DNA from: an uncultured Verrucomicrobia subdivision 3 bacterium
GTDB lineage: Bacteria > Verrucomicrobiota > Verrucomicrobiia > Limisphaerales > UBA8199
Length of the DNA stretch: 38,033 nt
Assembly (NCBI GenBank): GCA_903913865.1
Contig: CAIWMU010000002.1
Coordinates: forward strand, 1-38,033
Direction of reading: 5' to 3'
Part shown: piece by piece, positions 1 to 38,033 of the stretch
How the letters are laid out: every line of letters begins with the position of its first letter
Numbering within the stretch: position 1 is the first letter of the stretch
Translations under genes and position numbers: made by a program
The notes under the pieces: model-generated
The model's input: only the letters and a program-made list of their open reading frames with translations
Database searches by the model: none
What the model was told of the DNA's origin: nothing

Positions 1-522
1 GTGACCTATCTGCCGATGGAACTGCACGGGAACTATGTGAACCTTGGGAAGCCTGCGAAGATGACGCACCTCGACCTCACGCTGGGAGAGGACAGTGACG
101 GGGACGGGCTGCCGGATGCGTGGGAGCGAGCGTTGATCGACATGCTGGGGGGAGGCCTGACGCTGGCGGACATCAAGCCCGGGGAAGACTCGGACGGGGA
201 CGGGTTGTCGAACCTGCAGGAGTATCTGGCGGGGACGTATGCGTTTGACCCTGCGGACGGGGTGAGATTGGACATTGTGGACTCGAACCACGGGAAGCCG
301 CTGCTGGACTTTCTGGCGATCCGGGGGAGGACCTACACGATCCTGGGGAGCGGGGATTTGAAGGCGTGGGAGCCGATAGCCTTCCGGTTGAGCGGGAGTG
401 ACACGAATACGGCCTCTGTGGGCAGGTATATGGCGACCGATGTGAGGGTGGTGCGGGTGGAGGCGGACATGCCCGCCGAGCAGGCCCCCAGACTCCATGT
501 GTTCAAACTCATGGTGCAGTAG
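1..522 (+). CDS. C-terminal end of a large exported protein with calcium-binding Asp/Gly repeats (partial)
   Basis: The frame is open from the first base, so the true start lies upstream and the GTG at position 1 is probably internal. Two copies of a thrombospondin-3/EF-hand-like motif are visible near residues 31-40 and 62-71 (DSDGDGLPD and DSDGDGLSN), each followed by an acidic or aromatic helix start. Such motifs bind calcium in secreted proteins and are common near the C-termini of very large verrucomicrobial surface proteins. The last 90 residues look like a beta-rich terminal domain without cysteines, and no PEP-CTERM or other sorting tail is seen. No catalytic motif is visible in this fragment, so the function of the whole protein cannot be told. 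Confidence 0.75.
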   Translation: MTYLPMELHGNYVNLGKPAKMTHLDLTLGEDSDGDGLPDAWERALIDMLGGGLTLADIKPGEDSDGDGLSNLQEYLAGTYAFDPADGVRLDIVDSNHGKPLLDFLAIRGRTYTILGSGDLKAWEPIAFRLSGSDTNTASVGRYMATDVRVVRVEADMPAEQAPRLHVFKLMVQ

Positions 523-772
523 CGTTTCCCGGGGACGGAGATCAGTGGGGGGGGCAGGTGCTGAGTTTGGTTTGGGATCTTCCGGACCGGAGTTGCGTGC
601 ATCTGGTTGCTTCCAAATCTCACGGAATCGGCTCTTGCGACAATCATGGACTCTCCGGGGCGTGATGAGGCCGATTGGTCACTCGATGCAGTCGAGAGGG
701 GAATAGGGGATTGTGGTGCCATATTTGTCGGCCGGGAATTGAAGGATGTGGGACAGTGTGCTATCTTCTCCC

Positions 773-1006
773 ATGGGACATTCCGTTCGTCACACACCGG
801 TTTTGGGCTTCGGAAAATCTGACAAGAAAAGCAAGGTTGCCGCCCATCGGCATCTTCGCCGGTTGGTTCATGCCTTGGAGCACGATCCATCTGCCGAGTC
901 TTATCCACTCTCCCGTGAGGTCAGCGACACGCGGACATGGCGGAAGTCTCCCCGGAGCTATGACGCAGAAACCGCCCGATTGTTGCCGGAATTCATGCGC
1001 AAGTGA
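773..1006 (+). CDS. Small basic conserved-type hypothetical protein (about 77 aa)
   Basis: This short frame starts with HSVRHTPVLGF, followed by a lysine-rich GKSDKKSK stretch, an Arg/His-rich helix, and a REVSDTRTW motif. That order (S.R.TP..G, then K.DK, then an Arg-rich helix, then REVS.-aromatic-KSP..Y) resembles a widespread family of small uncharacterised proteins that I know from planctomycetes, verrucomicrobia and acidobacteria, usually annotated only as hypothetical. The frame is open 27 bases further upstream (to 746), but the Met at 773 fits the family N-terminus better. There is no clear Shine-Dalgarno sequence. It sits alone between the exported protein fragment and a 520-base gap. 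Its function is unknown; the basic composition might suggest nucleic-acid binding, which is a guess. Confidence 0.55.
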   Translation: MGHSVRHTPVLGFGKSDKKSKVAAHRHLRRLVHALEHDPSAESYPLSREVSDTRTWRKSPRSYDAETARLLPEFMRK

Positions 1007-1528
1007 CTTGGGTAAGCACCACCAGGCAAATCAGGGATGGGGTGGTTCGAGATGGTGAAACGTCGTTCCCATGGTGGGCACACAAATCACATAACATCCG
1101 GCTTTTACCTCCCCGCGATTGCACGGCAAACAGGGAGCAGTCAACTCGGGCACCCGGCTCGTATTCAGCTCTGTGGTTATGTTCACTTTGAACAGCTATT
1201 GCCGGCGTCGCTTAATTTGAGTCAACTCGCGGGCAAAGTTTTCCCCCAAGTCCGTCCTCCAAATCGTACGAAGTGCTGCCAGGCTTTACGTATGGCCCAT
1301 GACCAATAGGGGCCGGACCTTCGAAATTCCACCGGGATGAACGGCAGAATATTTCTTCGTGTGTCCACGGGCAACGACCGACCTTGCCGGGCCGTGGGGC
1401 ACCCTCTGGTGTTGGCCCGGATGGCGCCCTTTCATTTGATGTGCAACGTATCGGGTTTGTGGTGCTTCTGGAGAAAAAACTTTCAGGAGGCTCTTCCCAA
1501 GCACAGGAGAGCCTGTTAGCCTCGATTC
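1007..1528. other. Gene-free gap with a degenerate copy of the neighbouring Tat-signal start
   Basis: No convincing coding sequence is seen in this 520-base stretch. Positions 1331-1361 match positions 1568-1598, the Tat-signal coding start of the next gene, at about 27 of 31 bases, including ATGAAC..CAGAA.ATTTCT.CGTG. After that the similarity fades and no oxidoreductase sequence follows. A short direct repeat, GTCAACTCG, occurs at about 1140 and 1222. This may be the remains of a related gene or a local partial duplication. Confidence 0.4.
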
Positions 1529-2926
1529 ATGAATCATGATCCACTAAGCTCCAGCGCCACAAAGGCCACCGGCATGAACCGCAGAACATTTCTCCGTGGA
1601 ACCACCGCCGGATTGGCACTCTTCAACATCCTGCCCGGCACGATCGTGCAGGGGGCGGGGCGAATCTCAGCAAATGACAAAGTGAACGTCGCCGGGATCG
1701 GTGTGGGGAGCCAGGGTGGCGGGGATATCGGAGCCGTGGCCGGAGAGGGCCAGAACATCGTGGCCCTTTGCGATGTGGATGACAACTACGCCGCAAAGAC
1801 CTTCCAGAAATATCCGGATGCCAAAAAGTTCAAGGATTTCCGGGTGATGTTCGACCAGATGGGGAAGGGGATCGATGCGGTTGTGATTGGCACCCCCGAC
1901 CATACGCATGCTCTGATCGCCATGGAGGCGATGCGGCGTGGCAAGCACGTCTATTGCGAAAAGCCGCTGGCCCACGATATCCGTGAGGTGCGCACCCTGA
2001 TGGCGGCGGCCCGCAAGCACAAGGTGGTCACCCAGCTCGGCAACCAGGGACACTCCAGTGGTTCGATACGGCAACTCTGCGAATGGGTCTGGGCCGGGGC
2101 CATAGGTCCGGTGCACACAGTCCATGCGAGTTGCGATGCCTTCAAGGAGGTCTATTGCCAGCTCTCCAAGCTCGACAAGCTGGGCGCGCACTACGATGTG
2201 CCGCAGGGGTTGGATTATGATCTCTGGGTCGGGCCGGTTCCGTTCCGTCCCTACACCCCGTTCTGGGTGCCCTGGAACTGGCGCGGATGGATGCCGTTCG
2301 GCTCCGGAACCATCGGTGACTGGTTCTGCCATGTGATGGATCCCTCCTTCTGGGCGCTCGATCTGGATGCCCCAACCAGCGTCCGGGCCGAGGTGACGGA
2401 CTACGATCCGGTCAAGCAGGGTTTAACCTATCCACCGGGATCCAAGGTCACCTTCGAGTTTCCTGCCAAAAACGGTCGCGGCCCCGTGAAGGTCGTCTGG
2501 CACGATGGCAACACCACCATTCCGCGGCCGGCCGGTTTCTCGGCCGACGACAAGGTGCAGGGGACCGGGGCGGTTCTTTTTGGAGCCAAGGGGATGATTG
2601 TGCACGGGTCGCACGGGGCGGGTGGCTGCTACCTCACGCCGGAGACCTTGATGGATCAGCACTCAGGCAAGAATGCCCCGCCGCAGAAGCTCCCCCGCAT
2701 CAAGGGCCATGCATGGGACTGGATCGATGCCATTCGCACCGGACGCCAGGCCGGCTCCCATTTTGGTTACGGCGGGCCCCTGACCCAGACAGCATTGATC
2801 GGGGCGATCGCGATCCGGTTCCCGAACGAAACCCTGCTCTGGGATGATCACAAGATGAAGTTCACGAACAACAATGCGGCAAACGCGCTTGTTGCTCCTC
2901 CATACCGGAAGGGTTGGAAGATCTGA
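1529..2926 (+). CDS. Tat-exported Gfo/Idh/MocA-family NAD(P)-dependent oxidoreductase
   Basis: This 465-residue protein has a twin-arginine signal near residues 18-24 (NRRTFLRG) followed by a hydrophobic stretch, so it is probably exported folded with its cofactor. A Rossmann fold follows (VNVAGIGVGSQGGGDIG, then ALCDVDD). The conserved Glu-Lys-Pro motif of the family is present at residues 144-146 (CEKPLAHDI), where the lysine takes part in catalysis. The C-terminal half is the substrate-binding beta-sheet domain, with a GSGTIGDWFCHVMD segment. Family members oxidise or reduce sugars and related polyols. The substrate here cannot be told, but Tat-exported members are numerous in verrucomicrobia and planctomycetes. 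The ATG at 1574 (MNRRTF) is an equally plausible start. Neither start has a strong ribosome site. It is transcribed alone toward a convergent hydrolase. Confidence 0.9.
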   Translation: MNHDPLSSSATKATGMNRRTFLRGTTAGLALFNILPGTIVQGAGRISANDKVNVAGIGVGSQGGGDIGAVAGEGQNIVALCDVDDNYAAKTFQKYPDAKKFKDFRVMFDQMGKGIDAVVIGTPDHTHALIAMEAMRRGKHVYCEKPLAHDIREVRTLMAAARKHKVVTQLGNQGHSSGSIRQLCEWVWAGAIGPVHTVHASCDAFKEVYCQLSKLDKLGAHYDVPQGLDYDLWVGPVPFRPYTPFWVPWNWRGWMPFGSGTIGDWFCHVMDPSFWALDLDAPTSVRAEVTDYDPVKQGLTYPPGSKVTFEFPAKNGRGPVKVVWHDGNTTIPRPAGFSADDKVQGTGAVLFGAKGMIVHGSHGAGGCYLTPETLMDQHSGKNAPPQKLPRIKGHAWDWIDAIRTGRQAGSHFGYGGPLTQTALIGAIAIRFPNETLLWDDHKMKFTNNNAANALVAPPYRKGWKI

Positions 2927-2949
2927 TCCCGCCCGGGCGGGATCTTTGA
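2925..2949 (+). terminator. Palindromic terminator between convergent genes
   Basis: A perfect 20-base palindrome, GATCCCGCCCGGGCGGGATC, starts within the oxidoreductase stop codon and is followed by TTTGAT. It fits a short intrinsic terminator for the plus-strand gene and could also stop the minus-strand hydrolase, although the T-run is short on both sides. Confidence 0.55.
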
Positions 2950-3933
2950 TCACAGGTGCCTGGCGATCCAGGCAAGGGCATCGGGGACATAGGCTGGCGA
3001 CAGCTTGTGTCCCTCGTCATACCAGATCAGCTTCGTGTTGGGGCCTTCGATGTATTTGTGATAGGAGGCCTCCACCTTCGCTGCGTTACCCAAGTCATCC
3101 TTGCGCCCCATCAACATCAGGAACGGGGTGTTCCGGATTCCCCAACTATAGTCCACCGGGGCTGCCGGCCCGTGGCCGATGCTGAGCAGCGGCGGCACGC
3201 AGGCCACCGCCATCTTGATTCTGGGCTCGACGGAGAGCAGGTAGAACGAGTCCATTCCCCCCATGCTGTAGCCCAGCAGGCCGATCCGGCTCATGTCCGC
3301 CTCCCCCCGGCTTTCCAGAAAATCCAGTGCCCGCCGGTAGTCTTTCACCGTCTGGATGGCTATTTCGGCGTAGGTGAAATAATTTCGCCGGGCGGGTGCC
3401 TTGGGGTCGTCGAACGCGTTCACGTGCATGTAATCGATCTCGTTGCTGCGCTCCCCATGTGTGGGGGCATCCAGGCAGAGAATGGCGTAACCGGCCCCAA
3501 GGAGCGCCTTCCGCACCTCCCCGCCGCTGATGTAATTCCCCTCATGATACCAGTCATCCTTTGAGCCGGACCATCCGTGAAGTAGCAGCATCACCGGGTA
3601 GGGCTTTTTGGCCGATTTGGGAACCTCCAGATAGCCGGGCACCAGAAATCCCTGGGCACTGCGGAAGACGAACTTCTGCTGGAGCGACTGATCACTCTTC
3701 CTTTCATCCTCGCGAACGATCCGCCCATCCAGCGGAAGGGTCTTGTCATAGTCAAAGAAGGGCAGCCGGGCCTTGAACGCCTCCTCGCTGATCCTGGGAT
3801 AGGGACCATCATCCTCGGCTGCAGCGCCGAGGGTCATGGCTGCCAGGAGCGCCAGGGGGAGCAGTCGCAGCGGGTTGCTGAACCAGAATGGTTTTCTCCG
3901 GTTCGCGCTTCGGGTCTGAAATGGATTGTTCAT
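2950..3933 (-). CDS. Exported alpha/beta hydrolase (dienelactone hydrolase/acetyl-esterase type)
   Basis: This 327-residue protein has a basic N-terminus and a hydrophobic signal segment around residues 21-38, ending in GAAAE, a likely signal-peptidase site. The alpha/beta-hydrolase fold is clear: an oxyanion-hole region LLLHGWSGSKDDW (about 116-128), the nucleophile elbow GYSMGG with Ser223, a GRKDD loop giving the acid (Asp279 or Asp280), and GHK with His309. The fold and the DAPTHGER segment match dienelactone-hydrolase-like and acetyl-xylan-esterase-like proteins of the 'prolyl oligopeptidase/DLH' group. It probably hydrolyses an ester or acyl group, perhaps on glycans, outside the cytoplasm. 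It is convergent with the upstream oxidoreductase. There is no clear Shine-Dalgarno sequence before the ATG. The exact substrate is unknown. Confidence 0.85.
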   Translation of the reverse strand: MNNPFQTRSANRRKPFWFSNPLRLLPLALLAAMTLGAAAEDDGPYPRISEEAFKARLPFFDYDKTLPLDGRIVREDERKSDQSLQQKFVFRSAQGFLVPGYLEVPKSAKKPYPVMLLLHGWSGSKDDWYHEGNYISGGEVRKALLGAGYAILCLDAPTHGERSNEIDYMHVNAFDDPKAPARRNYFTYAEIAIQTVKDYRRALDFLESRGEADMSRIGLLGYSMGGMDSFYLLSVEPRIKMAVACVPPLLSIGHGPAAPVDYSWGIRNTPFLMLMGRKDDLGNAAKVEASYHKYIEGPNTKLIWYDEGHKLSPAYVPDALAWIARHL

Positions 3934-4214
3934 GGGGTTCAGTTAATCATCCCAGGGACGGAACCGCAACCGGGTTTGCCCCTGAAGTCTGAGCCGGGCA
4001 GGGGACATCGGGCGGGCACTGCTCCACCCCGGAACACACGAGCCGCCCAACGAGATTCGAACGGGTAGGAACGAGCCAGCCCCAATAGAATCGGGAAACC
4101 GGGCTCACAACCCTTCCTCCGTGTCAGGAGTTTTGATTCTGGAGAAATTGGGGGGAATCTCTTGTGAATAATGGTTGATATGATCTTTTCCAAATAATAA
4201 AAAGGGTTCAAGAT

Positions 4215-5810
4215 ATGTATAAAGCAATCGTTTTGGGGTTTGCCCTTGGGTTTCTGGGTGTGGTCAGCCAGCAGGAAGTGTTGGCCCAGGGGACGGTGTT
4301 CACCTATCAAGGGAAGCTGAGCCAGAATGGGGTTCCGTTCTCTGGCACTGCCGAGATTGCCCCGTCGCTTTGGGATGCTCCCGCGAATGGAAATCTTGTT
4401 GGGACGAACAATCCCGGCACATTCCTTGTGGCGGTGTCGAACGGCGTGTTCACGGCTTCGTTGGACTTTGGATCGGCCCCCTTTGCCGGTGGGGCGCCAA
4501 GGTGGCTTCAGCTGGGGGTCAGAACCACCGCGGATCCGTTCTCGATTCTCACTCCTTTGCAACCGATTACCGCCACCCCCTATGCGATCACCACTGGATT
4601 CGCAGCCCGGTCGGGTTCCGCCGCCAATTTTTCCGGTTCCCTGGCGGGGGACGTGACGGGGCCAAAGGGGGGGACGGTGGTGGCTGTGGTGGGAGGGCAG
4701 CCAGCATCCGCAGTTGCCAGCGCGGTGGTTGCGATCAGTGGCGCCACCAGTGATGCGATACCGGGGAGCCTTGCCAAAAGGGACGCGAATGGGGGATTTG
4801 GAGTAGGGGACCTGCATGCGGGGAATATTACGGCGGTGGCATTGTCTGGCAACGGGGCGGATCTGACCTCAATCAACTCCAGCAATCTGACCGGGACAGT
4901 TCCTCTGGCCCGGTTGAACGGGATCACGAGTAATCAACTGGATGCGGCGACATGGCAGTTTATCGTGAACAACTCTTCAGGACTTCCATCCGGCATGGTG
5001 TTGATTCCTTATGGTGGGCCTTTCACGATGGGCGATCCCTTTGGTGGGCGGGCTGATGCCAAGATGGTGACGAATGTCCTAATCTCACCCTTCTACATGG
5101 ATGCGAATCTTGTGACGTGGGCTCAGTGGCAGGGAGTTTACGGTTATGCAACGAACCACGGCTACACCTTCGTGCATCCGGGTGCGGGAAAGGGGGCAAC
5201 GCACCCTGTGCAGACAGTGGATTGGTATGATGTGGTGAAGTGGTGCAACGCGCGATCTGAGCAGGCAGGGAAGTTACCGGTGTATTATACCGATGCAGGT
5301 TTGACGGTGGTGTATCGGAGTGGGGAGGTGACTCCGTATGCGAATTGGAGTGCGAAGGGTTACCGGTTGCCGACGGAGGCGGAGTGGGAGAAGGCGGCGA
5401 GGGGTGGGTTGGCTGGCCAAAGGTTCCCGTGGGGGAACCTGATTTCGCAGACCAATGCGAATTACAATGGGGCCACAGGCATCTACGCCTATGATTTGGG
5501 GCCGAACGGCTCCAACCCGGTTTGGGTTGTTGGGCTCCCTCCATATACGAGTCCGGCGGGTTCTTTTGCCTCGAACGGGTATGGATTATATGACATGGCA
5601 GGGAATGTATTTCAGTGGTGCTGGGATTGGTATGGGATGCCTTATGCGGGAGGGAGTGACCCCCACGGGATGGCTTCCGGGAGCCTTCGGGTGCTGCGGG
5701 GCGGCGCGTGGATCAGCGTCGCGAGCTACTCGCAGTGCGCCTATCGCAGCTACTGCAACCCGGGCAGCGCCGGCAGCCTTATCGGGTTCCGTTGTGTGAG
5801 GGGGGATTAG
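4215..5810 (+). CDS. Exported protein with C-terminal SUMF1/formylglycine-enzyme-like domain
   Basis: The first 25 residues form a signal peptide (hydrophobic, cleavage likely after VLAQ). Residues about 26-130 carry a VFTYQGKL..NGVPFSGTAE module often seen at the N-terminus of verrucomicrobial and myxobacterial surface proteins. A Gly/Ala-rich middle region (about 130-255) has VTGPKGGTVVAVVGGQ and NLTGTVPLARL motifs that recall tail-fibre or autotransporter stalk repeats. From about residue 258 to the end lies a SUMF1 domain: GGPFTMGD, VDWYDVVKWCNARSE, YRLPTEAEWEKAARGG, YDMAGNVFQWCWDW, RVLRGGAW and the final GFRCVRGD. The two cysteines near the end are spaced C-x5-C (CAYRSYC) rather than the C-x4-C of true formylglycine-generating enzymes, so sulfatase activation is doubtful. 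The start follows an AT-rich leader with AAGGG about 11 bases upstream. Confidence 0.88.
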   Translation: MYKAIVLGFALGFLGVVSQQEVLAQGTVFTYQGKLSQNGVPFSGTAEIAPSLWDAPANGNLVGTNNPGTFLVAVSNGVFTASLDFGSAPFAGGAPRWLQLGVRTTADPFSILTPLQPITATPYAITTGFAARSGSAANFSGSLAGDVTGPKGGTVVAVVGGQPASAVASAVVAISGATSDAIPGSLAKRDANGGFGVGDLHAGNITAVALSGNGADLTSINSSNLTGTVPLARLNGITSNQLDAATWQFIVNNSSGLPSGMVLIPYGGPFTMGDPFGGRADAKMVTNVLISPFYMDANLVTWAQWQGVYGYATNHGYTFVHPGAGKGATHPVQTVDWYDVVKWCNARSEQAGKLPVYYTDAGLTVVYRSGEVTPYANWSAKGYRLPTEAEWEKAARGGLAGQRFPWGNLISQTNANYNGATGIYAYDLGPNGSNPVWVVGLPPYTSPAGSFASNGYGLYDMAGNVFQWCWDWYGMPYAGGSDPHGMASGSLRVLRGGAWISVASYSQCAYRSYCNPGSAGSLIGFRCVRGD

Positions 5811-5865
5811 TTTCGGCCATTTTACCCTTTTAATTCAGGTCTTGGTGGGCAGGAAGTGCAGCTCA

Positions 5866-5888
5866 CACGAAGCCACGAAGCCACGAAG
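5866..5888. repeat. Three-copy CACGAAGC tandem repeat
   Basis: The octamer CACGAAGC is repeated just under three times without interruption, soon after the stop of the SUMF1 gene. Similar CACGAAG arrays are, as I recall, common in verrucomicrobial intergenic DNA. No gene is associated with it. Confidence 0.7.
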
Positions 5889-6012
5889 AAAAGTGGATCG
5901 GCCGAAAATCCAAAGTCCTTTGTGTGAGATCTCCGGGGCCTGTGGGGTTGCCCGGTGATGGCGCACCGAAAATTCAGGGAGTTGGGTTGTGTAATGGAGG
6001 CAAACCACACGG

Positions 6013-6400
6013 GCTGACACATTTTGCCCTTACAGGGCGGTCTGAACTGTTTTTGGGTGTTCCTTGTTCAATGACAATTATTCTTCGCCATCAGTGACAA
6101 TTAGAACTCACCACGTCACCGGCTTACCTTTTTGTTGTGGTTCAGTGTTTTGTATGTTGTCCATCACCCTCTGGGTCACCCCCCCGGTGGAGCGGAGTCA
6201 TTGTCGCGGCATTAACCCAAGCCCTGGGCACTTCAGCATGCCGGGCCTCCGGCCCGTCCGAAGTAGGTGGCTTGAATATATGTTACGTGTCCGCCCCCCA
6301 TCGGGCTGCCCTGTAAGGGCAGAATGTGAAAGCCCGGGCTGCAAGGCCCGGGTGGTCCGCCCCCCAATACCCATTCCCAAGCCCTGTATGGGCGTCACAT
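6013..6400. repeat. Cluster of GC-rich palindromes (REP-like element) in a 790-base gene-free gap
   Basis: The whole gap from 5811 to 6598 lacks a believable gene. It holds several short hairpins: GCCCTGGGC (6221-6229), CGGGCC-TCC-GGCCCG (6242-6256), GCCC-TGTAA-GGGC (6308-6320), CCCGGGC-N6-GCCCGGG (6333-6352) and GCCC-TGTAT-GGGC (6381-6393). The block around 6307-6327 recurs in inverted orientation at 6019-6040 (TGCCCTTACAGGGC core with matching flanks), making an inverted repeat about 290 bases apart. This fits a REP/BIME-like or small non-autonomous mobile element. No transposase is present. Short frames inside it look like translated repeat and were left out. Confidence 0.6.
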
Positions 6401-6598
6401 TATGAGCATGAACGGCCCCATCCAAAATACCATCGGCTTTGCGTCGGGCTGGAGTTTTGTCCGCCAGCGCCGGTCAACCCCGGAGGCATGCAGCGCGTTA
6501 TGGATCGGCATGGCGAGCTACGGACAATGCTGCATGTGGGTGCCCGATTTGGAGTAGTCTCCTCAACTTCGAGATCCACACAAAATATGTGGAGCGGG

Positions 6599-7924
6599 TC
6601 AGCGGTTCTGAGACTGCTGATCTGTCTGTGAAACCTTGAGCCTCCGCAGATACAATGCGATGCCGGCAAGCAGAAGGGCCATGACGATGCTCATCGAGAG
6701 TGCAAGGCGGTTCGTGTTCCGCATCCCTGCCTCGGGATGCCCGCCGACGAGCCACCCGATCACCTGCTCCTGAACCACCGCCCCAATGCTTCCCAGGCCG
6801 TTCACCAGTCCCGCCACCGCCACCGCATTCTTCTCCCCCGCGACCTGGACGGAGGCGGCGCCGCAGAGCAGGGTGTCCGGCCCATAGAGCATGAAACCGA
6901 CCAACCCGAAGCAGATGGCGAGGGCGCCCGGGCTGCCGCCGAACATCAGGACGGCACAGTAGCCACCCACCACCCCGAGGGACATCCAGGCGCAGAGGGC
7001 GGCCCAGTTGCCCTTGAACCACCGGTCGAGCGCCCAACCGGCCAGCACCACGCCACCAAGGCCCGCAAAGTCGAACACCTGCGAGTAATAGCTGGCGTGG
7101 GAGACATCCAGCCCCTGAAGATTCAGGAAGGTGGGCAGCCAGGAATCCAGCGCGTAGCGGAGGAATTTCATGCAGAAATAGCTCGCGCCCATGGCCAGAA
7201 TAACCGGGTTGGATGCCAGTTTTGCGTATTGTGCCAGCGTCACGCGATCCCCCTGCGGTGCATCCACCGTCTGTTTTCCTGCCGGGGTTTCCCGGATGAT
7301 TGGTTCCAGGCCCACATCCTGCGGGCGGTTCTTCTGCCAGAAATAGATCAACCACCAGATGCCGAAGCTGAGCAACGTGCAGCCCCAGAAGGACCATCTC
7401 CACCCCCAGGTGCCGAGGATGAAGCCCCCGACCGATTTCACGATCATGTTGCCAAAGAGGTAGTTTGTGGACCAGAACCCCATGAGCGTGCCGCGTTCCG
7501 CAGGGCGCACCCATTGGGCGATGGCCCCGACGCTCCCCGGCCAGCCGCTCGCCTGCACCAACCCGTTGAAAAACATGAAACCCAGGAAGGTGGCGAACGA
7601 ATTCGCAAAGCCGAACACCACATTGCACCCGAGTGAAATCCCCAATCCGCCGAGAAGGAGCACCCGTGGTCCCCAGCGCCTCCCGATGAAGCTGTTGATG
7701 AACATCCCCAGCATGTAGGCGACCAGATAGGCCGTCCAGATGTGCGCGGTATCCCCAAGCTCCCAGTTCAGGTCCCTGGCGATCGTGGTCTTGCAGATCG
7801 TGAAGGTCTTCCGTGTGAGGTAGTAGCCGCCGTAGGCAAGGTAGCTGGAGGTCAGGATGCGCCAGCGCCAGCTCACCTGGCCGGGCGTCAGGGGGACAAG
7901 AGGTTGTGCCGGGGAATCAGCCAC
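6599..7924 (-). CDS. MFS transporter of the organophosphate:phosphate antiporter (GlpT/UhpT-like) type
   Basis: This 441-residue protein has about 12 hydrophobic segments and the length of a typical major-facilitator transporter. Two arginines match the phosphate-binding pair of GlpT: Arg38 in the first helix (YYLTRKTF, like the YYLVRKNF of GlpT) and Arg256 in the seventh (FLRYALDSWLPTFL). The fourth-helix segment GLVQASGWPGSVGAIAQW and the following ERGTLMGFWS also match this family. It therefore probably exchanges a phosphorylated metabolite such as glycerol-3-phosphate or a hexose phosphate for phosphate across the inner membrane. The specific substrate cannot be read from the sequence. 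It stands alone, with no regulator or phosphodiesterase nearby. The ATG at 7924 gives a sensible short hydrophilic N-terminus. Confidence 0.88.
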   Translation of the reverse strand: MADSPAQPLVPLTPGQVSWRWRILTSSYLAYGGYYLTRKTFTICKTTIARDLNWELGDTAHIWTAYLVAYMLGMFINSFIGRRWGPRVLLLGGLGISLGCNVVFGFANSFATFLGFMFFNGLVQASGWPGSVGAIAQWVRPAERGTLMGFWSTNYLFGNMIVKSVGGFILGTWGWRWSFWGCTLLSFGIWWLIYFWQKNRPQDVGLEPIIRETPAGKQTVDAPQGDRVTLAQYAKLASNPVILAMGASYFCMKFLRYALDSWLPTFLNLQGLDVSHASYYSQVFDFAGLGGVVLAGWALDRWFKGNWAALCAWMSLGVVGGYCAVLMFGGSPGALAICFGLVGFMLYGPDTLLCGAASVQVAGEKNAVAVAGLVNGLGSIGAVVQEQVIGWLVGGHPEAGMRNTNRLALSMSIVMALLLAGIALYLRRLKVSQTDQQSQNR

Positions 7925-8226
7925 GATGAGGCATCTCCGGGACGGCGGTGTTATGATTTGGGACCGGTTTCATTGTGGCGGGGGCGCATCCCTGCCATTG
8001 GCTTCTGCGGGGCAGTGTCCACATAAACCCGTGCCCCGTCAATGTGCAGAGCCTGCAAAAGCTGGCCTTTGACAATCGAGGGGGGCAAGCCGACGGCGAA
8101 TGTGAAAACCGGATAGGAGGTTAACGGCTGTTAGTATCGCCAGGTTTGATTTTGTTGATACCGATCCGGGTGCCCACCTGCAAAAGCACACGAATTGATC
8201 AATATTTACAGGGGTTTGGTGGATAG
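7925..8226. other. Gene-free gap upstream of the MFS gene
   Basis: I see no gene, RNA or strong hairpin here. It would contain the promoter of the minus-strand transporter gene, but no clear -35/-10 pair stands out. Confidence 0.4.
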
Positions 8227-8301
8227 TGGTAGCGCGTACGGGAATCGAACCCGTCTTTCAGCCTTGAGAGGGCCGTGTCCTAACCGATAGACGAACACGC
8301 C
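8227..8301 (-). tRNA. tRNA-Glu (anticodon CUC)
   Basis: Read on the minus strand, all arms fold. The acceptor stem is GGCGTGT with ACGCGCT (two G-U pairs, one at position 1-72). The D arm is GTCT-ATCGGTT-AGGAC. The anticodon stem is CGGCC/GGCTG around the loop CTCTCAA, giving anticodon CUC. The T arm is ACGGG-TTCGATT-CCCGT. It ends with A73 and a genomically encoded CCA. The D-arm and anticodon region match bacterial tRNA-Glu closely. It would read GAG codons. Confidence 0.95.
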
Positions 8302-8388
8302 ACCCAGCCAACGAGAGTTAATCTATCGAGAGCGGGGGGAAAGTCAACCCCCTGCTGGCGCTGTTTTGGGGCGTGGTTAAAGTCGTGC

Positions 8389-8535
8389 GAGATTGATTAC
8401 CTGTGAGAGCCGTTGGAATCGGACCGGACCCGCCGGAATCGAGTTCCAAGAGTGCCCCATGGCTGCGGCCGGAAGAAGGGCCTCGTTCAGGAATCTACGT
8501 TCCTCTGCGGATTGTCTCCATGGGAAAGGCCATTG
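8389..8535. repeat. Intergenic repeat, copy A (interrupted)
   Basis: Positions 8389-8428 (GAGATTGATT..GAGAGCC..TGGAATC.GACCGGA) and 8504-8535 (TCTGCGGATT.TCTCC.TGGG) match, in the same order and orientation, positions 10668-10707 and 10708-10740. In copy A the two halves are separated by 75 extra bases. The extra segment contains two similar short inverted repeats (GGAATCGAGTTCC and GGAATCTACGTTCC). It lies just downstream of the small membrane protein gene. Confidence 0.65.
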
Positions 8536-8543
8536 GAGGGGGA

Positions 8544-8759
8544 TCAGTTTTGCCTTTTGGATAGGAGATAAATCCCAAGAGCGATTCCCGAGCAGAGCAG
8601 GGACATCACCAGTGCGGAATCCACCAGATAGGATGCGCCAATCATCAATATGCCTCCCACCAGAGGGCCGGGTGAGCCCTGCTTCTTGCCGTAAATGAAG
8701 CAGCCGATGCCGACCGAGCTCCAAATCAAGGATGCGAAGAGGACTTTTGTTTCGAACAT
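8544..8759 (-). CDS. Small membrane protein (71 aa), uncharacterised
   Basis: This 71-residue protein has three hydrophobic segments: about 5-22, 31-47 and 50-65. The pattern FIYGKKQG..GPLVGGILMIGASYLV, with a charged YGKKQ turn after the first helix, matches a widespread family of small membrane proteins that I know only as conserved hypotheticals. The last residues are polar (SKRQN), probably cytosolic. It lies upstream of nothing obvious: the ABC-F gene on the same strand ends 114 bases before it in the direction of transcription, so the two may be read separately. Function is unknown. Confidence 0.7.
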   Translation of the reverse strand: MFETKVLFASLIWSSVGIGCFIYGKKQGSPGPLVGGILMIGASYLVDSALVMSLLCSGIALGIYLLSKRQN

Positions 8760-8822
8760 CAGGATTGGAGAATAGTTCCTGAAGCCCTCAATGCAAGGTT
8801 CCGGCTTTGAATACCCGGGGGG

Positions 8823-8850
8823 GGACGAACCGATTGGAGGCGGTTCATCC
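8823..8850 (-). terminator. Hairpin downstream of the ABC-F gene
   Basis: The stem GGACGAACCG/CGGTTCATCC (ten pairs, one G-T wobble) with an eight-base loop lies 24 bases past the stop of the ABC-F gene. There is no T-run after it, so it may be a weak terminator or an RNA-stabilising hairpin. Confidence 0.4.
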
Positions 8851-8873
8851 CGGCATCTGTCGGGCTTTGAGCC

Positions 8874-10484
8874 TCACGCGGCCGTCAGGGCGGCGCGCAT
8901 GTCCTCCATGGTGCCGGTTTTTTCGAGGAAGTAGTCGTAACCGCCGACGTAGGGGGTGAGTTGTCCGGCGTTCACATGCACCACCTTGGTGGCGAGCCTG
9001 CGGATGAAATGGACATCGTGGGAGATGAACACCAGGGTGCCCTCATAGCGCTCCAGGGCCAGGGTCAGGGATTCGACCGTCAGGATGTCCAGGTGGGTGG
9101 TTGGCTCATCCATGAGGAGAAGGTTGGGGGGATCAACCAGGAATTTGATCAGGTTGAGCCGGGTCTTTTCCCCTCCGCTCAGGACGCGGGTGGGCTTGTA
9201 GATGTCGTCCTTGCGGAACATGAAGGAGCCGAGGACGGCCCGGGCCTCCTCCTCGCGCATGAGCGGCGCGCTGGCGGTGACCTCCTCGAGGACGGTCCGC
9301 TCAGGGTCGAGGGTGGCGGCGCGGTGCTGGCTGAAGTAGCCGACCTTGGCGTTGTGGCCGAGATCACGCTCCCCCTGCTGGAACTCGACAACTCCGGCGA
9401 GGATCTTGAGCAGGGTGGATTTTCCGGAACCGTTCGGACCCACGAGCACGGTTTGCTCGCCGCGTTCAATGGTGAGGTCCATGCCTGAATAGACCTTGGT
9501 GGCGCCGTAGGCCATGTGGATCCCGCGCAGGCTGACAGCCCGCTGTCCGCCGCGAGGCGGTTGGGGAATCTGGAACCGGAACGGCTTCCTGGGCGCCATC
9601 GGCTTTTCGATCAGTTCCATCCGCTCAATCTGCTTGAGCTTGCTCATGGCCTGGGAGGCCTTGGATGTGACGGAACGGAACCTGTCGGCAAATTGTTGGA
9701 GGGCGGAAATTTCCTTTTGCTGGTTGTTGTAGGAGGCCAGCTGCTGGTCGTAGCGGGCGGACCGCTCCACGAGATAATCGGAATAGTTGCCCGCGTAGGA
9801 GATCAGCTTTCGTTCCGAGATTTCGTAAACCTGACCCACGACTTCATCCATGAACTGGCGATCGTGCGAAATGAGGAGGAGGGCGCCGGAATAGTTCTTC
9901 AGGTAGCCCTGGAGCCAGAGCAGGGAGAGCAGGTCTAGATGGTTGGTGGGTTCGTCCAGCAGGAGCAGGTCGGGTTCGATGACGAGCAGCCGCGCGAGCC
10001 GGGCCCGCATGATCCAGCCCCCGCTCATTTCCCGTGCCTTGCGGTTGAAGTCCGAATCCCGGTAGCCGAGGCCCCGGAGCATCTTTTTCGCCTTCGTCTC
10101 GACTTCCGGATCGTTCAGCTTGTCATGCTTTGCGTGGGCCTCGAGGTATTCAGGGCTGGAGACATCGCCGACCCGTTCCAGTTCATGGAGCCGTTTCTCC
10201 AGCCGGGGCAGTTCATCCACCCGGCCGGTTGCCACATCCAGCACGGTTTCGTCCCCCAGAGCCTCACCTTCCTGCGGAAGGTGGCCCACCATGGTCCATT
10301 CATCCCGCTCCACGGTGCCTGCGTCAGCTTCCCTCTGTCCGAGGATGAGGGAAAACAGGGTCGTTTTGCCGGTGCCATTGGCGCCGACAAGGGCGACGCG
10401 GTCGCCGTAGTTCACCTGCAACGAGGCCTCCTCGAAGAGGATCCGCCCGCCGAGGGTTATCTTAAGGTCACGAATAATGAGCAT
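8874..10484 (-). CDS. ABC-F family ATPase (translation factor or antibiotic-resistance type)
   Basis: Two complete ABC ATPase domains lie on one chain with no membrane segments, the hallmark of ABC-F proteins, which act on the ribosome. The first has GANGTGKTT, the signature MSGGWIMRARLARLL, and Walker B LLLLDEPTNHLD. It is followed by a charged linker helix region (YDQQLASYNNQQKEI) that corresponds to the P-site tRNA-interacting motif of the family. The second has GPNGSGKST, LSGGEKTRLNLIKFL, and LLLMDEPTTHLD. The length of about 536 residues is usual. I chose the ATG at 10484 (MLIIRDLKI), where family members start. An upstream GTG at 10514 would add ten unrelated residues. Neither has a Shine-Dalgarno sequence. 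It resembles the Uup/YbiT/YheS housekeeping group more than known resistance proteins, but the subgroup is not certain. Confidence 0.92.
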   Translation of the reverse strand: MLIIRDLKITLGGRILFEEASLQVNYGDRVALVGANGTGKTTLFSLILGQREADAGTVERDEWTMVGHLPQEGEALGDETVLDVATGRVDELPRLEKRLHELERVGDVSSPEYLEAHAKHDKLNDPEVETKAKKMLRGLGYRDSDFNRKAREMSGGWIMRARLARLLVIEPDLLLLDEPTNHLDLLSLLWLQGYLKNYSGALLLISHDRQFMDEVVGQVYEISERKLISYAGNYSDYLVERSARYDQQLASYNNQQKEISALQQFADRFRSVTSKASQAMSKLKQIERMELIEKPMAPRKPFRFQIPQPPRGGQRAVSLRGIHMAYGATKVYSGMDLTIERGEQTVLVGPNGSGKSTLLKILAGVVEFQQGERDLGHNAKVGYFSQHRAATLDPERTVLEEVTASAPLMREEEARAVLGSFMFRKDDIYKPTRVLSGGEKTRLNLIKFLVDPPNLLLMDEPTTHLDILTVESLTLALERYEGTLVFISHDVHFIRRLATKVVHVNAGQLTPYVGGYDYFLEKTGTMEDMRAALTAA

Positions 10485-11002
10485 GAAAAAATTGTATTCG
10501 CCGGTGCCTTGCACTCACTTGCCCTGAGAGGTTTCTGGTTTACCTCTGCAGAAGACGAAGCATCGTGTTTTGCCTGTGGCGGCGAGTCGGAAATCATAGC
10601 AGCAAATCGGATGGCGTCAATGAGCGGTTTGGGGCCATGAGACCCGGAGGTGCGGAAAAAGTCTGGTGAGATTGATTTGTGAAGAGAGCCACTGGAATCT
10701 GACCGGATCTGCGGATTCTCTCCCTGGGGAGGGCATGGCAGGACCCTTACAAAAGGGGTGGGGATTTATAGGTGCCACTATTGGAGGATGTTGTATAATC
10801 TTTGACAGTTGCGAACAGATGGCTGAGGATGGTCATGTTCGTAGAAAGAGGAATGCGTGGCCGCACGGATTGGAAGATGAACTTAATTTCATGCTGTCTG
10901 ATGGTGCTGGTTGTCCGGGCTTTTCGAGGCCGGGGAACCGGAGTGCCGTCTGCCGTGAACCGCAAGGACGAAGCAAGCTAACCCAAACACAAAGGAAACC
11001 CC
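10485..11002. other. Gap holding intergenic repeat copy B and the probable promoter of the PspA-SBP-ABC-AAA block
   Basis: This 518-base region separates the divergent ABC-F gene from the six-gene block. It contains repeat copy B. A TATAAT hexamer lies at 10794-10799, but I see no convincing -35 element 17 bases upstream, and no sigma-54 (GG-N10-GC) site of the kind that drives pspA in enterobacteria. An A/G-rich AAAGGAAA just before the ATG at 11003 serves as ribosome site. Confidence 0.4.
10668..10740. repeat. Intergenic repeat, copy B (uninterrupted)
   Basis: This copy matches both halves of the repeat at 8389-8535 without the 75-base insert: GACCGGA is followed directly by TCTGCGGATT. 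The two copies are direct repeats that bracket the small membrane protein and the ABC-F gene. Confidence 0.65.
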
Positions 11003-11761
11003 ATGTTCAGAGCAATTAAACGTGTATTCATCTGGCTCGGTCTCATGGCCGAGAAGGCGACGGAAACGGATGCCATCAATCAGGCTGTGGTGGAGCGCGG
11101 GATCCGGGATTCCAAGGTAAAGGCGGACAAGGCCCACTATGCGAACGGCCAGCTGGCCGGGCAGATTGCCCTGCTCAAGGATCAGATCAAGAAGCAGGAC
11201 CGGCAACGCCAGGAATTGCAGAGCCTTCTGCAGGTGGCGATTGCTGCCAACGACGAGGCCAATGGTGCCCATTATGCCGAGGAACTGGCATCGCTGGAAC
11301 AGGACCTGCAGGATAATCAGGCGCAGGCCCAGAGTCTGGAGGATCTTTACAAGCAGAACACATCCATCATTGCCGAGAGTCTGAGGGAGATTCAGCGGTT
11401 CCAGAGGGAGTTCGAGGCGGTCAAAGCCAAGGTGGCCATAGGCCGCTCGCTGGAGGGGTTGGCCGGGATGATGAAAAGCTCCATCACTGAGCTTCAGGGA
11501 ATGATGGGCGGTGAGATGGGCCAATCGATGCAGCAACTCAGGCAGTCCGCCGCTGCGGGAGAAGGCCAGATGCGGGCAACCCTTGACCTGGCAAAGGAAA
11601 TGGGGTCGGGCATCTCCCGGCAGCAGGAAGCGCGCAAGGCACGGGGTTCAGCCCTCTTCCAGGAATACAAGAAGAAGATGGGAATGGTGCAGCCTGATGC
11701 GGTTGGAACGGTTCCCCCGGCGGCGGCCCCGGCCGAGCGCCAGAAGATCGCGGAAAAGTAA
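11003..11761 (+). CDS. PspA/IM30-family protein (ESCRT-III superfamily membrane-remodelling protein)
   Basis: This 252-residue protein is almost wholly alpha-helical and rich in Gln, Glu, Lys and Ala. It starts with an amphipathic helix (MFRAIKRVFIWLGLMAEKA) like the membrane-binding helix of PspA/Vipp1. It then forms a long coiled coil (about 30-160), with KADKAHYANGQLAGQIALLK and LASLEQDLQDNQAQAQSLE in the hairpin region, and ends in shorter helices and a Pro/Ala-rich tail. PspA-type proteins polymerise on the inner membrane and maintain or repair it under stress. The match is by pattern and length (usual size 220-260), not by an exact motif. It opens the six-gene block; the next gene starts 35 bases after its stop. 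No PspF-, PspB- or PspC-like gene is near, so control is probably unlike the enterobacterial system. Confidence 0.8.
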   Translation: MFRAIKRVFIWLGLMAEKATETDAINQAVVERGIRDSKVKADKAHYANGQLAGQIALLKDQIKKQDRQRQELQSLLQVAIAANDEANGAHYAEELASLEQDLQDNQAQAQSLEDLYKQNTSIIAESLREIQRFQREFEAVKAKVAIGRSLEGLAGMMKSSITELQGMMGGEMGQSMQQLRQSAAAGEGQMRATLDLAKEMGSGISRQQEARKARGSALFQEYKKKMGMVQPDAVGTVPPAAAPAERQKIAEK

Positions 11762-11796
11762 CCCGACGGAAAACTGTTTAACTGAAGGATTGTTTT

Positions 11797-13533
11797 ATGA
11801 CAGCACGAGGAAAAGCGGTATTGACCCTCTTGATTTTGGGGGTGGTTGGGTTTGGCATGTTCCGCTGGTGGGACAAGATAGCGCCCCAGACGAAGCTGCA
11901 GACACCGGTGGTGGATGTGGGAGAGATCAAAAAGGCGGTGCAGGCGGCGAAGGTGGTGCCGGATGAGATCCCGCTGTTGATCGGGACCAATGCAGCCACC
12001 CTGGTGGACCGATCCGGCATCCCGGCTGTAACGGGTGTGAGCGACTATTCGAAGAAGGTGAAGAACGGGAAACCCGTCGTGGAGTTCCCCATCAACATCT
12101 GGCCCGGATGGGCCCCGATCATCGTCGCCAACGGTGGCATGGAGGGGAACGATGAGAGCGTGTTTGCCAAGAAATACGGCTTTTATGTGAACCTGAGCAT
12201 TGTGGATGATCCGGTCAAAGCCCGGGATTTGTTCGCGAGCGGCCAAAGCCATGTGCTGTGGGGAACGCTGGACATGATGGCGCTGTTCGCCCCCGAGCTG
12301 GTGAAGGACAGCCGGACAGTGCCCGTGGTGGCGCAGCAGATTGACTGGTCCTCGGGCGGGGACGGCATTGTGGCGCGCGGCGAGATCCGTAACATCAACG
12401 ATTTCCGGATGCAGGGCGGCAAACGGAAGAAGGTGGTGCTGGCCCAGAACTCGCCGAGCCATTACCTGATCATGTCCCTGCTTGTGGATGCGGGCATTGA
12501 TCCGGGAGACCTCGATTTCCGTTGGGCAGCCGATGCCCCGTCTGCAGCGAAGATCTTCGTGCAGGACACCAGTTTCGATGCCTTTGTCGGATGGTCCCCG
12601 GATATTTACGTTGTGACAGAGAAGCTCAAGGGCACCCGTCTGGTGGTGACCACCAGCACGGCAAATCATCTTGTGGCCGACGTGTGGGCTGTGCGCAACG
12701 ATTATTACCGGGATCATCCGGAAGTGGTTGCGGGACTTGTGAAGGGGATTTTTGAAGGAATGGACATGGTGCGCAAGGACCCCAAGAATGCGGCGCGCGC
12801 CCTGGCGATGGCGTTCAAATTGCCCGAGGAGGATTGTCTGAAGATGATCGGGGCGGATGGCGGAGTGGCGGAGGGGGATGCCCACCTGACGAACTACCGG
12901 GAGAACGCCAAGTTCTTCCTGGACCCGTTCAATCCTGCAAACTTTGATGTGGTCTGGAACAGCGCATCGACGATCTACAAATCGCTTGGGACGATTTCCA
13001 CGGCGGTTCCCGCTTCGAAGGTGAAGGCAGCGTCAGTGCTTGCCGGCCTGTCCGAGGCCTACAAGGATGTTCGGGATCTTTCGCAGCCGACCTTCAGGCC
13101 GGATGCGATGATGAAGTTGAGCGCGGAGGCGGGATCCGGCCAGGTGCTGACCAAGGCCGTGATTATTGGATTTGAACCGAACAAGTCGGTGTTGAACAAG
13201 GAATACGACAACACAATCCCCGCGACCCTTGAAGAGATTGGCAAGCTGGCAGGCAAGTTCGGAAACGCCTACATCGTGATTGAAGGCAATACGGACGCGA
13301 GCAGAAAGGGTATTGTGCCGACCGACCTCGTCCGGCAGCTCTCCTATGACCGGGCCGATTCCGTGCGCCGGGCCATCATGGAAAAGAACCAGTTCGATCC
13401 CAACAAGTTCAAGGTTGTGGGCAATGGCTGGGATAATCCGCTGGCCGGCTGCACCGATCCCGGAAACTCCGATCATAACAAAAAGAACCGGCGGGTGGAG
13501 GTGAAGGTGTTCCCGCTGGAATCGGGCAACTGA
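11797..13533 (+). CDS. Membrane-anchored NitT/TauT-type substrate-binding protein fused to an OmpA peptidoglycan-binding domain
   Basis: A transmembrane segment lies at residues 6-23, followed by a short linker and a periplasmic binding-protein domain of the NMT1/SsuA type (about 75-410). That domain shows FPINIWPGWAPIIVANGG, FAKKYGFYVNLSIVDDP and FASGQSHVLWGTLDMMALF, which match receptors of nitrate/sulfonate/thiamine-precursor ABC systems. The C-terminal 130 residues form an OmpA-type domain (VIIGFEPNKSVLN, VIEGNTDASRKG, LSYDRADSVRRAI, KNRRVEVKV), with the Asp and Arg that bind the diaminopimelate of peptidoglycan. The protein would thus be fixed to the inner membrane at one end and the cell wall at the other, unlike ordinary free or lipid-anchored receptors. 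GAAGGA before the ATG is a good ribosome site. The ligand is unknown. Permease and ATPase genes follow. Confidence 0.9.
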   Translation: MTARGKAVLTLLILGVVGFGMFRWWDKIAPQTKLQTPVVDVGEIKKAVQAAKVVPDEIPLLIGTNAATLVDRSGIPAVTGVSDYSKKVKNGKPVVEFPINIWPGWAPIIVANGGMEGNDESVFAKKYGFYVNLSIVDDPVKARDLFASGQSHVLWGTLDMMALFAPELVKDSRTVPVVAQQIDWSSGGDGIVARGEIRNINDFRMQGGKRKKVVLAQNSPSHYLIMSLLVDAGIDPGDLDFRWAADAPSAAKIFVQDTSFDAFVGWSPDIYVVTEKLKGTRLVVTTSTANHLVADVWAVRNDYYRDHPEVVAGLVKGIFEGMDMVRKDPKNAARALAMAFKLPEEDCLKMIGADGGVAEGDAHLTNYRENAKFFLDPFNPANFDVVWNSASTIYKSLGTISTAVPASKVKAASVLAGLSEAYKDVRDLSQPTFRPDAMMKLSAEAGSGQVLTKAVIIGFEPNKSVLNKEYDNTIPATLEEIGKLAGKFGNAYIVIEGNTDASRKGIVPTDLVRQLSYDRADSVRRAIMEKNQFDPNKFKVVGNGWDNPLAGCTDPGNSDHNKKNRRVEVKVFPLESGN

Positions 13534-13568
13534 TACAACCCTGCGCCGATGCCGGGTGTGATTCAGAC

Positions 13569-13604
13569 GGATCCCGGGCTGGTCGTGGTGATGGTCCGGG
13601 ATCC
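13569..13604 (+). promoter_or_regulatory. Intercistronic hairpin between receptor and permease genes
   Basis: A perfect nine-pair stem, GGATCCCGG/CCGGGATCC, encloses an 18-base loop within the 109-base gap after the receptor gene. No T-run follows. Such hairpins commonly protect the upstream mRNA or partly stop transcription so that more receptor than permease is made. That role is inferred here. Confidence 0.5.
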
Positions 13605-13642
13605 GCGCAGCAGCGTCCGGTCGCTTTCAACCGAATAACAAG

Positions 13643-14503
13643 ATGCTTGGCTTTTTGATTTTTTCGCTCGCCTTCGTGGCGATCCTGACCGTTGTGGTGC
13701 GGGTGGGTGGGCTGCGGGTGCGGGGGGAACTGACCAACTCCGGCACACTTGGGCTGACCCTTCTTTTTGTGGGCTTGGTTGTGTCGGTTTGGTGGGCTGT
13801 GACGCGTGGGGCTCCGGAGCAGCGCCTAGTTCAATCGCTGATTCTGCCCAGCCCGGGAGAGGTTTTGGGGGCGTTCAAGCCGTTGCACTTCGAGCAGGGT
13901 CTGGTGCGCAGTGCCCTCACATCGTGGCTGCGTGTCAGCGCCGGATTTCTGCTTGCTGCAATCGTGGCTGTGCCGCTGGGTGTTTACATGGCCACGTTCC
14001 CCTCCATAGCGGCCTTTTTCCGTCCCCTATCGCTGGCCGGGGCCTATGTGCCGATCGTCGTATTCATACCGCTGAGCATGACCTGGTTCGGGACTGGTGA
14101 GACCCAGAAGGTCGGGTTTCTGTTCATTGGCTGTTTCGTGGCCCTGCTACCGCTGGTGATCAAGGATGTGGCGGATGTTCCCGCCGCCTTTCTGGATGTG
14201 GCTGTCACGAAGGGAGCATCCCAGTGGCAACTGGTGCGCCATGTGCTGTTTCCGGTGGCGCAGGACAGCATCTGGGATCATTTGCGGGGAGTGTACGGGG
14301 TGGGCTGGGGATGGATCATCATGGCAGAGGTTTTTGTGCGGCCTGAATATGGGCTGGGGGCTTTGATCGGGGTGTCCGAGAGGCGCAGCCACACAGAGGC
14401 GATCTTTGCGGTCATCATTGTGATTGTGCTTATCGCCATCGCATGCGACCAGCTTTGGCGGATCGGCGGCAACCTTTTGTTTCCCTATCGGAAGGAGAAG
14501 TGA
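13643..14503 (+). CDS. ABC transporter permease, NitT/TauT (BPD) type
   Basis: This 286-residue integral membrane protein has two N-terminal hydrophobic segments (about 1-20 and 33-53), then the usual binding-protein-dependent permease core starting near the LILPSPGEVLGAF segment seen in SsuC/TauC-like permeases. The EAA-type coupling motif is AAFLDVAVTKGASQWQLVRHV-like, near residues 181-200, with the conserved Gly. The last helix ends with a basic FPYRKEK tail. The extra N-terminal helix is slightly unusual for the family. Its partner ATPase starts two bases after its stop, which indicates tight co-translation. Together with the upstream receptor fusion it forms a complete importer-like system whose substrate is not evident. 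Confidence 0.9.
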   Translation: MLGFLIFSLAFVAILTVVVRVGGLRVRGELTNSGTLGLTLLFVGLVVSVWWAVTRGAPEQRLVQSLILPSPGEVLGAFKPLHFEQGLVRSALTSWLRVSAGFLLAAIVAVPLGVYMATFPSIAAFFRPLSLAGAYVPIVVFIPLSMTWFGTGETQKVGFLFIGCFVALLPLVIKDVADVPAAFLDVAVTKGASQWQLVRHVLFPVAQDSIWDHLRGVYGVGWGWIIMAEVFVRPEYGLGALIGVSERRSHTEAIFAVIIVIVLIAIACDQLWRIGGNLLFPYRKEK

Positions 14504-14505
14504 AC

Positions 14506-15390
14506 ATGGCTCAACCTCAGACAAGTGAGAAGGGAACGGCGTCCCCTGCGAAACCGGCTGGAGCAGCGGGGGCGGGCGCACCGCTGCCGGATGTGGTGGC
14601 CTTCAAGAATGTCACCAAGAGTTTTGGGGCGGGGCAGTCCGCCCGCGTTGCGATCCAGGATGTGTCGTTTGTCGTCGAGGACAAGCCCGGGGTGGGGGAG
14701 CTGGTGACGATTGTGGGTCCATCGGGTTGCGGGAAATCAACGCTCCTGAGGATCATCGCTGGACTCAAGCCTCACTTTCCGGCGACCTCCGGCGAGGTTC
14801 GCGTTTTTGGGAAACCGGTCATGGAGGCGGGGCCGGACCGGGGGTTGGTGGATCAAAAATACTCACTTCTGCCCCATCTCAATGTGATTGAGAACATCGC
14901 CTTTGGATTGCGTCTGGCGGGCAAGGGTCGATCCGAACGCATCGCACGGGCCCGGGAATGGATAACGAAAGTGGGTTTGGAAGGGTCCGAGGAGAAGTAT
15001 CCCGGCGAGTTGAGCGGGGGGATGCAGCAGCGGGTGTCGATCGCGGCAACGCTCATTTTGCAGCCGCGAATTCTTCTGATGGATGAGCCATTCGGCGCGT
15101 TGGATCCGGGAATCCGGCTGCGCATGCAGGAGTTGCTGATCCGGCTGTGGACGGAACAGCAGGGGACTGTTTTTCTTGTCACCCACTCGGTTGAAGAGGC
15201 TGTGTATCTCGGGGACCGTGTCTTTGTGATGGCGGCCAAGCCGGGGCGCCTGGTGGAAGTCCTGACGGTGCCCAGACCGGAGGAAACTCCCGAGGCGAGC
15301 CGGAGGAAGCCATGGTTCATTGATTTTTGTCAGGCACTGCTGAGGCGGTTGGAGGATTCACCCCAGTCGCCTGCGGGGGCCAAAGTGTGA
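14506..15390 (+). CDS. ABC transporter ATPase, NitT/TauT type
   Basis: This 294-residue ATPase has Walker A GPSGCGKST, a Q-loop VDQKYSLLPHL, signature LSGGMQQRVSIA, Walker B ILLMDEPFGALD and the switch histidine in VTHSVEEA. The order and wording match ATPases of nitrate, taurine and sulfonate importers (SsuB/TauB/NrtD-like). I chose the ATG at 14506, preceded by GGAAGGAGAAG and only two bases after the permease stop. A longer frame upstream would run through the permease gene. The N-terminal 25 residues are low in complexity (Ala/Gly/Pro-rich). It powers the adjacent permease and receptor. A non-transport role, as in some cell-envelope ABC systems, is also possible given the neighbours. Confidence 0.93.
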   Translation: MAQPQTSEKGTASPAKPAGAAGAGAPLPDVVAFKNVTKSFGAGQSARVAIQDVSFVVEDKPGVGELVTIVGPSGCGKSTLLRIIAGLKPHFPATSGEVRVFGKPVMEAGPDRGLVDQKYSLLPHLNVIENIAFGLRLAGKGRSERIARAREWITKVGLEGSEEKYPGELSGGMQQRVSIAATLILQPRILLMDEPFGALDPGIRLRMQELLIRLWTEQQGTVFLVTHSVEEAVYLGDRVFVMAAKPGRLVEVLTVPRPEETPEASRRKPWFIDFCQALLRRLEDSPQSPAGAKV

Positions 15391-15474
15391 AGCAGCCGGG
15401 ATCCGGGGGATGGAACCCGGCAGTTTCCTGTATCCTTCCGCCGTCGGACTGAATAGTCTGATACCGCAGACCGC

Positions 15475-16443
15475 ATGGAAGAGCCACTGCCCAGTTATCA
15501 TCAGGAGTTCGCGCAGAGCCCGCATCACGTGGTGTTCGGGTTGCTGACGCTTGGTTTGGGCTTTATCAGCGCCCAGATATTGCCCCTTATTATCGGTGTC
15601 ACTGCCTATGCTCTGGGGTGGATTTACCTTCCAGACCTTGCCTTTTTCCGGAACTGGGTGGACCGCCGCCGTGAACACGCCCTGCGTGAGGTGGAACTTC
15701 AAAAGGTTGCCGGGTTCATCCAGAAGCGGGATGCGCTGGTTGATTCCCTCTCGCCGACGCGCCGGGAGCGATACCAGCGGCTGGCATCCGTCTGCGGGGA
15801 TATCGAGCGGGCCGGGGCGGACAGTCCATTGGCGGCGGCGACGGCGGCGGATCCCAGGTTGAAGAAGCTGGATGAGTTGATGTGGACCTTCCTGCGGTTG
15901 TTGGGGATCGAGGAATCCCTGGAGCGCTTTCTGGAAACAGAGCGGAGCGAGGACGTGCCGACGATGTTGAAGGAGGCGGAAGCGGAATGCCAGCGGTTGA
16001 ACGGGGAGCTTGAAGCGCTGAAGAAGGGCGGGGATGCCGGGTCGGTGGAAACGCGCCAGCGCTACCTCGGGTCCCGGCTTGAGCGGCTGGATGTGCTGAG
16101 GAAGCGGCAGCGGCGCATCACTCAGGGGCAGGAAAATCTGGCACTTGTGATTTCCGAGCAGGACCGGCTGGATCAACAGATCAAGCTCATTCGTGCGGAC
16201 GCCGTGGCAACCAAGAATGCCGAATCCCTGACGGCGAGGATCGACGCGACGGTGGAGCATTTGGACCAGACCAACAAGTGGCTTTCCGAGATGGATGAGT
16301 TCAAGGATCTGGTGGGGGATTTGCCCTCCACCGAGTTGCGGGTGGGTTATCGCAGCGGGGCGACCGGGGCACCCCCGGTTCTCGGCCCGGCCCAGGGGGT
16401 TCGTCCCGGGGCCAAAAGTCCTCCAGTAAGGTTCTCAACATGA
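15475..16443 (+). CDS. Membrane-anchored coiled-coil protein, uncharacterised
   Basis: I do not recognise this 322-residue protein as a named family. A hydrophobic hairpin or two short membrane helices (about 18-34 and 36-53) follows a short acidic N-terminus. The rest is highly charged and helical: a basic VDRRREH stretch, then long Glu/Arg/Leu-rich segments (about 60-280) with heptad character, such as EAECQRLNGELEALKK and SRLERLDVLRKRQRRI. The last 35 residues are Gly/Pro-rich and probably disordered. Its stop overlaps the start of the AAA+ gene (ATGA), so the two proteins are probably made together and may bind each other. It could be a membrane adaptor between the ATPase and the PspA-like protein, which is inference. 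No Shine-Dalgarno sequence precedes its ATG. Confidence 0.75.
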   Translation: MEEPLPSYHQEFAQSPHHVVFGLLTLGLGFISAQILPLIIGVTAYALGWIYLPDLAFFRNWVDRRREHALREVELQKVAGFIQKRDALVDSLSPTRRERYQRLASVCGDIERAGADSPLAAATAADPRLKKLDELMWTFLRLLGIEESLERFLETERSEDVPTMLKEAEAECQRLNGELEALKKGGDAGSVETRQRYLGSRLERLDVLRKRQRRITQGQENLALVISEQDRLDQQIKLIRADAVATKNAESLTARIDATVEHLDQTNKWLSEMDEFKDLVGDLPSTELRVGYRSGATGAPPVLGPAQGVRPGAKSPPVRFST

Positions 16444-18251
16444 GCACTGAAAACGCAAAAACGACTCCGGTCGAAACCGTCGAAAGTGGTGGGTTGCTGC
16501 CCCTCTCCGGATGGGCGCTGGAGCTTGCCCGCCGTTGGAATGGGGCCACCTATTCGTTGTTTGTGCTCCATGGGAACATTTTTGATCTTTTCCCTGTGCA
16601 GGAGGAGAGCGGGCTGAGTTATGTGCCCCTCAAAACCTTTCTGGCGCGCCGGATGTTTCCAAGCCGGTCCTGCCTGCTTTTTTATGATATCAGCTCCGGT
16701 CTGAGTTTCGGGTCGGCGGACATGCAGCGCCGGTTCTTCGAGTGGCTGGAGATTTACGACCAGGTTGAAAACACCAGTTTCCGGGAAACCGGTCCGCCGA
16801 AGGAGTTCCTGAGATTGGCCCCCTTGCTGCGGCGGTTCTTTCTCCGCGTTGCCGAGGAACGCCAACGCTGGCAGGGGATCACACTGATCATTGATTTTCC
16901 TGAAAAGCTGGTTCCGGCAAGCGAGCAAAGCCAGGCAAGCTCGGAGGAACGGATGAATCTGGTGACCCTCCTGAAATGGGCCGCCGCTCCGGAGATGGCG
17001 AGTCTGGATATCGGGATCATTCTGGTCGCGGAATCGGCGGCTGAGTTGAATGCACGCCTTCTCCAGAATCCACACGTGGCCCAGGTGAGAATTGATCTTC
17101 CCTCGATTGAGGACCGGTTGCGGTTTTTGAACTCGGGATGGCTGCAGTCGCTTGCGGGAGGAAGGCCCTCCGCCGAGTGGAGTGATTTCACCACCGTTGA
17201 GCTTGCCACCCGTTCGGCAGGCTTGAACCTGCTGAGAATCCGGCACTTTCTTTCGGAGGCCATCCGCAACGGGGCGAAGGTGACGCAGGATCTGGTCAGT
17301 GCCAGCAAGAAGAAGTTGATTGAGGAGTATTGCCAGGGGCTGGTTCGATTCAAGGATCCCAAACCGGGAGTGACCCTCGACCGGGTGGCGACCCATGCGG
17401 CGGCCAAGAAGAAGCTGCGTGAACTGGCATGGCTCATCCGCAACGGAAAAACCGAGGTGCTCGAGCGGGGTGTTCTGGTGCCGGGCAGGGTGGGGGTGGG
17501 CAAGTCCTACCTGATTGATTGCTTTGCAAGTGAATGCGGGTTGCCGGTGATGGAGATCGGTGAGTTCCGGTCCAAATGGGTTGGGGATACGGAGCGTCAG
17601 CAGATGCTGGTGCTGATGACCGTGCGAGCCCTGGGGCCGGTCATTGTTGTGGTGGATGAGGCGGATGCCGTGTTTGGGAGCCGGGATGGGGATGGGGGGG
17701 ATAGCGGGATATCCGGCCGGGTGTTTGCCGCATTCGCGGCGCACATCGGGGATTCCACGCTGCGCGGGCGGGAGTTGTGGGTGGCGATGACATCACGGCC
17801 CGACCTGCTGGCAATCGACATGAAGCGCCAGGGGCGGTTTGGGCTTTGTGTACCACTCTTTCCGGCGCAGGGACCGGAGGAGGTTCTGGAGTTGTTCCAG
17901 ACCATCGCAGGGGTGCGAAAGATCGTTCTTGGGCCGGACATGATCGAATACATCCGGGAGCGGCTCGGTTCGGAGCCTCTGACGGGCAGTGATGTGGAAT
18001 CGATCCTGATGCGGGCCAAGGAGCGGGCGGTGCTTGCCATCCGCGATCTGGATGTCCAGCGTGCCGATCTTGAGGAGGCGGTTGCCTCCTTTATTGATCC
18101 GCTGGATCCTAACGTCCTGGCGATGCAGGAACTGGCAGCCGTGCTTGCCTGTTCGGACAGGCGTTACCTACCCGAAAAATACCGGGAGGTTGACCGTTCC
18201 GTCCTGCTTGGGACGTTCGCCACGGTGAAGCAGCGTCAGTCCGGTCGATGA
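16440..18251 (+). CDS. Two-module AAA+ ATPase with a degenerate N-terminal module
   Basis: This 603-residue protein has one active AAA+ domain in its C-terminal half. Walker A is GRVGVGKSY with Lys355, the pore loop is KWVGDTE, Walker B is VIVVVDEADAVF with Asp406 and Glu407, a sensor-1-like segment is ELWVAMTSR, and an arginine-finger region is RQGRFG. The pore-loop and arginine-finger patterns place it in the classic clade with FtsH, Vps4 and Ycf46. The N-terminal 290 residues (SLFVLHGNIFDLF, LLFYDISSGL, ITLIIDFPEKLVP, GIILVAES) look like an AAA-type core that has lost its Walker A lysine, as in Ycf46-like proteins. There is no membrane segment. Its ATG overlaps the stop of the coiled-coil gene. 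As last gene of a PspA-containing block, it may disassemble or reshape PspA polymers; this is inference. Confidence 0.88.
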   Translation: MSTENAKTTPVETVESGGLLPLSGWALELARRWNGATYSLFVLHGNIFDLFPVQEESGLSYVPLKTFLARRMFPSRSCLLFYDISSGLSFGSADMQRRFFEWLEIYDQVENTSFRETGPPKEFLRLAPLLRRFFLRVAEERQRWQGITLIIDFPEKLVPASEQSQASSEERMNLVTLLKWAAAPEMASLDIGIILVAESAAELNARLLQNPHVAQVRIDLPSIEDRLRFLNSGWLQSLAGGRPSAEWSDFTTVELATRSAGLNLLRIRHFLSEAIRNGAKVTQDLVSASKKKLIEEYCQGLVRFKDPKPGVTLDRVATHAAAKKKLRELAWLIRNGKTEVLERGVLVPGRVGVGKSYLIDCFASECGLPVMEIGEFRSKWVGDTERQQMLVLMTVRALGPVIVVVDEADAVFGSRDGDGGDSGISGRVFAAFAAHIGDSTLRGRELWVAMTSRPDLLAIDMKRQGRFGLCVPLFPAQGPEEVLELFQTIAGVRKIVLGPDMIEYIRERLGSEPLTGSDVESILMRAKERAVLAIRDLDVQRADLEEAVASFIDPLDPNVLAMQELAAVLACSDRRYLPEKYREVDRSVLLGTFATVKQRQSGR

Positions 18252-18267
18252 ACAGCGGAACTCCCGC

Positions 18268-21999
<3,732 letters not shown>

Positions 22000-22053
22000 A
22001 ATGTCGTAGTATGCGGGAAGATAGCCCCGTCGGGAGGGATTTTCAAATTAAAA

Positions 22054-22071
22054 ATCAATGCATCTTGATAT
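22054..22071 (-). promoter_or_regulatory. Possible operator in the metH leader
   Basis: ATCAATGCATCTTGATAT contains the inverted repeat ATCAA-N6-TTGAT, followed at 22074 by another AGATAT. It lies about 55 bases upstream of metH in the 160-base gap behind ybaK, in a short AT-rich island. Its form resembles operators of ArsR-type regulators of the methionine cycle (SahR), but no regulator gene is in the window. Confidence 0.3.
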
Positions 22072-22159
22072 GTAGATATGTTCCCTTGTGCCAACGCAGG
22101 GGGCAGGACTTTGCACCCCCCGAGAGGCGGCGATCCGGGCTTGAATATGGGGCGAGACT

Positions 22160-22654
22160 TCAACTCCCTTTCGCGGTTGGGTCCGGCACCCGGGAAAAGG
22201 AGCCTGCAGTGGCTCCGGTCGCTTTCCTGTAGTCTCCCGGGGCGATCAAAATCTGGGTGCCACGGATTCCGGCTGAGACTGCTATCACAGGGTAGGTCAG
22301 TGCTGATTCATCCAGAAAGGCGGGATAGGCCTTTTTGGAGGCAAGGGCAGTGACGCCTCCGCGAATGTATCCGGTCAGCGACTGGAGTTGGCTTACAGGA
22401 ACAAGGGCGATGCTGCGGTTTCCCGAGGTCCGGGCAAGGGCTTTCAGGTCGAGTTCCTGATCCCCTGCGATGACAGCGAAGAGGAACCCGGTGACATCCC
22501 CCTTCGCCAGCAGGGTTTTGAAGACCTGATTGGCGGGCATGCCGATCAGGGCAGCCACCTTGGGAGCGCTCAGGTCCTCAGGGTCCACCTCATAGTGTGC
22601 GAGAGAGTGGGGGATGGCTGCGCTCTCCAGCAGTCGTGTGGCGTTGGTTTTCAT
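22160..22654 (-). CDS. ybaK: YbaK/EbsC-type aminoacyl-tRNA deacylase (Cys-tRNA(Pro) deacylase)
   Basis: This 164-residue protein has the YbaK order: an N-terminal TNATRLLESAAIPHSLAHYEV, a VAALIGMPANQVFKTLLAKGD segment with the active-site Lys region, DLKALARTSGNRSIALVP-like, then YIRGGVTALASKKAYPAFLD and a final GIRGTQILIAP. Enzymes of this family remove cysteine wrongly attached to tRNA(Pro). The length is typical (155-165). The ATG at 22654 matches the family start. It is co-directional with metH, 160 bases upstream, though an independent promoter for metH is plausible. The symbol follows the E. coli homologue, and the exact substrate is taken from the family. Confidence 0.9.
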   Translation of the reverse strand: MKTNATRLLESAAIPHSLAHYEVDPEDLSAPKVAALIGMPANQVFKTLLAKGDVTGFLFAVIAGDQELDLKALARTSGNRSIALVPVSQLQSLTGYIRGGVTALASKKAYPAFLDESALTYPVIAVSAGIRGTQILIAPGDYRKATGATAGSFSRVPDPTAKGS

Positions 22655-22706
22655 GCTTCAGTGGCTGTTTGAAACTGCTCGATCCCAGGGCTTCGCCGGC
22701 CGTTCC

Positions 22707-24161
22707 TCACGGTCGCGCCAGTGAGTAACCGAGTGTCCGGTCCTGCCCGGGATCGTTGAAGATTGAAGGGTCTGGTTCCGACACGGTTGGTGTGGTTCCC
22801 ACCCCGATCTGGCCGATGGGATGACGTCCCCCATTCAAGTAGTTCACCACGGAGAATCGGGCAGAGGGCAAGTGGCCTGCGGGGTCGAGGATGGCCAGCG
22901 CGAGAATCATCGTGCCGCGTCCCACCGAAGCGGGGATGGCAAATCGTCCATCAACACGAATCGATTGCGGCTTTGAGGCATAGGCCTGAAGTCCGCCATC
23001 CCAATGGTCACCCGGTAGCCACGTGCGGGTGTCCACGTCCTTGAAAACCCCCTTCCAGAGCACCGCTCGTGTTTTCGGATCCAGAAGGCTCGCCTCTACT
23101 GGCCAATTGTAATAGAGGGGAGTTGAACCAAGATTTCGAACCGTGAACGACAGGGTGAACGGTTCGTTTGGCACGATCTGCGCCGGGTAGTTCACCTCGT
23201 CGATCACAAAACGATAACCGAAGGCCCTCTGAACCTCCTCCGCGCCCTCGCGCGCCTGCGTGTTCCGGGCGTTGTAGTTGGAAACCCATCCGAGGTGGTT
23301 GGCATGGAGGCGGAAGATGCTATCCACAAGGAAACGACGGTGGCCCGGGTCGGAGACCGTGTCATCCGGGTTTTCGCCCGGTTGGGTTTTGTAATTGCCC
23401 CAGTCGTAGGCAGTTTCTCCACCAATGGGTGCGGTTTGCCAGCGCGGTGAAATCTTCTCTATACCCGCCCCGTGACTTCCCATCTGGTCCTGATGGGCGA
23501 AGGAGTCCCAGTAGATGCCGAAAGCGAAGTCCTTGAAATCCCATGGGTGGCGGACCATCACGATCTTGTGTTTGAAGGCCGCGGTGAAGGCATCACCCAG
23601 GAGCTTCTGCATCTCTGCCGAGACATCCGGGCTGTGATGTTCCCCCCATTTGCCGATGATGCCCATATGAACAAAGGCAACGCGCGGGTCGTTATCCCAA
23701 CACTCACCCAGGCGCGTGACGAGGCGGACGACGCGCTTTTTGAAATGGTCACTACTGTAGTCACCTGCCTGGAGATCGGCGGGCCAGTATTTCTGGTCAT
23801 CCTTGGACCAATGGAGGTAGACGCGCGGTATGATTTTGATGTTCAACGACTCCACCCCGCTCCACTCCTTGTTGCAGAAGGCGCGGATACGCTCGGTCCC
23901 GTCCGTCTCTGTATCCTCGATCTGGTTCCAGCGGATATAGTGTTTGGAGAGGGTTGCATAAGCGTGCTCGGTGGTGCGTGATCCCACAAAGCCCATCAGG
24001 GGATTCCGCAAAGCCCTGGTGTATTCTTTGGGCTTCACCACAATCCTTGGGCGGTCGGATGTCACCGCCGAACTGTCGTTGATCATCCCGCTGAGGAGGC
24101 TCGCTCCCACAGCACCGGAAGCGCTGCGGCGAATGAATTCTCTTCGACTCGTTCTCATCAT
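22707..24161 (-). CDS. Tat-exported DUF4832/DUF4874-like protein (glycosidase-like)
   Basis: With the double ATG at 24161/24158 as start, the protein has 484 residues. GGAG lies about ten bases before it, and 17 bases separate it from the beta-helix gene upstream. A longer start at 24224 would overlap that gene. A twin-arginine signal, SRREFIRRSASGAVGAS, opens it. The next part (LRNPLMGFVGS, then HYIRWNQIEDTE, then KIIPRVYLHWS) matches the pattern of DUF4874, an (alpha/beta)-barrel module. The C-terminal third (VNYPAQIVPNEPFTLSFTV, LGSTPLYYNWPVE) is the beta-sandwich DUF4832. Proteins of this kind are thought to act on polysaccharides, but I know of no defined reaction. It is probably co-transcribed with the upstream beta-helix gene. 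Confidence 0.82.
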   Translation of the reverse strand: MMRTSRREFIRRSASGAVGASLLSGMINDSSAVTSDRPRIVVKPKEYTRALRNPLMGFVGSRTTEHAYATLSKHYIRWNQIEDTETDGTERIRAFCNKEWSGVESLNIKIIPRVYLHWSKDDQKYWPADLQAGDYSSDHFKKRVVRLVTRLGECWDNDPRVAFVHMGIIGKWGEHHSPDVSAEMQKLLGDAFTAAFKHKIVMVRHPWDFKDFAFGIYWDSFAHQDQMGSHGAGIEKISPRWQTAPIGGETAYDWGNYKTQPGENPDDTVSDPGHRRFLVDSIFRLHANHLGWVSNYNARNTQAREGAEEVQRAFGYRFVIDEVNYPAQIVPNEPFTLSFTVRNLGSTPLYYNWPVEASLLDPKTRAVLWKGVFKDVDTRTWLPGDHWDGGLQAYASKPQSIRVDGRFAIPASVGRGTMILALAILDPAGHLPSARFSVVNYLNGGRHPIGQIGVGTTPTVSEPDPSIFNDPGQDRTLGYSLARP

Positions 24162-24178
24162 TGGAGGTCTCCGGGGGG

Positions 24179-26362
24179 CTATGGTGTGGCGCGGGGGCGG
24201 AGTGCTCCCGAGGTTTTGCGCCATTTGTCGGCGTGGAGGCCGATCTCCGAAACTGGAATCGGGCTGAAGCCCGGGCGCTTCAACAGTTTGGTGTTTGCGG
24301 GAAAGGCAAAGTCGCCCTCAGCGAGAATGGTGTTGTCCGAGGAGTTCACAGCCTTGGGTGAACGGCGGAGGAGTTCGCCGCAGCGCAGAGTGATGTTGGA
24401 CCGGACAAGATTGGTGTTTGGCGATTCGGTCAAATGTGCCAGTTCCGGGTAACGCCGGAGGTAAAGTTCACGATCGATATCTTTCGAATCCAAGGCTTTG
24501 TTCACGAACTCCCGCCATCGATCAGCACCCCACGGGGTGAAACTGACGGCGGCAGCGCAATCGACAAACAGGTTGTTTTCGACCCGGTTGTCCTTGCCGC
24601 CATGAATCTGGATTCCCCCGAATCCGCTCTTTCCGGTGGAACAACGTTCGAAGATGTTGCCGTAGATCAAGGTGCCACAGATGGCATCATCGAGACGAAT
24701 GCCGGCCTGTCCGCATTTGGGTTGTTCACCCTTGGCCCGCCAGTTGCCGATGTGATGCCAGTAGTTGTATCGATAGACGTTGCCCCTGAAGGTTGGGTTG
24801 CCCCACATGTCGACTCCACCCTGATCATCCGATTCGGTCACGACGTTGAAGATCTCGTTTCCCTCGATCAATTGGTCATTTCCGCCGACCCGCAGGGCGC
24901 TGCTCAACACTTCGTGCAGGCGGTTGCGGACAATCCGGTTCCCAACGCCATCAAGCAGCACCGCCGGGGTGTAGGTGTGGTCGATGCGGGAAAGGTCATG
25001 GATGTCGCAGTTTTCCACAAAATGCCCTCCCGGAGTGAGTGTGCGGCGATCTCCGCCTGAGATGATTATTCCGCCGCGTCCCATGGAGTAGATGTCGCAA
25101 GAAAGCAGACCGTTCCTTTGTCCACCCCTGATCTCGACGCCATTGCCTGCAAAATACCGAACTGTGCAGCCTGCAAACACGCAGTTCGTTCCGCCCCCAA
25201 CTCTGAGACCATCCCCGCTGCCCAGTTCCCATGTGAGTCCCTCGAAGGAGACGTGCGAGACGTTCTGGAGGGACACCATGGGCCCTGCGAACGAGGAGAT
25301 CTCCACAAGTGCCGCGTTTGGATCGGAAGGAGCGTAGAACAACAACTGCCCGCTGCGACGGTCGAGATACCATTCGCCGGGTATGTCCAGTTCGCTCAGG
25401 GCATTCACCGCATAAAAGGGAGCCCCCTTGCTGAATCCGTAATTGTGCCACGGTTCGGACAACACAATCAACCGTTGGGCCGCGTCAATGCTGGCCACCC
25501 GTTCGTAGGAATCGGCCCAATCCCAAAACCAGTAACCATAAAGCATCAGATCCGGCTCATTCACCCAACGTTTCGGATACTCGCCACCAAAGAAAAACTT
25601 CCCGATTTTGCTCCCCTCCCGGTCGTAACCTTTGGTTCCATCCTTGACCGCGACATCTGTGATGCGAAGGAATCCTTCGTTCGGCCCACGGGCGAGTTGC
25701 ATGGCTTTGCCATTGAAAAAAAGTTCGTGGGCCGGATAGGTGATAAATCCGCCGCCGCTTGCATAACCACCGAGCTTCAGTGGAAGAATGTTCGTCACTC
25801 CGCAGGTCCTCAGATCCAGACACCAGACCCCCGGTCGGGACTCCACCGGTAGCAGGGGGAAATCATCAGTGCTGGCGATGTGCCGCCAGCCCTTGAGACG
25901 AACACCTCCACGGAAAACCGGCTGCTCACCGGCCGCAGCACAAATCTGCAGAGGGCTGGTCTCGTGACCGGAATCCTCAGCTGAAAGATCAAAGGTGCGG
26001 GACATCGCGTAACTGCCCCCATGGACGACGATTTTGACCCCGCCCTTGAAACCGGCACCGGCCCGGACAAGCTTTCGAACTTCGTCCCTCGCCCGTTCAA
26101 GGCTCCGAAATGGTGCGCCTTGTTTTCCGGTTCCAGCATCATCGCCATCCGGCGACACATGGATCGTCAAGGCGGGTTTGGGTGAAGGGAGGACATGCCC
26201 CTTTTTGGCGAAGGCCAGACTGGGCTCTGGAGGCGTGGAGGACCCTTCGCCATTCGAGACTTGGATTGAAGCAAGAGAGAGGACGCAGCCCCATACCAGA
26301 TGGCGCAGAACCCGTGTGAATTGTGCGCCACGTTCGGAGACGGGAAGATGACAAAGTTTCAC
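24179..26362 (-). CDS. Exported right-handed beta-helix protein (polysaccharide lyase/hydrolase-like)
   Basis: This 727-residue protein starts at a GTG and has a hydrophobic signal segment (about 18-36). The motif HVSPDGDDAGTGKQGAPF followed by RSLERARDEVRKL is the standard opening of pectate-lyase-like right-handed beta-helix enzymes. The central part (about 370-640) has helix-coil repeats such as VSFEGLTWELGSGDGLRVGG, NGVEIRGGQRNGLLSCDIY and NRIVRNRLHEVLSSALRVGG, the Asn/Gly-rich rungs of the fold. A C-terminal stretch carries further rungs (SNITLRCGELLRR). The family includes lyases and alpha-1,3-glycosidases that act on plant or algal polymers. No catalytic residue can be fixed from the sequence alone. 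The DUF4832-like gene follows 17 bases after its stop. Confidence 0.85.
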   Translation of the reverse strand: MKLCHLPVSERGAQFTRVLRHLVWGCVLSLASIQVSNGEGSSTPPEPSLAFAKKGHVLPSPKPALTIHVSPDGDDAGTGKQGAPFRSLERARDEVRKLVRAGAGFKGGVKIVVHGGSYAMSRTFDLSAEDSGHETSPLQICAAAGEQPVFRGGVRLKGWRHIASTDDFPLLPVESRPGVWCLDLRTCGVTNILPLKLGGYASGGGFITYPAHELFFNGKAMQLARGPNEGFLRITDVAVKDGTKGYDREGSKIGKFFFGGEYPKRWVNEPDLMLYGYWFWDWADSYERVASIDAAQRLIVLSEPWHNYGFSKGAPFYAVNALSELDIPGEWYLDRRSGQLLFYAPSDPNAALVEISSFAGPMVSLQNVSHVSFEGLTWELGSGDGLRVGGGTNCVFAGCTVRYFAGNGVEIRGGQRNGLLSCDIYSMGRGGIIISGGDRRTLTPGGHFVENCDIHDLSRIDHTYTPAVLLDGVGNRIVRNRLHEVLSSALRVGGNDQLIEGNEIFNVVTESDDQGGVDMWGNPTFRGNVYRYNYWHHIGNWRAKGEQPKCGQAGIRLDDAICGTLIYGNIFERCSTGKSGFGGIQIHGGKDNRVENNLFVDCAAAVSFTPWGADRWREFVNKALDSKDIDRELYLRRYPELAHLTESPNTNLVRSNITLRCGELLRRSPKAVNSSDNTILAEGDFAFPANTKLLKRPGFSPIPVSEIGLHADKWRKTSGALRPRATP

Positions 26363-26432
26363 GACAAGAGTTTACATCATCCCCATCCCCGGAGTCACTT
26401 TCGTATTCCGCCCGGCTCTCGGTGGCGGGAGT

Positions 26433-27668
26433 TTACATCTTGAACTGGGGGATTTTGAGCAACTCCCCGTCTTTCATGGCTGAGTGATGGGCCACGATCC
26501 CTGAGACCGTCATGTTCAATGCCATGGCGATGTTCACGAGCGGAAGCCGATCCTGCAGGACTGCCGTCACGAATTCGTCCATCAGGTAGCCGTGGGAACC
26601 ACCGTGTCCACCGGCATCCACGCCTGGAGGAAGGGGCGGGCGGCGCGTCTCGATGGGTTTCTTTTCAAGGCCCTCATATTTGCCGTAATAACTGCCACGC
26701 AGGCCGCGAACCCGGCCCATCTCCCCGCCGTATCCGGGAGTGTCCCAACTCACCGCCATCCGGGCCATGCCCCCTTCGCTGGTGCGGAACAGGGCGATCT
26801 CGGTGCCGAACGGGTTTTTGTAGGGATTGTTGGCGGGTTGCAGATGGATGATGGAGCTGCGCATACCCATGCAGGAAACTTCCGTGAAACTGCCACCGTT
26901 GACCCCAAGACAATAAGCGTTGGAATGGGTTGGATAAAATTGCGGCGGCAGGCCAATCCGCCAGCCCTTCCAGGAATCGATCGGCTGGTCCATGTAATGG
27001 TAGTATTCCCCCTCGCAATAGGCCAGGGGACCGAAGCCTCCGGCACGGTAAATCTGTCGCATCGCGTGGAGTTCCTCATGAAAACAGGAGGTCTCGAACA
27101 TCATGTATTTGAGGCCGGTCCGTTTGACGGTTTGGAACAGGGCATGGGCATCGTCGAGTGATGCGAACACGGCTGGAACGGCGCTTGCAACATGTTTTCC
27201 ATGGTTGAGCACGAGCATGCAGTGCCGGGCGTGGCTGGGGGCATCGGTGGCCACGAAGATGGCTTCAATCGATTTGTCCTTCACCATCTCCTCAATGGAT
27301 GGATAGGTTTTCTGGCAGCGGCAGACTTTGGCCAATTCGGCACACCGCTCCGGCACGAGATCAGAGACGGCCACAATTTCGACATTTGGATGGTCCTGAA
27401 ACCCGAACGCGGCCCCGAATTTGCAGACTCCATAGCCCACGATACCCAGGCGGAGTTTGCGATCTGAGACAGGGTGCCAGTCTGCTGAAGCCGCGGCCGG
27501 GGTGGGTTTTGACTCGAAGCCTTGTATGGCCGGTTGTTGGGCCACGAGGCTTGAGGCCCCGACATGTGCGACTCCCAGACCCAGACATTGAAGAAAGAGG
27601 CGGCGCGAGGAGTGGAATGCGGATTGGCGAACATCCGTTTCGTCCGGTTTGTTTGGCAGAGAGTTCAT
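26433..27668 (-). CDS. Tat-exported Gfo/Idh/MocA-family protein lacking the usual EKP lysine
   Basis: Starting at ATG 27668 the protein has 411 residues. A frame open further upstream adds an implausible Cys/Trp-rich N-terminus and would overlap the divergent beta-propeller gene. A twin-arginine signal (HSSRRLFLQCLGLGVAHVG) comes first. The Rossmann domain shows LRLGIVGYGVCKFGAAFGFQ and VAVSDLVPERC. Where family members have the catalytic Glu-Lys-Pro after 'GKHV', this one has Ala163-Val164-Pro165 (HVASAVPAVF), so classic dehydrogenase chemistry may be lost or changed. The C-terminal substrate domain is recognisable (CEGEYYHYMDQP, MRSSIIHLQP, AGGHGGSHGYLMDEF). It lies next to the beta-helix gene on the same strand, suggesting a shared glycan-related role. 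Confidence 0.85.
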   Translation of the reverse strand: MNSLPNKPDETDVRQSAFHSSRRLFLQCLGLGVAHVGASSLVAQQPAIQGFESKPTPAAASADWHPVSDRKLRLGIVGYGVCKFGAAFGFQDHPNVEIVAVSDLVPERCAELAKVCRCQKTYPSIEEMVKDKSIEAIFVATDAPSHARHCMLVLNHGKHVASAVPAVFASLDDAHALFQTVKRTGLKYMMFETSCFHEELHAMRQIYRAGGFGPLAYCEGEYYHYMDQPIDSWKGWRIGLPPQFYPTHSNAYCLGVNGGSFTEVSCMGMRSSIIHLQPANNPYKNPFGTEIALFRTSEGGMARMAVSWDTPGYGGEMGRVRGLRGSYYGKYEGLEKKPIETRRPPLPPGVDAGGHGGSHGYLMDEFVTAVLQDRLPLVNIAMALNMTVSGIVAHHSAMKDGELLKIPQFKM

Positions 27669-27742
27669 GGAGTGCAGGTTGGAGATTGGAACGACAAGGT
27701 CAAGACCGGAACACCTGACCGGAAACGGGCATTGCCTCTTGA

Positions 27743-29104
27743 ATGATGAGCAGGCTTGATTCCATGTGGCGGTGTAAGCATCCTGCGCCGATGGACTTTC
27801 ACAGAAGATTTTTGGGACTCCAAGTGCATGTTCGGGCTGCAGGGGCATTGCTCCTGAGCGCGGCATGTCTAACGCTGGCCAACAATGGCACTTGTGCCAC
27901 GGGGTGGCCGTCATTTCGGGGGCCGACCGGCGATGGTCACGCGCCAGTGGAATGCGCGCCGCCTGTGGAGTGGGGCGAGAGCAACCGTGTTAAATGGAGT
28001 ACTGAAATTCCCAACAGAGGCTGGTCCACGCCGGCCGTTCTGGGAGATCAGGTCTGGGTCACTGCAGCGACGGTTGATGGCAAGGACTCGTTCGTGTTGA
28101 GCCTCGATGCAGCGACGGGAAAGATCAAGGTGAACAAACAATTGTTCCACACTGAAGCACCGGAGCCTCTGGGGAATGATGTTAATTGTTATGCCACCCC
28201 CTCACCGGTGATCGAGCAGGGGCGGGTCTATGTCCATTTTGGCAGCTACGGCACGGCCTGTCTGGACACCAGAAGCGGGGCGGTGGTCTGGGAGCGGAAG
28301 GATCTCCAATGCAGGCATTACAGGGGGCCTTCATCTTCACCGATCCTTTTTGAGAACCTCTTGATCCTGACCTATGACGGTGCGGACCTGCAGTATCATG
28401 TGGCCCTGGACAAGAAGACGGGCAAAACGGTCTGGAAGACGGACAGGTCTGTTCCCTGGAACGATGAGAATGTGCCGGGCCAGATGGCCAAGGACGGGGA
28501 TTTGCGCAAGGCGCACAGCACACCGCTGGTGGTTGTGGCGGATGGGAAGCCGCTGCTGCTCTCGGCCGGGGCGAAGGCCGCATACGGCTATGAGCCACGC
28601 ACAGGCAAGGAACTCTGGCAGGTGCGGCACATGGCCTGGTCGGCGGCGCCCATGCCGCTCTACCGCAACGGCTTGTCCTACTTCGTCACCGGCTCGGGGA
28701 AGACCGAACTGCTCGCGATACGGATCGGGGGGCAGGGGAATGTCAGCGAGACTCATGTGGCCTGGCGCTACGATGACATGGTGGCAAAGACAGCCTCGCC
28801 AATCATCGTTGAGGACAAAATTTACATGGTCAGCGATGACGGCATGCTGACCTGTCTGAACGCGGAGAGCGGGAAACAGGTGTGGCGCTGCAGGGTTGGG
28901 GGCAACTATGCCGCATCCCCGCTGCTGGCGGGCGGGAAGCTCTACTTTTTCAGCAAACAGGGGAAGGCAACCGTGTTGGAGCCGGGGGCGGAATACAAGG
29001 CGCTGGGAACCAACACCCTTTCCGAGGGATTCATGGCATCCCCTGCACTGGTGGGGAACACCCTCTTTCTGCGCACCCGCACGCGGCTATACCGGGTGGA
29101 GTAG
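27743..29104 (+). CDS. Exported PQQ-like beta-propeller protein (BamB-fold)
   Basis: The protein has a hydrophobic signal segment (residues about 28-48) and then WPSFRGPTGDGHAP, the typical opening of beta-propeller proteins of planctomycetes and verrucomicrobia. Repeated blades follow, each with a W or V-x-x-x-TGK/SGK signature: SLDAATGKIKVN, CLDTRSGAVVWE, ALDKKTGKTVWK, YEPRTGKELWQ, CLNAESGKQVWR. These are PQQ-enzyme-type repeats, but no disulfide or cofactor-binding set of a true PQQ dehydrogenase is visible, so it is probably a scaffold or binding protein in the periplasm. The start is uncertain: the ATG at 27791 (MDFHRR) would give a better signal peptide. It is divergent from the Gfo/Idh gene, 74 bases away. 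Confidence 0.85.
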   Translation: MMSRLDSMWRCKHPAPMDFHRRFLGLQVHVRAAGALLLSAACLTLANNGTCATGWPSFRGPTGDGHAPVECAPPVEWGESNRVKWSTEIPNRGWSTPAVLGDQVWVTAATVDGKDSFVLSLDAATGKIKVNKQLFHTEAPEPLGNDVNCYATPSPVIEQGRVYVHFGSYGTACLDTRSGAVVWERKDLQCRHYRGPSSSPILFENLLILTYDGADLQYHVALDKKTGKTVWKTDRSVPWNDENVPGQMAKDGDLRKAHSTPLVVVADGKPLLLSAGAKAAYGYEPRTGKELWQVRHMAWSAAPMPLYRNGLSYFVTGSGKTELLAIRIGGQGNVSETHVAWRYDDMVAKTASPIIVEDKIYMVSDDGMLTCLNAESGKQVWRCRVGGNYAASPLLAGGKLYFFSKQGKATVLEPGAEYKALGTNTLSEGFMASPALVGNTLFLRTRTRLYRVE

Positions 29105-29189
29105 TATTTGAGCACTTGCCTGAAGGGGTGCCCGGTGCCATGTTAGGCTGAGCCATGACGCCGGATGGTGTCTCCGCTCTTTTGAGGTT

Positions 29190-31211
29190 ATGTCGCAGGA
29201 CACATTAAATCTGTTGCTGATCGAGCACGATGCCGACTTTGGCGGCAAGGTGGCTGACATGTTGCGCCAGACGCGTGATAACTCGGCGTCAACCCTGAAG
29301 ACCGTCAGCCATCTGGAGGAGGGGCTGGCAGCGCTCACGGCAGGCGACCCATTTGATCTGGTCATTTTTGACGTCTCACTGCCTGATGGAGCCGGGTTGG
29401 CAAATGTCGGCTTGATCCGGGCACGGGCCCCTCAATTGCCTGTCATCGTGACAGGCGATTCGGACTCCGAGGCCATTGCTGTGGAGGCTGTTCATGCCGG
29501 TGCCCAGGACTATCTTGTGAAGGGGCAGTTGACGCCCGGTTGGCTGGAACGTTCCATGCGTTACGCCATTGAACGTTATCATCTCGACCAATCCCTCAAG
29601 GCGGCGGAGGAGAAATACCACAACGTCTTCGACCACCTTGTGGAGGGTATTTTTCAGACCACTCCCCAGGGTCGGTATTTGATGGCCAACATGGCCCTGG
29701 CAAGGATTTACGGCTACTCCTCACCCGAGGAGTTGATCCAGGGAATGCAGGACATCAGCACCGATCTTTACGTGGCTTTCGGTCGCCGGGAGGAATTTGT
29801 GGCTGCCATGCAGCAGAATGACCTTCTCACCGGGTTTGAGTCCCAAGTGCGGCGCAAGGACGGGACGGTGATCTGGATTTCTGAAAACTGTCGTGCGGTG
29901 CGGGACTCCAAAGGGGGGCTGTTTTTTTATGAGGGGACCGTTGAGGACGTGACACAACGCCGGACGGTCGAGGAGCGGTTGAGGAAATCCGAGGCTCTTT
30001 ATCATTCGCTGGTGGAAACACTGCCGCAGAATATCTTCCGCAAGAATCTTGTGGGAAGGTTCACGTTCGGTAACCAGCAATTTTGCAAGACGCTTGGCCG
30101 GAGCCTCGGGGACATTGTGGGGAGGACCGATTTCGACTTTTTCCCGCCGAAACTTGCCGAGAAATACCAGCAGGATGACCGCAATGTGCTGGAGACGCGT
30201 CAACCCTATGACACCGTGGAGGAGCATCAACCGCCCGGCCACGGGAAGATCTATGTGCAGGTGGTGAAGACGCCCATCTGTGATGCGGATGGGAAAGTGC
30301 TTGGGTTGCAGGGGATCTTCTGGGATATCACGCAGCAAAAGCTTGCAGATGAGAAAATTCGCAAGGCCAATGCCGAGCTTGACCAGAGCCGGAAGGAACT
30401 GAGGGGGAAAAACGAGGAGATGGAGGATGATCTCAGGATGGCACGTGAGATCCAGATGACCATGCTCCCGCAAAGTTATCCGGAGTTTCCCCGATCCATA
30501 TCCCAACCGGAGAGCGCATTCAAATTCACCCACCGCTACCTTCCGACGGGCACTGTGGGTGGGGATTTTTTCACGATTTCCGCCCTTTCTGAGACCCTGG
30601 CGTCCGTGTTCGTCTGCGATGTGGCCGGGCACGGGATACGGTCGGCTCTTGTGACGGCCATGATCAGGGCGTTGGTGGAGGAACTGAAGCCCGTGGCGAC
30701 GGATCCGGGGCAGTTCCTGAGCAAGTTGAACCTGGATTTGTGCGCGATTCTTAAGAACACGGGGTCGCCACTGCTCACGACTGCATTCTACCTGGTGGCT
30801 GATGCGGAGACGGGGCGGGTGAGCTTTGCGAATGCGGGTCACCCAAAGCCCGTGCGCATCAGCCGTCAGAAGGGTGTTGCACAGGTGCTTACGGTTCCGG
30901 GAACCCGCCCGCAACCGGCTCTGGGGTTGTTTGAGAATGCCAGATATGTGGCGTCGAGTGCTGAACTCTCTCCCGGGGACGTGCTGGTGCTTTTCACGGA
31001 CGGTTTGGTGGAGGTTCACAACAGGAACGAGGATCTTTGGACGGAGGAACAGTTGCTCTCCAGTCTTCAGAGCAGAGCCTGTCTTCCGCCCGAGCAGATC
31101 CTTCAGGAGTTGCTTGCCGAGATCAAGGATTTCTCAGAGGGGAGCAACTTCACGGATGATGTCTGTCTGGTTGCCATGGAATTCGTGGGGCCCTCCGAAA
31201 AAAGAGGATGA
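29190..31211 (+). CDS. Response regulator with two PAS domains and a PP2C (SpoIIE-type) phosphatase output
   Basis: Domains in order in this 673-residue protein: a receiver (about 5-125) with phospho-acceptor Asp61 in VIFDVSLPDG and Lys in YLVKGQ; a PAS domain (about 145-265; YHNVFDHLVEGIFQT, ending in a PAC-like DVTQRRTVEERL); a second PAS (about 275-390; PQNIFRKNLVGRFTF, ending GIFWDITQQKLADEKI); a coiled-coil linker; and a SpoIIE/RsbU-type PP2C phosphatase (about 420-665) with GGDFF, VCDVAGHGIRSALV, NAGHPKP, LFTDGL and FTDDV metal-site residues. The protein would dephosphorylate a Ser/Thr-phosphorylated partner, usually an anti-sigma-factor antagonist, in response to a sensor kinase and PAS signals. 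No kinase or antagonist gene is in the window. It starts at an ATG preceded closely by GAGG. Confidence 0.93.
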   Translation: MSQDTLNLLLIEHDADFGGKVADMLRQTRDNSASTLKTVSHLEEGLAALTAGDPFDLVIFDVSLPDGAGLANVGLIRARAPQLPVIVTGDSDSEAIAVEAVHAGAQDYLVKGQLTPGWLERSMRYAIERYHLDQSLKAAEEKYHNVFDHLVEGIFQTTPQGRYLMANMALARIYGYSSPEELIQGMQDISTDLYVAFGRREEFVAAMQQNDLLTGFESQVRRKDGTVIWISENCRAVRDSKGGLFFYEGTVEDVTQRRTVEERLRKSEALYHSLVETLPQNIFRKNLVGRFTFGNQQFCKTLGRSLGDIVGRTDFDFFPPKLAEKYQQDDRNVLETRQPYDTVEEHQPPGHGKIYVQVVKTPICDADGKVLGLQGIFWDITQQKLADEKIRKANAELDQSRKELRGKNEEMEDDLRMAREIQMTMLPQSYPEFPRSISQPESAFKFTHRYLPTGTVGGDFFTISALSETLASVFVCDVAGHGIRSALVTAMIRALVEELKPVATDPGQFLSKLNLDLCAILKNTGSPLLTTAFYLVADAETGRVSFANAGHPKPVRISRQKGVAQVLTVPGTRPQPALGLFENARYVASSAELSPGDVLVLFTDGLVEVHNRNEDLWTEEQLLSSLQSRACLPPEQILQELLAEIKDFSEGSNFTDDVCLVAMEFVGPSEKRG

Positions 31212-31213
31212 AT

Positions 31214-31232
31214 CGTAAAGATTCTCTTTACG
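31214..31232 (+). terminator. Hairpin directly after the PP2C regulator gene
   Basis: CGTAAAGA-TTC-TCTTTACG is a perfect eight-pair hairpin two bases after the stop codon. No T-run follows, so it is a weak terminator at best and may protect the mRNA 3' end. The remaining 240 bases up to the next gene show nothing further. Confidence 0.4.
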
Positions 31233-31478
31233 AACTGCATCAAAGTGCGTAAATCTCTTTTAGCCGTAACAACTGCGGCAGAACCGCAAATGGATCTGGA
31301 GCAACGTGACGAGATCGTTAGCTGGCAGTCGAACCCATCGACAGGGGGGTGGTTCTCACCCGATCCCCGTAACTGTTCAGATTCACGCCGGGAGTTGGTG
31401 CGTATCCAGCACCGGTCATTTCTTTGCGGGTCTCGTTTTAATCCTCAAACCACATAGAAAGGCACAGGAGAATATCCA

Positions 31479-31784
31479 ATGGAACTGCATCATCCGATCC
31501 TGAGAGAGTTTCCCGAGCACCGTGAAGTCATCCGCCGTTTGAAAGGCAGTGATGACCACTTCCGGAACATGTTTGATGAATATCACCGGCTGGACGATTC
31601 AATCTACCGCATCGAGGAGGAGATTGACTTCGCTACGGACCAGGAGATCGAGGAACTCAAAATGCGCCGGGCGAAGTTGAAGGATTACATGTATCACCTG
31701 ATCCGGCATGCGGCGCCATGCTGCCCGACGTGTGAGGGCACTGGAATCGCAAAGCCTGGCGACGACGCTGAGGCCAAGCCATAG
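31479..31784 (+). CDS. DUF465/YdcH-like small helical protein with a C-terminal CxxCxGxG motif
   Basis: This 101-residue protein begins like the DUF465 (YdcH) family: HHPILREFPEHREVIRRLK, then HFRNMFDEYHRLDDSIYRIEE, a short two-helix coiled coil. The family is usually about 70-80 residues and has no known function. Here about 20 residues are added after the coiled coil, with APCCPTCEGTGIAKPG, a single copy of the CxxCxGxG motif that in DnaJ binds zinc in four copies. A good ribosome site (AGGAG) lies about eight bases before the ATG. It is transcribed toward the convergent typA gene and ends in a shared terminator. The motif suggests zinc binding or pairing with a second chain, which is untested. 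Confidence 0.8.
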   Translation: MELHHPILREFPEHREVIRRLKGSDDHFRNMFDEYHRLDDSIYRIEEEIDFATDQEIEELKMRRAKLKDYMYHLIRHAAPCCPTCEGTGIAKPGDDAEAKP

Positions 31785-31802
31785 TGACCGGAATATGAAG
31801 TC

Positions 31803-31820
31803 ACACGCCGGCAGGCGTGT
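31803..31820 (+). terminator. Hairpin downstream of the DUF465-like gene
   Basis: ACACGCC-GGCA-GGCGTGT forms a perfect seven-pair stem, followed by TCAATAATT. It precedes the stronger terminator at 31840 and may act with it. Confidence 0.45.
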
Positions 31821-31839
31821 TCAATAATTATTAACGAAG

Positions 31840-31872
31840 AAGGGGGATGGACTTTTGGTCCATCCCCCTTTT
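31840..31872. terminator. Strong bidirectional intrinsic terminator
   Basis: AAGGGGGATGGAC pairs perfectly with GTCCATCCCCCTT around a five-base loop and is followed by further Ts on the plus strand. A-rich sequence on the other side gives Ts on the minus strand. It lies between the convergent DUF465-like and typA genes and would stop both. Confidence 0.9.
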
Positions 31873-31885
31873 GGGTTGATTGATT

Positions 31886-33721
31886 CTATTCAGAAATGAT
31901 CTTTGAGGATCGGCTCTGGGCGGCACGCTTGCGCTGGTTTTCGTCCAGAATCTTTTTGCGCAGGCGGAGGTTCTTGGGAGTGGCCTCCACATATTCATCC
32001 GGCCCGATGTATTCCAAGGCCCTCTCAAGTGACATCTTGAACGGCGGGTTAAGCTGGATCCCCTTGCCATCACCCTGCGAGCGCATGTTGGTGAGCTTCT
32101 TGGCTTTGCAGGGGTTGACAGGAATGTCATTTTCGCGGGCGTTCTCACCCACGATCATGCCAATGTAGATGGCTTCGCCCGGTTCAACCATGAGGCGACC
32201 GCGTTCCTGGATCATATTCAGAGCGTAGGCCATGGCCTCACCGCCCTCCATGCTGACGAGGGAACCGTTCTTCCGGGCGGCAATATCTCCGCGATCCGGA
32301 CCGTATTCGTGGAAGAGATGGCTGATGACACCAAGGCCACGGGTCTGGTTGACCAGATCGGTTTCAAACCCGATCAAGCCGCGTGTGGGGATGAGGGCTT
32401 CGATGCTGACATCGTTCCCATGATGGTTCATCGATGTGATATCACCCTTGCGCCCGGCGAGGTTTTGGAGGACATCGCCCATGGCTTCCTTCGGGATTTC
32501 CAGAAAGAGCTTCTCGATCGGTTCCAGCAGGTTGCCCTCTGAATCCTTGCGGTAGATGACTTCCGGTCGGGAGACGAGCACTTCGTGACCTTCGCGGCGC
32601 ATCTGCTCCACCAGAATCGCGATCTGCATCTCGCCGCGCCCGCTGACACTGAAGATGTTGGGGGCTTCGGTTTGGGCGATGCGAACCGCCACATTGGTGC
32701 GGATTTCCTTGGTTAAACGCTCCCAGATGTGCCGGGCGGTGACGAGCTTGCCATCAACCCCGGCGAGCGGGCCGTCATTCACGGCAAACTGCATCTGGAT
32801 TGTTGGCGGGTCGATGGGAACGAAGGGCAGGGGAGTCCGCTCGATGGTGTCGGTGATGGTTTCACCGATGAAGACGTCCTCGAAACCGGCAATCCCGATG
32901 ATATCTCCAGCGTGGGCTTCCTGGATCTCGATCCGCTTCATGCCTTCGAAATGAAAGATGGCAGTGACCTTGGAGTTCTCTTTGCGTCCATCCCCATGGA
33001 TGCAGACTGCGGGATCACCGACCTTGATCTTGCCGCACACGATTTTGCCCAGGGCGATACGGCCGAGGTAATCGGAATAATCGAGATTGGCGACCAATAG
33101 TTTGAACCCTTCACCAGCATGGGCCCTGGGGGGCGGGATGTGCTTGATGATGGCGTCGAACAGCGGTTCCATAGTGCCACTGGCATGGTCCAGTTGCTCT
33201 TTGGCGTAGCCGCCCTTCGCACTGGCATAGATCACCGGGAAATCCAACTGCTCATCGGTGGCATGGAGGGAGACGAACAGGTCAAAAATGGCATCGAGAA
33301 CCTTGTGGGGGTTTGCGTTGTCGCGGTCGATCTTGTTGATGACCACGATGGGCTTTGCCCCGGCTTCGAGGGCCTTGCGCAGCACAAAACGGGTTTGCGC
33401 CTGGGGGCCGTCCACGGAATCGACGACCAGAAGCACTCCGTCGATCATGTTCATGATCCGCTCCACCTCACCGCCGAAATCGGCGTGTCCCGGAGTATCC
33501 ACAATGTTGATGTGGTAGTTCTTGTATTTGAAGGCGGCGTTTTTGGCACGAATGGTGATGCCCTTCTCCCGCTCGAGATCCATGGAATCCATGAGCCGCT
33601 CTTCGGAGGACTCTGCCTGATTTGCACGGAATGTGCCCGATTGCTTGAGAAGGCAATCCACAAGGGTGGTCTTGCCATGGTCAACGTGGGCGATGATCGC
33701 GATATTTCTAATGTGCTGCAT
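31886..33721 (-). CDS. typA: Ribosome-associated translational GTPase TypA/BipA
   Basis: This 611-residue protein aligns along its full length with E. coli BipA (607). The GTPase motifs are [10 protein letters not shown] (11-20), the switch-I region [28 protein letters not shown], and [10 protein letters not shown]. Later family marks include [44 protein letters not shown], and the TypA C-terminal [20 protein letters not shown]. TypA binds the ribosome at the EF-G site and helps ribosome assembly and stress growth. I chose the ATG at 33721 ([10 protein letters not shown]), which matches the family start; a TTG at 33739 would add six residues. No Shine-Dalgarno sequence is evident at either. 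It is divergent from ruvB, with about 200 bases between them. Confidence 0.97.
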
Positions 33722-33921
33722 ATCCAAGTTAATGCTCAAATCCCAGCCGGGGCGAAAGCACCCGGGAATTGATCCAACCTTGCCTCAAAGGGATGTTCCC
33801 AGTTAAGAAGTCAGGCCGCCAGAAATCGAGCCAAACAATATGCCCGATTCAATGCTGCGGTCAAGAAGAGATTTGAGGGTTTTCACCTTGCGCCCTTTGG
33901 GGCTTCGCGCATCCTGAAGTC

Positions 33922-34941
33922 ATGGCTGAGCGGTTGACATCCAATATCCTGACCAAACCCGACGCGGCGTTGGAAATGACGTTGCGTCCCTCGATTTTTT
34001 CCGATTTTACCGGACAGGCCAAGGTAAAGGAGCGCCTGGAAATCACAGTGGCGGCTGCCAAACAGCGCAAGGAGCCGATTGACCATGTGCTTTTGAGCGG
34101 TCCTCCGGGACTGGGCAAGACCACTCTTGCCTGCATCATCGCCAAGGCGATGGGGGCCAATTTGAAGAGCACCAGCGGTCCCACCATCGAAAAAGCCGGG
34201 GATCTGGCCGGGTTGCTGACCAACCTGGAGGAGGGGGATGTGCTTTTCATCGATGAAATCCACCGGCTGCAGAAGACAATCGAGGAATATCTGTATCCGG
34301 CGATGGAGGATTTCAAATTGGACATCATCATTGATCAGGGGCCGAATGCGCGGAGTGTGCGCCTTTCGCTCCCCAGATTCACGTTGATCGGTGCCACCAC
34401 CCGCAGCGGGTTGCTCACGGCCCCGCTCCTGACCCGGTTCCCCATCCGGGAACGGCTGGATTACTATCAGGCGGACCAGTTGAAACAGATCGTGATGAGG
34501 TCGGCCCGGTTGTTGAATGTCGAGATGGAGGAGCGTGGGGCAGAGGAGATTGCCCGGCGTAGCCGGGGCACCCCCCGGATCGCCAATAATCTGGTGAAGC
34601 GGGTCAGGGATTATGCCCAGGTCCGGCATTCGGGCATTGTCACAGGTGAGATTGCCGATGCAGCCCTAAAACTGCTGGAGATTGACGAGAATGGGCTGGA
34701 CGAGATGGACAAGAGGATTTTGGAAGCAATCATCGTCAAATTCGGCGGCGGCCCTGTGGGAATCAGTTCACTTGCTGTGACGGTGGGTGAGGAACCTGAT
34801 ACCATCGAGGAGGTTTACGAGCCCTACCTGATCATGGAGGGCTACCTTAAACGCACATCCCAGGGACGGGTGGCGACTGAGCTTGGCTACAAAAAGCTCG
34901 GGATGAGGCCCTCCACGGGAGGGCAGCAGGACCTCATTTGA
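33922..34941 (+). CDS. ruvB: Holliday junction branch-migration ATPase RuvB
   Basis: This 339-residue protein has the usual RuvB length and motifs: an N-terminal [19 protein letters not shown], Walker [12 protein letters not shown] with Lys66, Walker [11 protein letters not shown] with Asp111 and Glu112, sensor 1 [11 protein letters not shown], an arginine-finger region PLLTRFPI, and the C-terminal winged-helix signature [27 protein letters not shown]. RuvB forms hexameric rings that drive branch migration with RuvA. No ruvA or ruvC is in this window, so the genes are scattered in this genome. The ATG at 33922 is the natural family start. It is convergent with the beta-propeller gene, 65 bases away. 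Confidence 0.98.
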
Positions 34942-35006
34942 TCGCGCACCCCACTGCCGGGGCTGTCCGAGTTACTCGCTCCCGGGGATGAACCCCACCA
35001 CTCCTT

Positions 35007-36245
35007 TCACCTGCCGGGAATATGGAGGCTGGAGAAGCCGGGGAGGGTGGGGATGATCCGGTCGCAGGAAAAACACCAGAGGTCCCAGTGGCCGTCGATG
35101 TAGTTTCCATTGGCCGGCAGGGGGCATGCCTGGGTGTAGAGATACCACTGCTTTCCGAATTGGTAGAAGGCCGGGGTGGCGACGTGATAGATCGTTTCGT
35201 CCCGATACAAGCCGGTCCATTTCGTTTGGAGGACTGTATCCACATCGATCTGCTGCCAGCCGGTGGAGGGACTTTTGCTCACGGCAATAACGGGGCGCCA
35301 CCGCTTGCCTGAGTCGATTCCGACCTCCATGGCGAGCACATAGGTGCTGCCTATCTTCGAGATCTGATGCCACTCATAATAGGCGCCAGGGGTTGATTTG
35401 AAGATCTGTCCCATGCCGCGCGGGTCCTGCGGATTGAAGTGGCGGGTCCAGGATTTGCCGTCCGGGGAGGTCGCAAGCCGGATGCCCGGGAGAACGCCAT
35501 CCTTGCCACGGTAGGAGTAATACAGGAACCAGTCCCATCGCCCGGCTTTCCGATTCCACTCCCGCCATACTGCCGCCTGGGATGCCATCTCCTCAAAGTA
35601 GGGGGCTGCCGGTTCGGGTGCGAGAACGGGTTGGGAGCCCACGCGCTGGATGCGCTCGGGGGAGATGTCGGCATAGCCATCAGCTCCAGCCGGGCAGATG
35701 GCGAGGCCGATCCGGTCCTGAACCGAGGCCGTGGTGCCAGAGTAATAGATGTAGTAGGAATCCTCCTTGGGCAGGTAGAGAACCGCGTCCAGCCGGATGC
35801 TCCCGGAGTCCCATCCTGTCGGTGCGGGGCTGAAAACCGGGTTTGCGGGATCCTGATGCCAGGTAAACGGATCCGACTTTTTGGCCCATGCCTTTCCGAT
35901 GAAGCAAAGGTTCCGGTTTGTGGTTGGCACTCCTGAGTAAAACATGACCAGCCTGTCCCGGACCTTGGGGTTTGGAAGAATGCACGGTTCCTGGACTTGC
36001 TGGGTCTCCCATGGGGAATCCGCCCTGTTGATGATGATTTGGCCACGAATGGGCTTTGGTTCGCTGGCTGCCGCGGTGGGAAATGCCTGCAGGGCGAGCC
36101 CCAGCAGGGCGGCGATGAGGGTGAGTCGTATCACCGCGTAAATCGGGCGGGGAGGCAGCGGGCCGGAGACAAGAGTTTTGTGGGGATGCGGGTTGCACAG
36201 TCGTGACGCAATGGGCGCGGTTCCTGTGTCCTTGAGTGGTGCCAT
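35007..36245 (-). CDS. Exported five-bladed beta-propeller protein (GH43/GH130-like)
   Basis: A hydrophobic signal segment, RLTLIAALLGLALQAFPTAAA, is followed by GQIIINRADSPWETQQVQEPCILPNPKVR-type sequence and MFYSGVPTTNRNLCFIGKAW. Similar blade motifs recur: SGSIRLDAVLYLPKED, YYIYYSGTTASVQDRIGLA, WDWFLYYSYRGKDG, GIRLATSPDGKSWT. This is the pattern of glycoside-hydrolase families with five-bladed propellers (GH43, GH117, GH130) and their uncharacterised relatives. I cannot place the catalytic acids with confidence, so enzymatic activity is not claimed. The signal segment lies unusually deep (about residue 40) if the ATG at 36245 is used. A GTG at 36134 would put it at the N-terminus and may be the real start. 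Divergent from the URO-D-family gene. Confidence 0.72.
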   Translation of the reverse strand: MAPLKDTGTAPIASRLCNPHPHKTLVSGPLPPRPIYAVIRLTLIAALLGLALQAFPTAAASEPKPIRGQIIINRADSPWETQQVQEPCILPNPKVRDRLVMFYSGVPTTNRNLCFIGKAWAKKSDPFTWHQDPANPVFSPAPTGWDSGSIRLDAVLYLPKEDSYYIYYSGTTASVQDRIGLAICPAGADGYADISPERIQRVGSQPVLAPEPAAPYFEEMASQAAVWREWNRKAGRWDWFLYYSYRGKDGVLPGIRLATSPDGKSWTRHFNPQDPRGMGQIFKSTPGAYYEWHQISKIGSTYVLAMEVGIDSGKRWRPVIAVSKSPSTGWQQIDVDTVLQTKWTGLYRDETIYHVATPAFYQFGKQWYLYTQACPLPANGNYIDGHWDLWCFSCDRIIPTLPGFSSLHIPGR

Positions 36246-36368
36246 GGGGCCAGCCTATTGCCCGGGAAGCGGTTTGGCAAGGATGTCGGCGGGCCGGGGG
36301 ATGAAGTGTGTGATCCTGTGCAGGTTGGTGTGGTGTTTGCAGGTGGGAGGTTTTAGATTCCGCCTGTG

Positions 36369-37391
36369 ATGACCTCCCGAGAACGTGTGTTGACTGCCTT
36401 GAACCACCGCCAACCGGACCGGACGCCCCGGGATTTCTGGGCTGAGCGGCCCGCGCTGAACCGCCTGTTTGCGCATCTGGGGCACAGCGATCCGGTCCGG
36501 CTGATGGATGATCTGGGGATCGACATCGCGCATCTGGAGGCTCCGCCAACGGCTGAGTGCCACATCGGTGGCGGGGTTTATCAGAACTTCTGGGGTGAGC
36601 GGTTTATTCATCAAAACACACCGTGGGGGCCGATGCGGGAGGATGTTCCCGGGGCGTTGACGGAGGCGCAGAGTCTTTCGGACCTGGAAACGTTTGCCTG
36701 GCCAACCCCGGACTGCATCGACCGATCCCGCCTTCAGGAGCAGTGCCGGTGCCACGGGCGGCGGGCACTGCTCTATGGTTTTGCCGATATCTGGCAAAGG
36801 CCCGCGCTGGTGAGGGGGTGGGAGGGGATGTTTCTGGACATGGTGGAGCGGCCGGAGTGGGTTCATTTTCTGGGGCGGAAGTTCACCGATTTTTATCTGG
36901 AGGATTACACCCGGGCGGCGGAGATCACGAAGGGGCGGATTGATCTTTACCTGCTGATCAGTGATCTGGGCAGCCAGCGGGGGCCGCTGATCTCGCTCCC
37001 GATGTTCGAGCAGTTTGTGGCGCCCTATCTGAAGGAAATGATTGACCGCATCCATACCATCGGAGGGCGGGTGATGTTCCACAGTTGTGGATCGATATCG
37101 ACCTTCATTCCCCGACTGATTGAGCTGGGCGTGGATGTGCTGGACCCGATCCAGCCGGTCGGCCCTGAAATGCAACCCCGGGTCTTGAAGGAGGCGCATG
37201 GAGGGAGGATCAGCTTTCACGGAGGGATGGACATGCAACATCTGCTTCCTCAGGCCAGCCCCGGGGAGGTCGCCGCCACTGCCCGGCATTATTGCGAGAC
37301 GCTCGGTGCCGGTGGGGGCTACATATTGGGGCCTGCCCACCTGTTCCAGCCGGACGTTCCGCCCGAGAACATTCTGGCGGTGTATAGATGA
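36369..37391 (+). CDS. URO-D/MtaA-type methyltransferase-family enzyme
   Basis: The protein (about 340 residues) has the (alpha/beta)-barrel pattern of the uroporphyrinogen decarboxylase/corrinoid methyltransferase superfamily: the N-terminal SRERVLTALNHRQPDRTPRD, a central LLISDLGSQRGPLISLPMFEQFVAPYLKE-like part, and MFHSCGSISTFIPRLIELGVDVLDPIQ, where His and Cys resemble the zinc ligands of MtaA/CmuA-type methyltransferases. The C-terminal FHGGMDMQHLLP and GGGYILGPAHLFQPDVPPENIL are also typical. True HemE keeps a conserved N-terminal P-x-x-x-M-R-Q-A-G motif, which is absent, so this is one of the numerous paralogues in verrucomicrobia that may demethylate or methylate an unknown compound. 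The ATG at 36369 follows an in-frame GTG at 36366. Confidence 0.88.
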   Translation: MTSRERVLTALNHRQPDRTPRDFWAERPALNRLFAHLGHSDPVRLMDDLGIDIAHLEAPPTAECHIGGGVYQNFWGERFIHQNTPWGPMREDVPGALTEAQSLSDLETFAWPTPDCIDRSRLQEQCRCHGRRALLYGFADIWQRPALVRGWEGMFLDMVERPEWVHFLGRKFTDFYLEDYTRAAEITKGRIDLYLLISDLGSQRGPLISLPMFEQFVAPYLKEMIDRIHTIGGRVMFHSCGSISTFIPRLIELGVDVLDPIQPVGPEMQPRVLKEAHGGRISFHGGMDMQHLLPQASPGEVAATARHYCETLGAGGGYILGPAHLFQPDVPPENILAVYR

Positions 37392-38033
37392 GAGGGGAGG
37401 GTGGGAGGGTCAGGTCCACAGTTGGCGGTTGGAAGATGACATCTGAACTGCCCTGAAGATGGGTCCGGACGTCACGTTGTCGGACGCGGCAATGCCTGGA
37501 ATGGTGGGGCCGAACGGTTGCCGCAGGGCAATCGATTCCGGTTTAGCGATTCCGACCGACTGGAGCGGAGATGGCTCTGCGGTTGGGAGCGAAAGGCTGG
37601 GAGCATCGTCAATATTGTCCTTACAGCGCCTGGGTCAATGAAACCCAGGACAAGGAGGCTCAGGCAGGGATCGGACGGCACTCCGGCCGCTGGCACGCAT
37701 CCATCCGGGGCTGTTGTCCGCCATTCTGCCGGGTAGAACATTCCTCGTTAGTCTTATCTGAAACTTTTGGAACTCAATAGCCTCTGGTTCGAATCCCCAC
37801 ATTTTTTCTATTGACCCTTGACAATTAACCGGTTGAATGGCAATCAGTAGAAATGTCCAAGCCAGTTGTTCGGGTATTCAACAAATGGTCCGATTCCCCT
37901 GCCTCCCACGGCGGTGGCACCGCGACCTGTGCCGGACACCGCGCCAACGTCTAACCCGACTTTCGCACCCCACCCCCTGGACAGGGGGGTATGACTTCTG
38001 TAAGTGGTTGATAGACAACGGTTGGAATTTTGA
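37392..38033. other. Gene-free right end with hairpin and tRNA-fragment-like sequence
   Basis: No convincing gene is seen over these 640 bases. A seven-pair hairpin (CCTGGGT-N7-ACCCAGG) lies at 37629-37649. CTGGTTCGAATCCCC at about 37784-37798 resembles the T-loop of a tRNA, but its stem does not pair properly and no other tRNA parts are present. An AT-richer patch (about 37740-37860) includes TTGACA at 37818-37823 without a matching -10. A promoter for a gene beyond the window is possible. Confidence 0.4.

Follow-up and report, generated by a model that had tools for sequence, protein, structure and literature searches.

ABC receptors of the NMT1/SsuA class are normally free or lipid-anchored. 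A gene in the stretch of DNA analysed here (38,033 nucleotides, hereafter the window) raises the question of what such a receptor does when a membrane helix and a peptidoglycan-binding OmpA domain are built into the same chain. The gene (11797–13533, plus strand, as are all genes and protein features of the window given below) has an ATG start and no internal stop and encodes a protein of 578 amino acids, here called SBP-OmpA, whose only match in its own genome at an E-value of 0.001 is itself. A first-pass annotation had read the helix, the receptor domain and the OmpA domain from the sequence, and the open reading frame, Pfam and AlphaFold2 fold matches bear this out. The AlphaFold2 model, built from 43 aligned sequences (pLDDT 84.5, pTM 0.80), consists of a helix at residues 3–28, a two-lobed domain at approximately 90–418 and a compact domain at approximately 450–574, with low-confidence linkers around residues 30–70 and 430–450. 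From its hydropathy the helix (11803–11880) is probably an uncleaved signal anchor. No signal-peptide cleavage site was seen after it by eye, and many close relatives carry RWWDK or RWKDK directly behind it, again by eye.

In the model, the middle domain (12064–13050) clearly has the fold of the TauA/SsuA/NrtA group, superimposing on TauA (6ssy_B) with a Z-score of 28.1 over 285 residues at 3.3 Å and on SsuA (2x26_A) with a Z-score of 25.8. The nearest folds belong to binders of sulfonates, bicarbonate, nitrate and thiamin-related compounds. Profile searches of the kind the annotation had proposed place the OmpA domain above its cut-off and the NMT1 domain (PF09084) just under it (E = 0.001, 19.4 against 20.5 bits), the TauA-like fold being recognised by structure. 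The NCBIfam models TIGR03427 (1.9e-13, 50.3 against 333.9 bits) and TIGR01728 (5.6e-11, 42.2 against 163.5 bits) and the TauA model (28.6 bits against a cut-off of 490) also stay below their cut-offs. Since SBP-OmpA scores below the TauA, SsuA and urea cut-offs, it represents a distinct subfamily. Naming a ligand from the subfamily models was abandoned, as these score far below cut-off. Among the 43 aligned proteins PF09084 is found in 31 at an E-value of 0.001, while TIGR01728 (at 1e-5) and the OmpA model PF00691 (at 0.001) are found in all 43.

The C-terminal domain (13144–13518) matches PF00691 over residues 459–558 (E = 2e-10, 41.3 bits against a gathering threshold of 27.2), and its model superimposes on TagL (5m38_C; Z 17.8, 113 residues, 1.3 Å) and on the OmpA domain of Klebsiella pneumoniae (7rjj_A; Z 16.8). 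Passages of PMC5974059 describe Asp271 and Arg286 of Acinetobacter baumannii OmpA as diaminopimelate-binding. The presence of the equivalent Asp and Arg, which the annotation had also claimed, holds up: Asp500 (13294–13296) and Arg519 (13351–13353) align with the Asp of GHTD and the Arg of LSxxRA in A. baumannii OmpA (3td3) and are invariant in 43 aligned proteins, the window protein among them. The alternative of an OmpA domain without its binding residues is thus refuted for the subfamily of the window, and on these residues the domain likely binds peptidoglycan.

A single pattern scan of 84,980 species genomes returned 46 related loci at 41–90% identity, assigned by record title to Verrucomicrobiota, Planctomycetota, Acidobacteriota, Riflebacteria, Armatimonadota, Fibrobacter, Sumerlaeota and others. 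Both domains are covered in 44 of them, and in the other two (L020 and L046) the contig ends before or inside the OmpA part. An artefact, a chance fusion or an assembly join is ruled out by the single genomic match, the presence of both domains in relatives and the invariance of Asp500 and Arg519. In whole-genome samples at an E-value of 1e-20, the phylum gave matches in 12 of 194 genomes and the class in 35 of 384, counts that take in divergent subfamilies and one substrate-binding protein (SBP) without an OmpA domain (G220, locus L124).

SBP-OmpA is one gene of an operon whose members all lie on one strand, with gaps of at most about 110 bp, and whose gene set (PspA, SBP-OmpA, permease, ATPase, a coiled-coil protein and an AAA ATPase) recurs in related loci; open reading frames in the locus scans run from stop to stop, and their starts are predicted. 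The first gene (11003–11761, 252 aa) encodes a PspA-like protein of the ESCRT-III superfamily, assigned through a family match to PF04012 (PspA_IM30). The window protein itself stays below the cut-off of that model (E = 0.023, 14.8 against 33.9 bits), and 16 of 25 family members match it at an E-value of 0.01, the best at 3.4e-10. A PDB profile search with the PspA family returned nothing at an E-value of 0.1. At two further loci, L063 (13152–13994) and L065 (12910–13737), both of the third receptor subfamily described below, proteins beginning MFKA(I/L)GRF look PspA-like by eye, the one at L065 having no match to a Pfam PspA model. Downstream of the receptor, and adjoining it, are the permease and ATPase genes of a Tau/Ssu-type type I ABC importer with intact motifs. 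The permease (13643–14503; PF00528, 1.3e-11) is TauC/SaoP-like, matching NF040733 at 1.1e-24 and TauC at 1.2e-24, both under the equivalog cut-offs. The ATPase (14443–15390, where the next ATG at 14506 may be the true start; PF00005, 5.8e-28) is TauB/SaoA-like and matches the TauB model at 5.7e-62, under its cut-off. Its reading frame contains GPSGCGKST, LSGGMQQR and ILLMDEP, which we take to be the Walker A, signature and Walker B motifs of an ABC ATPase.

The fifth gene (15475–16443, 322 aa) encodes a hydrophobic helical hairpin, assigned to the membrane by inspection only, followed by a long coiled coil. Its AlphaFold2 model (pLDDT 87.1) has helices at residues 16–32 and 35–54 and then long helices. 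No Pfam family is matched by more than three of 30 members of this family at an E-value of 0.1, and its best PDB profile match is at 0.014. Fold comparison gives Z-scores of 8.5 with PspA (7abk) and 7.8 with Asgard ESCRT-IIIB (9ftl), ranked among unrelated coiled coils, with a best Z-score of 9.2. The last gene (16440–18251, 603 aa) encodes an AAA ATPase with an N-terminal half without an evident Walker A motif and an intact C-terminal AAA domain (PF00004, residues 345–468, 4e-17), whose Walker A and B residues are invariant in 21 sequences. The profile of the family matches VCP/CDC48, mostly over two stretches. At L059, a locus without importer genes, a 153-codon open reading frame (6688–7146) without a Pfam match lies between the coiled-coil and AAA genes. 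A promoter-like site at 10772–10799 was discarded as being within chance (three found against 2.1 expected).

A VWA-domain gene with a D-x-S-G-S motif, whose product is probably secreted, adjoins the operon in many relatives, with matches in 31 of 57 loci searched, two of them duplicates. Pfam supports the VWA assignment for the three members tested, although one of these, from L059, scores under the cut-offs. In L002, the nearest relative of the window, this gene lies directly upstream of PspA. DNA alignment pairs L002 8341–8531 with window positions 10747–10937, and L002 from 9187 onward with the window from 10981, so that the window keeps the aligned flanks without the VWA stretch (site 10747–10980). 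No VWA relative was matched elsewhere in the genome of the window, in a search that matched seven of eight comparison genomes (all except G293). The VWA gene upstream of PspA has been lost in the lineage of the window. Separately, a further small conserved gene was seen upstream of PspA or SBP-OmpA, mostly in planctomycete loci (nine matches: L039 6219–6905, L022 8504–9145, L027 8295–8927, L024 5228–5917, L040 8967–9635 and four more). The only Pfam match of the L039 protein is to DUF3584, below cut-off.

The first-pass annotation had proposed that a receptor stretched between inner membrane and cell wall reports the distance or tension between them or collects a wall-derived ligand. The three-part chain, the binding residues and the conservation behind this proposal stand, but it took the protein alone, without the PspA, ABC permease and ATPase, coiled-coil and AAA genes of its operon, which points to a cognate importer and a membrane-remodelling module. 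Our preferred reading, held tentatively and at just under an even chance, is that SBP-OmpA is both the wall-anchored receptor of the adjacent TauBC-like importer and the periplasmic input of the PspA/AAA membrane-remodelling module. In this model, the N-terminal helix would hold the protein in the inner membrane, the OmpA domain would grip diaminopimelate in the peptidoglycan, and the middle domain would catch a small solute and deliver it to the permease. The coiled-coil membrane protein could then relay receptor occupancy, or stalled or active transport, to the AAA ATPase, and this enzyme may assemble or disassemble a PspA scaffold lining the inside of the membrane. Within this model it is likely that the type I receptor, the subfamily to which the window belongs, serves the adjacent importer; a signal path from the receptor to PspA, and its direction, are uncertain. 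The conserved gene set, the importer genes at every well-flanked type I locus, the constant type I pocket, the co-occurrence across genomes, the TauA-like fold, the invariant OmpA Asp and Arg and the independent recognition of this operon by Ravi et al. (2024) speak for this reading; against it are a single tree split, three of 29 well-flanked type I loci without the module nearby (L024, L040 and L130), five of 12 well-flanked type II loci likewise without it, genomes with the AAA protein but no SBP, a co-occurrence comparison that ignores shared ancestry and the weak score of the window PspA.

A related reading, possible but leaning towards the unlikely, makes the system a wall-anchored, ligand-gated counterpart of ESCRT-III/Vps4, in which SBP-OmpA would be the sensory hub, the probably secreted VWA protein a further wall-side partner, and the coiled-coil protein would pass the signal across the inner membrane to a Vps4-like AAA that acts on PspA, with the importer optional; here, one clade seems to lack the importer and another has a separate receptor for it. 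These clades emerge from a quick-method tree calculated for 113 SBP domains after removal of six pocket columns, with group labels taken partly from pocket residues. In it a single branch separates each of the four SBP-OmpA groups from everything else, and the free SBPs need two changes. The six positions were picked by invariance and topology rather than by measured distances, and the pocket is accordingly putative. SBP matches of fewer than 260 aligned columns were dropped from the tree and from the counts of well-flanked loci (at least 5.5 kb on both sides), and those of fewer than 200 from the residue table. This length filter took out fragments, the second copy at the type III locus L121 and two OmpA matches, at L021 and L040, that look MotB-like by eye. 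Identical SBP cores were merged (five pairs, for example L013/L067 and L015/L068), and the near-identical L033/L034 and L127/L128 were kept. The L101 ATPase, which is presumably LptB since its neighbour looks to us like a ribosome-hibernation factor, is counted at the looser limit in the residue table and excluded at the stricter limit of the well-flanked counts.

In the type I subfamily W102, W105, W155, D159, D189 and W266 are constant, and the 29 well-flanked loci carry the permease and ATPase in 29 cases, PspA in 26, the coiled-coil gene in 26, AAA in 23 and VWA in 14. Such constancy of the importer fits a plain transporter whose receptor is kept near the membrane by two anchors, with PspA, the coiled-coil protein and AAA protecting the membrane or the transporter and no signalling involved, and the three loci L024, L040 and L130 likewise keep receptor and importer with none of PspA, coiled-coil or AAA genes nearby. 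We nevertheless consider this explanation unlikely: at least one of those three genes is nearby in 26 of the 29 loci, L059, L060 and L104 keep all three with the receptor and have no family permease nearby, and AAA and the coiled-coil protein co-occur with the SBP across genomes. The SBP, AAA and coiled-coil searches of the class each covered 384 genomes, apparently one sample judging by count and handles. AAA (E-value 1e-50) was found in 26 of the 35 SBP-bearing genomes against 19 of the 349 others, and the coiled-coil protein (1e-10) in 21 of 35 against four of 349; counted by genus, the figures are 20 of 26 against 11 of 146 for AAA and 16 of 26 against four of 146 for the coiled-coil protein, in a comparison that treats genomes as independent and ignores shared ancestry. 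Of the nine SBP genomes in which AAA is missing at 1e-50, four (G338, G361, G476 and G493) contain a piece of an AAA-family gene at the locus. AAA and the coiled-coil gene lie apart from the SBP in G303 and G397, and AAA lies apart in G178, which means that more than shared position links these genes. AAA without an SBP match occurs in 19 genomes, 13 belonging to a single family (f3), and perhaps reflects another use of AAA.

The type II subfamily, a sister clade of type I, bears most directly on the idea of a ligand- or wall-state sensor and tether, with the receptor domain acting as a switch, the importer secondary or regulatory, and the clade without an importer representing the pure state. 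The first three pocket positions read YYA in 16 of its 17 rows and YYV in one, and no family permease lies near any of the 17 loci (12 of them well-flanked). The OmpA Asp and Arg are retained wherever both are covered (16 rows), the remaining row being cut off. Genes nearby among the 17 are the coiled-coil gene (nine), PspA (six), AAA (three) and VWA (two); five of the 12 well-flanked loci have none of PspA, coiled-coil or AAA genes nearby. The best permease matches in the 17 genomes range from 7e-45 to 1e-12, with none in one genome, compared with 4e-116 or better in nine of ten importer-bearing genomes. Among the type II genomes, G088 consists of one contig with an estimated completeness of 100%. 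The clade suggests that the SBP-OmpA architecture can serve without transport. However, the tenth importer-bearing genome (G303) has a divergent permease beside its SBP that was matched in two pieces at only 2e-43 and 6e-29, which does not surpass the strongest type II matches. Type II genomes could accordingly encode a divergent cognate permease away from the SBP locus. The association between pocket and transporter also rests on one tree split and therefore represents one event, not many.

Type III (15 loci) has a first SBP-OmpA, a VWA gene in all 15 loci and a second SBP-OmpA. In 14 of 14 rows kept for the second copy, the OmpA Asp position is R, S, G or Q. At the three type III loci inspected by eye (L063, L065 and L066) this copy starts with a membrane-like helix; the start of the first copy resembles a signal peptide in L063 and L065 and is ambiguous in L066. 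A free SBP lies directly beside the permease in nine of the 15 loci, so SBP-OmpA there need not feed the permease. For the window, which belongs to a subfamily with an importer and a constant pocket, a sensor-and-tether function is distinctly unlikely, and a pure sensor is at odds with the importer being kept in all 29 well-flanked type I loci, three of them without the module nearby.

PspA is an envelope-stress protein, and the association with it makes an envelope sensor plausible. The specific proposal of a gauge of distance or tension between membrane and wall, in which strain on the chain would alter closure of the receptor or the activity of AAA and PspA, could draw on the two anchors in one chain, the low-confidence linkers and the PspA neighbour; yet no mechanosensory feature was seen in the chain, and the long N-terminal linker would need to be pulled taut. 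Furthermore, at five type I loci (L025, L026, L031, L037 and L038; three from Riflebacteria and one from Erysipelotrichia) PspA lies between two SBP-OmpA copies, of which, by eye, one has a membrane-like helix and the other a signal-peptide-like start and no anchor. That some copies apparently have no membrane anchor speaks against distance or tension sensing as a general function, and we regard it as very improbable. A scavenging role, in which the domain would pick up small breakdown products of peptidoglycan or lipid for import, is barely credible: the receptor would be held at the wall beside an importer and its putative pocket is rich in invariant Trp and Asp, but the nearest folds bind the small compounds named above and nothing points to a wall fragment.

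Returning to the reading in which the receptor would serve both importer and PspA/AAA module, the operon joins a candidate input (the wall-anchored receptor), a candidate transmitter (the coiled-coil protein) and a candidate motor (AAA) in one unit found in many phyla, so that what triggers assembly or disassembly of a PspA scaffold becomes directly testable. Loci that lack importer genes nearby, and those that have a separate receptor, provide natural, built-in comparisons.

Operons of PspA/Snf7 and AAA genes with an ABC ATPase, a permease and a PBPB-OmpA protein have been briefly described, with OGG56892.1 as the example (Ravi et al. 2024, mSystems, PMC11237479). If its coiled-coil protein is equated, by inference only, with the "Snf7 homolog with a TM segment" of those authors, the window operon has all the gene types listed there and is therefore a member of this described, computationally predicted kind; the two share a PspA-like protein, an AAA protein with an inactive N-terminal copy, an ABC ATPase, a permease and a solute- and peptidoglycan-binding protein, and perhaps the TM-bearing Snf7-like protein. 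Their section on the operon runs to a few sentences and names no subfamilies, and neither "VWA" nor "von Willebrand" appears in the main text, so that, relative to that text, VWA as a frequent further partner is an addition of the present analysis. The clade without an importer nearby, the pocket split, the free-SBP variant and the paired copies also come from this analysis. In the open-licence literature we found no experimental work on a PspA/AAA/ABC/SBP-OmpA operon; PMC11237479 alone showed it, and the passages seen of PMC9239133 contain nothing on such an operon.

Three further known systems frame the comparison. With the aliphatic sulfonate and taurine importers TauABC and SsuABC the window shares the receptor fold and high-ranking permease and ATPase models, while the scores of its subfamily all remain below the curated cut-offs. 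To our knowledge, neither TauA nor SsuA carries an OmpA domain. With the OmpA C-like proteins (A. baumannii OmpA, TagL/TssL, MotB and YiaD) it shares the domain fold and the diaminopimelate-binding Asp and Arg; in those proteins, however, the domain belongs to a barrel, a motor stator or a secretion part, and here it forms the end of an ABC receptor that starts with a helix. Finally, as in ESCRT-III/Vps4, a putative PspA-superfamily scaffold lies beside a CDC48/Vps4-like AAA ATPase, but the AAA protein of the window has a degenerate first half and the pair is tied to an importer and a wall receptor.
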